This document shows positions 1 through 64,000 of a DNA stretch of 64,000 nt, in pieces (positions within the stretch are counted from its first letter, which is position 1; every line of letters starts with the position of its first letter). The DNA is from Permianibacter aggregans. GTDB taxonomy: Bacteria > Pseudomonadota > Gammaproteobacteria > Enterobacterales > Permianibacteraceae. The notes beneath the pieces were generated by a model. The model ran no database searches and had not been told where the DNA came from. It was given only the letters and a program-made list of their open reading frames with translations. Where the stretch lies: NCBI RefSeq assembly GCF_009756665.1, contig NZ_CP037953.1, forward strand, positions 1,488,001-1,552,000. Direction: 5' to 3'. A program made the position numbers and the translations under genes.

Positions 1-1
1 A

Positions 2-304
2 CCAGCCTTGCGCTCGGCGATCAACGAACAACGCAAATGCCATTTTCATTATCGCGACGAACACGGGCGCGAAAGCGAACGCACTATTCGCCCGCTGGCC
101 GTGTATTTCTGGGGCAAAGTCTGGACCTGTGTTGGCTGGTGCGAAATGCGTGGAGATTTTCGTCATTTTCGCCTTGATCGGATGCGCGAGTTTTTGACGC
201 TGGCGGAACGCTTTCAGGATGAGCCGGGGAAAACTCTGCAGGATTTTGAGGCGATATTGCGGGCCTGTGAGTTTGAGCAAAAGGTGAATGCACCGGCAGA
301 TTGA
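2..304 (+). CDS. WYL-domain transcriptional regulator, C-terminal fragment (YafY-like)
   Basis: The frame is open from the left edge of the window, so the start and the expected N-terminal helix-turn-helix lie outside. The visible 100 or so residues carry the WYL-type core: a strand ending in a KCHFHYRDEHG segment, then RTIRPLAVYFWGKVWTCVGWCE and an HFRLDRM segment. WYL domains are thought to bind a ligand or nucleic acid and to control HTH-WYL regulators such as YafY. The canonical W-Y-L triplet appears as V-Y-F here, which is common in this branch. Which genes it regulates cannot be told from the fragment. Confidence 0.75.
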   Translation, partial: PALRSAINEQRKCHFHYRDEHGRESERTIRPLAVYFWGKVWTCVGWCEMRGDFRHFRLDRMREFLTLAERFQDEPGKTLQDFEAILRACEFEQKVNAPAD

Positions 305-350
305 TTTCGTTTGGCGCTTTACCGTTGCCACGCTCATAGCCAACGACTTG

Positions 351-376
351 TCATTCCCGCGAAGGCGGGAATCCAG
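351..376. repeat. short REP-like palindrome
   Basis: An 8-bp perfect inverted repeat (attcccgc / gcgggaat) with a gaag loop at 353-372, flanked by tc and ccag. This exact type of palindrome is widely dispersed between genes in many proteobacterial genomes. Only one copy is seen in this window. It lies just downstream of the WYL gene and could act as a weak transcript 3' end or a REP-type element. Confidence 0.5.
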
Positions 377-436
377 TAAATAACCGAATTTTTATTTTTC
401 AGGGCTTATTCGCCCTTTAGAACTTTTCTCGACTTT

Positions 437-690
437 ATGGTTTGCCGGGTCTCGCCCCGGCGGGCGAAGTACTTTCTCTTGTTCGCGCAAGAGAAAGTAC
501 TCAAAGAGAAGCGCGCCCCGAAGCGCCAGGTTGGTTTTGCTACTTCGACAAGGCAGTTCCGGCATCGACAGGCTTACAGCTCGGGCCGCGCTGACTCGGC
601 ATCCATGCCTCAACAGCGCTTCAACCGCTGTCCCTGCGGTTGTACCTGGCCTCCAGCCTGTCGCTACCGGCTGGCGCATACGGGGCCCCG
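437..690 (+). repeat. long dispersed intergenic repeat, copy 1
   Basis: About 250 bp that recur in inverted orientation at 47193-47445 with clear but incomplete identity. It contains a 14-bp perfect inverted repeat (agtactttctcttg / caagagaaagtact) with a six-base loop around 469-502, and a second dyad around gccggg...cccggc. The copy lies between the 3' ends of the WYL gene and gmk. It fills most of the 447-bp gap, in which I see no convincing gene; the open frames here are by-products of the repeat. Confidence 0.8.
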
Positions 691-751
691 TTTTTTCTTT
701 TCGATAATGGTTTCTTCGTTCAAAACAACTCAGAAACAATTCTTAGCAAAA

Positions 752-1384
752 TTAGCTTGAAAACGAACCCAATCGCGCTCTCTGCCGAAGCAACTGATTC
801 ACCGTCCGACAACGCTCAGCGGTAAACACCGCCTGCAACTCATTCAACGCCTGAGCAAAATCATCATTGACGACAATGTAATCAAACTCAGCACAATGAC
901 TGATTTCGGTTTTCGCCGCCGCCAAGCGTTTGGTGATCACCTCTTCGCTATCGGTGCCGCGCCCACGCAGGCGCTGTTCCAGCACGGTCATATCCGGCGG
1001 CAGGATGAAAATCGAGCGACAATCGGGCCATTGCTGGCGCATTTGCGCCGCGCCCTGCCAATCGATTTCCAGAATGACATCGATGCCGGCGTTCAGTTGC
1101 TCGTTGACCCATTCGCGCGAGGTGCCATAACAATTGCCGTGCACGATGGCGTGCTCGTAAAACGCATTGCGCGCCACCATCGCCTGGAATTCATCGACGC
1201 TGACGAAAAAATAATGTACGCCATGCTGCTCGCCTTCGCGTTTGTTGCGGGTAGTGAACGACACCGACAAGCGCACATCAGGTGTCGTTTCCAGCAGCTT
1301 TTTCACCAGCGTGGTTTTACCGGTGCCGGAAGCAGCCGACACGATGAACAGCGTACCAAGCGTGGTACTGGGTTGTTTGGACAT
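752..1384 (-). CDS. gmk: Guanylate kinase
   Basis: Phosphorylates GMP to GDP with ATP in the cytoplasm, an essential step of guanine nucleotide synthesis and recycling. The 210-residue product has the usual family length. It shows an N-terminal P-loop (SAASGTGKTTL), the GMP-binding SFTTRNKREGEQHGVHYFF segment, the YGTSREWV motif and the DVILEIDWQGA motif. The P-loop has Ala and Thr where many homologues have Pro and Ala/Ser (SAPSGAGKS). It lies 9 bp downstream of yicC on the same strand, a pairing also seen in Pseudomonas. Confidence 0.96.
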   Translation of the reverse strand: MSKQPSTTLGTLFIVSAASGTGKTTLVKKLLETTPDVRLSVSFTTRNKREGEQHGVHYFFVSVDEFQAMVARNAFYEHAIVHGNCYGTSREWVNEQLNAGIDVILEIDWQGAAQMRQQWPDCRSIFILPPDMTVLEQRLRGRGTDSEEVITKRLAAAKTEISHCAEFDYIVVNDDFAQALNELQAVFTAERCRTVNQLLRQRARLGSFSS

Positions 1385-1393
1385 GGATACGCC

Positions 1394-2257
1394 TTATTCG
1401 ATGTTCTGGACTTGTTCGCGCATTTGTTCGATATAGACTTTCAATTCCACCGAAATCGCTGTCGACTCCGGTGTCGTCGATTTCGAGCCGAGGGTGTTGG
1501 CCTCACGGTGCAATTCCTGAATCAGAAAATCGAGACGTCGTCCTATCGTTCCGCCATTTCTCAATAGGCGACGAATTTCGGTGACGTGGGTGTTCAGCCG
1601 GTCGAGTTCTTCTTCAACGTCAATTCGTTGGGCAAACAGCACCATTTCCTGCTCCAACCGGGTTGGCTCCAGTTCAACTTTGGCTTCTTCAAAACGAGCC
1701 AGTAGTTTCTCGCGCTGTTTGATTTTTGTTTCCGGCATCAGCACAAAGGCTTTTTTCACTTGCTCTTCAATGCCATCCAAGCGTTCACGCAGTAATTGCG
1801 CCAAGGATTCGCCTTCGCGGGCGCGCATCGCGATTAAATCATCGAGCGCTTGTTCAAACAAATCGGTGGCTTGCTTCATCAATGCTTCGGCATCGGACTC
1901 GGCGGTTTGCAGCACACCGGGCCAGCGCAGAATATCGGAATGCGACAGCGATTTGCCTTCAACCCCCATCGCGGTCAAACGCAGGCTCAATTGCTGCAAT
2001 TGCATGACCAGCGCTTCATTGACGGCTGGCAAATTGGCGGCGGCGGCCGGTTCGTAACGCAAGGTGCAGTCGAGTTTGCCGCGCCCCAGTTTTTGCTTGG
2101 CGCTTTCGCGAATGGCCGGCTCCAATACCCGCAAGGTTTCCGGCAAGCGCAGATTGGTTTCCAGAAAACGCTGGTTGACCGAGCGGATTTCCCATACCAG
2201 TGTGCCGAGCTCCGAGGTGTGTTCGCGTCGGGCAAAGGCGGTCATGCTGTAAATCAT
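1394..2257 (-). CDS. yicC: YicC family endoribonuclease
   Basis: A YicC/YloC family protein. E. coli YicC is an endoribonuclease linked to small-RNA turnover. The start chosen is the ATG that gives the family N-terminus MIYSMTAFARRE and a length of 287 residues, the same as in E. coli; an ATG six codons upstream is also open. The conserved C-terminal RLDFLIQELHREANTLGSKS motif is present, followed by a helical tail. It is the first gene of a probable yicC-gmk operon and is divergent from rph, an arrangement conserved in Gammaproteobacteria. Confidence 0.93.
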   Translation of the reverse strand: MIYSMTAFARREHTSELGTLVWEIRSVNQRFLETNLRLPETLRVLEPAIRESAKQKLGRGKLDCTLRYEPAAAANLPAVNEALVMQLQQLSLRLTAMGVEGKSLSHSDILRWPGVLQTAESDAEALMKQATDLFEQALDDLIAMRAREGESLAQLLRERLDGIEEQVKKAFVLMPETKIKQREKLLARFEEAKVELEPTRLEQEMVLFAQRIDVEEELDRLNTHVTEIRRLLRNGGTIGRRLDFLIQELHREANTLGSKSTTPESTAISVELKVYIEQMREQVQNIE

Positions 2258-2316
2258 GGCGTGCAACTCTTGCAATGAGGGTCGCTAGTTTAGCAATTAA
2301 AGCAGATTGATGCGGT

Positions 2317-2322
2317 TATAAT
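2317..2322 (+). promoter_or_regulatory. Probable sigma-70 -10 element of rph
   Basis: A perfect TATAAT lies 34 bp upstream of the rph ATG in the rph/yicC divergent gap. No good -35 hexamer is visible at 16-18 bp, so recognition may be weak or depend on flanking AT sequence. Confidence 0.45.
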
Positions 2323-2355
2323 GCCGGTTTTCCTCAGCCAAACAGGTCTCCCCGC

Positions 2356-3072
2356 ATGCGTCCAAGCCAACGCACCGCCAATCAATTGCGCCCGTATACG
2401 CTCACCCGCCAATACACCCGTCATGCCGAAGGTTCGGTGCTGGTCGAGTGTGGCGACACCAAGGTGATTTGTACGGCGTCGGTCATTGAGGGCGTGCCGC
2501 GCTTTCTTAAGGGCAAAGGCCAAGGCTGGTTGACGGCTGAGTACGGCATGCTGCCACGGGCGACCCATACCCGCAGCGACCGCGAATCGAGCCGTGGTAA
2601 ACAGGGTGGCCGCACGCTGGAAATTCAGCGCCTGATCGGTCGCGCCTTGCGCTCGGCGGTCAGTCTTGAGCAGCTTGGTGAATTCACGCTCACCATTGAT
2701 TGCGATGTCATTCAGGCTGATGGCGGCACTCGTTGCGCTTCGATTACCGGTGCTTGCGTGGCGCTGTACGACGCCGTCCAATACATGCGTAAAAACAATC
2801 TGGTCAAAGGCAATCCGTTCCGGCATTGGGTTTCGGCGATCAGTGTTGGTATTTTTCAAGGCGAGCCGGTTCTGGATTTGGATTATCCGGAAGATTCCGG
2901 CTGTGAAACCGACATGAATATCGTCATGACCGAAACCGGCGGCTTTATTGAAGTGCAAGGCACGGCTGAAGGCGAAGCTTTCTCGACCGAGCAACTTACC
3001 TCATTGTTGGAGCTCGGCCGTCAGGGCTGCCGCGAGTTGTTTGATATTCAGCGTCAGAGTGTTGGTGCGTAA
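2356..3072 (+). CDS. rph: Ribonuclease PH
   Basis: Phosphorolytic 3'-5' exoribonuclease that trims tRNA precursors using inorganic phosphate. The 238-residue product matches the family length and starts [20 protein letters not shown]. Visible signatures are the [24 protein letters not shown]-type active-site region, and [21 protein letters not shown] and [16 protein letters not shown], which build the RNase PH fold and phosphate site. It is monocistronic, with two hairpin terminators downstream. The C-terminus appears complete, unlike the frameshifted allele of E. coli K-12. Confidence 0.97.
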
Positions 3073-3138
3073 AGCAGGCCTGAAAAAAATACCCCCCCTA
3101 GCCCCCGCCCAGCCGACAGAGCGGCTGGCGCTGCGCCG

Positions 3139-3168
3139 GAATCACTGTGCACTGGCACAGTGATTTTT
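3139..3168 (+). terminator. Intrinsic terminator after rph
   Basis: An 11-bp stem (aatcactgtgc / gcacagtgatt) with an actg loop, followed by a run of T residues, 67 bp downstream of the rph stop. Confidence 0.75.
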
Positions 3169-3197
3169 AACCGACTCGCCCTTGTCAGGAGGGGAAA

Positions 3198-3230
3198 TAA
3201 AAAAAGCCCGCGATTGCGGGCTTTTTTTAT
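3198..3230. terminator. Bidirectional terminator between rph and slyD
   Basis: The stem agcccgc / gcgggct is flanked by an A-tract on the left and a seven-T tract on the right, so it can stop both rph (+) and slyD (-) transcripts. It lies 9 bp from the slyD stop codon. Confidence 0.85.
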
Positions 3231-3239
3231 TTCTGACGC

Positions 3240-3812
3240 TTAGTGTGAGTGGCAACCGCCACCACCACAACCGCCGTGGCCATGTTCGTGTTCATGCGCG
3301 TGCTCATCGTCATCATCGTGATGATGACCGCCACCGCAGCAGCCGCCACCGCCATGGGTGTGACCGTGCAGAATTTCTTCCGCGGTAGCATCGCGAACGT
3401 CAACAACTTCGACCGCGAAGTGCAGTTCAACACCGGCCAGCTCGTGGTTGCCGTCAACGGTGACCGTGTCATCGCCGACTTCGGTAACGGTGATGACCAC
3501 CGGGCCGTTGCCGCCGGTCGCCTGGAATTGTTGGCCGATTTCAATGGTGTCGATACCGGCAAACATCGAACGCGGCAGCACCTGAATCAGATCTTCGCTG
3601 CGCTCACCGTAGCCCTCTTTCGGGTCGACGACGACGTCGAGCTTGTCGCCGACGTTCTTGCCGAGCATGGCGCTTTCCAGACCGGGAATGATGTTGCCCA
3701 TGCCCTGGATGTATTGCAACGGCTCGTTGCCTTCGGAACTGTCGATCACCGCGCCGGACGGATCACGCAGGGTGTAATGGATGCTAACCACCTTGTGTTC
3801 GGCGATCGTCAT
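3240..3812 (-). CDS. slyD: SlyD-type FKBP peptidyl-prolyl isomerase with metal-binding tail
   Basis: Cytoplasmic folding helper and nickel-binding chaperone, in E. coli involved in [NiFe]-hydrogenase maturation. The start is the ATG preceded by ggagtcccct, giving MTIAEHKVVSIHYTLRD and 190 residues; the longer open frame upstream has no family support. Residues 1-70 form the split FKBP domain (YIQGMGNIIPGLESAMLGK) interrupted by the IF domain (residues about 70-125). The last 40 residues are almost entirely His, Cys, Gly, Asp and Glu, including CCGGGHHHDDDDEHAHEHEH, a metal sponge as in SlyD. It is divergent from the aminopeptidase gene. Confidence 0.93.
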   Translation of the reverse strand: MTIAEHKVVSIHYTLRDPSGAVIDSSEGNEPLQYIQGMGNIIPGLESAMLGKNVGDKLDVVVDPKEGYGERSEDLIQVLPRSMFAGIDTIEIGQQFQATGGNGPVVITVTEVGDDTVTVDGNHELAGVELHFAVEVVDVRDATAEEILHGHTHGGGGCCGGGHHHDDDDEHAHEHEHGHGGCGGGGCHSH

Positions 3813-3949
3813 AGGGGACTCCTGAAACCATACTTCTGCAGAAAGGGGCGGCATTGTACGCTTTTTGCGCAATAGTTGCGTTTGTTTTTCCTCAAGTTTC
3901 TTGCGTACCATTGACCCCCCTTTCCCAGCGATACCTAAGACCAGCAAAT

Positions 3950-5776
3950 ATGAAAACCTGGCTTTCTGTACTGTTTGTTTGTGCCAGCTCTGCTGCGATA
4001 GCCGATGCCGATTGGCATTCGTTCGCCGAACCCGAGCAGGTGCGCAGCACCCATCTGAGCCTCGATCTGAAGGTCGACTTTGAACAGAAAACGCTGAGTG
4101 GCACCGCCACCCACATGATCAAGCGAGTCAACAAAGACGCCAGCGAGTTTGTCGTCGACACCCGCGATCTGCTGATCAAAGCCGTCAAAGCCGGCGACAA
4201 AACCTTGAAAGACACGCCATTCACGCTGGCGCCGCTGGATGAAATTCGCGGCCAGGCGCTGCGTATTCAGTTGCCGAAAAACGCCAGCAAGGTCGAAATT
4301 CATTACAGCAGTCAGCCGCAGGCATCCGGCCTGCAATGGCTCAGCAAGGAAATGACCGCCGGCAAACAGCAACCGTTCATGTTCTCGCAAGCACAAGCGA
4401 TTCATGCCCGCAGCTTTATTCCGCTGCAGGACTCACCGCAAGTGCGTATCACTTACGACGCCGTCATTCACACGCCGAAAGCGCTGCGCGCGGTGATGAG
4501 CGCCGATAATGATCCGAAAGCCGCGCTGAATGGCCGCTTCACATTCAAGATGCCGCAAGCGATCCCATCGTATTTGATCGCCATTGCTGTCGGTGATTTG
4601 GAATTCGCGGCGATGAGCGATCGCACCGGCGTTTACGCTGAGCCATCGATGATTAAAGCCTCGGTACATGAATTCGCCGACACCGAAAAAATGGTGCAAA
4701 TCACCGAGCAGATGTACGGCCCTTACGCCTGGGATCGGTACGACCTGCTGATTTTGCCGCCAAGCTTTCCGTTCGGTGGCATGGAAAATCCGCGCTTAAG
4801 TTTTATCACACCAACGGTGCTTGCTGGTGATCGCTCGCAGGTGTCATTGATCGCCCACGAACTGGCGCATAGCTGGTCCGGTAATCTGGTGACCAACTCG
4901 ACCTGGCGCGATCTGTGGATCAACGAAGGTTTCACCTCGTACCTGGAAAATCGCATCATGGAAGAAATCTATGGTCGCGATCGCGCGGTCATGGAGCAGG
5001 TGCTGTCACTGCAGGAATTGGCGGTCGACATGAAGGAAACCATCGAAGTCGACCAGACGCTGACGCCGAAAGTTGTTGGCCGCGATCCGGATGATACGTT
5101 CAGCCGCATTCCGTATGTCAAAGGTCAGTTCTTCCTGCATTACCTGGAAGAAAAATTCGGTCGTGAACGGTTTGATGCCTTCCTGAAAAAATACTTTGCT
5201 GATCATGCGTTCGGCACCATCAATACCGAACAGTTCTACCAGTATCTGCAACAGCATTTACTGGCACAGGCGCCTACACTGGTCAGCAAAGCCAAAGTGG
5301 AAGAATGGTTATACGGCACCGGCATGCCGAAAGATGCGCCGCGGCCTTACACCGATCGCTTTGCTCAGGTGGAAAAGCAATGGCAGGCCTTTGTCAGTGG
5401 CAGAACGCCTGCTGAAAAGCTTGCGACCAAAGAATGGGGCATGCACGAGTGGGCGCATTTCCTGAACCAGTTGTTGCAAAAGCCAACCGCCGAGCAAATG
5501 GCCAAACTCGACAAGGCCTTCAAGCTGACCGAAACGCGTAACAACGAGCTGGCATTCAGCTGGTTATTGGCTTCGATCAAAGCCGATTACCAACCGGCAA
5601 GAAAGCGCCTGGAGCATTATTTAATTTCGATTGGCCGTCGCAAGTTCGTCATTCCGCTGTATCAGGAACTGGCGAAGACGCCAACGAACAAAGCCTGGGC
5701 GCAGAAAGTGTTTGCTGAAGCGAAAGTGGGTTATCACCCGATTACCACTACTTCCGCTGAAAAAGCTTTGCAGTAA
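3950..5776 (+). CDS. Secreted M1 family zinc aminopeptidase (LTA4 hydrolase-like)
   Basis: Removes N-terminal residues from peptides. The start chosen gives a clear signal peptide (MKTWLSVLFVCASSAAIADA), so a periplasmic or exported enzyme of 608 residues. The long open frame begins 96 bp earlier but lacks support. The exopeptidase motif is GGMEN (GAMEN class), and the zinc site is HELAHSW followed 18 residues later by NEGF, giving HExxH-x18-E. The C-terminal third resembles the helical LTA4-hydrolase C domain. It faces slyD head to head and ends in its own terminator. The natural substrates are unknown. Confidence 0.92.
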   Translation: MKTWLSVLFVCASSAAIADADWHSFAEPEQVRSTHLSLDLKVDFEQKTLSGTATHMIKRVNKDASEFVVDTRDLLIKAVKAGDKTLKDTPFTLAPLDEIRGQALRIQLPKNASKVEIHYSSQPQASGLQWLSKEMTAGKQQPFMFSQAQAIHARSFIPLQDSPQVRITYDAVIHTPKALRAVMSADNDPKAALNGRFTFKMPQAIPSYLIAIAVGDLEFAAMSDRTGVYAEPSMIKASVHEFADTEKMVQITEQMYGPYAWDRYDLLILPPSFPFGGMENPRLSFITPTVLAGDRSQVSLIAHELAHSWSGNLVTNSTWRDLWINEGFTSYLENRIMEEIYGRDRAVMEQVLSLQELAVDMKETIEVDQTLTPKVVGRDPDDTFSRIPYVKGQFFLHYLEEKFGRERFDAFLKKYFADHAFGTINTEQFYQYLQQHLLAQAPTLVSKAKVEEWLYGTGMPKDAPRPYTDRFAQVEKQWQAFVSGRTPAEKLATKEWGMHEWAHFLNQLLQKPTAEQMAKLDKAFKLTETRNNELAFSWLLASIKADYQPARKRLEHYLISIGRRKFVIPLYQELAKTPTNKAWAQKVFAEAKVGYHPITTTSAEKALQ

Positions 5777-5783
5777 TCTTCAA

Positions 5784-5820
5784 CAAAAAAAGGCCCTGCA
5801 CTGCAGGGCCTTGTTCTTTT
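5784..5820. terminator. Terminator between the aminopeptidase and the outer-membrane protein gene
   Basis: The stem aaggccctgca / tgcagggcctt with A-rich left and T-rich right flanks can serve both converging genes. Confidence 0.8.
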
Positions 5821-5828
5821 CATCTCGA

Positions 5829-6368
5829 TTAGAAACTGAATGTTACCCGGGCATCATAACCGCTTTCGATTACATCGCCCGATTTGTAGCCGACGCCGAG
5901 CGCTAGATTGTCAGTAAATTCGTAATCCAGACCGGCGCGGAATACCCACTCATCGTCCTCCAGCAACAACTCACTGTCATCTTCATCAAAAAGATAACGA
6001 TTTGCCGACGCTCTGAGTGCAAAGGCGCCAAGTGGGATTCGCGCATTAACGCCAACGTTCCAGGCCGTTACATCCAACTCACTACGAATGGGCTCCGGAA
6101 TACAGGCTTGCGGACAATCCAGCGAATCGAAATCGAAACTACCGAAAGAGGTGTAACCGGCTTCAAGGCCGACAATATCAAATAATTGATATGACAAACC
6201 CAGCTCGTAGCCGCCAGCCTCGTCATCAACCGACTCCAATGATGCGGACCGCGTTACGGTTTTATCAATGGTGTTCTGATTGACGCCGGCAAAGAAAGAC
6301 CAATCGGCAAACGCATTGGCCGAAACGGCTGACAAGGCTACCAGCACACCTGCTCGTATGACGCTCAT
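5829..6368 (-). CDS. Small outer-membrane beta-barrel protein (OmpA/OmpW-like fold)
   Basis: A 179-residue exported protein. The start is the ATG after a ggagaaaac ribosome binding site, giving a signal peptide MSVIRAGVLVALSAVSANAFA. The rest alternates hydrophobic and polar residues in strands (GYELGLSYQLFDIVGLEAGYTSFGS; NLALGVGYKSGDV) and ends in Phe (DARVTFSF), the typical C-terminal signal of outer-membrane barrels. The size fits an eight-stranded barrel. It contains one CPQACIP loop that could form a disulphide. Function is unknown; the lipoprotein gene 24 bp upstream may be co-transcribed. Confidence 0.75.
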   Translation of the reverse strand: MSVIRAGVLVALSAVSANAFADWSFFAGVNQNTIDKTVTRSASLESVDDEAGGYELGLSYQLFDIVGLEAGYTSFGSFDFDSLDCPQACIPEPIRSELDVTAWNVGVNARIPLGAFALRASANRYLFDEDDSELLLEDDEWVFRAGLDYEFTDNLALGVGYKSGDVIESGYDARVTFSF

Positions 6369-6392
6369 GTTTTCTCCTTCAGTGGACAAGAA

Positions 6393-6890
6393 TTATTGAT
6401 CAACCGGATTTACCCAGCGATTGATCGGCAGTACCCGTTGAATTTGTTGCTCCAATTCCAGCAAGGCTTCGCGTTTATCGAATTCGTGACAGCCCAAATC
6501 GTGATGCAAGGACCATGATGCATTTTCGCGTTGGTAGCTGAGGCGAAGGTAACTGTGGTCGGTCGCGTACAGTTCGCAATGGGCACTATCGATACGCTCC
6601 GGCAATGACAAGGCTTGGATTGATTGATAGAGCGAGAACAGCTTTGCCGTTTGCTCGGCCATCAGCACACCTTGATGACGGCCGGTTTGTTGGGTGTGAC
6701 GTTCACCGATATAGACATATTGGCCATCGCGCTGCACTTCAAAACGATAGACCGGGCAAAAACCAAAACAAGGGCCTTGTTCATAAACCAGCGACTCGTT
6801 CGGCGGTGATGAGGTTGCGGACGTGGCCTGCGGCGTCTGACAACCACTGATCAGACACGTAATGGCCACGAGTTTGAGTAGCCCATGCAT
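6393..6890 (-). CDS. DUF6438-like lipoprotein
   Basis: A 165-residue putative lipoprotein with signal peptide MHGLLKLVAITCLISGC, where the last Cys is the lipidation site. The body has the GPCFGFCPVYRFEVQRDGQYVYIGE segment typical of DUF6438 proteins, with paired cysteines, and another Cys pair further on. Biochemical role is unknown. It precedes the beta-barrel gene on the same strand, so both could be envelope products of one transcript. The family call rests on motif memory. Confidence 0.7.
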   Translation of the reverse strand: MHGLLKLVAITCLISGCQTPQATSATSSPPNESLVYEQGPCFGFCPVYRFEVQRDGQYVYIGERHTQQTGRHQGVLMAEQTAKLFSLYQSIQALSLPERIDSAHCELYATDHSYLRLSYQRENASWSLHHDLGCHEFDKREALLELEQQIQRVLPINRWVNPVDQ

Positions 6891-6967
6891 TGCACTACCT
6901 GCCGTAAAAGTTGGCGATGGCAGGTTTTATAACATCGCCAAGCTGAACGGCAGTTAAATAGCAATGA

Positions 6968-7729
6968 TCAAGTTTTTCGATGAATCGCCAACGGTCCGTG
7001 CGCTTGCGATACTGGCATGATTTCAATGCTGTTGATATTGACGTGCTTGGGCTGTTTCAACGCCCAGGCAACGGACTCGGCGATATCTTCTGGTTGTAAG
7101 GCATTGGCGCCTTTATAAACCGTTGCCGCTTTTTCGACATCGCCTTTGAAACGCACCAGTGAAAATTCACTGCCGCCGACCAAGCCCGGCTCGATATTGG
7201 TTACCCGAATGCCGGTGCCGAGCAGATCAGCGCGCAAATTGCGGGCAAACTGTTCGACAAACGCTTTTGTCGCACCGTAGGCGTTACCGCCGGGATAAGC
7301 ATAGGCGCCGGCAATTGAGCCCATCATGACCAAGTGACCTTTTTGACGCTCGACCATGCCCGGCAAAATCAAACGCGTCATCAACGCCAATGCCGTGCAA
7401 TTGGTGTCGATCATTTGCTGCCAATCCTGCCAGTCAGCACGATGAGCAGGCTCCAATCCCAGCGCCAGACCGGCGTTGTTGATCAGCACGTCAATGTCGG
7501 CAAATTCAGCAGGAATCGCCGCTATGGCGGCGCGCACCGCTTCCTGCTCACGCAGATCACAGGCAATCAGGTGTGAAGAAACCGGGAGCTGCTCCGCCAG
7601 CGCCTGTAATTTTTCCAAGCGGCGCGCCAGCAAAATCAAATCGTAACCTTCATCAGCCAGGCGTGTGGCGATGGCGGCACCAAACCCGGTTGAAGCGCCG
7701 GTGATCAATGCAACGGGCCGTTTTGCCAT
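6968..7729 (-). CDS. ydfG: NADP-dependent 3-hydroxy acid dehydrogenase, SDR family (YdfG-like)
   Basis: Oxidises 3-hydroxy acids such as L-allo-threonine, serine or 3-hydroxypropionate; E. coli YdfG also reduces malonic semialdehyde. The 253-residue length matches the classical SDR. It shows the TGASTGFG dinucleotide motif, LINNAGLALG, a catalytic Ser in MMGSIAGAY, and YGATK (YxxxK). The tail HVNINSIEIMPVSQ is characteristic of YdfG. An aggaaaa ribosome binding site precedes the ATG. It is divergent from the CDF transporter; lying close to threonine degradation genes may be coincidental. Confidence 0.88.
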   Translation of the reverse strand: MAKRPVALITGASTGFGAAIATRLADEGYDLILLARRLEKLQALAEQLPVSSHLIACDLREQEAVRAAIAAIPAEFADIDVLINNAGLALGLEPAHRADWQDWQQMIDTNCTALALMTRLILPGMVERQKGHLVMMGSIAGAYAYPGGNAYGATKAFVEQFARNLRADLLGTGIRVTNIEPGLVGGSEFSLVRFKGDVEKAATVYKGANALQPEDIAESVAWALKQPKHVNINSIEIMPVSQAHGPLAIHRKT

Positions 7730-7774
7730 GGATTTTTCCTCGTTGTTAAGCTTAGGCTAGGGGCTCATGGCCCA

Positions 7775-8728
7775 ATGGCCGCAAGTTTAACGTTTCGAGA
7801 CCTGTTCATGCACGATCATCACGGACACTCTCATGGACACAGCCACCATCACCACCACGGTGAGGGCAACTTGCAGTTGGCGTTCTGGCTGAACCTGCTG
7901 TTCTCGATTGTTGAGTTCATCGGCGGCTGGTTTACCAACTCGCTGGCGATCATGTCTGATGCCCTGCACGATTTCGGCGACGCGCTGGCGATTGGTATGG
8001 CCTGGCGTCTGGAGCGGCATGCCAAGAAGGAGGCGGATCGAAAATTCTCCTACGGTTATCGCCGCTTTTCGCTGCTCGGTGCGTTTATCAATGCGGTGAT
8101 TCTGATCGTCGGTAGCGTCATCATTCTGTCGCAGGCATTGCCACGGCTTTGGTCACCAGAACCCGTACACGCCGAAGGCATGTTTGGTTTGGCTTTGCTT
8201 GGTGTGGCCGTTAATGGCTTTGCTGCCTGGCGACTGCGTAACGACAAGACCCAGAATGCCCGCGTGCTCGCCTGGCATTTGTACGAGGATTTGCTCGGCT
8301 GGGTTGCAGTGCTGGTCGCCTCGATCGTCATGCTGATCAAATCCATGCCGATTCTCGACCCACTGCTTTCGGTGCTGATTACGCTGTGGATTCTGTACAA
8401 CGTGCTGCGCCATTTCAAACAAACCGCGAATCTGTTTTTGCAGGGCGTGCCGGATTCCGTTTCACTTGATGACATTGAAACCGAGCTGAAGAAAATCGCC
8501 GGCGTAGTAGATTGCCATCACACCCATCTCTGGTCACTGGATGGCGAACACCATGTACTAACCACGCATCTGGTCGTTGGCGAACAGACCGATAAGCAGG
8601 AGCGACAGCAGATCAAAAAAGCTGTTCGTGCGCTGATGCCACATTGGCAGATTACCCATAGCACGATCGAATTCGAATGGGCTTCGGACGATTGTTCGAT
8701 GGCGGATAGAGAACAAGGGAAGTGCTGA
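7775..8728 (+). CDS. Cation diffusion facilitator family metal exporter
   Basis: Inner-membrane proton antiporter that exports divalent metals, probably zinc, from the cytoplasm. The N-terminus is His-rich (HDHHGHSHGHSHHHHHGE). Six membrane segments follow, with the metal-site motif SDALHDFGDALAIG in TM2 and the second site on TM5 (ILDPLLSVLI). The C-terminal domain (VVDCHHTHLWSLDGEH) is the cytosolic regulatory fold. The start used follows an agggg site; an internal ATG at 7808 gives a family-like start MHDHHGH and is a real alternative. It converges on tdh. Confidence 0.9.
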   Translation: MAASLTFRDLFMHDHHGHSHGHSHHHHHGEGNLQLAFWLNLLFSIVEFIGGWFTNSLAIMSDALHDFGDALAIGMAWRLERHAKKEADRKFSYGYRRFSLLGAFINAVILIVGSVIILSQALPRLWSPEPVHAEGMFGLALLGVAVNGFAAWRLRNDKTQNARVLAWHLYEDLLGWVAVLVASIVMLIKSMPILDPLLSVLITLWILYNVLRHFKQTANLFLQGVPDSVSLDDIETELKKIAGVVDCHHTHLWSLDGEHHVLTTHLVVGEQTDKQERQQIKKAVRALMPHWQITHSTIEFEWASDDCSMADREQGKC

Positions 8729-8770
8729 GTGTGGTTCCCCCTCCTGACAAGGAGGAGGATCAAAGCAACA

Positions 8771-9796
8771 TTACGTCCAGCTTAATACCACTTTGCCAGA
8801 ATTCCCCGAAGCCATTGTTTCAAAGCCTTGCTGGAATTCATCGACCGGAAATTGATGGGTGATGATCGGTGTTAAGTCGAGACCAGATTGAATCATCGCG
8901 ACCATCTTGTACCAGGTTTCGTACATTTCACGGCCGTAAATGCCTTTGATGATCAGGCCCTTGAAAATCACCTGATTCCAGTCGATCGCGGCCTCTGAAG
9001 GCGGAATGCCGAGCATCGCTATTTTGCCGCCATGATTCATCACTTCCAGCATCGAACGGAAGGCTTGCGGCACACCGGACATTTCCAGTCCGACATCAAA
9101 GCCTTCGTTCATTTTCAGTTCTTTCATGACGTCTTTGATGTTTTCCTTGCTGACGTTGACGGCGCGGGTCGCGCCCATTTTCTTCGCCAGCCCCAAGCGG
9201 TATTCGTTGACGTCGGTGATGACGATATGACGGGCGCCGACATGACGGCAGATCGCCACGGCCATGATGCCAATCGGACCGGCACCGGTGATCAGCACGT
9301 CTTCACCGACCATTTCGAATGACAGCGCCGTGTGCGTGGCGTTACCGAACGGATCGAAAATGGCGGCGATTTCATCCGGAATATCATCAGGGATCGGAAA
9401 AGCGTTTTCGGCCGGAATGCTCAAGTACTCGGCAAACGCGCCGGTGCGGTTGACGCCGACGCCAACGGTGTTGCGGCACAAGTGACGACGACCGGCACGG
9501 CAGTTGCGGCAGTGGCCGCAGACCAAATGACCTTCACCGGAAACGCGCTGGCCAATTTTCAGGCCGCGCACTTCCGAACCAACTTCAGCGACAACGCCGA
9601 CGTATTCGTGGCCAACGGCCATCGGCACCGGAATGGTTTTCTGTGCCCAATCATCCCATTTGTAGATGTGCATGTCGGTACCGCAGATCGCGGTCTTGGT
9701 GATTTTGATCAGCACATCATTCGGGCCGACTTGTGGCTTTGGTGCATCGACCATCCAAATGCCCGGTTCTGCTTTGGCTTTCGCAAGGGTTTTCAT
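8771..9796 (-). CDS. tdh: L-threonine 3-dehydrogenase
   Basis: Zinc-dependent NAD oxidoreductase converting L-threonine to 2-amino-3-ketobutyrate. The 341 residues match E. coli Tdh exactly in length. The catalytic zinc site ([22 protein letters not shown]), the structural zinc cysteines ([15 protein letters not shown]) and the nucleotide fold ([11 protein letters not shown]) are all present. It is downstream of kbl on the same strand with a 125-bp gap, so the unstable ketobutyrate is passed to Kbl to make glycine and acetyl-CoA. Confidence 0.97.
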
Positions 9797-9921
9797 GTTT
9801 CACCTGTTTGAATTCGCGCCTTCTGTTTGTCTTTGTCGTTTTCGACAAACCCGTTGCCGTCGAGGCATTCGGCGCACGGGACTCCCTTTTCGGAGAGCAA
9901 CAAAAATTGCTGAAGATTGGG

Positions 9922-11112
9922 TTACTTGATCACACCCAGTTCACGACCGACTTTGGCAAATGCTGCGACGGCCTTGTCGATATGATGCGTTTCATGCGCT
10001 GCCGACATCTGCGTGCGGATGCGGGCCTGACCTTTCGGCACCACCGGGAAGGAAAAGCCAATGACGTAAATGCCTTCTTTCAGCATCCGGTTGGCAAATT
10101 CTTTCGCCAACGCGGCATCGCCGAGCATGACCGGGATAATCGGATGATCGGCACCGGCCAAGGTAAAGCCGAGTGCGCTCATTTTCTCGCGGAAGTAGGC
10201 GGCATTCTTACGCAGCTTATTGCGCAGGTGTTCACCGCCTTCGAGCAATTCCAGACAACGAATCGTTGCCGAAGCAATCGCCGGCATCAGCGTGTTCGAG
10301 AACAGATAAGGACGCGAACGGTTGCGCAGCCAATCGATGATTTCCTTGCGACCGGAGGTGTAGCCACCGGATGCGCCACCGAGCGCTTTGCCCAGCGTGC
10401 CGGTGATGATGTCGACGCGATCCATAACGCCACAGAATTCATGAGTGCCGCGACCTTTGTCACCAATAAAGCCGACGGCATGCGAGTCATCGACCATGAC
10501 CATGGCGCCGTATTTGTCGGCCAGATCGCAAACCGCTTTCAGGTTGGCGATGATGCCATCCATCGAGAACACACCATCGGTCGCGATCAATTTGAAGCGG
10601 CAGCCTTCAGCTTCTTTCAGCTTGGCTTCCAGATCGGCCATGTCGTTGTTGTTGTAGCGAAAGCGTTTGGCTTTGCACAGACGCACACCATCGATGATCG
10701 AAGCGTGATTGAGTGCGTCGCTGATCACCGCATCTTCTTCGCCGAGCAGGGTTTCAAATAAACCGCCGTTGGCGTCAAAGCAGGACGAATACAGAATGGT
10801 GTCTTCGGTGCCGAGAAACTTCGACAAGCGCTGCTCCAGATCCTTGTGCACTTTTTGCGTGCCGCAGATAAAACGCACCGAGGCCATGCCGAAACCGTTT
10901 TGATCGAGCGAGCTTTTGGCCGCTTCAATTAATTGTTTGTTGTTGGCAAGGCCAAGATAGTTGTTGGCGCAGAAGTTGATGACCGATTCGCCGCTGGTGA
11001 CATGAATGTCGGCCGTTTGCTGCGAATCGATGACTCGTTCGTCTTTGTATAGGCCGGTGGCTTTCAGTTCTTCGATTTGGCTTTGCAGATGCTGGAGAAA
11101 GGCGTCACGCAT
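9922..11112 (-). CDS. kbl: Glycine C-acetyltransferase (2-amino-3-ketobutyrate CoA ligase)
   Basis: PLP enzyme of the alpha-oxoamine synthase family that cleaves 2-amino-3-ketobutyrate with CoA to glycine and acetyl-CoA. The 396 residues match the family. The PLP lysine lies in [15 protein letters not shown], with substrate-site motifs NNYLGLANN and [10 protein letters not shown]. It is the first gene of the kbl-tdh threonine degradation operon. Its promoter region adjoins the MITE-like element upstream of ggt. Confidence 0.97.
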
Positions 11113-11269
11113 GAGAATTCAGATTCCTGGGGGCTGAATAGGCGGAAAGCCGTTATTTTAGCGGCTTTTCAAGCAGTACGTGGTCTTATCCCCGGCTTTG
11201 AACGTAAACGCAGGCGGCAATATTGCCCACAGACAGACCCGCGAAACCTGCTGCGGCGCATTTGTGCCA

Positions 11270-11585
11270 GGGGCTGTTGGCGTTTGCCAAATCGCTGCGT
11301 TGCCGCCCAGAGCGGCGCCAGGCAAGGCGCGAGGAGAGTGGTTTGGTCATTCCAAATGAACGACGAGCAACGCCGCATGGCGCTGTTCTGGGCGCAACCC
11401 GAAGGGACGGGCCGCCCGTGGCGCATTGCGGCGTCATTCGTCACTCATGTACGTCAAGTACACTGCGCTCCTCATTTCTGCGCCCCACAGGGACGTGGGA
11501 AGTGTCGCAAGCGCGTCAGGAACGCGCGCGACCACTGCGCCACGGGCGACTCCGTCGCAGTGACTTGGCAAACGCCAACAACCCC
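11270..11585. mobile_element. MITE-like element with 21-bp terminal inverted repeats
   Basis: The element is 316 bp with 21-bp ends that are inverted repeats with a single mismatch (left end ggggctgttggcgtttgcc..., right end ...ggcaaacgccaacaacccc). It has no transposase. Internal sequence is GC-rich with several short palindromes. No target-site duplication is obvious. It fills most of the 512-bp gap between kbl and ggt, ends 39 bp before the chosen ggt start and only 3 bp before an upstream in-frame ATG at 11589. An open frame runs across it into ggt but is not thought to be translated. Confidence 0.7.
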
Positions 11586-11624
11586 TTTATGTTTTCGCCT
11601 TTCCCGACCACGATTGCGACTACG

Positions 11625-13328
11625 ATGAATAAACTGCTGACTGCCCTGTTGCTTACCATGTCCGCCACCATCAGCCACGGCGCCGATCGCATCACCGACG
11701 CCCCGTTTGCCACCCGCTCCGAAGTCATCGCGCCGAAAGCGATGGCCGCGACCAGCCAGCCGCTGGCGACCCAGGTGGCGCTCGACATCATGAAACAAGG
11801 CGGTAACGCCATCGATGCTGCCATCGCCGCCAATGCGGCCATCGGCCTGATGGAACCAACTGGCAACGGCATCGGCGGCGATTTGTACGCAATAGTCTGG
11901 GACGCGAAAAGCCAGAAGCTCTATGGTCTGAACGGCTCCGGCCGCTCACCGAAAGCACTGACGCTGGAGAAACTGAAAGCAGAACTCAACAAACTTGGTG
12001 TAAGCAACATCCCGGCCCATGGCCCGCTGCCGGTCAGCGTACCGGGCACCGTCGATGCCTGGTTCACGTTGCATAAACGCTTCGGCAAGTTGCCGATGAA
12101 CAAGGTTTTGCAGCCGACCATCGACTACGCCACCGAGGGCTTCCCGGTCTCCGATGTCATTGCCTACTACTGGCAGCGCAGCACACCGGTGCTGAGCAAG
12201 TTTCCCGGCTTCAAGGAGCAGTTCACCCGCGACGGCAAGGCGCCGGTCAAAGGCGAGATGTGGCGCAATCCGCATTTGGCCTACACGCTGAAAACCATCG
12301 CCAGCAAAGGCCGCGACGGCTTCTACACCGGCAAAATCGCCAAGACCATTGCCGACTACGTGCAGGCCCAGGGCGGTTATTTGAGCGTCGAGGATCTGGC
12401 CAACCACCGCAGTGAATGGGTCGAGCCGGTGTCGACCGACTACCGCGGCTACACCGTTTGGGAGCTGCCGCCGAATACCCAGGGCATCGCCGCGCTGCAA
12501 ACGCTGAATATTCTTGAAGGCTATGATTTTTCGAACATTTCATTCGGCTCTGCCGAGCACCTGCATCTGCTGACCGAGTCGATCAAACTGGCCTTTGCCG
12601 ACCGGGCCAAGCTCTATGCCGATATGGATTTCTATAAAACCCCGGTCGACAGACTGATTTCCAAGGACTACGCCAACGAGCGCCGGAAACTCATCGACCC
12701 GAACCGGGCGATGAAAAAAGTCGCCGCCGGTCCGAAGGTGCTGCAGGAAGGCGACACCATTTACCTGACCACAGCCGACAAGGACGGCAACATGGTGTCA
12801 CTGATCCAGAGCAATTACCGCGGCATGGGCTCCGGCATGACCCCGCCGGGCCTGGGCTTCATCCTGCAGGATCGCGGCGAGCTGTTCTCGCTGGAGGAAG
12901 GCCACGCCAACGTCTACGCACCGGGCAAGCGTCCGTTCCAGACCATCATCCCGGCCTTTATCACCAAGGACGGCAAGCCCTGGGTGTCGTTCGGCCTGAT
13001 GGGCGGCGGCATGCAGCCGCAGGGCCATGTCCAGATCGTCATGAACCTGATCGATTTCGGCATGAACCTGCAGGAAGCCGGCGACGCGCCAAGGCTGTAT
13101 TGGGAGTCGGTGCAGGAGCCGACCGGCGGCACGATGACCGACGGCGGTACCGTGCATCTGGAATCGGGTTTCGGCTGGGAAGTGATTCGCGGCCTGCTGC
13201 AAAAAGGCCATCAAGTGCAATGGGCGCTCGGCCCTTACGGCGGCTATCAGGCGATCCAGAAAGCCGACAACGGCGTATATATCGGCGCCAGTGAGTCGAG
13301 GAAGGACGGGCAAGCGGCCGGTTACTAG
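11625..13328 (+). CDS. ggt: Gamma-glutamyltransferase (periplasmic)
   Basis: N-terminal nucleophile hydrolase that removes or transfers the gamma-glutamyl group of glutathione and related peptides. The product of 567 residues starts with a signal peptide (MNKLLTALLLTMSATISHGA) and is made as a precursor that cuts itself into two chains. The likely nucleophile is Thr378 in GDTIYLTTADKDGN, by alignment of the DKDGN motif with E. coli Ggt. The large-chain motifs GGNAIDAAIAAN and GNGIGGD are intact. An in-frame ATG at 11589 is an alternative start. The MITE-like element directly upstream may supply or disrupt its promoter. Confidence 0.95.
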   Translation: MNKLLTALLLTMSATISHGADRITDAPFATRSEVIAPKAMAATSQPLATQVALDIMKQGGNAIDAAIAANAAIGLMEPTGNGIGGDLYAIVWDAKSQKLYGLNGSGRSPKALTLEKLKAELNKLGVSNIPAHGPLPVSVPGTVDAWFTLHKRFGKLPMNKVLQPTIDYATEGFPVSDVIAYYWQRSTPVLSKFPGFKEQFTRDGKAPVKGEMWRNPHLAYTLKTIASKGRDGFYTGKIAKTIADYVQAQGGYLSVEDLANHRSEWVEPVSTDYRGYTVWELPPNTQGIAALQTLNILEGYDFSNISFGSAEHLHLLTESIKLAFADRAKLYADMDFYKTPVDRLISKDYANERRKLIDPNRAMKKVAAGPKVLQEGDTIYLTTADKDGNMVSLIQSNYRGMGSGMTPPGLGFILQDRGELFSLEEGHANVYAPGKRPFQTIIPAFITKDGKPWVSFGLMGGGMQPQGHVQIVMNLIDFGMNLQEAGDAPRLYWESVQEPTGGTMTDGGTVHLESGFGWEVIRGLLQKGHQVQWALGPYGGYQAIQKADNGVYIGASESRKDGQAAGY

Positions 13329-13342
13329 ATAATTGTCCACCT

Positions 13343-13375
13343 CGGCGTACCCTTCAGACGGTACGCCGGTCTTTC
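13343..13375 (+). terminator. Probable terminator after ggt
   Basis: The stem cggcgtacc / ggtacgccg is followed by a short pyrimidine run (gtctttcgtt), 15 bp after the ggt stop. The T-tract is imperfect. Confidence 0.6.
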
Positions 13376-13460
13376 GTTGTATAGCTTGCCGTCGCGGTAG
13401 CGCTTGTCACAAAAGCGGCCGCGCATTACCCTTGCACGCCCCGTGTTTAGTGGTATTGGC

Positions 13461-14399
13461 ATGAAAAGCGTTCTGGTGCTCTGGTACTCGCAGAGTGGTC
13501 AACTGGCCCAAGTAATGGAACAGGTGGTTTTTCCGTTGCGCATGGCGTCGGATATCCGCCTCGAAGAGCGTCAGCTTGAGCCGCAAACACCCTACCCGTT
13601 TCCCTGGTCGTTCTGGCAGTTTCTCGATGCCTTTCCGGAAACCGTGACGCTGAAACCGGGACCGATCAAGCCGTTGCATCTGGACCTGAATCAGCGCTAC
13701 GACCTGATCATCATCGGCTACCCGATTTGGTTCCTGTCGCCGCCACCGCCGCTGACCGCCTTTCTGCAAAGCGAAGAAGCCAAACGCTTGCTGCCGAATA
13801 CCCCGGTGGTCACCGTTACCGCCTGCCGCAATATGTGGCTAATGGCGCAGGAAACGGTGAAAACCTTACTCAATCGCAATGGCGCCAATCATGTCGACCA
13901 TATTGCCTTGACCGATCAGGGCGATGCCTTTTCAACATTTATCACGACACCACGCTGGATGTTGACCGGCAAGAAAAACGCGTTCTGGAAATTCCCGCCG
14001 GCCGGTGTTGCCCCCAGCGACATCAACGCCAGCTCGCGCTTTGGTGAGGCGATTAAGGAAGCGCTACGCAAAGGCCAACAGCAACGCAGTATGTTGCAAG
14101 GGCTCGGTGCCTGCGATGTCGATGCCCGTTTGATCGCCAGCGAAAAAATCGGCAAGCGCTCATTCACCATCTGGGGCACGTTACTGTCGAAACTCGGCAA
14201 ACCCGGTTCATTTATCCGCCGCATTGGCCTTGGTATTTATGTCACGTTCCTGCTGGCGATGATCATTACCGTCGTGCCGATCACGATGCTGATTAAATTC
14301 CTGTTGCGGCCGCTGCTGAAGAACAAACTGGAGCAGTTGAAGCAACAGTTCGAACAACCTTCTGGTTCATCCCGGGACCGCATACGAACAGCATCATGA
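13461..14399 (+). CDS. DarA-like (dialkylresorcinol condensing enzyme family) flavodoxin-fold membrane protein
   Basis: A 312-residue protein whose N-terminus reads as a flavodoxin/NAD(P)H-dehydrogenase fold (KSVLVLWYSQSGQLAQVMEQVV, then DLIIIGYPIWFL), with an SQSG phosphate-binding loop. Residues about 255-285 form one or two membrane helices close to the C-terminus. It resembles proteins annotated as dialkylresorcinol condensing enzyme (DarA), whose chemistry is poorly defined. It overlaps the KAS III gene by four bases (ATGA), so the two are translationally coupled. The start chosen is the family-like MKSVLVLWYSQ; the open frame begins 57 bp earlier. Confidence 0.72.
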   Translation: MKSVLVLWYSQSGQLAQVMEQVVFPLRMASDIRLEERQLEPQTPYPFPWSFWQFLDAFPETVTLKPGPIKPLHLDLNQRYDLIIIGYPIWFLSPPPPLTAFLQSEEAKRLLPNTPVVTVTACRNMWLMAQETVKTLLNRNGANHVDHIALTDQGDAFSTFITTPRWMLTGKKNAFWKFPPAGVAPSDINASSRFGEAIKEALRKGQQQRSMLQGLGACDVDARLIASEKIGKRSFTIWGTLLSKLGKPGSFIRRIGLGIYVTFLLAMIITVVPITMLIKFLLRPLLKNKLEQLKQQFEQPSGSSRDRIRTAS

Positions 14400-15538
14400 A
14401 CGCTTACATCAATCGCATTGCGGCTTATCTGCCCAATGAACCGATCGCCAACGAGCAAATGGAACAATTGCTCGGCACGGTCAACAGCAAACCTTCACGC
14501 AGCAAGCGCATCGTGTTGCGCAACAATGGCATTCAAAAACGCCATTATGTGCTGTGTCCGAACACTGGTCAGCCGCGTTACAACAACGCCTCACTGACCG
14601 CGCAGGCTGTGCGCCGCTTGTGCGGCGAGCAATTCGCACTGGAACAACTCGATTGCCTGAGTGTCGGCACCTCGATGCCCGATCAACTGATGCCGAACCA
14701 TGGCGTCATGGTTCATGGCGAACTCGGCAATCCGGCCTGCGAAGTCGTGACCACCGCCGGCATTTGTCTGGCTGGCACGACAGCGCTGAAATATGCCTGG
14801 ATGAGCGTGCTGACCGGCCAGGCCGAACGGGCCGTGGCGACCGGTTCGGAAGTGGCGTCGCTGGTCATGCGTTCGCAGCAATTCGAAGCCGAAACGGCTG
14901 CGCGTATTCAGGCGCTGGAAGAAAATCCTGAACTCGCTTTCGAAAAAGATTTTCTGCGCTGGATGCTGTCCGATGCCGCCGGCGCGGTGCTGATTCAGTC
15001 GCGTCCGAACGCCGAGGATATTTCCTTGCGCATCGACTGGATTGATGTCTTTTCTTATGCTCATGAACTGCCCGCGTGCATGTATGCCGGCGCGGTCAAG
15101 GATGAAGCCGGCAAGCTGCGCGGCTGGAGCCAGTTCTCCCACGCCGAACTTGGCGCCCAGTCGGTCATGGCCGTCAAACAGGACGTCAAATTGCTGAACA
15201 GCAATGTCGTCAATTACTGCCTGGTGAAACCGCTGCAAAGTCTGAGGAAAAAACGCGGGCTTAGCGCCGAACAAATCGACTGGTTCCTGCCGCATATGTC
15301 CTCGTACTTTTTCGAGAAACCGATCGCCGAAGGCCTCGCGGAAATCGGCATGGCCATTCCGGCTGAGCGCTGGTTCACCAATCTGAAAGAGCGCGGTAAC
15401 ACCGGCTCGGCCTCCATCTATTTGATGCTGGAAGAAATCTTCAATCAGCGCGTCTGCCAAAAAGGCCAGCGCTTACTCTGCTTTGTGCCGGAAAGCGGGC
15501 GCTTTTCCAGCGCTTTCATTCATCTGACCGTGGTCTGA
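14396..15538 (+). CDS. Beta-ketoacyl-ACP synthase III family enzyme (DarB-like)
   Basis: Thiolase-fold condensing enzyme, 380 residues, longer than housekeeping FabH (about 317). The catalytic triad is visible as Cys124 (TTAGICLAGTTAL), His300 (FLPHMSSYFF) and Asn335 (ERGNTGSAS). It probably condenses or transfers an acyl chain held as a thioester. Next to a DarA-like gene it looks like DarB of dialkylresorcinol pathways, but in this four-gene set, with a BtrH-like protein and an ABC exporter, the product is unknown. It lies four bases upstream of the next small gene. Confidence 0.85.
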   Translation: MNAYINRIAAYLPNEPIANEQMEQLLGTVNSKPSRSKRIVLRNNGIQKRHYVLCPNTGQPRYNNASLTAQAVRRLCGEQFALEQLDCLSVGTSMPDQLMPNHGVMVHGELGNPACEVVTTAGICLAGTTALKYAWMSVLTGQAERAVATGSEVASLVMRSQQFEAETAARIQALEENPELAFEKDFLRWMLSDAAGAVLIQSRPNAEDISLRIDWIDVFSYAHELPACMYAGAVKDEAGKLRGWSQFSHAELGAQSVMAVKQDVKLLNSNVVNYCLVKPLQSLRKKRGLSAEQIDWFLPHMSSYFFEKPIAEGLAEIGMAIPAERWFTNLKERGNTGSASIYLMLEEIFNQRVCQKGQRLLCFVPESGRFSSAFIHLTVV

Positions 15539-15542
15539 AACC

Positions 15543-15944
15543 ATGCAGCAAAAAGACGTCAGCCAGACTCACAGCGACATTCTGCAAGGCCAGCGCAAAA
15601 TCGTTTACGCGCTCGACGACAACGGCGAATACAAGCGCGTACCAAGCAGCGGCTGGGAGGCCGAGGAACTGGTCACCCAGGATGCCAATGACTGGTTCGA
15701 TCAACAGGCCGCCGAGGCGCTGAGTGAATACCAGCGCGGCCAGTGTTCGATTCTGAAGTTTCATATGTTCAAGCGCCGGATGGACGCCGAAACCTTGAGT
15801 CAGGCCACCGGTATCTGGTTATGGCGGGTGCGCCGGCATTTACGCGCTGGCGGTTTTGAACAACTCAAATCTTCGCTGCAACAACGTTATGCCGAAGCAC
15901 TGGGCGCCAGTGTCGAGCAACTGCTGACCATCGACGGCCAATAA
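15543..15944 (+). CDS. Small HTH-like protein of the DarA/KAS III/BtrH locus
   Basis: A 133-residue soluble protein that I do not recognise. The central part (RRMDAETLSQATGIWLWRVRRHLRAGGFEQL) looks like a helix-turn-helix of the XRE kind, where LSQATGIWLWRVRRHL would be the two helices. The N-terminal part (KIVYALDDNGEYKRVPSSGWEAEELVT) is unlike known regulators. It is packed between the KAS III gene (4-bp gap) and the BtrH-like gene (17-bp gap), so it is part of the operon and may be its regulator or a structural partner. Confidence 0.6.
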   Translation: MQQKDVSQTHSDILQGQRKIVYALDDNGEYKRVPSSGWEAEELVTQDANDWFDQQAAEALSEYQRGQCSILKFHMFKRRMDAETLSQATGIWLWRVRRHLRAGGFEQLKSSLQQRYAEALGASVEQLLTIDGQ

Positions 15945-15961
15945 CCCTTTCAGGAAACCCC

Positions 15962-16969
15962 ATGTCCGAGGCGACGACGTTTACCCATTACCAATCCGCG
16001 CACTGCGAAAGCGGCGTTTCTGCTTCGATGCTGCGCCATCATGGATTTCCGGTCAGCGAAGCGATGGTCTTTGGCTTGTCGAGCGCGCTGTCGTTTGCTT
16101 TTCTGCCATTCATCAAAATCAATCAGCTGCCGTTGATTGCCTACCGGATGCCTCCGCGTTTTATCGTCAACGGCCTGCGCAAGCTGCTGCAACTGCCGAT
16201 GAAATTCGAAACCTTCGGCAATGCTGAAGCCGGCATGAAGCGACTGGATCAGTTGTTGGCCGAAGGCCGCGTCGTCGGCTTGCAGACCTCGGTATTTTTT
16301 CTGCCGTATTTTCCGCCGTCGATGCGCTTCCATTTCAATGCCCATAACCTGATGGTCATTGGCAAGGAAGGCGATGACTACCTGATCAGCGACCCGGTTT
16401 TCGAGAACGTTACCCGCTGTGCCAGTGCCGACTTGCAACGGGCGCGTTTTGTTCGTGGCGTATTGGCGCCAAAGGGTCTGCTGTATTTCCTCGACGGCGA
16501 ACCGGGCAAAACTATCGATCGCGAGATGGTGCTGAAAGCGCTGAAGAAAACTTGCCGGATCATGCTGTATACGCCGGTGTCATTCATTGGTGCCAGCGGC
16601 GTCAAAAGCCTGGCCAAGGCGCTGAAGAAAATCAGTGGTAAAAAGGATGAGGCTTACATCAAACGCTACATCGGTCATGTGATTCGAATGCAAGAAGAAA
16701 TCGGCACCGGCGGTGCTGGCTTTCGTTTTCTGTACGCGGCATTTCTGCAAGAAGCAGGGCAGCAGTTCAATTTACCCGAGCTGAAATCGTTCTCGACGAG
16801 ATTAACTGCGATCGGTGACGAGTGGCGTGAGTTCGCCGTCAAGGCAGCGCGCATGAGCAAAGGCCGGTTGAAATTGAATACCTCGGAATTGATCACGTTT
16901 CTGGAAAACCTGTCGGCCGCGGAAGATCAATTTTTCCGCGACTTGTACGCCTACGTCAAAGCGCAGTAA
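15962..16969 (+). CDS. BtrH N-terminal domain protein (putative acyl/peptidyl transferase)
   Basis: A 335-residue protein. Residues about 8-160 match the BtrH N-terminal fold, a papain-like domain: HCESGVSASMLRHHG with a Cys that could be the nucleophile, FHFNAHNLMVIGKEGDDYLISDP with the His, and an Asp. In butirosin biosynthesis BtrH moves an aminoacyl side chain from a carrier protein to an aminoglycoside. The C-terminal half is helical and without known domain. It is the last gene of the DarA/KAS III operon, converging on the ABC transporter with a 12-bp gap. By context it may transfer the acyl product of the KAS III enzyme. Confidence 0.75.
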   Translation: MSEATTFTHYQSAHCESGVSASMLRHHGFPVSEAMVFGLSSALSFAFLPFIKINQLPLIAYRMPPRFIVNGLRKLLQLPMKFETFGNAEAGMKRLDQLLAEGRVVGLQTSVFFLPYFPPSMRFHFNAHNLMVIGKEGDDYLISDPVFENVTRCASADLQRARFVRGVLAPKGLLYFLDGEPGKTIDREMVLKALKKTCRIMLYTPVSFIGASGVKSLAKALKKISGKKDEAYIKRYIGHVIRMQEEIGTGGAGFRFLYAAFLQEAGQQFNLPELKSFSTRLTAIGDEWREFAVKAARMSKGRLKLNTSELITFLENLSAAEDQFFRDLYAYVKAQ

Positions 16970-16981
16970 GTCAGCAGCGAT

Positions 16982-18139
16982 TTATTCCCGCATCAGCGCT
17001 TGCAAGCGCCAACTGGCCAACAACAACAGCAATAAACCGAGCGTAAACAACAGCGTTGTCGGCAACCACAATTGCCCGATATCAGCTTGACCGCTGAGCA
17101 CTTCAATCAAGCCTTCCATGCCCCAGTTCATCGGCGAATAGGCAGCGAGCTCACGCATGAATTGTGGCATCACCAAGGTCGGCACCATGATGCCACCGAT
17201 GGCGCCGAGCAGGATATTGCCGACACCGCCAAACATCGTTGCCTGCTCGGTGGTTTTCGCGACCGTTGCGATCAGGAAAGCCAAGCCCAATGCCGCTGCG
17301 CTGACCGCGGATATCATCAGCCACAGCGCCAGCCAATGCTCGCCGATAATCAAGGTATCGCCGCCAAACAGCGGCACCACATAACGGCCGACCAGCAACA
17401 TCAATCCGGCTTGAATCAGATTGACCAGATGGAACGGCAGCCATTTACCGGCCAGGATCAGCAGCGGCGAAACGCGCATCGCGGCCAGACGCATCAATGT
17501 GCCCTGTTGACGCTCACCGATGATGACATTCGACAGCGGAATGACGACGAAAAACATGCCGAAGGTCAGCCAGGCAGGCACCGATTGTTGTACGGCGTTC
17601 AGTGCCTGTTGCTGTTCGACCAGATGACGAGCATTGACCTGAATTGATTTATCAACCGAGTAACTGCTGCCAAATTGTTTCAGTTGCGGATTCAATACCT
17701 TATTGATGCGCACAACGGCGAGCGCCCGTTCCAGGCGTGCTTGCAGCGCCTGAACAATGGCCATCGACACACTTGGCTTGGCCAGTATTTCCAAAGCAAT
17801 GGGTTGATTGACGTTGTGCAAGTCGTCATCGAATTCTTCCGGCAGTACGATGGCCCAAACCACATCAGCCTGATGTAAATCCTCGATCACTGGCGAGCGA
17901 TCGGAAAAGACTGTCGCCCCCTGCAATTGCATTTCTTCCAGCAGCCAGTCGAGTGCCTCCGAAGGTTGACCATAGACGATAGGTAAACCGGTGGCATGCA
18001 ACGACGGTTTGAAGGTGTCTTTCAGCGCCAACGACATGACCAGAATGAACACGGCCGGCATCACGAACAGCACCAGCAAACCATGCCAATCACGCAGCAG
18101 GCAACGCCATTCTTTTTCCAGCAAGGCCAGCAGCTTCAT
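16982..18139 (-). CDS. ABC-2 type transporter permease
   Basis: Inner-membrane export permease of 385 residues. The start is the ATG two bases after the stop of the ATPase gene (MKLLALLEKEWRCLLRDWHG), typical of ABC-2 permeases with one N-terminal membrane helix (LLVLFVMPAVFILVMSLA), a large extracytoplasmic loop (residues about 45-190) and five more helices, with the family motif in NVIIGERQQGTLMRLAAMRVSP. It works with the preceding ATPase, presumably exporting a lipid or natural product. It is 12 bp from the end of the BtrH-like gene, which makes it the probable exporter of that locus. Confidence 0.9.
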   Translation of the reverse strand: MKLLALLEKEWRCLLRDWHGLLVLFVMPAVFILVMSLALKDTFKPSLHATGLPIVYGQPSEALDWLLEEMQLQGATVFSDRSPVIEDLHQADVVWAIVLPEEFDDDLHNVNQPIALEILAKPSVSMAIVQALQARLERALAVVRINKVLNPQLKQFGSSYSVDKSIQVNARHLVEQQQALNAVQQSVPAWLTFGMFFVVIPLSNVIIGERQQGTLMRLAAMRVSPLLILAGKWLPFHLVNLIQAGLMLLVGRYVVPLFGGDTLIIGEHWLALWLMISAVSAAALGLAFLIATVAKTTEQATMFGGVGNILLGAIGGIMVPTLVMPQFMRELAAYSPMNWGMEGLIEVLSGQADIGQLWLPTTLLFTLGLLLLLLASWRLQALMRE

Positions 18140-18141
18140 GA

Positions 18142-19062
18142 TCAATCCCGCAAACGATGATGAGTCAGTTGCATGAAAACCTGCTCCAGATGTTGATGGC
18201 CGCGGCGCATTGCAATGATTTGCGCGCCCTGCGCAGTAAACCACTGGCAAAGTTCGCTGATGGTATTTGACTGGGCGCAGGCAAAACGAAATTCATCGCG
18301 CTCGCGGGCCAGCAATGGTGTCGGTGCCAGGCTCCAGTCAAGCTGCTCAAACTCGCTCAAGGTAAACACCACTTCGCTGCTTTGCTGCTGCAATAACTCC
18401 GCGACCGAACCATTGGCCAGCAACACGCCGCGATCGACGATTGCGACTTCATCGCAAATCGCCTGCACCTCGTCCATATAATGCGAGGTGTACAGCACAC
18501 TGATGCCGGTTGCCGCCAATTCACGGACGGCATTCAACAGGTAAGCACGCGATTGCGGATCGACACCAACGGTGGGTTCATCGAGCAGCAGCACATCGGG
18601 TTCGGCCAGCAAGCCAATGGCCAGGTTCAAACGCCGTTTCATGCCGCCGGAAAGTTGTGCCGCCTGTTTGTTCAGAAAGGCGCCGAGCTGGGCAATGTCG
18701 ATGACTTTCGCGAGTGATTCCGCCGGCGCAGCGGTCGGCGTCATCCGGGAAAAAAATTTCAGATTTTCCGCGACGGTCAAGCTCGGATAAAACGCAAAAT
18801 CCTGCGGCACCAGCGACACTCGTTTCGCTGACGAATACCATTCACCGCTGGCGGCTTTGCGCATGCCGGTGATGATCGAAATCAGCGTTGATTTGCCGGC
18901 GCCATTGGGCCCAAGCAAACCGAGAATGCGACCCGGATGCAGGGCCAGCGAGACGCCATTCAGGGCGTTTTCGGACGCGCCGGGATAGGCGTAACGGATA
19001 TCGTTCAGCCGAATGATAGCGTTGGAGTTACAGCGAGCGCGGTCGGCCAAAACCAGGTCCAT
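18142..19062 (-). CDS. ABC transporter ATP-binding protein
   Basis: Cytoplasmic ATPase of a two-gene ABC-2 exporter. Walker A is GPNGAGKSTL, the signature is LSGGMKRRL, Walker B is DVLLLDEPTVGVD and the H-loop is LYTSHYMDE. The domain begins at AIIRLNDIRYAYPG with no ATG at that point. The open frame runs upstream into yhhN; I chose ATG 19062, which overlaps yhhN by 58 bp, but a TTG at 19050 is equally possible. The C-terminal 60 residues are an extra domain of the DrrA/CcmA type. It sits in a run of minus-strand genes starting at the CoA-binding gene. Confidence 0.9.
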   Translation of the reverse strand: MDLVLADRARCNSNAIIRLNDIRYAYPGASENALNGVSLALHPGRILGLLGPNGAGKSTLISIITGMRKAASGEWYSSAKRVSLVPQDFAFYPSLTVAENLKFFSRMTPTAAPAESLAKVIDIAQLGAFLNKQAAQLSGGMKRRLNLAIGLLAEPDVLLLDEPTVGVDPQSRAYLLNAVRELAATGISVLYTSHYMDEVQAICDEVAIVDRGVLLANGSVAELLQQQSSEVVFTLSEFEQLDWSLAPTPLLARERDEFRFACAQSNTISELCQWFTAQGAQIIAMRRGHQHLEQVFMQLTHHRLRD

Positions 19063-19661
19063 CCCCATTGCGAACTGAAATAAGTGGACAGAATCCACCG
19101 CTGTGCGCCCGCAAGCGGACGACGAAACCGATTGATGGCCAGCAACAAATCGCTGAGCACAAACAACGCCACCAAGACCAGCGTCCAGCACCAGAGGCCG
19201 CCGCGCTGCCAGCAGAGCAGGCCCGACAGCATCAGCAATATGACCAGACTGGCGCCATAAATGGTAACGCCGACCCGCAGCAAGCTTGAGCCCGGTCGCA
19301 ACCAGCGCGCGATACTGCCACCGATGATCAATGCCGGCAAGGCCAGCAACAGCATTGTTGTCGTACTGAGCGTCAGTGGCTGCCAAAGCAACGCGATCAA
19401 TAGCAAGTGACCAACGAGAAACGCCAACAGGCCAAGCAGAAATCCACGTTTGACCAGTAGCGCGACATCACCAAGCCAGCAGAACAGGAAATAGCCGGAC
19501 AGCAACCACGGCACCGGGCCTTCGATACCGCTCTGCAGCGTATACAACATGATCAGTAGCGGCAGTGGCTTCAGCCACGGGTAGGCTTTCGATTGCCGGT
19601 CGCCGGCAATAGTCGCGGCGATGGCAGCGATGGCTGCGGCGGCAAGCCCGTAGACGAACAT
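19005..19661 (-). CDS. YhhN family membrane protein (lysoplasmalogenase-like)
   Basis: A 218-residue integral membrane protein with about seven or eight helices. YhhN/TMEM86 proteins hydrolyse or bind lysoplasmalogens in animals; the bacterial role is less clear. Recognisable segments are YPWLKPLPLL, GYFLFCWLGDVALL and VLSDLLLAINRF, with the acidic positions kept. It overlaps the CoA-binding gene by one base and the ABC ATPase by tens of bases, so the three are translationally linked. Confidence 0.8.
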   Translation of the reverse strand: MFVYGLAAAAIAAIAATIAGDRQSKAYPWLKPLPLLIMLYTLQSGIEGPVPWLLSGYFLFCWLGDVALLVKRGFLLGLLAFLVGHLLLIALLWQPLTLSTTTMLLLALPALIIGGSIARWLRPGSSLLRVGVTIYGASLVILLMLSGLLCWQRGGLWCWTLVLVALFVLSDLLLAINRFRRPLAGAQRWILSTYFSSQWGWTWFWPTALAVTPTLSFG

Positions 19662-20038
19662 CAGAGATCGAACTGGCCGGTGTTCAACAAGACCAACGTG
19701 CAGGCCTCTTCAAAGGCTATGCCACTATCACGCAAGGCTTGCTGCACCTCTTCCGATTCGGTGCCTGGATTGAAAATGACCCGGCGCGGCTTCAGGCCGA
19801 CGATGGCCGGGATCAGCGGTTTCAGCCGATCGGCGCCGAGATAGAGTGTCAATGTGTCGACCGGTTGCTTAATCTCGGACAGTTGCGGCACGACATCGAT
19901 GCCATCGATGACTTTCCGGGTCGGGTGCACCGGTATCACCTTGTGACCGTGTTCGCGCAGTAACTTCTGCGCCTTGTTGGCGTAACGCTCGGGCTTGTCA
20001 CTGGCGCCGAGTATGGCAACGGTTTGGCGGGTGGACAT
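19661..20038 (-). CDS. CoA-binding domain protein (YccU-like)
   Basis: A 125-residue Rossmann-like protein of the CoA_binding_2 family (QTVAILGASDKPERYANKAQKLLREHGHKVIPVHP, then VDTLTLYLGA and RVIFNPGTES). It is about the length of E. coli YccU. The physiological role is not known. It starts the minus-strand run toward yhhN and the ABC genes, its stop overlapping the yhhN start. Confidence 0.88.
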   Translation of the reverse strand: MSTRQTVAILGASDKPERYANKAQKLLREHGHKVIPVHPTRKVIDGIDVVPQLSEIKQPVDTLTLYLGADRLKPLIPAIVGLKPRRVIFNPGTESEEVQQALRDSGIAFEEACTLVLLNTGQFDL

Positions 20039-20057
20039 CGCGGCTCTCCAGAAAGGG

Positions 20058-20081
20058 ACAGGGACCGCGAGCGGTCCCTGT
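20058..20081 (-). terminator. Strong hairpin between the CHI-TonB gene and the CoA-binding gene
   Basis: A 10-bp stem acagggaccg / cggtccctgt with a four-base loop. There is no T-tract, so it may be a pause, attenuator or transcript-protecting stem, not a full terminator. Confidence 0.45.
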
Positions 20082-20100
20082 GTCAGGGTAAAACCCCGGT

Positions 20101-21348
20101 TTACAGACTGAACTTGATCGGTATGTCGATCGTGTAAGGCTCGTCCGGCAGCTCTTTCGGCATTGCCGGTAGCGGCATGGTTTTGTTGACCATGTCGGTC
20201 ATTTCCCGGTCTAACAGACGATGGCCAGTGCTTTCGACAATTTCGGTACCCAGCAGCGTACCGCGTTTGTCGACCGTTACCCGAATAACGCCCTCACCCT
20301 GCAATTTCTCGCGGAAAGCTTTGACCGGGTAATTGACGTTCTTCTTGAACAGGTTGATGGCATCGCGCTTGTAGTCACCGAACAACAAGTCGGGGTCAAC
20401 AAAAGCCTGTTCCAGCAATGTGGTCGGCAGCTCCAGGCTGAGTACCGTCTCGGCCGGTTTCGGTTCTGGCTTCGGGGCCGGCTTGCTTGGCGCCGGTTTG
20501 GTTTCGGCCTGGGCGACTTCGGTTTTTGTTTCAGCCGGCTTGCTGTCCGCTGACTTACCGTTACTCGTTTTTTCCGCCGATGCAAGTGTCTCAGCCGGTT
20601 CTGGCTTGGTTTCAGCAGGCTTGCTGGCCGCAGGTTTTGGTTCGGCTTTTGCCGGTGCGGTGGCCACCACTTTCGGCTCAGGCTTCGCTTCCGGTTTGAC
20701 TTCCGGCTTCGGCTCATCTTTGACCGCCGCGAAACTGCGATTCGGCAGCGGTAGCAAGGCTTCGTAGCTGGCGGTCAACTCGCTGGTGGCTTTAGCCGAA
20801 TTGCCACCGAGAATGCCGGTTTTGAAACTTTGTGCCGGCGGGTTGTCGCCGACCCAGGAATTCAGCAGCAAGTTAAACAGCGCTCCGGATTTGACCGTTT
20901 TCAGCAGCGTGCCGTTGCCATATACCTTGACGCCCTGGCCCGGTACATGGTCGATATCGATGCGGTCACCGCGGCGCAGGTTTTCCTGAAATGCCGAGGC
21001 GAATTCGAGAATATATTGGCCCTGGCCCTGCCAGACCGCGCGGGGATTGTTCAAGGCGATGCGCTCTTTCAGCTTGCGCACCATTTCCCGCGATGACCAA
21101 TTGTCCTGCAGGATTTTCATCGTCATCCGCTTCGGCACTGACTCATCGAGTGCCTCTTCGACGCTTTTGACATTGCCCGGCAGGTACAGCGCGCCCATGT
21201 AAACCTCGGTGCGCAGTTCCTGAGCATTCCCCAAACCAAACAGCGGCAATTCAGTGTTGGCGACACGCACGGTATCGGCAAACGCCGACGACAGGCTCAG
21301 CAACCAGCCAGTCAGCGCGAGGCGCCACATGACAGTTAAAGCTTTCAT
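20101..21348 (-). CDS. Exported chalcone-isomerase-like domain fused to a TonB C-terminal domain
   Basis: A 415-residue fusion. The start with MKALTVMWRLALTGWLL gives a signal peptide ending near AFA. Residues about 25-170 are a chalcone-isomerase-like (lipocalin-like) domain (VRVANTELPLFGLG, EVYMGALYLPG, DSVPKRMTMKIL). Residues about 210-320 are a low-complexity Pro/Lys/Glu/Ala linker of the type that spans the periplasm in TonB. The last 90 residues are a TonB C domain (YPVKAFREKLQGEGVIRVTVDKRGTLLGTEIVESTG...). It has no inner-membrane anchor beyond the signal sequence and no ExbBD gene nearby, so it cannot be an ordinary energy transducer. Confidence 0.8.
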   Translation of the reverse strand: MKALTVMWRLALTGWLLSLSSAFADTVRVANTELPLFGLGNAQELRTEVYMGALYLPGNVKSVEEALDESVPKRMTMKILQDNWSSREMVRKLKERIALNNPRAVWQGQGQYILEFASAFQENLRRGDRIDIDHVPGQGVKVYGNGTLLKTVKSGALFNLLLNSWVGDNPPAQSFKTGILGGNSAKATSELTASYEALLPLPNRSFAAVKDEPKPEVKPEAKPEPKVVATAPAKAEPKPAASKPAETKPEPAETLASAEKTSNGKSADSKPAETKTEVAQAETKPAPSKPAPKPEPKPAETVLSLELPTTLLEQAFVDPDLLFGDYKRDAINLFKKNVNYPVKAFREKLQGEGVIRVTVDKRGTLLGTEIVESTGHRLLDREMTDMVNKTMPLPAMPKELPDEPYTIDIPIKFSL

Positions 21349-21531
21349 TTTGTAGTTCCGGCAGAGTTTACGGCGGTGGAACGGCGATATTCCAACAGCG
21401 TTTGGCGACAACGCTGTCTGAAAACGTTAACGGAATCACATTCATCCGTCCAGCGGAAAGCGAAGTCCAAAAGTCTTATCGGCGCTTGGCATATCGACGT
21501 TTACGGAAACGTAAAGCGAACAATGAGGCAA

Positions 21532-21562
21532 GAAAAAAGGGGCATTTGCCCCTTTTTTCTTT
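21532..21562. terminator. Terminator after mdh
   Basis: The stem aaaaaaggggca / tgcccctttttt is followed on both sides by A or T runs and lies 7 bp from the mdh stop; it would stop mdh transcription on the minus strand. Confidence 0.88.
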
Positions 21563-21568
21563 TGCCGA

Positions 21569-22549
21569 TTACATCAGCTCTTTGCAGGTATCGCGTTCTT
21601 CCTGCAGCTCTTTTTCCGACTCTTTCATTTTGCCGACGATGAAGTCATCAGTGGCCAGATCGGTGATGATCGTCCATTCACCGTTTTTGCAGGTGACCGG
21701 ATACGAGTAGATCAAACCTTTCTCAATGCCGTAGCTGCCATCGGAGGCAACCGCCATTGACGTCCAGTCGCCATCAGCGGTGCCGAGCACCCAGTCGTGC
21801 ATGTGGTCAACAACAGCGTTGGCAGCGGAAGCGGCGCTCGATGCACCACGGGCGGCAATGACGGCCGCGCCGCGCTTGGCAACCGTCGGCATAAAGGTGT
21901 CTCGGGTCCAGGCTTGGTCGTTGACAACGCTTGGCGCCGCTTTGCCGTTGACCAGCGCATGGGTGATGTCCGGTACCTGGGTCGTCGAGTGGTTGCCCCA
22001 GATGATGAATTTCTTGATGTCAGCGACTTTGCTACCGGCTTTTTCGGCCAGCTGGTGCAGACCACGGTTGTGATCGAGACGTGTCAGCGCGGTGATGTTG
22101 CGCGGATTGATGCTCGGGGCATTCTTGCTGAGGATGTAGGCGTTGGTGTTGGCCGGGTTGCCGACCACGACGATCTTGATGTTCTTGCTGGCGACCTTGT
22201 CGATGATTTTTCCGAGGCTGGAGAAGATTTTGCCGTTGTCTTTCAGCAGATCGCTGCGCTCCATGCCCGGACCGCGCGGCTTGGCGCCGACCAGCAGGCC
22301 GTAATCGGCATCCTTGAATGCCACTTCAGCGTTATCGGTCGGCACAATGCCGTGCAACAGCGGAAACGCGCAGTCATTCAGCTCCATCGCCACCGCTTCC
22401 AGCACTTTCAGGGCCGGAGTGATTTCCAGCAATTGCAGAATCACCGGCTGGTCCTTGCCAAACATTTCGCCATTGGCGACACGGAACAGCAGGGAATAAC
22501 AGATTTGGCCGGCGGCGCCGGTCACCGCTACGCGTACAGGTTGTTTCAT
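21569..22549 (-). CDS. mdh: NAD-dependent malate dehydrogenase
   Basis: Interconverts malate and oxaloacetate in the TCA cycle. The 326 residues and motifs place it in the group typified by Thermus and Burkholderia and close to cytosolic eukaryotic MDH, not the E. coli type: [13 protein letters not shown] nucleotide site, [15 protein letters not shown] mobile loop with the substrate arginines, LTRLDHNR and the catalytic His in [13 protein letters not shown]. It is a single gene with a terminator 7 bp after the stop, and divergent from the solute-binding protein gene. Confidence 0.95.
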
Positions 22550-22701
22550 GGCAGATCCTTAACGTTGAGCAAACCGGCCGGAAACGGCCGGGTGGACTGG
22601 ATTTCGAGGGCGCAAACTTTAGCATAAATCTCTGCCCAATCGAGCCGGCGCCGACTATGCTTTTAGCTCTATTCCGCTGTTGCTTGCTCCCCACCATATC
22701 G

Positions 22702-23475
22702 ATGCTTCGATACCGATTCACCTGCTTATTGTTGCTTGCGCTGCTTACCGGCACCTTGCCGTTGATGGCGGCCGACCCCGCGCCGGAGCGGATTCTGCTC
22801 GACGAGAATCATCCGCCATTCAGCTACCGTGATGCCGATGGCAAGCCACAAGGACTCAGCCTGGAACTCAGTCGACTGCTGATCAAGCAACTGCAGTGGC
22901 CAACCTCGGTGGAATTGATCAGTTGGGCGCGGGCAGAAAGCCGTCTGCGCGCCGGCGAACCGGTGTTAATTGGCGCCACACTCCGCACCACCGAACGGGA
23001 ACGACAAGACTATTTGCAATGGTCGCTGCGATTATTCTCGCAGCACAACTACCTCTACCGTTTACGCGAACGGCAAAGCGAACTACCGGTGTCATCATTG
23101 CGCGACTTGAACCGTTACCGCATTGGTACGGTTGCTCGCAGCGGCAGCTACCAACAATTGCTACAGGCCGGCGTTCAACCGGGGAACATCGATACCGTCA
23201 GTCATGGCTTGCAGAATGTTGACAAGCTACTGCGGCGACGTGTCGACTTCATCACGATGCAACCGGCGATGCTGCATCATTTTGCCCGCCATCACCATGC
23301 CGATATCGCCCGTTTTGACGTCGCGCTGACCTTGGCCGATATCAGTGAATTCTATCTCTGTGCCCCTCGCGTCGCGCCAGAGTCGTGGACAGCAGACTTG
23401 CAGCGCAGCTGGCAACAATTGGAACAGCAAGGTCAATTCACCGCGATTCGACAGCGGTATGGCTTGAGCAAATAG
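22702..23475 (+). CDS. Periplasmic solute-binding protein, SBP_bac_3 family
   Basis: Exported binding protein of about 257 residues. The start MLRYRFTCLLLLALLTGTLPLMAA forms a signal peptide ending in MAA; an ATG 45 bp upstream is also in frame. The mature part has the SBP_bac_3 pattern (PPFSYRDADGKPQGLSLELSRLL, IGTVARSGSY, VDFITMQPAM). There is no permease or ATPase nearby, so it may be an orphan ABC subunit or a signal-sensing binding protein. Such orphans in Gammaproteobacteria often bind amino acids, but the ligand is not clear here. Confidence 0.82.
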   Translation: MLRYRFTCLLLLALLTGTLPLMAADPAPERILLDENHPPFSYRDADGKPQGLSLELSRLLIKQLQWPTSVELISWARAESRLRAGEPVLIGATLRTTERERQDYLQWSLRLFSQHNYLYRLRERQSELPVSSLRDLNRYRIGTVARSGSYQQLLQAGVQPGNIDTVSHGLQNVDKLLRRRVDFITMQPAMLHHFARHHHADIARFDVALTLADISEFYLCAPRVAPESWTADLQRSWQQLEQQGQFTAIRQRYGLSK

Positions 23476-23662
23476 CATCAGTTTGGTCCAACCGGATACC
23501 TAGACAGAACAATTGGTTATTTCGTTGCCCCTCTGGAACAACACAGGCGGACGATGGTGTCCACACCATTCGCCTCTTTCGAGCAATTATCCGGATGTTC
23601 AATGCACAACTGATGTCGTCTATGCTGAACAGCAATAGCTTAAGGTCAACGGAGTCAACGAC

Positions 23663-24949
23663 ATGAATAACCACGAACTGCAAAAACGCCGTGAAGCGGC
23701 AGTGGCACGTGGCGTTGGCCACGCCACTCAGCGCTACGCCGTCAAAGCGGAAAACGCCGAGATCTGGGATGCCGATGGCAACTGCCTGATCGACTTCGCT
23801 GGCGGCATCGGCGTACTGAACACCGGTCATCGGCATCCAAAAATCATGGCAGCCGTGGAAAAGCAACAACAGGCATTTATTCACAGTTGTTTTCAGGTGA
23901 TGCCGTATGAGCCTTACATTGCGCTGGCCGAAAAACTCAACGCGCTGGCGCCGATCAAAGGCGAATGCAAATCGGTGTTTTTGACCACCGGCGCCGAAGC
24001 AGTGGAAAATGCCGTCAAGATTGCTCGCGCCCATACCGGTCGGCCCGGTGTGATCGCATTCAGCGGCGGTTTTCATGGCCGCACGATGATGGGCATGGCG
24101 CTGACCGGCAAAGTGGTGCCGTACAAACTCGGTTTTGGTCCGTTCCCGGCCGATGTTTATCACGCCCGTTTTCCGCACCCGTATCATGGCGTTTCGGTCG
24201 AACAAGCCTTGTCCGATCTGGAGCATTTATTCAAAACCGAAATCGATCCGCGTCGCCTCGCCGCGTTCATTCTCGAACCGGTGCAAGGTGAAGGCGGTTT
24301 CACGGTGACGCCTCCGGAATTCATGCGCAAACTGCGGGAAATCGCCGACGCCCACGGCGCCCTGATCATTGCCGATGAAGTGCAAAGCGGCTTTGCCCGC
24401 ACCGGCAAATTTTTCGCGATGGAACATTACGATGTCCAGGCCGACTTGATCACGGTGGCAAAATCGATCGGCGGTGGCTTTCCATTGTCTGGCGTCATCG
24501 GCAAAGCCGAGATCATGGATGCACCATTACCCGGCGGGCTTGGCGGTACGTACGGCGGCAACCCGGTCGCCTGCGCGGCAGCCTTGGCTGTCATTGATGT
24601 CATCGAAAACGAATCGCTGCTCAAGCGCTCACAGGAACTGGGCGAACGATTCAGGAACGCGATGAAAGATCTGCAACAGCATGCGCGTCTCGGTGTCGGG
24701 GAAATTCGCGGCCTCGGTGGCATGGTGGCGTTTGAAGTGATCAAACCCGGCAGCAGCAATACCCCGGACCCGGATCGCACCCGGTCGCTGGTATTGGCGG
24801 CCGCAGAAAAAGGTTTGCTGTTGCTGTCCTGCGGTGTTTACGCCAATACCATTCGGGTGTTGGTGCCGTTGACGATCAGCGATGACTTATTCACGACGGC
24901 GCTGTCACGCTTACAACGAGCGCTGGAGCAGGTTGCCGACAAAAATTAA
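23663..24949 (+). CDS. gabT: 4-aminobutyrate aminotransferase
   Basis: PLP class III aminotransferase that converts 4-aminobutyrate and 2-oxoglutarate to succinic semialdehyde and glutamate. The 428 residues are the GabT length. Signatures are GGFHGRTMMGMALTGKVVPYK, the PLP Asp in LIIADEVQSGFARTGK, and the PLP Lys in VAKSIGGGFPLSGVIG. PuuE is a close paralogue and cannot be fully excluded. No gabD is adjacent, so the partner dehydrogenase must be elsewhere. It overlaps the converging receiver-like gene by four bases. Confidence 0.9.
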   Translation: MNNHELQKRREAAVARGVGHATQRYAVKAENAEIWDADGNCLIDFAGGIGVLNTGHRHPKIMAAVEKQQQAFIHSCFQVMPYEPYIALAEKLNALAPIKGECKSVFLTTGAEAVENAVKIARAHTGRPGVIAFSGGFHGRTMMGMALTGKVVPYKLGFGPFPADVYHARFPHPYHGVSVEQALSDLEHLFKTEIDPRRLAAFILEPVQGEGGFTVTPPEFMRKLREIADAHGALIIADEVQSGFARTGKFFAMEHYDVQADLITVAKSIGGGFPLSGVIGKAEIMDAPLPGGLGGTYGGNPVACAAALAVIDVIENESLLKRSQELGERFRNAMKDLQQHARLGVGEIRGLGGMVAFEVIKPGSSNTPDPDRTRSLVLAAAEKGLLLLSCGVYANTIRVLVPLTISDDLFTTALSRLQRALEQVADKN

Positions 24950-26028
24950 TGCTTCAGGGTCTCGGCAAGCTGCGTCAATAAACTACGAAAGCCCTGATCT
25001 TCCCGGGTGCTACGCTGAAAAATCGCGTTCACCCGATCAGCCGCCTCGTTCAGCATATTGCTGAGCCGCTCTTCTTCAATGTTCGTCAAACTCAGGCGCG
25101 GAAACTCCGCGCTCAAATCATTCAGGATCTTGTCGAGCTCGGCGCTGCTGCGCGCGGTCATCGCCAGCTTGGCGTTTTCCATGTCGGCAATAATCTGCTG
25201 CAGAATAATCACGGTGGTTTGAATCCGATTGGCACGCTCCTGAGCACGTTTTTCCAGGATCAGTGCCGCGATGCGTGCCTCCAATGCACTGGCGAGAAAA
25301 TACAAATGGTCTTTCAGCGTGCCGTAATATTCGGTCTGCTGAATCGGCATATTGCGCACCAGAATCGCGACATGCGCGAAATTGATCACGGTACGCGAGC
25401 CGAAATCATAGAAGCGGCCCAATCCGCGCGAGCTTTCAATGATTTCCTGTTCAATATTGCGTAACTGACCGTCATCGGAGAAAAAATCGATGCCGCGATC
25501 ATGAAACACGCCGACGCTGGCATGCAGTTGCCATTCGTTCAACACTTTCAGTGCCGCCCGCACCACCTGTTCAAAACTGATGCAGGAAAAGCCATGTTCC
25601 ATGAATTGCAGTAGGCGACCAAGCCGAGCGTTCAGATTCATGCTGTGCGCGGCGACCGCATTGGATTCATCAAGCTGGCGACGCATCGCGTCCGATTCCT
25701 GATGCTTTTGCCATAGCCGCTGTGTGCGTGCGGCTAGCACGGCGCTGTGTATCGGCAAGTGCGCGTAGTCATAACCGCCGCGGGTCAGATCACGTAATGA
25801 GGCAACCGGGAAATCCTGCTCGATCAAAAACAAGATAAACGGCAGCGCTTCGGCATGCTCAGCCAACAACTCACGCAAGCGCCTATCGAAATCCGGCAAG
25901 CGGGTATCAACAAATACGATATGCACATCGGGCGCTTCCGGTGCCACACAACGCAAGCCAGCCTCAGCAAAGGCGCTACTCCAGGTGGCCTGCTCGGCCG
26001 ACTCAGCAATAAATGCAACGTTGAACAC
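24946..26028 (-). CDS. Receiver-like (degenerate) plus GAF-like/coiled-coil protein, function unknown
   Basis: A 360-residue protein. Residues 1-110 read as a response-regulator receiver: the phosphoacceptor Asp is probably Asp41 in HIVFVDTRLPD, but the beta5 Lys-Pro is replaced by LPI (GGYDYAHLPI), so phosphorylation is doubtful. Then a short coiled coil, a GAF-like region (residues about 150-245), and helical segments rich in Glu and Arg. No output domain is recognised. It converges on gabT with a 4-bp overlap. Probably a signalling scaffold; the exact role is unknown. Confidence 0.7.
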   Translation of the reverse strand: MFNVAFIAESAEQATWSSAFAEAGLRCVAPEAPDVHIVFVDTRLPDFDRRLRELLAEHAEALPFILFLIEQDFPVASLRDLTRGGYDYAHLPIHSAVLAARTQRLWQKHQESDAMRRQLDESNAVAAHSMNLNARLGRLLQFMEHGFSCISFEQVVRAALKVLNEWQLHASVGVFHDRGIDFFSDDGQLRNIEQEIIESSRGLGRFYDFGSRTVINFAHVAILVRNMPIQQTEYYGTLKDHLYFLASALEARIAALILEKRAQERANRIQTTVIILQQIIADMENAKLAMTARSSAELDKILNDLSAEFPRLSLTNIEEERLSNMLNEAADRVNAIFQRSTREDQGFRSLLTQLAETLKH

Positions 26029-26173
26029 CTTGTTCTTTGCTCCCTGCTGACGCGATGAATGTGCTGCCGTGGGCTTTTTTCGAGGCGACCGGAATTAACG
26101 GACACGTTCTCATCATAGACGTCCGTCATCGCTTTGCCATCGATGACGAAAATTTTTCTTGGTAAGCAGCGGG

Positions 26174-28267
26174 TCAAACCCGGCTGTAGCGCGCCTTATC
26201 GGACATCCAACGCTGCGTCAACGCCTTTGCCTGAGTAGGGTAATGTTCGGTCAACTCGCGCGCCAGCTGTTGGGCGACCGGCACCCAGCGCTGATCGCGG
26301 GCGATATCGGCGATACGAAACGCGACCGCACCGGTCTGGCGGGTGCCAAGCAATTCACCAGGGCCGCGCAGCGCCATGTCTTTTTCTGCGATGACGAAAC
26401 CGTCATTGCTCTCGCGCATGATCGCCAACCGCTCGCGCGCCTGTTGCGACAACTGGCCGTGATAGAGCAGCACGCAGTAACTTTGCTCAGCGCCGCGCCC
26501 AACGCGGCCGCGCAACTGGTGCAATTGCGAAAGACCCAAGCGTTCGGCGTTTTCGATAATCATCAAGCTGGCGTTCGGCACATCGACACCGACCTCGATC
26601 ACCGTCGTTGCCACCAAAACATCCAGTTCGTGTTGCTTGAACGCATCCATGACCGCCTGCTTGTCGGCCGGCTTCATCCGGCCATGAACGATGCCAACCC
26701 GCAAGCCCTGCAATTGCTGCTGCAAGTATTCAGCCGTCGACTCCGCAGCATTGGCTTCCATCACTTCCGATTCTTCAATCAGCGTGCACACCCAATAGAC
26801 CTGTTTGCCCTGCGCGGCCGAATCGCGCACCCGCTCAATCACCTCATCGCGGCGGCTGTCGGGAATGACAACGGTGCTGATCGGCTTGCGTCCTGGCGGC
26901 AATTCATCGATGACCGAGATATCCAAATCGGCAAATGCCGTCATCGCCAGCGTGCGCGGGATTGGTGTTGCGGTCATCACCAATTGATGCGGCACCGTCT
27001 GTTGTTCGCGACCTTTTTCAAATAGTTGCAACCGTTGATGAACACCGAAACGGTGTTGCTCATCGATGATCACCAGCGCCAGGTTGTTGAACGCCACACC
27101 TTCCTGAAACAAGGCATGGGTGCCGACGACCAGTGCCGCCTCGCCTGCTGCAATCTGCGCCAGCACTTTTTCGCGCGCCTTGCCTTTGATCTTGCCGGCG
27201 AGAAAATTGACCTCAATGTTCAGCGGCGAAAACCAACGCTGAAAATTGCGGTAATGCTGCTCTGCCAATAATTCGGTCGGCGCCATCAACGCCACCTGAA
27301 AGCCGGCACCGATAGCGGTAATGGCCGTGAACGCGGCAACCAGCGTTTTGCCGGCACCAACATCGCCTTGCAGCAGCCGCATCATCGGTTGCGGGCGTTG
27401 CAAGTCTTGACGGATTTCCTGCAACACCCGTTGCTGGGCACCGGTCAAAGCAAAACTCAAGCTGTGCAACAGCACCTTGGTCAGCGTGATTTCACGGGCA
27501 ATTGGTTGCGCCAGCAAGCCGCGCAATTTTGCCCGTGCGGCGGCGAAACTCAGCTGTGTCGCGACCAATTCTTCCAATGCCAAACGAGCAATGGCCGGGT
27601 GTTCGCCGAGCAATAATTGCGCCGCGGAATCCTGGGCACGCGGTGCATGCACGATCTGCAGCGCCCGATTCAAATCCGGCAGCTGATAACGCTGCAGCAG
27701 ATTTTCTGGCAACAAATCGGGCAGCGGCGATGTCATCAAACGGCTCAACGCCAGTTGAATCAGCTTGCGCACACTCAGTTGCGACAAGCCTTCGGTAACC
27801 GGATACACTGGCGTCAATGCGTCGGCGACCGGCACTTCACTACCGGGATTCAGCCACTGCAATTCTGGATGCACCATTTCCAGGCCGTGCTTACCGAAAC
27901 GCGGTTCGCCATAGACACGCGCCCGACCGCCCTGCTGATAGCGCTGCTGCATCGCTTTATTGAAATGAAAAAGCCGTATCTGCATGCTACCGCTGTCATC
28001 ACTGACCGTGGCAACTAACGATCGGCGCCGACCAAACTGGATTTGCGCGTATTCCACTTCGCCAACAATTTGCGCCGTTTGTTTCGCCTGCAATTGTCGA
28101 ATCGGCGTGATGCGGGTGCGGTCCTCGTAACGACTCGGCAAATAGAACAGCAAATCGGCAACGGTTTGAATACCGAGTTTCGCCAGTTTCTCGGCAAGGC
28201 TAGGACCAACGCCTTTCAGCGTCGAAACGTTTTGCTGTTCCAGAGCCGTGTTCGCACTCAAGCTCAT
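26174..28267 (-). CDS. recG: ATP-dependent DNA helicase RecG
   Basis: Helicase that regresses stalled replication forks and processes Holliday junctions. 697 residues, as in E. coli (693). Domains in order: N-terminal wedge/OB domain (STLKGVGPSLAEKLAKLGIQ, YEDRT), Walker A GDVGAGKTLVA, DEQH box, motif III MTATPIPRTL, the helicase C domain (VGIVHGRMKPADKQAVMDAF) and the QLRGRVGRG motif. The upstream rhodanese/methyltransferase gene overlaps its start by four bases, so it is the downstream gene of a pair. Confidence 0.96.
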   Translation of the reverse strand: MSLSANTALEQQNVSTLKGVGPSLAEKLAKLGIQTVADLLFYLPSRYEDRTRITPIRQLQAKQTAQIVGEVEYAQIQFGRRRSLVATVSDDSGSMQIRLFHFNKAMQQRYQQGGRARVYGEPRFGKHGLEMVHPELQWLNPGSEVPVADALTPVYPVTEGLSQLSVRKLIQLALSRLMTSPLPDLLPENLLQRYQLPDLNRALQIVHAPRAQDSAAQLLLGEHPAIARLALEELVATQLSFAAARAKLRGLLAQPIAREITLTKVLLHSLSFALTGAQQRVLQEIRQDLQRPQPMMRLLQGDVGAGKTLVAAFTAITAIGAGFQVALMAPTELLAEQHYRNFQRWFSPLNIEVNFLAGKIKGKAREKVLAQIAAGEAALVVGTHALFQEGVAFNNLALVIIDEQHRFGVHQRLQLFEKGREQQTVPHQLVMTATPIPRTLAMTAFADLDISVIDELPPGRKPISTVVIPDSRRDEVIERVRDSAAQGKQVYWVCTLIEESEVMEANAAESTAEYLQQQLQGLRVGIVHGRMKPADKQAVMDAFKQHELDVLVATTVIEVGVDVPNASLMIIENAERLGLSQLHQLRGRVGRGAEQSYCVLLYHGQLSQQARERLAIMRESNDGFVIAEKDMALRGPGELLGTRQTGAVAFRIADIARDQRWVPVAQQLARELTEHYPTQAKALTQRWMSDKARYSRV

Positions 28268-29136
28268 GACGACACCCGCTTTTGCGCAACAAAGCGCTGC
28301 ACAGGTCGACCGTCGCCGAGGCTTTCGATGCGATCGAAGATGATGTCGAGCTCGGCGAACACCTGCGCCAACTCACCCGGTTGCAACAAGTATTTCGGAT
28401 TGCGCGGGCTGCCAAATTTTTCGGCGCCGACAGCAAAGGTTTCGTAGAGTAAAAATCCGCCCGGCATCAGTGCATCGGCAAGTCTTGGTAGTAATGGCCG
28501 ATACAGAAAACGCGCGACATGCAGCAAACTGAATTGCGCGCTGGGCAACTGAAAGGATTCGTGTTCGATATCGGCCGCCTGCCAATCCACCTGCAACGGA
28601 TAATAGCTGGCCAGTGACACGCCACGTTGCAAAGCATCAGTGTGATAATCCATGGCGGTCACGGCAAAGCCATTCAGCGCCAGATAAACCGCGTCACGAC
28701 CACTGCCACACGCCAGATCGATCGCTCGCAACGGCAATTGCTGTTGCATCAGGGTTTGTTTGATCGCCTCGAGATGACAGGCCAGTACCGTGCTGGGTTG
28801 CCATAACCGCACCGAAGATTGACCTTGCGCCAACAAGCCCGCTTCAGCCAACAAGCTTTGCAATTCCACTGACCAGGCCACGGCGATTTGCACCGGATAC
28901 TGCCAATCGCGCAAGGCTTGCGCTGCTTGCTGCGGATGGTCGGCAATCACAATCAGCGTCGTATTCGGCGGCGGCAATTCCTGACGACGGGCAAACAGCT
29001 CCGATTCGGGAATGTTCAGGGCATCACGGCAATGGCCAGCGCGAAATACCTCCGCTGCGCGCAAGTCGAGCACCGGCACACCGGCCTGCAAACCGGAACG
29101 CAACCAGGCAAAAGCGAAAGAATCTTGCGACGACAC
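28264..29136 (-). CDS. Rhodanese-like domain fused to a SAM methyltransferase
   Basis: 290 residues. Residues 1-95 resemble a rhodanese domain (LQAGVPVLDLRAAEVFRAGHCRDALNIP), but the loop that should hold the catalytic Cys (after LIVIADHP) has none, so sulfur transfer is unlikely. Residues about 115-285 are a SAM methyltransferase with the glycine motif LPLRAIDLACGSGRDAVYLALNG and motif MDYHTDALQRG, close to TehB/UbiE types. The substrate is unknown. It is translationally coupled to recG by a four-base overlap. Confidence 0.8.
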   Translation of the reverse strand: MSSQDSFAFAWLRSGLQAGVPVLDLRAAEVFRAGHCRDALNIPESELFARRQELPPPNTTLIVIADHPQQAAQALRDWQYPVQIAVAWSVELQSLLAEAGLLAQGQSSVRLWQPSTVLACHLEAIKQTLMQQQLPLRAIDLACGSGRDAVYLALNGFAVTAMDYHTDALQRGVSLASYYPLQVDWQAADIEHESFQLPSAQFSLLHVARFLYRPLLPRLADALMPGGFLLYETFAVGAEKFGSPRNPKYLLQPGELAQVFAELDIIFDRIESLGDGRPVQRFVAQKRVSS

Positions 29137-29225
29137 CAGCGATGGACCTTGTTCCGTGGCAAAGCGGAAATCTTATCGTAAAACGCGCCGTGCTCGTCGA
29201 GTTTCAGACTGACTTACGCGAATAA

Positions 29226-29897
29226 TCAAGGTTCAAAGCTGCTCATTGCCGGTAAAAGGAAGCGCGTGCCGCGAAACTCCAGCACGGCGCCATCGGCAGT
29301 GATGGCCAGCAATTTCAAATCCGGCGTCAGCGTTTGTCCCGGCTCGATACTGCTGCCGTTGATCATGACAAAACTGGATTTGGCATCGGTCGAGTAGATA
29401 TGCGAGTTCATCGTCAGCGGCGGCATCTCGCTGCGCAGATCGCGCGGCAATTCGTACGCACGCGGCACCGGCCCGTCGATAACAAACTCAGGGGCTGATG
29501 CGTTTGCGGGTGCCGGTTTGTTGGCGGTAACGACCGGTGCCTTCTCGACGACACGATTTCCAGTGCGCACCGGCAGGCTGGGCTTTTCTCTGACCTTGAT
29601 CGGTTGCTCACTGTTTGGTGTCGTCGCTGCCGGCGTTGTCGATACCGATGCGCTTGGTGCGCTGCTCGCCGCCGTTACTGGCACCGGTGCCGCATCATTA
29701 ACGGTTTGGTTACGCCACAACATCAGCGCCAACAAAAGGCAAATGACCGCCAATAACGCAGCAATGACAATCAGCCACGGCGAACGTGATTCACTTTCTT
29801 CACCGGCTTCCCATTCCTGGATCGGCGTATGCAGATTCGGCACATTTTGTTGCCGCTCCTGTTCGGATTTGCGCAGGGCATCGAGCAAGTACGACAT
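29226..29897 (-). CDS. gspB: Type II secretion assembly protein GspB
   Basis: Inner-membrane protein of 223 residues that works with GspA (ExeA/ExeB) to place the secretin multimer in the outer membrane. It starts MSYLLDALRKSEQERQ (gaggtg ribosome binding site before the ATG), has one membrane helix (WLIVIAALLAVICLLLALMLW), a Pro/Ala/Thr-rich periplasmic linker, and a C-terminal T2SSB domain (PPLTMNSHIYSTDAKSSFVMING). It follows gspA by 38 bp. Confidence 0.93.
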   Translation of the reverse strand: MSYLLDALRKSEQERQQNVPNLHTPIQEWEAGEESESRSPWLIVIAALLAVICLLLALMLWRNQTVNDAAPVPVTAASSAPSASVSTTPAATTPNSEQPIKVREKPSLPVRTGNRVVEKAPVVTANKPAPANASAPEFVIDGPVPRAYELPRDLRSEMPPLTMNSHIYSTDAKSSFVMINGSSIEPGQTLTPDLKLLAITADGAVLEFRGTRFLLPAMSSFEP

Positions 29898-29935
29898 CAA
29901 AACACCTCAAAAAAGGATCGCGCGAGGGCAAGCAC

Positions 29936-31588
29936 TTAGCTTTCACCATCTTGTTGCAAACGTGGCATATGGGGATTCTGGGCGGTCCATAGTGCCAACA
30001 CCGTCTGGGTGCCGGCAATACCATCCGGTATCAAGCCTTTCGAGCGTTGGAAATCTTTGACCTGTTCGGCGACCTCACTATCGAACACCGATTTTGCGGC
30101 GCCAACCTGCTCACCGCGGTGGCTGGCCAGCGCCGACACCAACCACATGACGGCATCGCCGCTCATGCCTTGCATCAACGGCCGGTTGTACGAAGGCGGC
30201 GTTTGCCAGACCAGCTGATATTCGCCAGTCCAGTAATGGGTGACGACATCGAGCGGTGCTTCCACTTCCAGGTTGTCGACAAACAACACCGCTTTGTCTT
30301 TGCGCTTGGCCGCCATCGTCACCCAGAACAAACCGTTCTGATCGCTGTGCAGTCGCAGCGCCACCGGCACGTTGAATTGCAGCAATTGCAGCATGTCGGC
30401 AAAACCATTTTCGCAGCGCATCGCGTTGGCTTCGGCGAACGGGCACATCGGGCCGTCGCGATAAGCATCGAAATCCAGTTGCCACAGCGCCATCAGATTT
30501 TTATGCGCCATTTCACCGCGCCGATCCGGCTCAGTGCCGGCAAGGATCTGCTCGACTTCGATATTGCTCGGTGGCGGCGCTTCAGCAATTTCGCCGGTGA
30601 CAATGGGCAATGGCGCGGGTTCGATTTGTGTTGCTGCCGGTTTTATCGCCGCGCTGTCACGCGAGGCCGTTTCCGGCCAGATCACCACACCAACGGCCGC
30701 GACCGACGAGGCAATCAATACCGACGCCGCAATCGGCAACCAGCGTTTTTTCGCCGGCGCGGCAATGCGCAGATAATGAATTTCACCAAGCACTTCGCGC
30801 GCGGCGTTCTGCACCATTTTCTCATCGATTTGCTGACGGCCACGGGCAAAGCCGCCGAGTAGCGCGCGTTCACCAATGGTGTTGATCAAACGCGGAATAC
30901 CTTCGCTGAATTTATGCAACGCGCGAATGGCTTTGTTGGCAAACGGCGATTGCGCCAGACCGGCGACCTGCAAGCGATGATTCACATAGGCGCCGACTTC
31001 GGCAACATTCAAAGGCAGCAAATGAAAACGGGCGGTGATGCGCTGCGCCAGCTGACGCAATTCCGGCTCGGCGATGCGCGCCAGCAATTCTGGTTGGCCA
31101 ACCAGAATGATCTGCAGCAGTTTTTTCTCGTTGGTTTCCAGGTTGGTCAGCAGCCGCACCTGTTCCATTGCCTCAGAAGTCATTTGCTGGGCTTCGTCAA
31201 TCATCAGCACGGTGTTCAAACCGCGGCGATGATGCTCCAGCAAACGTTCAGCAATAACATCGGTCAGCGCTTTTAGGCTACTCTTGGCATCCGGCAGCGC
31301 GATACGCAGCTCATCACAGAGCGTTTGCAGCAGCTCAATGGCCGAAACGCGCGGGTTCAGCACATAAGCCAGGCGCACGTTTTCCGGCAGTTGCTCAAGC
31401 AGACAGCGGCAGATCGTGGTTTTGCCGGTACCGACTTCACCGGTCAGCAAAATGAAACCGCCGCCAGCGCCGACGCCATACATCAGATGCGCCAGGGCCT
31501 CGCGGTGACGCGCACTCAAGTACAGATAACGCGGATCCGGTGCGATCGAAAACGGGCTTTCCTTGAGGCCAAAATGTCCCTGGTACAT
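29936..31588 (-). CDS. gspA: Type II secretion ATPase GspA (ExeA-like) with peptidoglycan-binding domain
   Basis: 550 residues. The start chosen gives the family N-terminus MYQGHFGLKESPFSIAPDPR; the open frame begins 129 bp earlier. Residues about 35-260 are an AAA ATPase (Walker A GEVGTGKTTICR; Walker B TVLMIDEAQQ). A membrane helix is near residue 285 (IAASVLIASSVAAVGVVIW). The C-terminal periplasmic part carries a papain-like/C39-type segment and a peptidoglycan-binding helical domain (SDGIAGTQTVLALW-type). With GspB it opens the cell wall for secretin insertion. The core gsp genes are not in the window. It is divergent from cca. Confidence 0.93.
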   Translation of the reverse strand: MYQGHFGLKESPFSIAPDPRYLYLSARHREALAHLMYGVGAGGGFILLTGEVGTGKTTICRCLLEQLPENVRLAYVLNPRVSAIELLQTLCDELRIALPDAKSSLKALTDVIAERLLEHHRRGLNTVLMIDEAQQMTSEAMEQVRLLTNLETNEKKLLQIILVGQPELLARIAEPELRQLAQRITARFHLLPLNVAEVGAYVNHRLQVAGLAQSPFANKAIRALHKFSEGIPRLINTIGERALLGGFARGRQQIDEKMVQNAAREVLGEIHYLRIAAPAKKRWLPIAASVLIASSVAAVGVVIWPETASRDSAAIKPAATQIEPAPLPIVTGEIAEAPPPSNIEVEQILAGTEPDRRGEMAHKNLMALWQLDFDAYRDGPMCPFAEANAMRCENGFADMLQLLQFNVPVALRLHSDQNGLFWVTMAAKRKDKAVLFVDNLEVEAPLDVVTHYWTGEYQLVWQTPPSYNRPLMQGMSGDAVMWLVSALASHRGEQVGAAKSVFDSEVAEQVKDFQRSKGLIPDGIAGTQTVLALWTAQNPHMPRLQQDGES

Positions 31589-31752
31589 GCGTATTTCAGT
31601 AAAGGATAAAAACCAGCGGGGATAATACCCCCATTCGTGCAGCAATGATCGCTTGTGCGACCACCGCGGCCGAGGCCGGTCTGAATGGCGGATTCCGGCC
31701 CTGAATAGCGGCACCAAGCCGCCTGAACAAAGGCATTCACTACACTATAAGT

Positions 31753-33003
31753 ATGATGAAAACCTATCTCGTTGGCGGCGCCGTCCGCGATCAACTGCTT
31801 GGCCGCACGGTCAAGGAGCGCGATTACGTCGTTGTCGGCGCCAATCCGGAAACGATGAAAAACTTGGGCTTCCTGCCGGTCGGCAAGGATTTTCCGGTGT
31901 TTTTGCACCCGGAAACCAAGGCCGAATACGCGCTGGCGCGCACTGAGCGAAAATCCGGCAGTGGCTATCACGGCTTTAAATTCCAGGTCGATGCAGAGGT
32001 GACGCTGGAGCAGGATTTGCAGCGTCGCGACCTGACCATCAATGCCATGGCCGAAGAAGCAGACGGCACCATTATTGATCCCTACGGCGGCCGCGCGGAT
32101 CTGGAAAACCGGATATTGCGCCATGTCTCGACGGCCTTTGTCGAAGACCCGCTGCGGGTGTTGCGGGTCGCGCGTTTTGCCGCCCGTTATCATGACTTGG
32201 GCTTTACCATCGCGCCGGAAACGCTGGCGCTGATGCAGCAAATCAGCGCTTCCGGCGAGTTGCAAGCGCTGACCCCGGAACGGGTCTGGCTGGAACTCAG
32301 CAAGGTGCTGGCCGAAGATCGGCCGGATGTATTCATTGAGGTGTTGCGCGAGGTCGGCGCGCTGAAAATCCTGCTGCCGGAAATCGATGTGCTGTACGGC
32401 GTGCCGAACCCTGCGCAGTGGCATCCAGAGGTTGATACTGGCGTACACACGATGATGGTCTTGCGTATTGCCTGCGATCTCACCGACAATACGCGGGTTC
32501 GCTTCGCCGCATTGGTGCACGATCTGGGCAAAGGCGTCACGCCATCAAAATTCTGGCCCAGTCACCGCGGACACGAAGAGGCAGGTGTACCGATCATCGA
32601 AACCCTCTGTGATCGGTTGCGAATTCCCAACGATTTTCGCGACCTGGCCGTATTAACGTCGCGCTTTCATCTACACTTTCATCGGGCCTTCATCTTGCGG
32701 CCCGGTACCGTACTCAAGGTGCTGATGCAGACCGACGCATTGCGGCGTCCGGAACGTTTCCAGGAATTGACCATCGCTTGCGAGAGCGATTACCGCGGCC
32801 GAGAAGGCTGGCATGAACGCGCTTACCCACAGCGTTCCTATTGGCAAGAAGCATTGAAAACGATTCGAGCAGTCCCTGTACAACCGCTAATCGAACAGGG
32901 CTATACCGGCCAACACTTGGCAGAAAAATTATCTGAGTTACGCGCACAAGCCATTGCGGAATTACGTGCGCGTTTAGCACACGACAGCACGGAGCTGGCA
33001 TGA
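31753..33003 (+). CDS. cca: Multifunctional CCA-adding protein (tRNA nucleotidyltransferase)
   Basis: Adds or repairs the CCA 3' end of tRNAs. The 416-residue length matches E. coli Cca (412). It starts MKTYLVGGAVRDQLLGRTVKERDYV (the ATG at 31756 may be the true start). The catalytic aspartates are in RRDLTINAMA, the nucleotide-recognition motif EDPLRVLRVARFAAR is intact, and the C-terminal HD domain (HTMMVLR, LVHDLGKG) has phosphodiesterase/phosphatase activity in the E. coli type. It overlaps the next gene by four bases (ATGA). Confidence 0.95.
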   Translation: MMKTYLVGGAVRDQLLGRTVKERDYVVVGANPETMKNLGFLPVGKDFPVFLHPETKAEYALARTERKSGSGYHGFKFQVDAEVTLEQDLQRRDLTINAMAEEADGTIIDPYGGRADLENRILRHVSTAFVEDPLRVLRVARFAARYHDLGFTIAPETLALMQQISASGELQALTPERVWLELSKVLAEDRPDVFIEVLREVGALKILLPEIDVLYGVPNPAQWHPEVDTGVHTMMVLRIACDLTDNTRVRFAALVHDLGKGVTPSKFWPSHRGHEEAGVPIIETLCDRLRIPNDFRDLAVLTSRFHLHFHRAFILRPGTVLKVLMQTDALRRPERFQELTIACESDYRGREGWHERAYPQRSYWQEALKTIRAVPVQPLIEQGYTGQHLAEKLSELRAQAIAELRARLAHDSTELA

Positions 33004-34457
33004 AACCACGCAAACCCCCCCCCCCCGGTCAGCGCCGGGATAGGCAGCAAGATCCCAACCGTTCACAACGCAGTCAACAACGTTCCAAATCCCCTCGCTA
33101 CGACAGCGAATCCCTTTCCCGCTCCCGCGGCTTGTCGATTCACACGATGGATCAATCGGTCATTCAATCTTTTGAAAACAGCGAAGCGCTGACCGGCCGT
33201 CGCCCAAGCAATAAACGCGGCGAACGTCCTGGACATCAGGGTCATCGTCGCGGTCCCGGCGTGCACAATCCGGATCCTTACGACGATATTCGCGCCCAGC
33301 AACGCGCCGAAGGTTTGCAGCGTCGCCGTCAACAGGAAGACGAGTTCGAAGACAACGTCGGCAACCGTGCGCCAGGTAACGAACGCCATGAGCACCGCGG
33401 TCGCGGCCCACGCCCGGATCGCAGCATTAAAGTCTGGCGTCCGGAAGGCGAACAGCAAGCCAATGAAGCCTCACCGGCACGCGAACAAGAAAGCGGCGAA
33501 CGGCCACAACGTGGTGGTCGTCATGGTCGTCATCAACAACGTGATCGCGGTGACCGCGGTCCACGCGTGCCAGGCAGCGGTTTGCATCGCTCGCGCCGTC
33601 GTTTGCAGCGTCAGGAAGAAGAAGCAGTTCAGAGCGTCGAAGGCGCCGAAGTCGCAGGCGAAAAGCCTTCCAATGCCCAGCGCCGCGACGAAACGAGAAT
33701 TCACGGCGTCAATGCCTGCCGGGCATTTTTCGACAAGCGCAAGGACGATTTGATCCGTGTGTATTTAACGCAGGAACGCTCCTACGAATTCACCGATGTG
33801 ATGAAACATTGCGTCGATAATCGTCTGGCTTATCACATCATTCCGGCCAATGAATTATCACGCGCTGCTGAAAGCGAACACCATGAAGGCGTTTGCTTTC
33901 TGATTCGCAAACGGGTGACGCTGCAACTGGAAGAATGGCTGGCGACGCTGCCAAAAAAAGGCAGCGTACGCACGCTGGCGATGGACCAGGTCGGCAATTC
34001 ACACAATATTGGTGCCGTGATGCGCACCGCCGCCCATTTCGGTGTAGATGCGGTGCTGATCAGTGCCGGCACGCCGATTCACAATGGCTCGGCAGCGCGC
34101 ACCGCCGAAGGCGGTTTTGAATCGCTGACGCTGGTTGAATACCGCGACCATATTGCCGCCATGCAAGCGCTGCGTGACCATGGTTTCGAGATCATCGCGA
34201 CCGCCGGCAATGGCGACAGCGAACTCTATGAACAGAAACTGCCAAAGCGCGCGGTGATTTTCTTCGGTGAAGAAAAAGAAGGTCTGGCGCAAACGCTGCT
34301 CGACGGCGCCGATATGCGCTTGCGCATTCCCGGCAGTGGCCAGGTACAAAGCCTGAACGTCAGTTGCGCCGCGGCCGTTGTGCTCGGCGAATGGTTCCGC
34401 ACCACGCGCAAGAAAACGGTCACGGCAGAGGTTGCCGAACCGGTAGTCGAAGCTTAA
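33000..34457 (+). CDS. TrmH/SpoU family RNA 2'-O-methyltransferase with long basic N-terminal extension
   Basis: 485 residues. Residues 1-210 are a disordered Arg/Gln/Gly/Pro-rich tail. Residues about 220-310 are a SpoU substrate-binding domain (RIHGVNACRAFFDKRKDDLIRVYL, HHEGVCFLI) and the C-terminal 165 residues the SPOUT knot: NSHNIGAVMRTAAHFG, FGEEKEGLAQ and IPGSGQVQSLNVSCAAAV. It resembles E. coli YfiF. The target rRNA or tRNA is unknown. It starts in the cca stop codon (ATGA). A 12-C tract lies at codons 6-9, making the frame length-sensitive. Confidence 0.88.
   Translation: MKPRKPPPPGQRRDRQQDPNRSQRSQQRSKSPRYDSESLSRSRGLSIHTMDQSVIQSFENSEALTGRRPSNKRGERPGHQGHRRGPGVHNPDPYDDIRAQQRAEGLQRRRQQEDEFEDNVGNRAPGNERHEHRGRGPRPDRSIKVWRPEGEQQANEASPAREQESGERPQRGGRHGRHQQRDRGDRGPRVPGSGLHRSRRRLQRQEEEAVQSVEGAEVAGEKPSNAQRRDETRIHGVNACRAFFDKRKDDLIRVYLTQERSYEFTDVMKHCVDNRLAYHIIPANELSRAAESEHHEGVCFLIRKRVTLQLEEWLATLPKKGSVRTLAMDQVGNSHNIGAVMRTAAHFGVDAVLISAGTPIHNGSAARTAEGGFESLTLVEYRDHIAAMQALRDHGFEIIATAGNGDSELYEQKLPKRAVIFFGEEKEGLAQTLLDGADMRLRIPGSGQVQSLNVSCAAAVVLGEWFRTTRKKTVTAEVAEPVVEA
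33015..33026 (+). repeat. Twelve-cytosine tract in the start region of the TrmH-like gene
   Basis: A perfect run of twelve C at codons 6-9. Gain of one C brings a TAG stop about 8 codons later in the shifted frame. Such tracts slip during replication in some bacteria and can switch genes on and off; sequencing error must also be considered. Confidence 0.9.
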
Positions 34458-34465
34458 ACCATCCA

Positions 34466-34499
34466 AGCGCCCGGCCCTTGCGGGCCGGGCGCTGTTTTT
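34466..34499 (+). terminator. Terminator after the TrmH-like gene
   Basis: A strong GC stem agcgcccggccc / gggccgggcgct with a 5-base loop and T-tract, 9 bp after the stop. It separates the cca operon from the m5C methyltransferase. Confidence 0.9.
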
Positions 34500-34521
34500 C
34501 CCCGCCTTTTCGAGTTCCGTT

Positions 34522-35856
34522 ATGAGCGCCGTCCGTTTTGCCCGCACCCGTTTTCGTCAGGCCAGTGAATTGCTGGCGCTGGTGTTGCCAGGTCAATACC
34601 CTGCCGATTCCGTTATCGAGCGCTATTTCAAAGCGCACCGGGAAATGGGCAGTCAGGATCGCGGCTTTGCGGCCGAAACGGTTTACGGTTGCTTGCGTCG
34701 CTTAGGCGAAATTCGCGCGACGATTCAGCCGTTGATTGACGATATGAACGAGGAACGGCAAGCGCCGTATATCACTGCCGCTTATCTGGTGATGGCGCAA
34801 GGCTGGCAAACCAAAAGTTTTGCTGACACCGAGTTCAATCGCGAAGCGGAAACGCTGGTCAAACAGATCCGCCAGTTCGATAAAACCCGCTTGAGTGAAG
34901 CTGAACGCTGCAATCTCAGCGATACCGTTTACCAAGCGCTGAGCACAACGTTTACCTCCGATGATATTCAACGATTGGCACAGGCCCTGAACCAGCCGGC
35001 CCCGGTCGATTTGCGCGTCAATACCGCCAAAACCGATCGCGAACGCTTGCAGCGTGAACTCGGTGCGCAAGGTTTCGATTGCGAACCGACGCGACTGTCT
35101 GTCTGGGGATTGCGTCGGGCTCAGCGCGGGCCGCTGTTCAATACTCCGGCATTCAAGCAAGGCCAATTCGAATTGCAGGACGAAGCCAGCCAACTGGTTT
35201 CCTGGCTGCTGGCACCGAAGCCGCGCGAAACGATTGTCGATTTCTGCGCCGGTGCCGGCGGAAAATCACTGCACCTTTCGCAGCTGATGCGCAATCGCGG
35301 CAAGGTTATCGCCTGCGACATCTCGGCGCGCCGCTTGGAGCAAATGAGCCCGCGCTTGCGCCGTGCCGGTTGCGATAACGTGCAGTTGCAGCCACTTGCT
35401 GACGAGCACGATCCGATCCTTGGCAACTGGCGCGAACAGGCCGATGCGGTGCTGGTCGATGCGCCCTGTTCCGGCACCGGCACCTATCGCCGCAATCCGG
35501 ATTTGAAATGGCGGTCGCTGGATTTGCCGGCTTTGAATGCACTGCAAGCCTCGATTCTGCAATCCGCCGGTCGTTTGCTGAAACCCGGTGGCCGCTTGGT
35601 GTACGCCACCTGTTCGGTGCTGAGCCAGGAAAACGAAGCCATTGTCGATCAATTCCTGGCGGACCATCCACAATTTGAACGCGTCGGCGTTGATCGCCAG
35701 TACGAAGACAGCGAGGCGATTCTCGCTTCCTTGCAGACGATTGATGCATCGGCAGCAGAAGCGCTGCGTACGCAAGGAACGCTGCGTCTTTACCCGCATT
35801 TGCATCAGACCGATGGCTTCTTTGCCCAACGCTTGCAGCGCAAGGCTTCAGCCTAA
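34522..35856 (+). CDS. RsmB/NOP family m5C RNA methyltransferase
   Basis: SAM-dependent cytosine-C5 RNA methyltransferase, 444 residues. The N-terminal 140 residues are a NusB-like helical RNA-binding region, then the Rossmann core with FCAGAGGKSLHLSQLM (SAM), and the two catalytic cysteines in DAPCSGTGT and VYATCSVLS. It is similar in plan to RsmB, but is not beside fmt as in E. coli, so the exact target (16S rRNA or other) is open. Single gene downstream of a terminator. Confidence 0.9.
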   Translation: MSAVRFARTRFRQASELLALVLPGQYPADSVIERYFKAHREMGSQDRGFAAETVYGCLRRLGEIRATIQPLIDDMNEERQAPYITAAYLVMAQGWQTKSFADTEFNREAETLVKQIRQFDKTRLSEAERCNLSDTVYQALSTTFTSDDIQRLAQALNQPAPVDLRVNTAKTDRERLQRELGAQGFDCEPTRLSVWGLRRAQRGPLFNTPAFKQGQFELQDEASQLVSWLLAPKPRETIVDFCAGAGGKSLHLSQLMRNRGKVIACDISARRLEQMSPRLRRAGCDNVQLQPLADEHDPILGNWREQADAVLVDAPCSGTGTYRRNPDLKWRSLDLPALNALQASILQSAGRLLKPGGRLVYATCSVLSQENEAIVDQFLADHPQFERVGVDRQYEDSEAILASLQTIDASAAEALRTQGTLRLYPHLHQTDGFFAQRLQRKASA

Positions 35857-36034
35857 CTTTTTCGTACAGGCTGTTTTTGCTTGCAGCGGCGCTTTTCCGG
35901 CGCCGCTTTCGCTGAGCGCGGCATCACCCACGCGCAATAAAAAATCGTTCGCCACAGAAAGATGACAAGCCGATCAACATCGGCTATATCTGGACGCCTG
36001 TTCATTGACGACCCGGGCGAATAGTGCTGTCGAT

Positions 36035-37219
36035 ATGGAAGCCACTGCCACCGCGAATGCCTTTGATGCTGATTTGATCGTCATTGGCGCCGGCATTCAT
36101 GGCGCCGCCGTCGCGCGCGAAGCGGCGGCTCGCGGCTGGTCGGTGATGGTGCTCGAACAACATGAACAACCGGCGCGAGAAACCTCATCGCGCTCCAGCA
36201 AATTGATTCATGGCGGTTTGCGTTATCTCGAAAATGCCGATATCGCGCTGGTGCATGAATGTCTGCGAGAGCAGGCGATTCTGCTGCGCACAGCGCCGCA
36301 CCTGGTTAAATCCCAGCGTTTTTTCATCCCGATGGTGCCGCATATGAAGCGGCCACGCTGGCAATTGCAGATCGGACTGTGGCTGTACTGGCTGCTCGGC
36401 GGCAGGCGCCCCGGACAAAGCGACAGCAATGCGCATATCATCGATGGCCTGAACAACGAATTGATTTCGCAATGCCTGGTTTATCGCGACGCGCAAACCG
36501 ACGATGCCGCGCTGACGCGCACGGTGCTGGCCAGCGCCGAAATGATGGGCGCACGCGTGCACTACTCAACCTCACCGGCCCACATCGAATTGCATCAGCA
36601 CCATGTTGAATTGCGTTTGCAGGGCGCCCAGACGCAAACCTTGCGTGCCCGCGCCATCGCCAATCTCAGTGGTATCTGGATCAACGATGTGCTGGCCAAA
36701 GTAAGTCCAGAGCAACCAGCGGCGAAAATCGACCTGGTCAAAGGCACGCATATCGTATTGCCGGACGCGCCAATCCAGGGTTGTTATTACCTGGAAGCCG
36801 AAGATCAGCGCGCGGTGTTTGTCATGCCCTGGCGTGGCATGCGTTTGATCGGCACCACCGAAATCCCCTGCCCGGTCAACACCCGGCAGCCGGAACCGAG
36901 CGAACCGGAAATCGATTACCTGCTGCGGACCCATAACCGCTATTTCAAAACCACAGCCAAGCGCAGCGATGTCAAAGACAGTTGGGCCGGTTTACGAGTG
37001 CTGCCGCAAGGTGAAGGCGAAGCGTTTTCGCGCCCGCGAGAATCGATTTATCTGCTCAATCGACAACGCCAACCGCGCTTGATCAGCCTCCTTGGCGGCA
37101 AACTGACTTCGCACCGCGCCACGGCCGTCAGCATCTGCCAACACCTGCAAGCGGTGATGCCGAAAGCACTTTGGCAGGCCGATACCCGATACCAAGCGTT
37201 GCCGCTACTTTCTTGCTGA
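36035..37219 (+). CDS. FAD-dependent glycerol-3-phosphate dehydrogenase/oxidase-like protein (short form)
   Basis: 394 residues. FAD-binding motif VIGAGIHGAAVAREAAARGWSVMVLEQ and the GlpD-specific segment ETSSRSSKLIHGGLRYLENADIALVHECLREQ are clear, as is LVKGTHIVLPDAPIQ. Classical GlpD is about 500 residues; this protein stops after the substrate domain and lacks the C-terminal cap, so it may belong to a related DAO branch. It probably oxidises a small 2-hydroxy acid or glycerol phosphate. The start is the ATG at 36035. It is followed 28 bp later by yfbR. Confidence 0.75.
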   Translation: MEATATANAFDADLIVIGAGIHGAAVAREAAARGWSVMVLEQHEQPARETSSRSSKLIHGGLRYLENADIALVHECLREQAILLRTAPHLVKSQRFFIPMVPHMKRPRWQLQIGLWLYWLLGGRRPGQSDSNAHIIDGLNNELISQCLVYRDAQTDDAALTRTVLASAEMMGARVHYSTSPAHIELHQHHVELRLQGAQTQTLRARAIANLSGIWINDVLAKVSPEQPAAKIDLVKGTHIVLPDAPIQGCYYLEAEDQRAVFVMPWRGMRLIGTTEIPCPVNTRQPEPSEPEIDYLLRTHNRYFKTTAKRSDVKDSWAGLRVLPQGEGEAFSRPRESIYLLNRQRQPRLISLLGGKLTSHRATAVSICQHLQAVMPKALWQADTRYQALPLLSC

Positions 37220-37247
37220 GCACTCGGCTATAACCAAGGAAATTTTT

Positions 37248-37850
37248 ATGTCCAGTCCGTTTTTTGCTTATCTCGCCCGACTGAAATTTATTGAGCGCTG
37301 GGGTTTGAAGCGCAACTCCACCCGCGAAAATGTCATGGAGCATTCCTATCAAGTCGCGGTGATTGCCCACGCGCTGGCGATGCTGCGCAATGCCCGTTAT
37401 CAGGGCACGGTCAATCCGGATGCAATAGCCGTTGCGGCGCTGTTCCATGACGCCCACGAAGTGTTCACCGGTGATTTGCCCTCACCGATCAAGTATCACT
37501 CCAGCGCGATTCGCGACGCCTATAAAGCCATTGAGGCCGACGCACAACAGGAATTCCTGGCGATGCTGCCGGATGATTTGCGTGCCGCTTACGCGCCGCT
37601 GGTGCTCGATGAACGCATCCCGAGCGATGATCACGCCTTGATCAAAGCCGCCGATGTCATTGCCGCCTGGTTGAAGTGCCAAGCCGAGCTGCAAGCCGGC
37701 AATCAGGAATTCCGGGTCGCCGCCGAAGACATCGGCAATCGACTGGAGGCGATTACGCTGCCGGAAGTGCGTGACTTCATGCGCGAGTTTGCACCAGCCT
37801 TTCAATTGACCCTGGATGAGATCTGTTTGCGTAAATCCAAGCCATCCTGA
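37248..37850 (+). CDS. yfbR: 5'-deoxynucleotidase YfbR
   Basis: HD-superfamily phosphohydrolase that dephosphorylates deoxyribonucleoside 5'-monophosphates, part of nucleotide salvage. The 200-residue protein has the E. coli YfbR length. Metal site: HSYQVAVIAHALA, LFHDAHEVFTGD (HD), and the distal DHALIKAADVIAA Asp. It starts after an aggaaatttt site. Confidence 0.93.
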   Translation: MSSPFFAYLARLKFIERWGLKRNSTRENVMEHSYQVAVIAHALAMLRNARYQGTVNPDAIAVAALFHDAHEVFTGDLPSPIKYHSSAIRDAYKAIEADAQQEFLAMLPDDLRAAYAPLVLDERIPSDDHALIKAADVIAAWLKCQAELQAGNQEFRVAAEDIGNRLEAITLPEVRDFMREFAPAFQLTLDEICLRKSKPS

Positions 37851-38185
37851 AAGTTGACGGAGTTGCCTCCGGCGAACGTTCCCTTTCTTTACGCCGCATC
37901 GCGGTATCACCTAAGCACTCTGGTCTTGTCACCGGCGACGACATCCATTCGGCAACTTCAAAGCGAGATTCGCTTGTGCAAACGCCTGGGTAAAAACACC
38001 GAAAAGCAACGGCTTACGGCCCGCAAAACAGTTTATGGGCTGAAAACGTCAAGAAAATGCCGGTTTGGCGGCAGCGAAGTGAATCAGGGGAATTGAAATC
38101 AGGAGAGGATTAAATCTAGGAGGGGGAAAGAAAGGCGAGCCGCAGAGCGGATGCTCGATGCGGCTCGGCAAGGGTCGATGCGCGA
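37851..38185. other. Gene-free region between yfbR and the H1-like gene
   Basis: 335 bp that contain no gene I can support. One 80-codon frame at 37854-38096 starts with a non-ATG codon, has no ribosome binding site and ends in low-complexity sequence. A polypurine stretch (aggagaggattaaatctaggaggggg) sits at 38100-38127. The converging H1-like gene ends here. Confidence 0.5.
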
Positions 38186-38545
38186 TTAAGCAGCAACGGC
38201 CTTTTTCTTGCGGCGCTTGCGACGAGCAGGCTTGTCGACAGAGGCCATAGTCTTCGCCTCGAACTTGGCGAATTCTTTTTCCTGCTTGGCTTTGAAACGA
38301 GCAGCAGCAGCTTTCTGCTTCTCTTTCATTTTGGCGATTTTCTTTTTCGCCGCGGCCAAGCGCTTGGCACGGGCAGCTGCTTCACGCTTTGCTGCACGCT
38401 CTTCTTTGCTCATGCCTTTGGCTACTTTCGCTTTCGCGCGAGTGGCCTTGGCTTTGGTAGCACGTGGTTTACGTGCGGTTTTCGCCTTGGTTGCACGTGG
38501 TTTACGAGCAGCCGGCTTTTTCTTTGCTTTAGTTGCTTTTGCCAT
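38186..38545 (-). CDS. Histone H1-like, Lys/Ala-rich DNA-binding protein
   Basis: 119 residues of which most are Lys, Ala, Arg; near-repeats of the type KPRATKAK occur in the N-terminal part (ARKPRATKAKTARKPRATKAKATRAKA) and a charged helical coil in the middle. Such eukaryotic-H1-like proteins (AlgP/HctB type) are widespread in Gammaproteobacteria and coat DNA or RNA. The open frame is precise, with an agtagaaagtaaa-like upstream sequence. Function here is inferred from composition alone. It lies next to dps, another nucleoid protein, on the opposite strand. Confidence 0.78.
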   Translation of the reverse strand: MAKATKAKKKPAARKPRATKAKTARKPRATKAKATRAKAKVAKGMSKEERAAKREAAARAKRLAAAKKKIAKMKEKQKAAAARFKAKQEKEFAKFEAKTMASVDKPARRKRRKKKAVAA

Positions 38546-39291
38546 TTTTACTTTCTCCAGTCATGTAGCAATGAAGCTACGGCGCTGAGTATATACAACT
38601 TTTTTTGATTTGGTGAAATTTTGGGCAAGGTTTTCGGGCAAAAAACGGATTTTTTTTCACATTTTTTTCGTTTTTAGATCGTTTAAACCCTTTTTCGGAT
38701 CCATCCGCCCGAATTTTTTCTTTTTCGGCTCCTTCATCCGCGTATTCACCAAACTCAAATTTGGCGTTCGCGATCCACTTTTGCGCCATTGAATTTTTGC
38801 CAAAGTGACAATTTCTGTCACCTTGTTGCGCCGATCGATTCGGGCAAATTGCCCGTTCCGAACTCAATAATTGGCGCGCTAAACATTCGCAGATCGGTTC
38901 GAACCCGTTTTCGGATTCCATTTCGTTCAAGCTCGGTGATTGGTTTGGGGAACAACGCAGAACTGATCGGAGCTTTACCGATTCGATCTGCTGGCCATGG
39001 TGACGGTCACCGATAACGGTGAATGGCTATTCGCGCCGGTTAAGTTTGGCGGAAGATCGTTGTGCAGCAACCTGTGCACGTTCAGGATTAACCCATGTCA
39101 TTTGCCGACAACATTCAGCGCTCCCCCAGGCCAAACGGACAAAAAGCATGCCAGCAATTGGCAATTCGCCACCGTCGACGACGTCAGTTTGATATGCAGC
39201 GACTATCAACGCGTTTGCCGGAAACAGTTGGAACCCCTTGCGCTAAACTGGGATGCTTGATGACAGTGGATTGGTTTGACGAGGAGGAAAC
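38546..39291. other. Long regulatory intergenic region between the H1-like gene and dps
   Basis: 746 bp without a convincing gene. Its left third (38590-38760) is T-rich and much lower in GC than the rest of the window, the likely promoter of the H1-like gene. Two dyads share GTGAC arms: GTGACA-n5-TGTCAC at 38805-38821 and GGTGAC-n1-GTCACC near 38998-39010. A 66-codon frame at 39095-39295 ends in the dps start codon but shows only a Shine-Dalgarno-like ending (gaggagg). The right end provides the dps ribosome binding site. Confidence 0.55.
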
Positions 39292-39762
39292 ATGAAGATC
39301 GATATTGGAATGTCTGATGCACAGCGTCAGAAAATTGCCGACGGCCTGTCACGCTTGCTGGCCGATAGCTATACGCTTTACCTGAAAACCCATAATTACC
39401 ACTGGAACGTTACCGGCCCGATGTTCAACACGCTGCATACGATGTTCGAAACTCAGTACACCGAGCTGGCTATCGCCGTCGATGACATCGCTGAGCGTAT
39501 TCGAGCACTCGGTTTCAAAGCGCCGGGCAGTTATCGCGAATATGCCAAGCTGACCCGCATCGAGGAGGAAGAAGGTCATCCGAGTGCCGAGGAGATGCTG
39601 GCACGATTGGTCAAAGGCCAGGAACGGGTGGTGAAAACCGCTCGTGAATTATTCCCGGCTGTCGATGAAGCCAATGATGAACCGACCGCGGATCTGCTGA
39701 CGCAAAGAATGCAGATCCATGAAAAGAATGCATGGATGCTTCGTTCGATGTTGGAAAGCTAA
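39292..39762 (+). CDS. dps: Dps-family ferritin-like DNA protection protein
   Basis: 156 residues forming the four-helix bundle of Dps dodecamers, which store iron and shield DNA from peroxide. Ferroxidase-site residues are in [18 protein letters not shown] (His) and [11 protein letters not shown] (Asp, Glu). It starts after gaggaggaaac. The 3' end is copied twice downstream as part of 79-bp repeats (39809-39887 and 40003-40081). The basic N-terminal DNA-binding extension of E. coli Dps is short here. Confidence 0.93.
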
Positions 39763-39808
39763 GAAATCGCGCCCCAGGCAATGAAGTCGAAAGGCATTCT
39801 TTAGCTTT

Positions 39809-39887
39809 AGCCCCGAAGGGGTTGTCGCACAGGGATGTGCGGCAACAAAAAAACGCCTGGATGCTCCGATCGATGTTGGAAACCTAA
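39809..39887 (+). repeat. 79-bp hairpin plus dps-tail repeat, unit 1
   Basis: The unit holds a short cccc-gaa-gggg hairpin, an 11-bp hairpin (gttgtcgcaca / tgtgcggcaac with one G-U pair), then 39 bases that read in frame [12 protein letters not shown]-stop, the last residues of Dps. Compared with dps this tail has five synonymous changes and one Ser-to-Thr change. It is not joined to any start codon. Confidence 0.85.
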
Positions 39888-39970
39888 TCAGTCCAAACAA
39901 TCACTGATAGCCGAGAAGCGTTTTTGCACTCGATGCGTCCTGCATCTCGCCCTCCGGACAACTTCGTTGT

Positions 39971-39996
39971 GCAATTCGGCAATCCTGCCGAATTGC
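39971..39996. repeat. 11-bp perfect hairpin in the dps 3' region
   Basis: Arms gcaattcggca / tgccgaattgc with an atcc loop, between the two repeat units. Smaller stems around 39933 and 39959 make the 320 bp behind dps a dense series of hairpins. Confidence 0.8.
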
Positions 39997-40002
39997 CGCG
40001 CC

Positions 40003-40081
40003 AGCCCCGAAGGGGTTACCGCACACGGATGTGCGGTAACAAAAGAATGCATGGATGCTTCGTTCGATGTTGGAAAGCTGA
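40003..40081 (+). repeat. 79-bp hairpin plus dps-tail repeat, unit 2
   Basis: Same 79-bp plan as unit 1. Its 11-bp stem (gttaccgcaca / tgtgcggtaac) differs from unit 1 by a compensated base-pair change (G-C to A-T), and a U-G is replaced by C-G. Its dps tail ([12 protein letters not shown]-stop) is identical to dps over 39 bases except the stop, which is TGA. Confidence 0.85.
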
Positions 40082-40093
40082 AAGACTAAGCAT

Positions 40094-40124
40094 TAAAAAA
40101 GCGGGACTCAGTCCCGCTTTTTCA
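40094..40124. terminator. Bidirectional terminator between the dps repeats and uppP
   Basis: The stem gcgggac / gtcccgc with a tca loop, flanked by aaaaaa on the left and tttttc on the right, 20 bp from the uppP stop. Confidence 0.85.
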
Positions 40125-40143
40125 TTGTTATTGCTTAATCCCG

Positions 40144-40968
40144 TCAGGATGCATGCCAATCCACCCAGCCCATGCCGGCCGTCAGCAAGATGACCAAGCC
40201 AAACGCAATCCGGTACCAAGCCAACGGGATGAAGGTGTGGGTGGAAATGAAACGCAGCAACCAACGCACGCACAACCAGGCCGAGAAAAACGCCGCGATG
40301 AAACCGACGGCGAACATTGGCAGGTCGGCCATCGTGAACAACTCGCGCGATTTCCAACCGTCGTAAACGGCGGCGCCGAAGATCATTGGAATCGACAGGA
40401 AGAAGGAAAACTCGGTGGCGGCCTTGCGCGAATAACCAAACAACAAAGCGCCGATGATCGTTGCACCGGAACGTGAGGTACCAGGAATCAATGACAGGCA
40501 TTGCGCCAGCCCCACCTTCAACGCATCTTGCCAGCGCACATCGTCAATGGTCGCGACGGTAATCCGATGCGTACGCTTTTCGGCCCAGATCATGATCACG
40601 CCGCCAACGATGAACGCCCCCGCTACGGTAATCGGATTGAACAATACCGATTTTATGGTACTGGCGAACAAAACACCGAGCACTGCCGCCGGGATAAAAC
40701 TGATCACGATATTGAAAAAGAAGCGTTGCTCGTTGCGGTCATGCCAAACGCCGGTGGTCAGTTGCCACACCCGCTGACGATACTCAAAGAAAATCGCCAG
40801 AATGGCGCCTACCTGAATGACCACCTCGAACACTTTGGCTTTTTCACCGGTAAAGCCGATCAAGGCGCCCGAGACAATCAAATGACCGGTACTCGATACC
40901 GGCAAAAACTCCGTCAAGCCTTCGACGATGCCCTGGATCAACGCGAGCACCAATATCCACCAATCCAT
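40144..40968 (-). CDS. uppP: Undecaprenyl-diphosphate phosphatase
   Basis: Integral membrane enzyme that dephosphorylates undecaprenyl pyrophosphate to renew the carrier for peptidoglycan and O-antigen; also gives bacitracin resistance. 274 residues, as in E. coli BacA. Conserved motifs are EGLTEFLPVSSTGHL and PGTSRSGATI. It is the last gene of a probable operon midA-like / 95-residue protein / uppP, and lies close to mtgA, another cell-wall gene. Confidence 0.95.
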   Translation of the reverse strand: MDWWILVLALIQGIVEGLTEFLPVSSTGHLIVSGALIGFTGEKAKVFEVVIQVGAILAIFFEYRQRVWQLTTGVWHDRNEQRFFFNIVISFIPAAVLGVLFASTIKSVLFNPITVAGAFIVGGVIMIWAEKRTHRITVATIDDVRWQDALKVGLAQCLSLIPGTSRSGATIIGALLFGYSRKAATEFSFFLSIPMIFGAAVYDGWKSRELFTMADLPMFAVGFIAAFFSAWLCVRWLLRFISTHTFIPLAWYRIAFGLVILLTAGMGWVDWHAS

Positions 40969-40997
40969 TTTTTCTTTCCTGTTGTTTTATGTATTAA

Positions 40998-41285
40998 TTA
41001 ACGCAGCAACGACCAAACAATCATCAACACCAACATCTGGGCAAACGCATACAGCCAAAAATATACGCTGAAGCCGATGATGCGCAGGTGAATATTGTCG
41101 AACATCTTGGTGCGTTTGGCCGACCACCAACCGAGCAAGGTGCTGGTAACCGCAATGCCGATCAACCAGGGCATCCAATCAAGTTTTTTGCTGCTGGCCC
41201 AGACGGGCGCCGGCAGGCTGGCCAGCACAACGATCAGCAGCAGGCTAACGCGCTGCGTTAATGAAGAGCATTTCACTGAAGTCAT
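40998..41285 (-). CDS. Small two-helix membrane protein of unknown function
   Basis: 95 residues. N-terminal hydrophobic segment with a signal-like cut site (LLLIVVLASLPAPVWASSKK) followed by two membrane helices (WMPWLIGIAVTSTLLGWWSA; IGFSVYFWLYAFAQMLVLMIVWSLL). I do not recognise a family. Its start overlaps the stop of the midA-like gene by four bases, and it lies 29 bp upstream of uppP, so it is probably a real gene of that operon, perhaps linked to envelope functions. Confidence 0.65.
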   Translation of the reverse strand: MTSVKCSSLTQRVSLLLIVVLASLPAPVWASSKKLDWMPWLIGIAVTSTLLGWWSAKRTKMFDNIHLRIIGFSVYFWLYAFAQMLVLMIVWSLLR

Positions 41286-42484
41286 CCCAATCGGTCCCGC
41301 TGATCACTCAGGGCAAAGCCGCGCAGCGATTGCTGCAGCTGTTTGCCGAGTGCCAGCACTTTGAAGGATTCGCCCATCTCATGTGGCATCAACAAGCGCT
41401 TCAAGGCTTGGGCATCGCGCAGTTGCTGATGGCGATCGCCGACGGCTTCCGCCTCCTGCAAAATACCGAGCGATTGCAGGAACGCTGCCTGGTGACAAAA
41501 GCCTTCCAGATCAAAGCCGGCATCAAGCCCCTGTTCGGCCAACGCGGTGAAATCAATATGAGCGGTGACGTCTTGCAAACCTGGCAGCACAAATGGATTG
41601 TCATGGCTGTGATGACGGTAATAGCAAATCAGGGTGCCGTCATCGCGCTCCGGCAGGTAGTACTCATGTTGCGGCATACCGTAATCGATCAGGATCGCCA
41701 AACCGCGCTCCAGCATCGCCGCCAAAGCCTGCACCCAGCCGGCCTGCCATAGGTGACACTCGCTGCGGTAGAACGCCGGCAATGCTTGTTTGATGAAGTC
41801 TGGTAGCGCTTCGAACCAGTACCGCAGCGGATCGGATGGCGGCATTTCCTGCCAGTCGAATTCACCGTCATCGCGCAGCGTGACGCCAAGCTCGAATAAT
41901 TGGCCATCACGCCATTGCCAGCGTGTTACCGGCATCGCATCGAGCACTTCGTTGGCCAGAATCACGCCGGTCATGGTCGCTGGCATGGTTTCGATCCACT
42001 GCACCCGTTGCCGCAATTCAGCCGGCAAAACCGCCAGCGTTTCGCGCTGGCGCTGCTGCAAATCGGCTGAGACTTCGAGTATGCAATAACGCTCTGGCAA
42101 GGCATTCAATTCCGCCAACGCCAACAGCATATCGCGGGCCATGACACCTCGACCGGCACCGAATTCCAATACCTGACCTCCGCATTCCTGTAATACCTCG
42201 GCGACTTGTCGGGCGAGGCAACGGGAAAACAGCGGCGATAATTCCGGCGCCGTGACAAAGTCGCCGGCTTCGCCAAATTTCGCCGCACCGGCCGAGTAGT
42301 AACCAAGGCCCGGCGCATACAGCAATTCGTTCATGTACGCCGAAAACGGTACCGGCGCTGACGCGACCAATGTCGACAAGTACCGGTACAGCGCTTCGCT
42401 GTGGGCAATCGCCTCATCATCAGGTAATGGCAGACGGGGTTGCAGGCGGTATAACTGCTGCTGGATTCTTTCGCGGTAGCTCAT
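41282..42484 (-). CDS. MidA/NDUFAF7 family class I SAM-dependent methyltransferase
   Basis: 400 residues of the DUF185 family. The human homologue NDUFAF7 methylates an arginine of complex I subunit NDUFS2; the bacterial target is not settled. Visible motifs: [39 protein letters not shown] motif [16 protein letters not shown], and [19 protein letters not shown]. Divergent from mtgA, upstream of the 95-residue protein with a four-base overlap. Confidence 0.9.
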
Positions 42485-42569
42485 GGTGAATTCCGAACGC
42501 GGATTCGCTATTGTAACGGCATCACTCGCTGGCGCCTATGTATCGGCGCGTCGTCACCGTTTTCCATCC

Positions 42570-43319
42570 ATGACCGAATTGCCTACCGAATCCGAATCGA
42601 TACCGGAAATCCGCCGTCCTTTTTGGCGAAAGCTTTTACGCTGGCTTTTTTGGCTGACATTTGGCTTTGTGCTATTCAGCATCGTGCTGGTGCTGATTTT
42701 TCGCCTTGCACCGGCACCAAGCTCCGGTTTGATGATCGAGCGCTGGCTGGAACATCAAATCGCCAGCAAAGCCTATCGTGCCCGCCATCAATGGGTCGAT
42801 GACAGCACGATTGCCAAGGCCATGCCATTGGCCGTGATCGCTTCGGAAGATCAAAACTTCTTTGCCCATCACGGTTTCGATTTCGAACAGCTGGAAAAAG
42901 CCTTGGAGGCAAAACAGCGCGGCAAACGTCTGCGTGGTGCCAGCACGATCAGTCAACAAACCGCCAAAAATTTGTTTCTCTGGAGCGGTCGAAGCTATCT
43001 GCGCAAAGGGTTGGAAGCCTGGTTCACGGTGTTGATCGAATTGCTGTGGCCGAAAGAACGTATTCTGGAAATGTACTTGAACATCATTGAATTCGGCCCT
43101 GGCATTTATGGCGTTGAAGCAGCCAGTCGCCAGTATTTCGGTAAACCGGCCAAAGCCCTGACGCGAGCCGAAGCGGCATTGCTGGCCGCCGTGTTACCAA
43201 ACCCGCACCGCTTGCACGCGGCCCGACCATCGGCGTATGTGCGTGAACGGCAACAATGGATTCTGCGCCAGATGAGCCAGCTCGGCAGTGTTGAGCAACT
43301 GCAACGCGCCAATCCATAA
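42570..43319 (+). CDS. mtgA: Monofunctional peptidoglycan transglycosylase
   Basis: Polymerises lipid II into glycan strands at the periplasmic face. Start chosen at [10 protein letters not shown] gives 249 residues (E. coli 242). One N-terminal membrane helix ([23 protein letters not shown]), then the GT51 domain with the catalytic Glu in [14 protein letters not shown] and motifs [16 protein letters not shown] and [20 protein letters not shown]. It is cytoplasmic-membrane anchored and next to midA-like/uppP. Confidence 0.95.
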
Positions 43320-43359
43320 CCGCGTTTGATCAAGCACAACGCCAGGCGGAATATCGGCG

Positions 43360-43381
43360 CTATACCTATATATAGGTATAG
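43360..43381. promoter_or_regulatory. 22-bp perfect palindrome upstream of ldhA
   Basis: Half-site ctatacctata followed immediately by its reverse complement. It ends 27 bp before the ldhA ATG and 12 bp before the aaggag ribosome binding site. Its position and perfect dyad suggest an operator for a dimeric repressor, overlapping a probable TATA-like promoter. Confidence 0.6.
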
Positions 43382-43408
43382 GTGACATTCAGGTTAAGGA
43401 GAATCGGC

Positions 43409-44404
43409 ATGACGCAACGCGTCTTTGTATTCGGCTGTCAGGATTTCGAACCCGAGTTTCTCGATGCGGCGGCGGCGCGTCACGGCATCGCAGTGCAGTA
43501 TTCCGACAGCACGCTGTCGGCGCAAACCGCGGTGCTCGCCCGCCAATATTCTGCCGTCAGCATTTTTGCCAACGACCAAGCCGATCGCGCTGCTCTGGAA
43601 AATCTGGCCGCGCATGGTACGCGCTTTATCGCGCTACGCTGCGCCGGTTTCAATCAACTCGATTTGCAAGCGGCCAAACAATTGGGCATTGATGCAGCGC
43701 GGGTACCGGAATATTCCCCGTATTCGGTTGCCGAGCATACCGTCGGTTTGTTGCTGACCTTGAACCGCAAATTGCACAGGGCCTGGGTGCGGGTGCGCGA
43801 ACAGAACTTTTCGCTGAAAGGCTTACTCGGTTTTGATCTGCATGGCAAAACCATCGGCATCATTGGCCTTGGCAAGATCGGTATGGCCTTTGCGCGGATC
43901 ATGCGCGGCTTTGGTTGCACGGTGCTCGCTTATGATGTGCAACAACATCCGTATGCGGCCGAACTCGGCATTCAATTTGTTTCGCTGCCAGCACTATTAC
44001 AGCAAAGTGATGTCATCAGCCTGCATTGTCCGCTCAATGAACACACCCACCATGTTCTGAATGCGGAGACGCTGGCGCAGACCAAACCCGGTGTGTTTTT
44101 GCTGAATACCGGACGCGGTGCATTGATTGACAGCAAGGCGCTGATTCAACGGATCAAGTCTGGTCATATCGGCGCCGTTGGCCTCGATGTCTATGAACAG
44201 GAGTCCGGTGTGTTCTTTGCCGATCGCTCCGGCGAAATCCTGAATGACGATGTACTGGCCCGGTTGATGACGTTCCCGAATGTGTTCATCACCGGTCATC
44301 AGGGTTTCTTCACCCGCGAAGCGGTGCAGAACATTGCTGACACAACCATGCAGAACCTCGCGGACTTTTTCGCCGGCCGTCGTTCCGATTGCTGGTTGAC
44401 CTGA
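43409..44404 (+). CDS. ldhA: D-lactate dehydrogenase, NAD-dependent (2-hydroxyacid dehydrogenase family)
   Basis: Reduces pyruvate to D-lactate. Start at the ATG after aaggagaatcggc gives 331 residues, the length of E. coli LdhA (329). Motifs: NAD fold GIIGLGKIGMAFARIMRGFG, the Arg in LNTGRGALIDSKAL, the Glu and His in DVYEQESGVFFADRSGEILNDDVLARL and FITGHQGFFT. The DVYE(Q/K)ESGxFF motif is typical of fermentative LdhA. A 22-bp palindrome lies just upstream. Confidence 0.93.
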   Translation: MTQRVFVFGCQDFEPEFLDAAAARHGIAVQYSDSTLSAQTAVLARQYSAVSIFANDQADRAALENLAAHGTRFIALRCAGFNQLDLQAAKQLGIDAARVPEYSPYSVAEHTVGLLLTLNRKLHRAWVRVREQNFSLKGLLGFDLHGKTIGIIGLGKIGMAFARIMRGFGCTVLAYDVQQHPYAAELGIQFVSLPALLQQSDVISLHCPLNEHTHHVLNAETLAQTKPGVFLLNTGRGALIDSKALIQRIKSGHIGAVGLDVYEQESGVFFADRSGEILNDDVLARLMTFPNVFITGHQGFFTREAVQNIADTTMQNLADFFAGRRSDCWLT

Positions 44405-44467
44405 TCTTCAATCATCCACGCCAACCGGCTTTACGTATACTGTCGGCGAGCAAACGGGAGCGCAGCC

Positions 44468-45181
44468 ATGCAAGATGACATGATTTTCATTACCGGTGCC
44501 GGGCGCCGGGTCGGTTATGCGTTGGCCGAGTATTTTCTGACCCAAGGCCATCCGGTCATCGGTCATCACCATCGCGAATCAGTCGAATGCGAAAAATTGC
44601 GCCAGCGCGGCGCCTTGATGGTACAGGCCAATTTTGAAGATGAGGACAGCGTGCAGCAGATGTGTGCGCAGATCGAAAGCCAATGCCGCTCGCTGCGCGC
44701 GATCATTCACAATGCATCGGCGTTCACCAAAACCCATGCCGATGCTGAACAGGCATTACCGCAGTTCGATCAGTTTTATCGCATTCACATGCGCACGCCG
44801 TGGCAGATCAACACGGCGTTGATTCCGCTGCTGCGTGCTTGCAGTCGAGTCAGCGATATCGTTCATATCACCGATATCTATGCCGATAATCCGAATCCGG
44901 TCTACGACGTTTACTGCGCCAGCAAAGCCGGTTTGCAAAATCTGTCGTTGTCATTTGCCAAACAGCTGGCGCCGAAAATCAAGGTCAATGTCATTCAACC
45001 GGGACCGATTTTGTTCAAGGAATGGCATAGCGAGGCAGCGAAAAAAGCAGTGCTCAGTGAAACGCTTCTGGGTTTTGAAGCAGGACCGGAACCAATCGTC
45101 AAAGCCGCTTCAGCGCTGCTCGATAACCCGTATCAGACCGGCGCGATCATCCCTGTCGATGGTGGCCGGCGTCTGACCTAA
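44468..45181 (+). CDS. folM: FolM-like dihydromonapterin/dihydrofolate reductase (SDR)
   Basis: Short-chain reductase that reduces dihydromonapterin (and weakly dihydrofolate). 237 residues; starts MQDDMIFITGAGRRVGYALAEYF with the TGAGRRVG nucleotide loop characteristic of FolM, catalytic YCASKAGLQNL, and ends IPVDGGRRLT. It converges on folK and overlaps its end by 72 bp, putting two folate/pterin genes face to face. Confidence 0.88.
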   Translation: MQDDMIFITGAGRRVGYALAEYFLTQGHPVIGHHHRESVECEKLRQRGALMVQANFEDEDSVQQMCAQIESQCRSLRAIIHNASAFTKTHADAEQALPQFDQFYRIHMRTPWQINTALIPLLRACSRVSDIVHITDIYADNPNPVYDVYCASKAGLQNLSLSFAKQLAPKIKVNVIQPGPILFKEWHSEAAKKAVLSETLLGFEAGPEPIVKAASALLDNPYQTGAIIPVDGGRRLT

Positions 45182-45646
45182 GGTACAACCATCAAGCATC
45201 ACCGTTTCGATTTGGGTGCCGGGCGTAACCGCTGGCGTCGGCCGGCCGGCGATGTAGTCAAACATCTCTTTTGCCCGCGGCAATAAATAGGATTCGATTT
45301 GATCGAGCCGCTCATCGCGTTGGCCCGGTTCGGTGCGCAGCAGCAAATCGATATCGGCCGTGCGATCGATCAGTTTCTTATCCGGCCGCGAGCGATCACG
45401 ACCAAGTTTTGCTTCGATGGCATTGGTGCGTTGTTTCAATTCATCGGCCGGCATGTCGACCGGCAAAAACACCACGGCATTGAGAAAATCGTGCGGCGAA
45501 TCGATGCCTTTCGGCGCCGTGCGCACAATGCGGCTGACCATCAGTCGCGGGTGAATATCAAGCAGCCCGGCCAGCATCGCCGGAATATTCTGCGCCGGCG
45601 CGATATTGCTACCGAGCCCGATCAAGTAGCCGACCGGCAGATTCAC
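45110..45646 (-). CDS. folK: HPPK, 2-amino-4-hydroxy-6-hydroxymethyldihydropteridine diphosphokinase
   Basis: Transfers pyrophosphate from ATP to 6-hydroxymethyl-dihydropterin in folate synthesis. The start is a GTG whose last two bases lie in the folB stop (GTGA), giving 178 residues starting (M)NLPVGYLIGLGSNIAP. The signature RTADIDLLL is close to the HPPK motif R-x2-D-x-D, and PHDFLNAVVFL is present. The tail (residues about 155-178) is encoded opposite the folM 3' end. Clearly in an operon with folB. Confidence 0.85.
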   Translation of the reverse strand: MNLPVGYLIGLGSNIAPAQNIPAMLAGLLDIHPRLMVSRIVRTAPKGIDSPHDFLNAVVFLPVDMPADELKQRTNAIEAKLGRDRSRPDKKLIDRTADIDLLLRTEPGQRDERLDQIESYLLPRAKEMFDYIAGRPTPAVTPGTQIETVMLDGCTLGQTPATIDRDDRAGLIRVIEQR

Positions 45647-46002
45647 GCGTTGCGCCCACGCGTCAGCACCACGCCAACCCGCGGTACGTTCGGGAAGATA
45701 AACACTTTCGCCAAATCGACCATTACGGTCTGCACGACGGGGTAATGACACAGAATCTCATCCGCAATCAGCGTCGCCAGTTTTTCGATCAAGGCAACGC
45801 GCTTGTCTTTGATCAGCGCCTGCACCGTCGCCAGTACCGCGCCATAATCGAGCGCGTCGTTCAGATCGTCACTGCTGCCGGCGGCCTGGCAATCAACCGC
45901 CAAACTTAAGTTCAGGATCAGCTTCTGTTCAATGCGCTGCTCCCACTGATACGCGCCAATCGTCGCCTGAAGTTCAATGTCACGTAAATAAATGGTATCC
46001 AT
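45643..46002 (-). CDS. folB: Dihydroneopterin aldolase
   Basis: 119 residues. Converts dihydroneopterin to 6-hydroxymethyl-dihydropterin and glycolaldehyde. MDTIYLRDIELQATIGAYQWEQRIEQ is the FolB start; the catalytic Glu and Tyr/Lys positions around NDALDYGAVLATVQ and VDLAKVFIFPNV are kept. Overlaps folK by four bases and is divergent from plsY, exactly the arrangement in E. coli. Confidence 0.93.
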   Translation of the reverse strand: MDTIYLRDIELQATIGAYQWEQRIEQKLILNLSLAVDCQAAGSSDDLNDALDYGAVLATVQALIKDKRVALIEKLATLIADEILCHYPVVQTVMVDLAKVFIFPNVPRVGVVLTRGRNA

Positions 46003-46059
46003 CTTGCTGCCTTGCGCCGGTATACTGAGCGCCGGTTTTTCTGCACCGGCAAAACGATA

Positions 46060-46659
46060 ATGATACTTGAGATTGGCTTCGTGCTCTTCGCTTACCTGTG
46101 CGGCTCACTATCTGCCGCCATCGTCACCTGTAAACTGATGGGCCTGCCGGACCCACGCTCGGAAGGCTCGAAGAATCCCGGTGCCACCAACGTGTTACGG
46201 ATTGGCGGCAAAAAAGCCGCGCTGATTACCCTTGCCGGCGATTCAATCAAGGGGGTTATCCCGGTTGTGCTGGCTCATGTCTTCGGCGTCGAAGGCTACT
46301 GGCTGGCCGCCACCGCACTCGCCGCTTTTCTCGGCCATTTATACCCGATCTTTTTCGGCTTTGAAGGCGGGAAAGGTGTCGCCACCGGTTTTGGCGTCAT
46401 CTACGCGCTGGAATGGCGGCTCGGATTATTACTGACGGCCATTTGGCTGGTGATGGCCGTGTTGTTCCGTTACTCGTCACTGGCAGCATTGACGGCGTTT
46501 TCCGCTGCACCGGTGTTGGCCGCGTTTTACTGGCCGCAATATACCGTACCGCTGGTGCTGCTCAGCGTGTTGTTGATTTATCGGCATCAGAGCAATATTC
46601 GGAATTTGATGCAGGGAAAAGAAAATAAACTGGGACAAAAGAAATCTGAGCCGAAATAG
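46060..46659 (+). CDS. plsY: Acyl-phosphate:glycerol-3-phosphate acyltransferase
   Basis: Integral membrane enzyme that starts phospholipid synthesis with acyl phosphate. 199 residues with the start MILEIGFVLFAYLCGSLS. Active-site motifs are SEGSKNPGATNVLR and FEGGKGVATGFGV. About five to seven membrane helices. The longer open frame starts 48 bp earlier but overlaps the folB promoter. Confidence 0.95.
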   Translation: MILEIGFVLFAYLCGSLSAAIVTCKLMGLPDPRSEGSKNPGATNVLRIGGKKAALITLAGDSIKGVIPVVLAHVFGVEGYWLAATALAAFLGHLYPIFFGFEGGKGVATGFGVIYALEWRLGLLLTAIWLVMAVLFRYSSLAALTAFSAAPVLAAFYWPQYTVPLVLLSVLLIYRHQSNIRNLMQGKENKLGQKKSEPK

Positions 46660-46711
46660 CGCCACGCTCAATCCGCAAGTCTTGAGAAACAATTTAAACT
46701 GAGGGGTGACG

Positions 46712-47152
46712 ATGCTGGATACCAAAAATCCCTATTCTGTGTTTCTCGGCATGTCGTTCATCGTCGTGCTTTTGCTGTCGTTTTATACCGCTTATTTCTG
46801 GGTTACGAATACTCATACCATTTCTGAAGTAAAAGCACAAAGAGAGCATTGGAAAGCCACCCAACCGGCATCATTCTCTTATCGCATAGAGTCAGGATGT
46901 ATGGAGGTTAATGAAACCATTGTTGTCGTGGAGTCTGGTAAAGAAACGTATTACGCCAAAAATAACAAGCCCGAAACTATTGGCTCGCTATTTGAGTTAG
47001 CTGAGCGGGCTGTACTCACAGCTGACACGCTTCACATCCGTTACGATAAAACCCATGGCTTTCCAACCATGATTCAAATCGATTGGAGCCGCGCCGTTTA
47101 CGATGATGAATGTGTATTTGAAGTCAAAGACTTTAAAACCATACCTCGATAA
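46712..47152 (+). CDS. DUF6174-like membrane-anchored protein
   Basis: About 146 residues; starts at ATG after a gaggggtg site. An N-terminal helix (YSVFLGMSFIVVLLLSFYTAYFWV) anchors it, and the rest lies outside the membrane: WKATQPASFSYRIESGCMEVNETIVVVESG, then ...LHIRYDKTHGFPTMIQIDWSRAVYDDECVFEV, which resembles the DUF6174 pattern (YD-GyP-I-iD-DdE). Function unknown. It is more AT-rich than the neighbours. Confidence 0.65.
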   Translation: MLDTKNPYSVFLGMSFIVVLLLSFYTAYFWVTNTHTISEVKAQREHWKATQPASFSYRIESGCMEVNETIVVVESGKETYYAKNNKPETIGSLFELAERAVLTADTLHIRYDKTHGFPTMIQIDWSRAVYDDECVFEVKDFKTIPR

Positions 47153-47192
47153 ATGCCTATTTTCGAAGCAAATAAAATAGAAAAGAAGAAAT

Positions 47193-47445
47193 CGGGGTCC
47201 CCGTCTGCGCCAGCCGGCAACGACGTGATGTAAGCCGGGTACAACCGCAGGGACAGCGGTTGTAGCGCTGTTGAGGCATGGATGCCGAGTCAGCGCGGCC
47301 CGAGCTGGAATCATGTCGTTGCCGGAACTGCCTTGTCGAAGCTGCAAAAGTCTTCTGGCGCAGTTGGGGCGCGTTTCTTTGCTTACTTTCTTTCGCGCGA
47401 GCAAAGAAAGTGAGGCGCCTGCCGGGGCGCGACCCGGCAAACCAT
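47193..47445 (-). repeat. long dispersed intergenic repeat, copy 2 (inverted relative to copy 1)
   Basis: About 250 bp that match 437-690 in reverse complement. The central hairpin here reads cttactttcttt / aaagaaagtgag with a nine-base loop; its bases differ from copy 1 but pairing is kept apart from one G-U. It lies between the DUF6174-like gene and tsaD, again between the 3' ends of two genes. A small open frame (MRHGCRVSAARA...PELPCRS) occurs in both copies. Confidence 0.8.
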
Positions 47446-47479
47446 CAGGTCAAAAGCTTTGCGGAGTTGAAAATAAAAA

Positions 47480-48487
47480 CTACTGCAACTCGACCATCGG
47501 CCAGCGCGCCCTGGCGCTAATCCCCAAATCCATCTGCTCACCGCGTAACAACCGCTGACAACCAGCATAGGCGATCATCGCACCGTTATCGGTGCAGTAT
47601 TTCAAAGGCGGGAAATAGGCTTTGCCACTACGTTTTTTCAGCATGATATCGAGCTGAGTGCGCAGCTCCAGATTGGCGCTGACGCCACCAGCTATGACCA
47701 GACGTTTGCGCCCGGTTTGTTTCAAGGCACGCTGGCATTTTTTCACCAGCGTTTCGACCACGGCCAGTTGAAACGCGTGGGCGATATCGGCAATCGCCTG
47801 CTCGGATCGATCACTGTCCTGCCAGGCAAGCAACGCCGCGGTTTTCAGTCCAGAAAAAGAGAAATCACAGTTTGGCCTGTCGATCATCGGACGCGGAAAC
47901 GTGTAAACCCCTGCTCTGCCGGCTTCGGCTTTTTTCGCCAACACCGCGCCGCCTGGATAACCAAGGCCCATCAGCTTCGCGGTTTTATCGAAGGCTTCAC
48001 CGGCAGCATCATCGAGCGATTCGCCGAGCAACTGGTATTGGCCCAAGCCCTGTACGTCGAACAACTGGGTATGGCCACCGGAGACCAATAAGGCGACATA
48101 CGGATAATCCGGCTTGTCATCGGCCAGCATCGGAGCCAGCAAATGCCCTTCCATGTGATGCACTCCGACGGCCGGCACATTCCAGGCAAAGGCCAGCGAA
48201 CGGGCAACCGAGGCGCCGACCAGCAGCGCGCCGATCAGGCCCGGCCCTTCGGTGTAGGCAATGCCGTCGACGTCTTTAGAAGTCAGATTGGCCTTGGCCA
48301 GCACTTCCCGGATCAGTGGCACCAGCTTGCGGACGTGGTCGCGCGAGGCCAGTTCCGGCACTACGCCCCCGTACTCGGCATGCATCGCGACCTGGCTGTA
48401 CAGGGCGTCGGCCAGCAGGCCGCGCTCGCTGTCATAGAGCGCGACGCCGGTTTCGTCACAGGAGGTTTCAATGCCCAAAACACGCAT
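47480..48487 (-). CDS. tsaD: tRNA N6-adenosine threonylcarbamoyltransferase
   Basis: Transfers threonylcarbamoyl from TC-AMP to A37 of ANN-decoding tRNAs (t6A), an essential modification. 335 residues; [19 protein letters not shown] is the family start. The metal site His pair is HHMEGH, with LVSGGHTQL and GYPGGAVL. Divergent from rpsU, as in E. coli. Confidence 0.96.
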
Positions 48488-48563
48488 AAATGCCGGATTT
48501 TCCGCTGGTTCGGCCTAAAAGGGCCGGTATTCTAACGCTGATCAGAATTTCGCCAAGATCCTT

Positions 48564-48592
48564 TTGCATCCTGACCGCTGTTTGGCTAGAAT
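48564..48592 (+). promoter_or_regulatory. Sigma-70 promoter of the rpsU-dnaG operon
   Basis: -35 TTGCAT (48564-48569), 17-bp spacer, -10 TAGAAT (48587-48592), 65 bp before the rpsU ATG. Close to consensus. Confidence 0.8.
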
Positions 48593-48657
48593 GCCTGCCC
48601 TTTCCGGTATGGCCCTGATCGGCCTGCCATATGGTCTCAACACTTCAAGGTTCTGTA

Positions 48658-48873
48658 ATGCCGAACGTAAAGGTCAAAGAAAACGAGCCATTTGACGTTG
48701 CCCTGCGCCGTTTCAAGCGCGCCTGTGAAAAGGCTGGCACGCTGGCTGAAGTCCGCTCACGCGAGTTCTACGAAAAACCCACTTCCGAGCGCAAGCGCAA
48801 GAAAGCCGCTGCCGTCAAACGTCACCAGAAGAAGCTGTCGCGCGAAACCATCCGCAAAGAGCGCCTGTACTAA
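48658..48873 (+). CDS. rpsU: 30S ribosomal protein S21
   Basis: 71 residues, family length, starting (M)[26 protein letters not shown], with the basic tail [26 protein letters not shown]. First gene of the macromolecular synthesis operon with yqeY-like, a membrane protein and dnaG. In E. coli this operon links initiation of translation (rpsU), replication (dnaG) and transcription (rpoD). Confidence 0.97.
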
Positions 48874-48903
48874 AACAGCTGCCGCTCCAACGAGGAGAAC
48901 ATC

Positions 48904-49356
48904 ATGGCCGAATCCTTGAGAGCTCGACTGAATGAGGACATCAAGGCGGCCATGAAATCCCAGGACAAGGTCCGTCTTGGCACCTTACGCTTGCTGAACT
49001 CCGCCATCAAACAGCTAGAAATCGATAACCGGGTCGAACTCGACGACGCCGGCATTCTTGCTGTCATCGAAAAAGCCATCAAACAGCGTCGCGAATCGAT
49101 CAAACAGTACGAAGCCGCCAACCGGCCGGAACTGGCCGCCGGCGAGCAAGCCGAAATCGAAGTGCTGCAGGTTTACCTGCCAGAGCCGTTGACCGACGCC
49201 GAACTGCAAACCTTGATCGCCAATGCCATCACCGAAACCGGTGCCGCCGGCATGAAAGACATGGGCAAGGTCATGACCCATCTGAAACCGCAGGTTCAGG
49301 GCCGCACCGACATGGGCGCGCTGTCCGGCCAAATCAAAGCCAAACTCGGCGGCTAA
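48904..49356 (+). CDS. GatB/YqeY domain protein
   Basis: 150 residues of the YqeY family, related to the C-terminal domain of the GatB subunit of tRNA-dependent amidotransferases. Motif: LGTLRLLNSAIKQLEID, VIEKAIKQRRESIKQYEAANRPELA, LPEPLTDAEL, GAAGMKDMGKVMTHLK. Function unsettled; the gene is often between rpsU and dnaG in gammaproteobacteria. 15 bp before the next gene. Confidence 0.92.
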   Translation: MAESLRARLNEDIKAAMKSQDKVRLGTLRLLNSAIKQLEIDNRVELDDAGILAVIEKAIKQRRESIKQYEAANRPELAAGEQAEIEVLQVYLPEPLTDAELQTLIANAITETGAAGMKDMGKVMTHLKPQVQGRTDMGALSGQIKAKLGG

Positions 49357-49371
49357 GCGCCGCCTCCGTTG

Positions 49372-49830
49372 ATGCTGAGCTACCAACAATGGGATCAGAT
49401 TGCTGATGCCTATACGCCGCTGCTTTTCATTCTGGCGCTGATCGCGCTGGCTCTGTCGACGCGCAAAAACGGTTGGCGTCATGCCTTGCAGGAAGGCTTG
49501 TTTCTGCTTAGCTCGCTGGTGTTTGTCTACACGCTGATGTTTGCCGATCAGGCCTGGCGGTTCTGGCCGCGTTTCGGCCTTGATTACAGCACCCACACGG
49601 CGGTTTCGCTGGTGCTGGTCAGTTACCTTATCCTCGCCTATCGACGCATGGCCTGGGCCATTGCCGCCTCGCTGGTGCTGTATTTCATGCTGATGCTCTA
49701 TCAGCAGTATCACAGCTTCGCCGATATCGCGACGACGGTGCTGGCGGTGTTACCGGTGCTTCTGCTGCTGCACCGTTTCGTGTTTCCGGTCGCCGCCAAC
49801 GTCAGGCCACATCCGGAAAATATCATGTGA
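49372..49830 (+). CDS. Multi-helix membrane protein in the rpsU-dnaG operon
   Basis: 152 residues with four or five membrane helices. The segment DYSTHTAVSLVLVSYL and LMLYQQYHSFADI vaguely resembles a PAP2-type phosphatase (His residues), but the full motif is not present and I do not assign it. Start ATG one codon after a TTG. It lies 15 bp after the yqeY-like gene and 75 bp before dnaG, so it belongs to the operon. Confidence 0.65.
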   Translation: MLSYQQWDQIADAYTPLLFILALIALALSTRKNGWRHALQEGLFLLSSLVFVYTLMFADQAWRFWPRFGLDYSTHTAVSLVLVSYLILAYRRMAWAIAASLVLYFMLMLYQQYHSFADIATTVLAVLPVLLLLHRFVFPVAANVRPHPENIM

Positions 49831-49905
49831 ATGCCATGCGTCCAGTTTGCTATGGGCAGACAGACTCGGCATGATCAGCACCCGTTCGTTCACCCGCAGT
49901 AGCCC

Positions 49906-51666
49906 GTGGCTGGTCTGATCCCGCAAAGCTTTGTCCAGGACCTCGTTTCCCGCGTCGACATCATCGATGTGGTGCAAAGCCGTATCAGCCTGAAAAAGAA
50001 GGGCAAGGATTACTGGGCCTGCTGCCCATTCCATGGCGAAAAAACCCCGTCGTTCTCGGTCTCGCAAAGCAAGCAGTTCTACAAATGCTTTGGCTGCGGC
50101 GTTTCCGGCAATGTCGTCAGTTTTGTCATGGAATACGACCGCATCGACTTTCCAACGGCCATTGAAGCCTTGGCCGAGCGGGTCGGCATTGAGGTGCCTC
50201 GCGAGCAAGGCAGTGACCCACAGGCCGGTTTGCGTCAGGAGCTTTACGGCATCCTTGCTGAAGCCAGCACGCATTTTCAGAATGAAATTCGCGGCCCGGA
50301 TTCAGGCCCTGCCATCGCTTATCTAAAAAAACGCGGGCTGTCCGGCGAAACCGCAAAAGCCTTCGGCATTGGCTATGCGCCGCCCGGCTGGGACCGGCTG
50401 CTGAACGCGCTCGGCACCAGTGCCAAACGGGTCGAGCTGCTGGAAACTGGCGGCATGCTGATCCGCAAGGAAGGCAAGAGTCGTGATGGCCGCGAGCATT
50501 ACGATCGTTTCCGCGAACGGCTGATGTTCCCGATCCGCGATGCCCGTGGCCGGGTTATCGGCTTTGGCGGCCGGGTGCTCGGCAACGACGAGCCGAAATA
50601 CCTGAACTCGCCGGAAACCCCGGTATTCCATAAGGGCAGCGAGTTGTACGGCCTGTTCGAAGCGAAGCAACACAAGGTTTCGCAAACCCGGATGCTGCTG
50701 GTCGAGGGCTATATGGACGTCGTGGCATTGGCCCAGGCCGGCATACCGAATGCCGTCGCCGCGCTCGGCACGGCCGCCACCGCCGCCCATTTCGATACGC
50801 TGTTCCGCTATTGCCCGGAAGTGATTTGCTGCTTTGACGGCGATCAGGCCGGCCGCACCGCGGCCTGGCGGGCACTGAACCATGCCATTGCGCTGCAGCG
50901 AGAAGGCAAACAGGTGCGCTTTCTGTTTTTGCCTGAAGGCGAAGATCCAGACTCACTGGTGCGCCAGGAAGGCAAAGAAGCCTTTGAGCAGCGCGTCAGT
51001 GAGCAGTCACTTGCGCTTTCCGACTACCTGTTTCGGGAGCTGGAAAGCCAGTGCGATATGGCTAGCCTCGATGGCCGGGCCCGGATGGCCGGGCTCGCCA
51101 AACCGATTATTGCCAAGGCCAGCGACCCGGTGTTCAAGGCACTGCTGGAACAAACGCTGAACGAACGTATTGGTTTGCAGGTGACGGCGGCCCCGGTTGC
51201 CGCGCCAACGCCCACTCCCCAGCGCCGCCCGGTGCAAAAGCCGCGACCGCTGACGATGACGCCAATGCGCACCGTGATCGCGCTGTTGCTGCAACACCCG
51301 GCTTTTGTTGACCAAATTGCCGTCGAGCAAGAACCCGCTTTGAGCAAACTCAATGGCGCTGAAGTGCTGCTGCGTATCGTCGGCAGCCTGCGCCAACAGC
51401 CCGGCATCAGCACCGGCGCACTACTGTCACTGTTCGCCAATGAGCCTTACGAAAACAGCCTGCATCAACTCGCCGGCTGGGAAATCCAAGGTGATGAAGC
51501 CGCGCATGCGAAGGTGTTTGTCGATGCCCTGAAAAAGCTGCTGATCGAAGCGAATGAGGCCACCGTCGACCCGGAAGCCCGATTGCTGGAAGCGCGGATG
51601 CGCGCGGGTCTTGCCAGCGCCGAGGAAAAAGCCCGTTTCATCGCCTTACTGCAAAAAAAGTCCTGA
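49906..51666 (+). CDS. dnaG: DNA primase
   Basis: Makes RNA primers at replication forks. 586 residues (E. coli 581), GTG start giving (M)AGLIPQSFVQDLVSRVDIID. CHC2 zinc domain: CPFHGEKTPSF and KCFGCG; RNA polymerase domain and Toprim with the VEGYMDVVAL Glu and CFDGDQAGRTAAW aspartates; C-terminal helicase-binding domain present. The expected next gene rpoD is 3.5 kb downstream, beyond an iron-uptake pair. Confidence 0.96.
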   Translation: MAGLIPQSFVQDLVSRVDIIDVVQSRISLKKKGKDYWACCPFHGEKTPSFSVSQSKQFYKCFGCGVSGNVVSFVMEYDRIDFPTAIEALAERVGIEVPREQGSDPQAGLRQELYGILAEASTHFQNEIRGPDSGPAIAYLKKRGLSGETAKAFGIGYAPPGWDRLLNALGTSAKRVELLETGGMLIRKEGKSRDGREHYDRFRERLMFPIRDARGRVIGFGGRVLGNDEPKYLNSPETPVFHKGSELYGLFEAKQHKVSQTRMLLVEGYMDVVALAQAGIPNAVAALGTAATAAHFDTLFRYCPEVICCFDGDQAGRTAAWRALNHAIALQREGKQVRFLFLPEGEDPDSLVRQEGKEAFEQRVSEQSLALSDYLFRELESQCDMASLDGRARMAGLAKPIIAKASDPVFKALLEQTLNERIGLQVTAAPVAAPTPTPQRRPVQKPRPLTMTPMRTVIALLLQHPAFVDQIAVEQEPALSKLNGAEVLLRIVGSLRQQPGISTGALLSLFANEPYENSLHQLAGWEIQGDEAAHAKVFVDALKKLLIEANEATVDPEARLLEARMRAGLASAEEKARFIALLQKKS

Positions 51667-51714
51667 TGCTTGCGGTAAATCAATAAGCAATAATTGGTTT
51701 CATTTGAGTAACTA

Positions 51715-51733
51715 AATAATATTCATTATCATT
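51715..51733 (+). promoter_or_regulatory. Putative Fur box
   Basis: The sequence aataatattcattatcatt matches the AT-rich NATWAT repeats of the Fur site well on one side (cattatcatt) and less on the other. It lies 32 bp upstream of the TonB-dependent receptor ATG and overlaps the likely promoter. Confidence 0.55.
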
Positions 51734-51764
51734 CGCGCCAACAAAAACGACCCAGTAGGTGCTT

Positions 51765-53870
51765 ATGAACGCTGTACACCGCCTTTCCTTTGTTGGTTCC
51801 GCCATCGCGTTGGCCCTTGCCACGGCCCAGGCCGACGACAAACTGATTCCCGCCACCGATGCCGAAGTCATCGTCGTCACCGCCACCCGAGTCGAAACCC
51901 CGGCCGCGACCTTGCCGCAAACCATCACCGTCATTGAAGGCGAAACCCTGCGCCAGCAGATCGCGCTGAGCCCGGATGTCTCGCAGATCCTTGGTAACCT
52001 GATCCCGAGCTTTTCCCCGAACCGCCAGAAACTGTCCGGCGTTGGCGAATCGTTCCGGGGCCGTAACCCGCTGTACCTGCTCGACGGCGTACCGCAATCG
52101 ACGCCGCTGCGCGACGATGGCCGCGACGCCCACACGGTGGCGCCGTTCATGATTGAACGCATCGAGGTGGTGCATGGTGCCAGCGCCATTCAAGGCATGG
52201 GCGCCACCGGCGGCATCATCAACATCATCACCAAAAAACCGCAGGAAGATGGTGTCATGCAAAGTGCCCAAGCCCGCGTCAGCCTGCCCGATGATGGCGA
52301 CACCGACGGCCTCGGCTATGGCATTGGCTATATGCTGTCAGCGCGCCAGGGCCAGTGGGAATTCTCGGCTGCCGGTCATTACCAGGATCAGGGCATCCAG
52401 TTTGACGGCCGCGGCAACCCGATCGGTCCAGACCCTATTCAGGGCGATCTGGAAGATGCCAAGGACGACAACCTGTTCCTGCGCCTCGGCTGGATTGGCG
52501 AGCAACAGACGCTGCGCCTGAATGCTCGCCGCTACACACTGGAAAGTCATTACGACTACAACGCCGTCAACGGCAGCCGCACACTCGGCATCGCCACGAC
52601 CGCGATCAAGGAACGCCCGGAAGGCCGGCCACCGCAAGTGGAAATCTCGGCCGTGACTGCCGATTACCAACACCAGCAACTGGCCGGTGGCGTGCTCAGC
52701 CTGCAACTGTTTGATCAGGAATACCAAGGCCTGTTCGGCGGTGGTCGTTTTGCGATTTTTCAGGACCCGCGCATCGCACCAAACCTGTTCGATCAATCGC
52801 AGAACGTTTCGCAAAAACAAGGCGCCAAACTGACGCAAAGTTACGCCGAATTTTTCCACGCTGATATCAGCTTCGTCACCGGTATCGACTGGCTCAATGA
52901 CGAGACCTATCAGGGCTTGGTACACACCGATCGCCTGTGGGTACCGAAAACCGAGTACCGCAATCTCGCCGTGTTTGGTCAGTGGGGTTACGAGCTCGGC
53001 GACTGGCATTTCAGCGCCGGCCTGCGTCATGAACGCTCGGCCTTGACCGTCGATGATTTCACCACGATTTGGGCCGCCGGCAATGCCTCGGTCGATGGCG
53101 GTGAACCGGATTTCCGCGAAACGCTGGTCAACGTTGGCGCGGTCTGGCAAATCAGTGCGCCGTGGCGCGTTTACGCCTCGTACAACGAAGGCTTCGGCAT
53201 GCCCGATGTCGGACGCATTCTGCGCGCCGTCAACGTCTCCGGACAGGACGTCGACAGCTTTCTCGACCTGCAACCGATTGTCACCGAGAACCGCGAAATC
53301 GGCGTCAATTTTCAGCAGGGCGATTGGCGCATCGCGCTCAGCCTGTTTGATTCACGCGCCGATCTCGGCACCCGTTTCGAATTGGAAAGCGACGGCTTTT
53401 ACCGCGTCGCGCGCGAAGCCACCGAGATTCAGGGGCTGGAACTCGACGCCACTTGGGCACTGCATGATCAGCACAGCATTGGTCTGATGTATGCCTATCT
53501 GCGCGGTGAATACGATAGTAATGGCGATGGCAATGTCGATCGCGAAATGTCGAATCTCGATGTCGCACCACCACGTGCCAATCTGTACTGGCAGTTTGAT
53601 ATTTCCGACACGGTGAATCAGCGTCTGCAGTGGAATTATCTGTTTGATCGCGACATTCAGAACTCGGCCGGCAACTTCGATTTCGAAGGCTACCAAACGC
53701 TGGATTGGTTACTGTCCTGGCAAACCGCTCATGGCCTCTACCGCTTCGCAATTGAAAACTTGAGCGATGAGTTTTATTTCACCCATTACGCTCAGGTGGT
53801 CGGTCGCAATGATCAGTATTTTGCCGGTCGTGGTCGCACGTTCAGCGTCACCTGGTCGCATGATTTCTAA
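51765..53870 (+). CDS. TonB-dependent outer-membrane receptor, probably siderophore
   Basis: 701 residues. A signal peptide (MNAVHRLSFVGSAIALALATAQA) followed by the TonB box/plug (AEVIVVTATRVET, then YLLDGVPQSTP, IERIEVVHGASAIQGMGATGGIINIIT) and a beta-barrel ending in F (FSVTWSHDF). Likely to import a ferric siderophore given the Fur box and the PepSY partner. It is in the dnaG-rpoD interval, where other gammaproteobacteria have no genes. 12 bp before the PepSY gene. Confidence 0.92.
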   Translation: MNAVHRLSFVGSAIALALATAQADDKLIPATDAEVIVVTATRVETPAATLPQTITVIEGETLRQQIALSPDVSQILGNLIPSFSPNRQKLSGVGESFRGRNPLYLLDGVPQSTPLRDDGRDAHTVAPFMIERIEVVHGASAIQGMGATGGIINIITKKPQEDGVMQSAQARVSLPDDGDTDGLGYGIGYMLSARQGQWEFSAAGHYQDQGIQFDGRGNPIGPDPIQGDLEDAKDDNLFLRLGWIGEQQTLRLNARRYTLESHYDYNAVNGSRTLGIATTAIKERPEGRPPQVEISAVTADYQHQQLAGGVLSLQLFDQEYQGLFGGGRFAIFQDPRIAPNLFDQSQNVSQKQGAKLTQSYAEFFHADISFVTGIDWLNDETYQGLVHTDRLWVPKTEYRNLAVFGQWGYELGDWHFSAGLRHERSALTVDDFTTIWAAGNASVDGGEPDFRETLVNVGAVWQISAPWRVYASYNEGFGMPDVGRILRAVNVSGQDVDSFLDLQPIVTENREIGVNFQQGDWRIALSLFDSRADLGTRFELESDGFYRVAREATEIQGLELDATWALHDQHSIGLMYAYLRGEYDSNGDGNVDREMSNLDVAPPRANLYWQFDISDTVNQRLQWNYLFDRDIQNSAGNFDFEGYQTLDWLLSWQTAHGLYRFAIENLSDEFYFTHYAQVVGRNDQYFAGRGRTFSVTWSHDF

Positions 53871-53881
53871 GCCAGAGTCGC

Positions 53882-54976
53882 ATGACGGCTAAACGAAGGC
53901 GCTCAGGTTTTTCCTCACGCACAATAAGCCAGCGTTTGCACCGCTGGCTCGGTTGGAGCGTCGGCATGGTGCTGCTGATCCTCGTGATCAGCGGCACCAT
54001 TTTGTTATGGAAAAACCCGCTGCTTCACATTCAATATCCACAGCTGCTGACGCCGACGTCGACGTTGCCAACGGCGGATTTTCTTGCGCACCTGGATCAG
54101 CAGTTGCCGGACTGGCGCACCGTGCGCCTGCCGGAACCGGATCAGCCCTATTACCTGGTCTATCGCGGTGAACAGAAATGGTATTACGCGCTCGACGGCC
54201 AATGGCTGCTGACCCGCGACACCGACACCGATTGGCTGGCGTTCACCGAATCGCTGCATCACCATCTTTTACTTGGCGAGTTCGGGGATACCGTGCTCGG
54301 CTTTGTTTCTATCGGCAGCCTTCTGCTGCTGTTGCTAGGCCTTTATCAGTCCTGGCCACGGGCCCAGCGCTGGTCGCAAATGCTGCAATGGCGCTGGCAG
54401 CAAGGCGGTATCGCCCGCTGGTATACCAGCCATCGCAGCACCGGCCTGATATTCAGCCTCTTGCTCGGCCTGACCGTCGTTACCGGCCTGATGTTGAGCT
54501 TTCATGGTGTTCCGGCCCGCTGGCTTGCCAGCGTCGATAGCAAACAGGCACCGGCGCCGATCAGCACGCTATCGTCACCCACCGAGTCGATGCTGCCCTG
54601 GGCAACGCTGCTTGCCGCCGGGACGCAAGCGATACCCGACGCCCGGCTGACGATGGTCAGCCGCCCGGCCGGGCCCGATAAGCCATTGACGCTACGCCTG
54701 CAGGTGCCGGACGAATGGCACCCGAACGGCCGTGGTGGCGTGCAACTGCATCCGGGCAGCGGCGAAGTGCTCAGTCTCTACGATGTTCGCACCGTCGGCC
54801 CGGCCACCCGACTTGCCAACACCATGTACCCGTTGCATGCCGGCAAAGTCGGTGGCCTTGGCTACCAGATCGTGCTGGCACTCAGCAGCATCGGCAGCCT
54901 GTTTCTGGCCTGGTCGGCGTTGCGGCTTTGGCGCAAACGAAGGCAACGATCTCTGGAGTGCTCGCTAAGTCCCTGA
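53882..54976 (+). CDS. PepSY-associated membrane protein (putative ferric reductase)
   Basis: 364 residues. PepSY-TM family: four membrane helices with paired histidines (LHRWLGWSVGMVLLILVISGTILLW; YTSHRSTGLIFSLLLGLTVVTGLML; HHHLLLGEFGDTVLGFVSIGSLLLLLLGLY; and a C-terminal helix). Relatives such as FoxB/PiuB reduce siderophore-bound iron at the inner membrane. Co-transcribed with the receptor. Confidence 0.87.
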   Translation: MTAKRRRSGFSSRTISQRLHRWLGWSVGMVLLILVISGTILLWKNPLLHIQYPQLLTPTSTLPTADFLAHLDQQLPDWRTVRLPEPDQPYYLVYRGEQKWYYALDGQWLLTRDTDTDWLAFTESLHHHLLLGEFGDTVLGFVSIGSLLLLLLGLYQSWPRAQRWSQMLQWRWQQGGIARWYTSHRSTGLIFSLLLGLTVVTGLMLSFHGVPARWLASVDSKQAPAPISTLSSPTESMLPWATLLAAGTQAIPDARLTMVSRPAGPDKPLTLRLQVPDEWHPNGRGGVQLHPGSGEVLSLYDVRTVGPATRLANTMYPLHAGKVGGLGYQIVLALSSIGSLFLAWSALRLWRKRRQRSLECSLSP

Positions 54977-55077
54977 GCGCCGGTGCGGTTGAATTTCACG
55001 GCCCTCGTCCCCAGATACTGGTACATCCCGAAAGCACATATTCCTCCCCGCGCTCGCTAGGCGAGTGCCGGTTCGTG

Positions 55078-55083
55078 TATAAT
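55078..55083 (+). promoter_or_regulatory. -10 element upstream of rpoD
   Basis: A TATAAT at 114 bp before the rpoD ATG; no strong -35. rpoD must have its own promoter since the iron cassette separates it from dnaG. Confidence 0.5.
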
Positions 55084-55196
55084 TCGCGGCTTTTTCGAGC
55101 AGGCCGGTCTAAACTGAAAGGCTCGGAACACGTTTTGGCGCGCAGGTTTACCCTCCACGCCTCGTCACTTCTCATCCCGTCGCAGGTCGTATCCGA

Positions 55197-57056
55197 ATGG
55201 CAAGCACTGACAATTTTGAAGCCGATGAACAGCAACAATCACAGCTGAAGCTGCTGATTGCCAAAGGCAAAGAGCAAGGCTACCTCACCTACGCCGAAGT
55301 CAATGACCACTTGCCTTCCGACATCATCGATCCAGAACAGATCGATGACATCATCCGCATCATCAACGACATGGGTATCCAGGTATTCGAAGTCGCCCCG
55401 GATGCCGACCAACTGTTGATGTCGGAAAACCAGCCGGCCGACGAAGACGCCGCTGAAGAAGCCGCCCAAGCCCTCGCCACGCTAGATAAAGAAGTCGGCC
55501 GCACCACCGACCCAGTGCGTATGTACATGCGCGAAATGGGCACCGTTGAACTGTTGACCCGCGAAGGCGAAATCGAAATCGCCAAGCGCATCGAAGAAGG
55601 TCTGCGTGAAGTATTGATGGCTGTCGCCGAATATCCGGCCACCTCGCAATATCTGCTTGATGAATTCGATCGTTTCCTGGCTGGCGAAGTACGTCTGCCA
55701 GACATCATTTCCGGCTTTATCGATCTGAACAGCCTGTTCGAAGAAGCCCCAACCGCTGCCGCGCACGTGGGCTCGGAATTGAGCGAAGAAGAGCTCGACG
55801 ACGAAGACGACGATGACAGCGCCGAAGAAGAAGAACAAGACACCGGCCCGGATCCGGAAGAGGCCAAAGCCCACTTCACGGCCCTGCGCGAAGCGCAGGA
55901 AAAAGTGATGGCGGCGCTGAAAAAATACGGCCGTAACCACAAGAACACTGAAGCCGCCTTGAGCGCGCTGACCGATGAATTCCTGCAGTTGAAACTGGTG
56001 CCGAAGCAATTCGATCGCCTGGTCAACCGCACCCGCAAGCTGACCGACACCGTGCGCACGCAAGAGCGTCTGTGCATGCGTTTGGCTTGCGAAAAAGCCG
56101 GCATGCCGCGCAAAACCTTTATCGCGACCTTCCCTGGCAACGAAACCAACACCAAGTGGCTCGATGCCCAATTAAAAGCGAAATCGGAATATCAGGCCAA
56201 GCTGGAACATTTCGGTGAAGACATTCGCCGCGCCCAGAAAAAACTGGCGCAAATCGAAGAAGACAGCCGCCTGACCATTCAGGACATCAAAGACCTTAAC
56301 CGTCGCATGTCGATCGGCGAAGCGAAAGCCCGCCGCGCCAAGAAAGAAATGGTCGAAGCGAACTTGCGTCTGGTGATCTCGATTGCCAAGAAATACACCA
56401 ACCGTGGTCTGCAGTTCCTCGATCTGATTCAGGAAGGCAACATCGGCTTGATGAAAGCCGTCGATAAATTCGAATACCGCCGCGGTTACAAATTCTCGAC
56501 TTACGCGACCTGGTGGATTCGTCAGGCCATCACCCGTTCGATCGCCGACCAGGCGCGCACCATCCGTATTCCGGTGCACATGATCGAAACGATCAACAAG
56601 CTGAACCGCATTTCCCGCCAAATGCTGCAGGAAATGGGTCGCGAGCCGACCCCGGATGAGTTGGCCGAACGCATGCAAATGCCGGAAGACAAAATCCGCA
56701 AAGTGCTGAAGATCGCCAAAGAACCGATTTCGATGGAAACCCCAATCGGTGACGATGAAGATTCGCATCTGGGCGATTTCATCGAAGACACCGCCACCGA
56801 ATCCCCGGTCGATGTCGCGATGAGCGAGAGCTTGCGTGAAGCCACCCGCGAAGTGCTGGCAGGCCTGACTGCCCGCGAAGCGAAAGTGCTGCGTATGCGT
56901 TTCGGTATCGACCTGCAAACCGACCACACGTTGGAAGAAGTCGGCAAGCAATTCGACGTCACCCGCGAGCGTATCCGTCAGATCGAAGCCAAGGCCCTGC
57001 GCAAACTGCGTCACCCGAGCCGCTCCGATCGCCTGCGCAGCTTCCTCGACGAGTAA
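55197..57056 (+). CDS. rpoD: RNA polymerase sigma factor RpoD (sigma-70)
   Basis: Housekeeping sigma factor, 619 residues (E. coli 613). Region 1.1 ([25 protein letters not shown]), region 1.2 ([31 protein letters not shown]), the acidic non-conserved region ([17 protein letters not shown]), regions 2-4 with the core-binding [39 protein letters not shown] block and the -35-binding helix [20 protein letters not shown]. The last gene of the split macromolecular synthesis operon. Confidence 0.98.
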
Positions 57057-57103
57057 GCCGCACAGAAAGGGTGACAGCCCTTTCGACTTTTCATAAACTT
57101 GCG

Positions 57104-57131
57104 CGCCAGCCCATTCGGGCTGGCGTTCTTT
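57104..57131 (+). terminator. Terminator after rpoD
   Basis: The stem cgccagccc / gggctggcg with an att-c loop and a ttcttt run, 3 bp before the tRNA. Confidence 0.8.
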
Positions 57132-57133
57132 CA

Positions 57134-57210
57134 GGGCCCATAGCTCAGTTGGTTAGAGCAGTCGACTCATAATCGATTGGTCGCAGGTTCAAGTCCTGCT
57201 GGGCCCACCA
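57134..57210 (+). tRNA. tRNA-Ile with CAU anticodon (lysidine type)
   Basis: 77 nt with a complete cloverleaf: acceptor GGGCCCA / TGGGCCC, D-arm GCTC...GAGC, anticodon stem GTCGA / TCGAT with loop CTCATAA, T-arm GCAGG...CCTGC, encoded CCA end. CAU could mean Met, but the body (AGAGCA-n-CGACTCATAATCG, GGTCGC, GGTTCAAGTCC) matches E. coli minor tRNA-Ile2, which is read as AUA after TilS puts lysidine on C34. The island that follows abuts it. Confidence 0.85.
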
Positions 57211-57281
57211 ATTTATTGCTTATCAGAAGCGTTAAGCGCACTATACTCTTTACGGAGATTAGCTGGAGACGGAGCGCATTC

Positions 57282-57716
57282 ATGGCAACAATCTATGATG
57301 TCGCAAGATATATCACCGAAAAGCAAGGTGAAATGTCTGCGATGAAACTCCAGAAATTAATGTATTACGCGCAAGCTTGGCACTTGGTCTGGGAGGAGCA
57401 ACCTCTGTTCCCAGATATGTTTGAAGCTTGGGCAAATGGCCCTGTTTTGCCTGCCATTTACGACAAACACAGAGGACAATTCAAAGTCGACAAGTCTTTT
57501 TTCAGGGACGGTAACGCCACAAACCTTTCTAAAACGGAAAAAGAAAATATTGGGAAAGTTCTAGAATTCTATGGCGACAAGACTGCTCAATGGTTAAGTA
57601 ATCTCACTCATCAAGAAGATCCTTGGCTCAAAGCCAGAGGTGATACGCCCATTGGAGCCCCTTCCAATGCAGAAATCTCTCTTAGTGCAATCCACGAATA
57701 TTACTCTTCACTCTAA
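57282..57716 (+). CDS. Panacea-domain protein (SocA/DUF4065), putative antitoxin
   Basis: 144 residues of the Panacea (DUF4065/SocA) family: MATIYDVARYITEKQGEMSAMKLQKLMYYAQAWHLVW..., AWANGPVLPAIYDKHRG, then a terminal LSAIHEYYSSL. Panacea proteins are the antitoxin halves of many unrelated toxins (PanAT systems). The gene is clearly lower in GC than its neighbours. It starts 71 bp after tRNA-Ile and is 14 bp upstream of a second gene, as in bicistronic toxin-antitoxin cassettes. Start at 57282 follows a ggagcg-type site. Confidence 0.87.
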   Translation: MATIYDVARYITEKQGEMSAMKLQKLMYYAQAWHLVWEEQPLFPDMFEAWANGPVLPAIYDKHRGQFKVDKSFFRDGNATNLSKTEKENIGKVLEFYGDKTAQWLSNLTHQEDPWLKARGDTPIGAPSNAEISLSAIHEYYSSL

Positions 57717-57730
57717 AGAATAAAACGTTT

Positions 57731-58318
57731 ATGGGAAAAAAGAGTGAAGAGCGTATTGCACGTAAAGCACAAAAGCTTCTTCAGTTTGAAAAGAGCAAGG
57801 AAAAACAGCTAGAGAAAGTTCACAATCTTGAACGTCCAAAGATAGTCGTGAACGTTGATGACACCAAGCAACCCCATATAGCTCCAAGCGTAAATGAAAA
57901 TGTCACGAACACTCCTAAAGCAGCCAAAGATGGCTCACGTTACGGCGAACTCGTAACTTGGTGTATTACAGGTGCAGATAAAGAGGGAAAGTGGAGCTGG
58001 CACGAGCCACGTGAGTGGAGCAATGAAGAATGGGACAACGACATAGCACCATCCTTTCAAGAATTCGCTCGAAAAACTTGGGCTGAGATAGACCATTTAT
58101 CATCAGGCTCCAGTCATAAAATGCATCACGATCAGGATGTGGCAAGCCTAATAAAAGAGGCTAGAAGGCGCTGGCGAAAACTAGGACTTGAGCAGTTCGA
58201 TACTGCATTTAGGTTTCGGTTGGGAGGCACAAAACGCGCTTGGGGCTACATTGTTCAAGCCCATTTCTTTCTCGTTTGGTGGGAAAGGCACCACAAGCTA
58301 TACCCAGTCAATAAATAA
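57731..58318 (+). CDS. Putative Panacea-linked toxin, unrecognised family
   Basis: 195 residues. The first 40 are a Lys/Glu-rich coiled coil (SEERIARKAQKLLQFEKSKEKQLEK), then a linker, then a folded C-terminal part (KWSWHEPREWSNEEWDNDIAPSF..., KMHHDQDVASLIKEARRRW, FRFRLGGTKRAWGYIVQAHFFLVWWERHHKLYPV). The FRxRLxGTxRxWG...FFLVWWxxxHKLYP ending resembles small beta-sheet endoribonuclease-like toxins in style, but I do not recognise the family. It follows the Panacea gene closely and shares its low GC, so I infer it is the cognate toxin. Confidence 0.6.
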   Translation: MGKKSEERIARKAQKLLQFEKSKEKQLEKVHNLERPKIVVNVDDTKQPHIAPSVNENVTNTPKAAKDGSRYGELVTWCITGADKEGKWSWHEPREWSNEEWDNDIAPSFQEFARKTWAEIDHLSSGSSHKMHHDQDVASLIKEARRRWRKLGLEQFDTAFRFRLGGTKRAWGYIVQAHFFLVWWERHHKLYPVNK

Positions 58319-58425
58319 AACTTTGTATTTACCCTGATCGCCCATATTAAAATCAAGAGGCATCTAAACTTCATTTAGCGAAAGTCTCAGAAAATCACAA
58401 TCACATCTCCAGACAGGTTTCCACT

Positions 58426-59523
58426 TCAACAAACAATCGCTGCAGATTTGATTTGTGCCCAGACTGCTTTATCTTGTATCAGTTGCATATGTGCAACCGA
58501 ACGAAGGGTAACGCGGGCTAGTAAGCATGTTTCATTAGTTCTTACACGCACCAACGACGTCGCCTCATCAATGTCACAGACAATTTCTTCAACGATAACA
58601 GGCAATCGATTCAGAATACTGGTGTCTTCGTGATTCTCCAGCGCCAAGCTGACGTCTTTGGCCAACACTCTTACCCGTACCGGTTTGTTCAGTTCATCGC
58701 CGCCGTCGCGTACCCATAACGAGCCACCATCGAATTCAACACGGGCCAAATGCCATTGTGGGTCGCGTTCACGGATGTGGCCTTGCAGGATAACGCCGAC
58801 ATCGGTTTCGGTTTGCGTTGGCAAATCGATACGCGAGAACACTTCCGCGACAGCACCTTCGGCGATAACACGACCTTGTTCGAGTATTACGGCATGATCA
58901 GCCAGGCGCGTGACTTCCTCTATCGAATGGCTGACGTACAGCACTGGGATATCGAGTGATTCATGCAGGCGTTCGAGGTAAGGCAGGATTTCCTGTTTGC
59001 GCTTGTAGTCGAGTGAAGCCAATGGCTCGTCCATCAGCAGCAACTTGGGCTGAACCAACAAGGCTCGGGCAATGGCGACGCGTTGACGTTCACCGCCGGA
59101 CAATTGCGCTGGTCGGCGATTCAGCACCGGCTCGATACCGAGCATCGTGACGATTCGTTGATAGGTTTCTGCTGATGGCGGATTGGCGGCACGCTTGATC
59201 GCGTACTGCAGATTGGCCTTGGCGCTCAAGTGCGGGAACAGGCTGGATTCCTGAAATACATAACCAAGCGAACGTTGATAAGTCGGCACAAAAACATTGT
59301 GGCTTTGCCAGGTTTCGCCGTTGATGCTGAGTGCGCCTTGTTGGGCTTTTTCCAAACCGGCTATGCAACGCAGCAGCGTGGTTTTACCGGAACCCGAGGC
59401 GCCAAAGATCGCGGTGATGCCCTGCCCTGGTATCTGCAGATCGACATCCAGTGAAAAGGCATCGCTATCGGCGCTGCCGAAATGCAATTGGAACTGGGCG
59501 TTGATGGTTTTTGATTCGGTCAT
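58426..59523 (-). CDS. modC: Molybdate ABC transporter ATP-binding protein
   Basis: 365 residues. Walker A FGASGSGKTTL, signature LSGGERQRVA, Walker B KLLLMDEPLASLD, and a C-terminal TOBE domain (residues about 290-365, RVRVLAKDVSLAL). Powers molybdate import with ModA and ModB, supplying molybdenum-cofactor enzymes. Downstream of modB by 2 bp. Confidence 0.95.
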   Translation of the reverse strand: MTESKTINAQFQLHFGSADSDAFSLDVDLQIPGQGITAIFGASGSGKTTLLRCIAGLEKAQQGALSINGETWQSHNVFVPTYQRSLGYVFQESSLFPHLSAKANLQYAIKRAANPPSAETYQRIVTMLGIEPVLNRRPAQLSGGERQRVAIARALLVQPKLLLMDEPLASLDYKRKQEILPYLERLHESLDIPVLYVSHSIEEVTRLADHAVILEQGRVIAEGAVAEVFSRIDLPTQTETDVGVILQGHIRERDPQWHLARVEFDGGSLWVRDGGDELNKPVRVRVLAKDVSLALENHEDTSILNRLPVIVEEIVCDIDEATSLVRVRTNETCLLARVTLRSVAHMQLIQDKAVWAQIKSAAIVC

Positions 59524-59525
59524 GG

Positions 59526-60218
59526 TCAGCCGCCCATTTTTATGCCAGCGGCGAGTTTGCGGCGCTGAAAGCTATACAACGCCAATAGTACCAGAAAGGA
59601 AAACACAATCATGATGGCGGCCAGTGTGTGTGCTTGGCCGTATTCCAGCGCTTCGACATGATCATAAATCTGCACTGACACGACTCGGGTTTCACCCGGA
59701 ATATTGCCACCGATCATCAGTACGACGCCAAACTCACCGACTGTGTGGGCAAAGCCCAGAATCGCCGCCGTGACAAAACCCGGCTTCGATAACGGCAACA
59801 CTACCGAGAAGAATTGATCCCAAGGTCCGGCGCGTAATGTTGATGCCACTTCCAACGGCCTTTCACCAATCGCTTCCATCGCGTTTTGGATTGGCTGCAC
59901 GACAAACGGCATCGAGTAAAAAACAGAAGCGACGACCAAACCCCAGAACGTAAAAGGCAAGGTACCGAGCCCTAAGCTTTGTGTCAGTTCGCCGATAAAA
60001 CCGTGCGGGCCCATGGCCAACAATAAATAAAACCCGAGAACAGTCGGTGGCAATACCAACGGTAATGCCACAATCGCGGCAACCGGGCCTTTCCACCAGG
60101 AACGGCTACGCGCCAGCCACCAAGCGATAGGCGTGCCGATGATCAGCAACAGCACGGTAACCGTTGTTGCCAGTTTCAGCGTTAGCCAGATAGTGGACAG
60201 ATCGGTTTCGGAAAACAT
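59526..60218 (-). CDS. modB: Molybdate ABC transporter permease
   Basis: 230 residues, five membrane helices, with the EAA-type loop [34 protein letters not shown]. Start [25 protein letters not shown]. Between modA (85-bp gap) and modC. Confidence 0.95.
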
Positions 60219-60303
60219 TACAGATTCATCATTGTCGTGGTTTCAGTTTTCAATGGTTCTGGATACCAGCCTGCGCGAGTATGACTCGTTTGCATGAAAG
60301 TGT

Positions 60304-61116
60304 TTAGTTCTGCTCATTGTCGACTTGATAACCGTAACGCTTGATCAATTGCCGCGTGGATTCGGTTTGCAGGAATTGCCATAGCGCTTTCGCCGCTTCG
60401 CTGTTTTCGCCTTGCCGCAACCATACCGCATCCTGGCGAATCGGTTGATAAAGTTCTTCGGGAATCAGCCAGGCAGAACCGGTTTTGATTTTGCCGTTGT
60501 CGATCACTTGCGACAGCGCGATAAACCCTAGCTCGGCATTGCCGGTGCTGACGAATTGAAAGGTCTGGGCGATATTCTCGCCTTGCACCCATTTTGATTC
60601 CGTTGTTTGCCGTAGATTTAACTTTTCCAGCACTTGCACTGCCGCTACGCCATACGGCGCCAGTTTCGGATTGGCCAGAGCCAGTTTATTGAACTGGCCA
60701 CGACGCAGCACCGAGGCTTCGGTATCGATAAATCCGGGTTTGCTTGACCACAGCACCAGCGAGCCGAGCGCGTAGGTGAAACGACTATCGGGCACGACCA
60801 AACCGTCACGTTCCAACGCCATCGGCTTTTCCTGATCGGCCGAGAGAAACAAGTGAAACGGCGCACCGTTCTTGATTTGCGCGTAGAACTTGCCGGAGGC
60901 ACCGAAGGATAGTTGCACGTGATGGCCAGTGCGCTGTTCAAAGTTCGCCACAATCACTTTCATTGGCGCCATGAAGTTCGAGGCAACGGCTACCTGAATC
61001 TGCTCCGCTTGCGCATTGCCTGTGAAGCAACCGAACGAAAATCCGACAATCGCCAAACCGCGCGTCAGCTTACCGATAAGGAGTCTATCTTTCGCAGGCT
61101 TCAAAATTGAATACAT
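60304..61116 (-). CDS. modA: Molybdate-binding periplasmic protein
   Basis: About 270 residues. Signal segment LTRGLAIVGFSFGCFTGNAQA, then the binding domain EQIQVAVASNFMAPMKVIVANFEQRTGHHVQLSFGASGKFYAQI with the oxyanion Ser residues, and HLFLSADQEKPM. The start is not certain: ATG at 61116, 61131 or 61137 or a TTG at 61161 are all open without a clear ribosome binding site. First gene of modABC. Confidence 0.92.
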   Translation of the reverse strand: MYSILKPAKDRLLIGKLTRGLAIVGFSFGCFTGNAQAEQIQVAVASNFMAPMKVIVANFEQRTGHHVQLSFGASGKFYAQIKNGAPFHLFLSADQEKPMALERDGLVVPDSRFTYALGSLVLWSSKPGFIDTEASVLRRGQFNKLALANPKLAPYGVAAVQVLEKLNLRQTTESKWVQGENIAQTFQFVSTGNAELGFIALSQVIDNGKIKTGSAWLIPEELYQPIRQDAVWLRQGENSEAAKALWQFLQTESTRQLIKRYGYQVDNEQN

Positions 61117-61161
61117 CCACAGTTGTTGCATCGCCATATACTGGTTGATGTCACACGGCAA

Positions 61162-61597
61162 AACAAGGCAAAAGCCCGGACGGGTGAAGTGTGCTTGACC
61201 TCAATCAACCGTTCCGCACCGAGCATGAGATATCGCCATCACCAACCAAAATCGGTTGTCGTTTTCGCCATTCATTGCCGTTCGCTTCATCTGGCTCGCG
61301 TCGTCTTAGGCAACCGCATATTCATTTCCACGAGTACCGCCTCCAGCATGATACGCAAATAATAACTGGGAAGCCCGCTCAATACTTACCAAAAAGTAAC
61401 TACGGTGACGCGCTGCAACGTGGAGCACTGTGGAAACAATGAATTCGTTCATTTCAGAATCGCCATCACGTACAGACATATTACTGCTGCACTACAGCAG
61501 ATTATTTTGACGACCGGTAATAACGGCGTTGATTGGTAAAAACCTTTTCACAATGCTTAACTTAACCGGTCCGTTGCGACAAATCAGGTAGGCGAGC
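61162..61597. other. Divergent regulatory region between modA and the sensor kinase
   Basis: 436 bp with no gene I support. The frames inside are short and without ribosome binding sites. I looked for the molybdate-repressor ModE site (an inverted CGTTATAT-type repeat) and saw no clear match. It must hold two divergent promoters. Confidence 0.45.
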
Positions 61598-64000
61598 ATG
61601 GAATCGTTCAAAAGCCACCCGTTCTGGCGCCTGGCCGGGATATTTCTGCTGGTGTTCGGCTGCTTGTTGCTGGCCACGGCAATTATCTGGCGGTATGCCA
61701 GTCAGCAAGATCAGACCATTGCCCAGCAGCAGTTCAATAAAGAGGTTGATGAACTGGTCTCGGTGCTCAATCAGCACATGCAATCCTATGAAGTGATCTT
61801 GCGCGCCGCTTCGGCTTTCTTTTCCGCGTCCGACCACGTTACTCGGGCAGAGTGGCGAGAATTTACTTCCAGGCTACGACTCGACACCACCCATCCGGGC
61901 TTACAAGGCATAGGCTTCACACCACGCGTACCGACTTCCGACATTCTTGCTCACGTTGAGCAAACGCGGGCGGAAGGATTCCCGCTCTATACGATACAGC
62001 CGCTTTCTCCAGATGCCGAGCATGAGTACTACCCGATTCATTATCTCGAACCGGCGGGTTGGGATAATTTGCGTGTGCTGGGTTTCGATTTGGCTTCGGA
62101 ACCAACACGGTTGGCCGCGATGAAGCAAGCGCAACGCGAACGCCGGCCGATTATGTCTGCGCCGGTCACGCTGGTTCAGCTTACCGCCGAATCACCGGAA
62201 CCAGGAGTGACATTGTTCTGGCCAATCCATGATAAGTCGGTACTGTCGAGCACACAGGAAAGTCATTTTCTTGGTTTTGTCTATAGCGCGATCCGCATTC
62301 CTGAATTGATCAATAGCGCGTTGCTAAGTCGCCTGGAACGTCTGGCGCTGACTTTGAAAGACGTGCAAGCTAAGGACGGCAAATTGTTTTATTCGACAAC
62401 CGGTGAGCGTTTGCCGCAGTACATGGCTATGCGCCAGCTAAACTTTGCTGGCCGAACCTGGCAACTGGAGTTCTCCAGCACGCCCGCCTTTGAGAAGCAG
62501 GTTTACAATAACAGTGCGCTGCTTATTGTTTTGATTGGCACTGGATTATCCGGGTTGATTGCGTTGGCGGTGGTCGTTTATTTCCACCAGCGTTTTCGCA
62601 TGCAGCAGCAACGGGACATACTCACCCAGCAACTGCAGCAGCGGGAAGAACGATTTCGTACCTTGCTGGACGGCGCCCCCAACGCGATGCTGATGGTTGA
62701 TAGCCAGGGCAGCATTGAATGGATCAATCCACAGGCGGAAGCCCTTTTTGGTTACAGTCGGGATGAGTTGCTGAATCAGTCTGTTGAGTTGCTGCTGCCC
62801 GAGCGTTACCGCACTCAACATTCAAGCTGGCGTCACGCGTTTCAACAAGCGCCGTCACCGCGACAAATGGGCAGTGGCCGGGAATTGTTCGCGCGCCGAA
62901 AAGACGGCAGTGAAGTGCCAGTGGAAATTGGTTTGAGCCCGGTGCAAACCGAGTACGGTGTTAAAACCATTGGCTCGATTATCGATTTGAGTGCGCGTCG
63001 CCATGCTGAAGAGCGCGCCAAAATGCTGGTTGAAGCCGCGCCCAATGCCATCGTGCTGGTCAATGCCGACGGCGAGATTGAGCTGATCAATAGCCAAAGC
63101 GAACAACTTTTTGGTTACACCCGCTCAGAACTGATCGGTGAAAAAGTGGAAATGCTGATCCCGGAGCAAATGCGACCGAATCATCCGACCTTACGCGAGA
63201 GTTATCACGAAGCGCCGACACAGCGACAAATGGGCGGTAATCGGGAACTGTTCGCGCGCCATAAATCCGGCCGTTCGATACCTGTTGAAGTGGGGTTGGC
63301 GCCGATCATTGCCGGTGGCCGGCGATTGATTCAAGCGGCCGTTATCGATATCTCCGCGCGAAAAGCCGCGGAACACAAGCTGCGTGAACAAGCCGAACAG
63401 TTGGCATTGGCCAATCGCTACAAATCCGAATTTTTGGCCAATATGTCGCATGAGCTCAGAACACCGCTCAATAGCATTCTGATTCTGAGCGAGCAACTGA
63501 AGTTGAATGCCGACGGAAATCTGAGCAGCAAGCAAACCGACCACGCCGACATCATCAACCGCTCCGGCAGTGATCTGCTGAGTCTGATCAACGACATCCT
63601 TGACTTGTCGAAGATCGAAGCAGGACGGATGACCTTGATCATGGAAAATGTCGACGTCCGGGAAATGGTCGCGAAGTTGGAGTCCACTTTCCAAGCCATG
63701 GCAGACGCCAAATTCCTACAGCTACGCAGCGACATTCATGACGATGTACCAAGCAGCATCAACACCGACGGCCAACGCCTGCAACAAATCATTCGCAACC
63801 TGTTATCGAATGCCCTCAAGTTCACCGAACAAGGACAAATTGTCGTCGAGATCAAGGTGGTCGAAACCGACATCATCGCCACACCCGATCATCGTGCGCT
63901 CTGTATCGCAGTGCGGGATACCGGCATTGGTATTGCTCCCGAGCAACAGGAAACAATATTCCAGGCGTTCCGTCAGGCGGACGGCTCCACCAGTCGTCGC
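61598..64000 (+). CDS. CHASE-PAS-PAS hybrid-type sensor histidine kinase, partial
   Basis: The frame is open to the window end (801 codons), so the C-terminus is missing. N-terminal membrane helix (LAGIFLLVFGCLLLATAIIWRYA), a periplasmic CHASE domain (residues about 75-270), a second helix near residue 310, then two adjacent PAS domains (about 350-450 and 475-580) that share long stretches, a HisKA box with His618 (ANMSHELRTPLNS) and a HATPase with N-box (LLSNALKFTEQG) and G1 (DTGIGI). A response-regulator receiver may follow beyond the window. Ligand unknown. Confidence 0.9.
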   Translation, partial: MESFKSHPFWRLAGIFLLVFGCLLLATAIIWRYASQQDQTIAQQQFNKEVDELVSVLNQHMQSYEVILRAASAFFSASDHVTRAEWREFTSRLRLDTTHPGLQGIGFTPRVPTSDILAHVEQTRAEGFPLYTIQPLSPDAEHEYYPIHYLEPAGWDNLRVLGFDLASEPTRLAAMKQAQRERRPIMSAPVTLVQLTAESPEPGVTLFWPIHDKSVLSSTQESHFLGFVYSAIRIPELINSALLSRLERLALTLKDVQAKDGKLFYSTTGERLPQYMAMRQLNFAGRTWQLEFSSTPAFEKQVYNNSALLIVLIGTGLSGLIALAVVVYFHQRFRMQQQRDILTQQLQQREERFRTLLDGAPNAMLMVDSQGSIEWINPQAEALFGYSRDELLNQSVELLLPERYRTQHSSWRHAFQQAPSPRQMGSGRELFARRKDGSEVPVEIGLSPVQTEYGVKTIGSIIDLSARRHAEERAKMLVEAAPNAIVLVNADGEIELINSQSEQLFGYTRSELIGEKVEMLIPEQMRPNHPTLRESYHEAPTQRQMGGNRELFARHKSGRSIPVEVGLAPIIAGGRRLIQAAVIDISARKAAEHKLREQAEQLALANRYKSEFLANMSHELRTPLNSILILSEQLKLNADGNLSSKQTDHADIINRSGSDLLSLINDILDLSKIEAGRMTLIMENVDVREMVAKLESTFQAMADAKFLQLRSDIHDDVPSSINTDGQRLQQIIRNLLSNALKFTEQGQIVVEIKVVETDIIATPDHRALCIAVRDTGIGIAPEQQETIFQAFRQADGSTSRR

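Follow-up and report, generated by a model that had tools for sequence, protein, structure and literature searches.

Hairpin repeats with GGA loops adjoin copied ends of dps and tRNA genes in Permianibacter aggregans

The window analysed here is a 64,000-nucleotide stretch (positions 1488001–1552000) of the 4,266,648-base, one-contig genome of Permianibacter aggregans. It contains a dps gene followed by two 79-bp units, each combining a pair of hairpins with a copy of the dps 3′ end, as the original prediction had described (Table 1). Within each unit, a CCCC-GAA-GGGG hairpin (B) precedes an 11-bp hairpin with a 4-base loop (C) and a dps tail with its own stop, and the two units are 87% identical across 77 ungapped positions. 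The tail copies correspond to the last ~13 dps codons (39–41 bases), and the gaps between tails and units measure 46 and 115 bases. Folded as single-stranded DNA, both copies beat their shuffled counterparts, with z values of −4.7 (0/200 shuffles as good) and −5.4 (1/200). Unit 1 has no clear hairpin A. A single terminator-like site was returned by the consensus scan of 39650–40180, and this hairpin is probably the original dps terminator.

Table 1. Features of the dps locus, in window positions.
Feature	Position	Strand	Parts and basis
dps coding sequence	39292–39762	+	ORF list; self match in genome search
dps own tail	39722–39760		39-base stretch found again in unit 2
Unit 1	39809–39887	+	hairpin B 39811–39821; hairpin C 39821–39846 (loop GGGA); tail copy 1 39847–39887
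Inter-unit module, opposite orientation	39925–39998	-	minus-strand order hairpin A GCAATTCGGCAGGATTGCCGAATTGC, CCGGAGGG, GATGCAGGACGCATC; GGA loops in all
Hairpin ahead of unit 2	39971–39996		occupies the A position
Unit 2	40003–40081	+	hairpin B 40005–40015; hairpin C 40015–40040 (loop CGGA); tail copy 2 40041–40081
Terminator-like hairpin	40096–40122	+	3′ of tail copy 2; consensus scan

The second tail copy is, as claimed, identical to dps over 39 bases (39722–39760 versus 40041–40079). The first differs from dps at six sites, five of them third-position synonymous changes and the sixth a Ser-to-Thr replacement. That tail 1 had been under protein-level selection, as first proposed, holds insofar as five of the six changes are synonymous; were all codon positions equally likely, at least five of six changes would fall at third positions with a probability of 0.018, and thus the hint is a modest one. 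The accompanying suggestion that tail 1 came from another dps gene finds no support, the genome's second dps being rejected as its origin for its clearly different tail. Codons AAC GCC are common to tail 1 and the dps of a same-genus genome (G001), and AAG and CGT are common to the gene's own tail (tail 0) and the G001 dps. This split fits tail 1 being an old copy of the resident dps, the working copy of which would since have changed synonymously.

The tail copies might also be the residue of a tandem dps duplication in decay, with hairpins settling there by chance, and the original prediction had offered a scar of repeated dps duplication and deletion as one explanation. The protein-like character of tail 1 would suit such an origin, but only the last 39–41 bases are left, the same hairpin junction occurs twice, and junctions of the same kind are found at tRNA genes (see below). 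Of 104 further dps loci that have 400 or more bases of downstream sequence (both strands counted; four loci with too little sequence were dropped), none carries a tail copy, the best candidate having 17 mismatches in 42 positions, and on this ground the decay of a duplication is rejected as very improbable. In G001, the single dps lacks units, and a terminator-like hairpin and an uppP-like reverse-strand region come after it; neither there nor at the 104 loci was there a full tandem dps, the arrangement in relatives that would have pointed to simple decay. Among 573 ORFs scored as coding in this genome, dps alone has its last 36 bases repeated downstream (up to eight mismatches, within 1200 bases); these ORFs come from the window and 20 stretches of 20 kb, together 464 kb or an 11% sample, and they, like the genes in the strand-bias count below, were called by a rough codon-score procedure rather than taken from a curated set.

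The B and C hairpin pair of the dps units belongs to a dispersed module of ~65–75 bp with three hairpins (A, B, and C), of which it forms half. Hairpin A has the form stem-NNGGA-stem, B is CCC-GNA-GGG, and C is stem-CACANGGATGTG-stem; the order that recurs from context to context is A, then B after a short spacer, then C, and mostly then AA. Stems vary among module copies yet still pair, and both A and C retain GGA in their loops. A genome search gives 26 sites for the core CACANGGATGTG and none for the reversed pattern. Fourteen of these sites lie in a ~210-bp repeat, three in a ~390-bp repeat, and two in a larger duplication, two are the dps units, and five are others (one of which, L220, is by context not a module); the 26 are, therefore, not independent events. 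The ~210-bp repeat itself (L211 and 13 other loci) is 84%–91% identical over 14 places and is flanked by GAAGCCATCTCAAAAA-like inverted ends; a GGA module lies in one arm of the repeat there, and L263 and L266 have it in the opposite arm.

A covariance model of B and C (R1), built from 12 copies and scored on 150 of 1781 first-look candidates, matched this genome at least 42 times at E ≤ 10 and at least 37 times at E < 0.02, training copies included. Together with the 26 core sites, these matches place the hairpin, for which a search of the full genome had been recommended, far beyond dps. Hairpin C of unit 1, which was outside the training set, is matched at E 4.5e-4, and unit 2, which was inside it, at E 1.5e-5. 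With stricter filters, R1 matches at E ≤ 0.01 were obtained in nine of 59 genomes including this one (that is, eight of 58 relatives), with 34 in this genome, five each in G002 and G041, three in G001, and one in each of five genomes. The A-B-C order is seen in matches from G001, G002, G041, G016, G040, and G017, a reading that covers the relatives' matches other than two in G041 and those of G056 and G058. Modules also occupy sites that lack a gene tail, among them L236 and the ~210-bp repeat. We are highly confident that these sequences form a hairpin repeat family that is defined by structure and abuts gene ends.

Conservation of pairing, with the stem sequence left free, is seen most directly in the C stem. 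Across 12 aligned copies, 84% of cells pair, and 12 cells are double-changed as against a shuffle mean of 3.5 (0/500 as high), a signal that vanishes when the alignments are slid by one to three columns. Two of the five covariation measures are weak, namely the number of pairs with a double change (4 versus 2.5; 77/500 shuffles as high) and the number of further pair types (9 versus 6.5; 42/500), and two C-stem columns mostly fail to pair under the standard rule, many copies holding opposed G and A. For 22 of the 29 candidate modules—those in which both A and C were found—each arm matches the partner in its module better than those of other modules (0/20000 permutations). Beyond A and C, the flanks likewise pair with one another (mean 6.8 versus 5.0, 0/20000 permutations; seven of the 22 reach 8), as though the modules sat in the loops of older hairpins. 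Several modules are related and hence non-independent in these pairing and loop statistics.

The loop list from the arm-fit test is circular, since its hairpins were picked by their GGA loops. A loop-blind version took the longest hairpin upstream of C in 27 of the 29 modules, with the two dps units left out and the C hairpins still GGA-chosen: 21 of the 27 have a stem of at least eight pairs, and 19 of these 21 A hairpins, with 15 distinct stems, carry GGA in or beside the loop. Strong hairpins in general show no large excess of such loops (GGA or TCC lies in the loop of 22 of 293 across 464 kb); the GGA signal belongs to the module family. Arm–partner fit and C-stem covariation both support the earlier contention that the fold matters; of the two compensated stem changes between the dps units on which it had drawn, G-C to A-T is a true double change and G-U to C-G is one-sided.

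Copied gene ends adjoin modules at tRNA genes too. Six of the 46 tRNA genes examined—Glu (448561), Met (with two copies), Tyr, Gln, Glu (3957121), and Phe—have a nearby copy of their last 20 bases (up to three mismatches), in every case downstream. Five of these copies directly adjoin a module end, the C end at both Glu genes and Tyr and the A end at Met and Phe; tails of other genes are, as anticipated, attached to the hairpin (five of 46 tRNA genes). R1 matches within 400 bases of a tRNA gene number six of 42 against 0.29 expected (binomial P 4.6e-7), and these six fall at four loci. The tRNA copies start in the T-loop, the 5′ strand of the T-arm lies partly across the module, and the terminator is repeated in several. 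The spacing from gene to copy is 63–178 bases, with no gene in between. At tRNA-Met, two tandem units with a 167-base period form a counterpart of the two dps units. Part of the inter-unit module at dps matches the repeat that interrupts a second, broken tRNA-Glu copy elsewhere in the genome, at 448722–448794 (E 1.5e-8, genome search). Direct repeats across the middle were present in six of 38 loci (L226, L236, L261, L284, L003, and L219), of which L219 is dps and the other five are tRNA loci, L261 being a weak single match. Tail duplication also occurs alone: tRNA-Gln (L322, G000:C1:3160056) has a partial second 3′ half 63 bases downstream, without a module.

Scars left by integrases start in the T-loop and extend to the CCA end and terminator. 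The tail copies, which run from the T-loop to the CCA end and terminator, could be attR-like remnants of integrative elements that utilised gene 3′ ends and were then lost or shrunk, with the modules as element ends or as later settlers in the scar sites. As with attL and attR, an intact gene lies upstream and a copy of its 3′ end downstream with a T-loop boundary, and such duplicated 3′ ends are present at dps and at six of the 46 tRNA genes; the module-free copy at tRNA-Gln and the tandem copies at Met and dps, which resemble tandem integrations, point the same way. However, the 63–178 gene-free bases between tRNA gene and copy hold no body with an integrase, the module is shorter than 200 bp and itself gene-free, one type of module serves Glu, Tyr, Met, Phe, and dps, whose ends differ, and modules are also found at the tail-free sites. 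We regard attachment-site scars as a possible but rather unlikely origin.

The module is a kind of dispersed palindromic repeat, a variant distinguished by GGA loops, free stems, and gene-end duplication, and it is a presumably non-autonomous repeat of the bacterial family studied here. It resembles REP/REPIN elements, which are moved by RAYT (REP-associated Y1) transposases, in being short, dispersed, intergenic, palindromic, gene-free, and either single or clustered. It differs from them in that its stems are free and its loops kept (the 15 stems among 21 A hairpins being no conserved palindrome), in that its copies adjoin duplicated gene ends, and in that no module lies near the one REP-type Y1 gene. 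The genome has ten Y1 transposase matches, nine of which we take to be IS200-type and one REP-type (the gene at 1994261). The flanks of seven of the ten hold other hairpins and no GGA-loop module, and RAYT or IS200 ends were rejected as the module source on this basis; the REP-type gene has no module in its flanks, and the nearest R1 match, among those listed, is ~69 kb away. Miniature inverted-repeat elements (MITEs) are likewise small, gene-free, and multi-copy, with an enzyme presumably made elsewhere, but the module appears to have no terminal inverted repeats in its sequence, and the one empty/filled pair (L236) shows at most an ambiguous A-run duplication of the target. Integron attC sites have core boxes RYYYAAC and GTTRRRY and are associated with an IntI gene; their stems also vary. 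Literature covered by our search, which lay mostly outside subscription papers, yielded no description of GGA-loop modules joined to tRNA or gene tails.

The reading towards which we lean is that of an insertion-type hairpin repeat with local duplication at gene ends. The module would land inside gene ends, at hairpin loops or A-runs—the targets being the AAAAGAATG loop close to the dps end and, in tRNA genes, the T-loops—and its stems would be free to change provided that pairing holds. Insertion together with local tandem duplication would leave an intact gene upstream and, downstream, the module and the far half of the target, which would be the tail copy, often with its terminator. Selection would retain the intact copy, and only insertions that also duplicate the gene end would survive. 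At dps, the unit would then have been doubled, with a reversed module between the copies. Being joined to copied ends of dps and several tRNA genes, the repeat seems to leave duplicated ends on landing. The original view of a repeat that captures or exchanges gene tails goes further than the data, which show modules abutting duplicated ends at dps and at five tRNA genes; the mobility of the module, the direction and order of events, and the concerted nature of insertion and duplication are what we infer.

The dps junction lies between CATG and AAAAGAATG, within an inverted repeat (ATCCATG...CATGGAT) that appears comparable to a T-loop. The target's left half cannot be seen at dps. An inverted partner for the dps tail, sought upstream of the units, was not significant for unit 1 with tail 1 (180/500 shuffles as good) or unit 2 with tail 2 (116/500), and was borderline for unit 1 with tail 2 (25/500). 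A tRNA-Ser locus (L236) provides a near-clean empty/filled pair, read by eye, in which the module alone (~66 bp) is inserted at an A-run, A-runs at both ends leaving target duplication ambiguous. At a tRNA-Ala/tRNA-Glu locus, a module followed by TATCCCCGTGG is present in both G001 and this genome, with differing stems; GGA loops occupy A and C in G001 and A in this genome, in which hairpin C is worn and reads CACAGGGAGGTG. This module is either an old insertion, the stems of which were rewritten while the loops held, or the product of two insertions in the same spot. The family ties structure-defined repeats to the duplicated ends of essential genes, and this link allows one to ask how a cell survives the entry of small repeats into its tRNA genes.

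Two loci concern gene 5′ sides. Upstream of an intact tRNA-Ser gene (G000:C1:4212224), L261 has a module and then AATGCACCGGTCT, a piece of that gene, and is a 5′-side counterpart of the tail copies. At L214 (1190026; L214 1423–1580), the 25-base stretch TGGGGGCGATCTGGCTTCGACGTGG occurs twice without mismatch, 132 bases apart, with the hairpin CCCTCACA-AGGA-TGTGAGGG between the two copies. We take the sequence behind the second copy to be the start of the tmRNA gene; ARAGORN calls no gene at L214. If this recognition is right, the 5′ end of a structured-RNA gene is duplicated around a GGA hairpin.

Hairpin C reads ACANGGAUGU, a match to the CsrA SELEX consensus RUACARGGAUGU (PMC7652899), and CsrA is encoded in the genome. 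The units could thus act as a Csr/Rsm sponge, in which a dps transcript reaching 40122, or a short RNA from the 3′ region, would bind CsrA via the ACANGGAUGU hairpins and the tail copies would be retained for their further GGA motifs. There is a 3′-UTR-derived precedent in the RsmA-binding RNA RsmU (PMC7694677), which was shown experimentally. As in CsrB/RsmZ small RNAs, GGA lies in the loops of both C hairpins at dps, and unit 2 with the terminator is RsmZ-like in shape: Rfam model PrrB_RsmZ matches 40003–40126 at E 2.4e-5. The score of 32.9 bits is, however, below the gathering score of 44, and sub-threshold matches are common (30 of 59 genomes, and five of 14 control genomes, unrelated ones included); a stricter genome-wide search listed six for this genome, with the dps locus not among them. 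A search of 39650–40180 for sigma-70-like promoters found none, and module stems have 6–11 pairs, compared with at most four contiguous pairs in most SELEX hairpins (PMC7652899).

Modules are oriented at random: 16 of 33 are in sense with the gene upstream of them and 15 of 32 with the gene downstream, and an mRNA element was rejected for lack of the expected strand bias. With a match to the CsrA consensus on one side and no strand bias on the other, the RNA sponge stays a rival reading, and one that we consider quite improbable. At dps itself, both C hairpins are in sense with the gene and no terminator-like site precedes 40096, so a local RNA role there may exist. A separate CsrB-like gene is present elsewhere in the genome (L207; G000:C1:3038843-3039085), with several CAGGAYG loops and 39.3 bits against a cut-off of 71 (E 4e-9), and upstream of it is what we take to be a GacA-type motif. 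Directly at the terminator of this gene, on the other strand, lies a module (L282).

Insertion and CsrA binding may also be combined, in a new class of miniature repeat with several hairpins, marked by GGA loops and pairing rather than by stem sequence, that inserts in hairpin loops of gene ends and copies the interrupted end, by which the host gene would survive. With GGA loops making transcripts CsrA-binding, an expressed gene such as dps would gain a CsrA-binding 3′ tail from each insertion behind it, and we hold this composite reading to be unlikely. The family also offers a testable tie between dispersed repeats and the Csr system, since its stems change freely and its loops fit the CsrA consensus.

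Two further kinds of repeat were noted. Another hairpin family lies at window positions 622–642 and 47240–47264, L138 355–379, and L146 9053–9077, with stems of 7–9 bp (TACAACCGC in two) and loops AGGGACA or AAGGACA. A stretch of ~2.3 kb is present twice, 99.5% identical, near 1418430 and 1427181 (L216 and L217).
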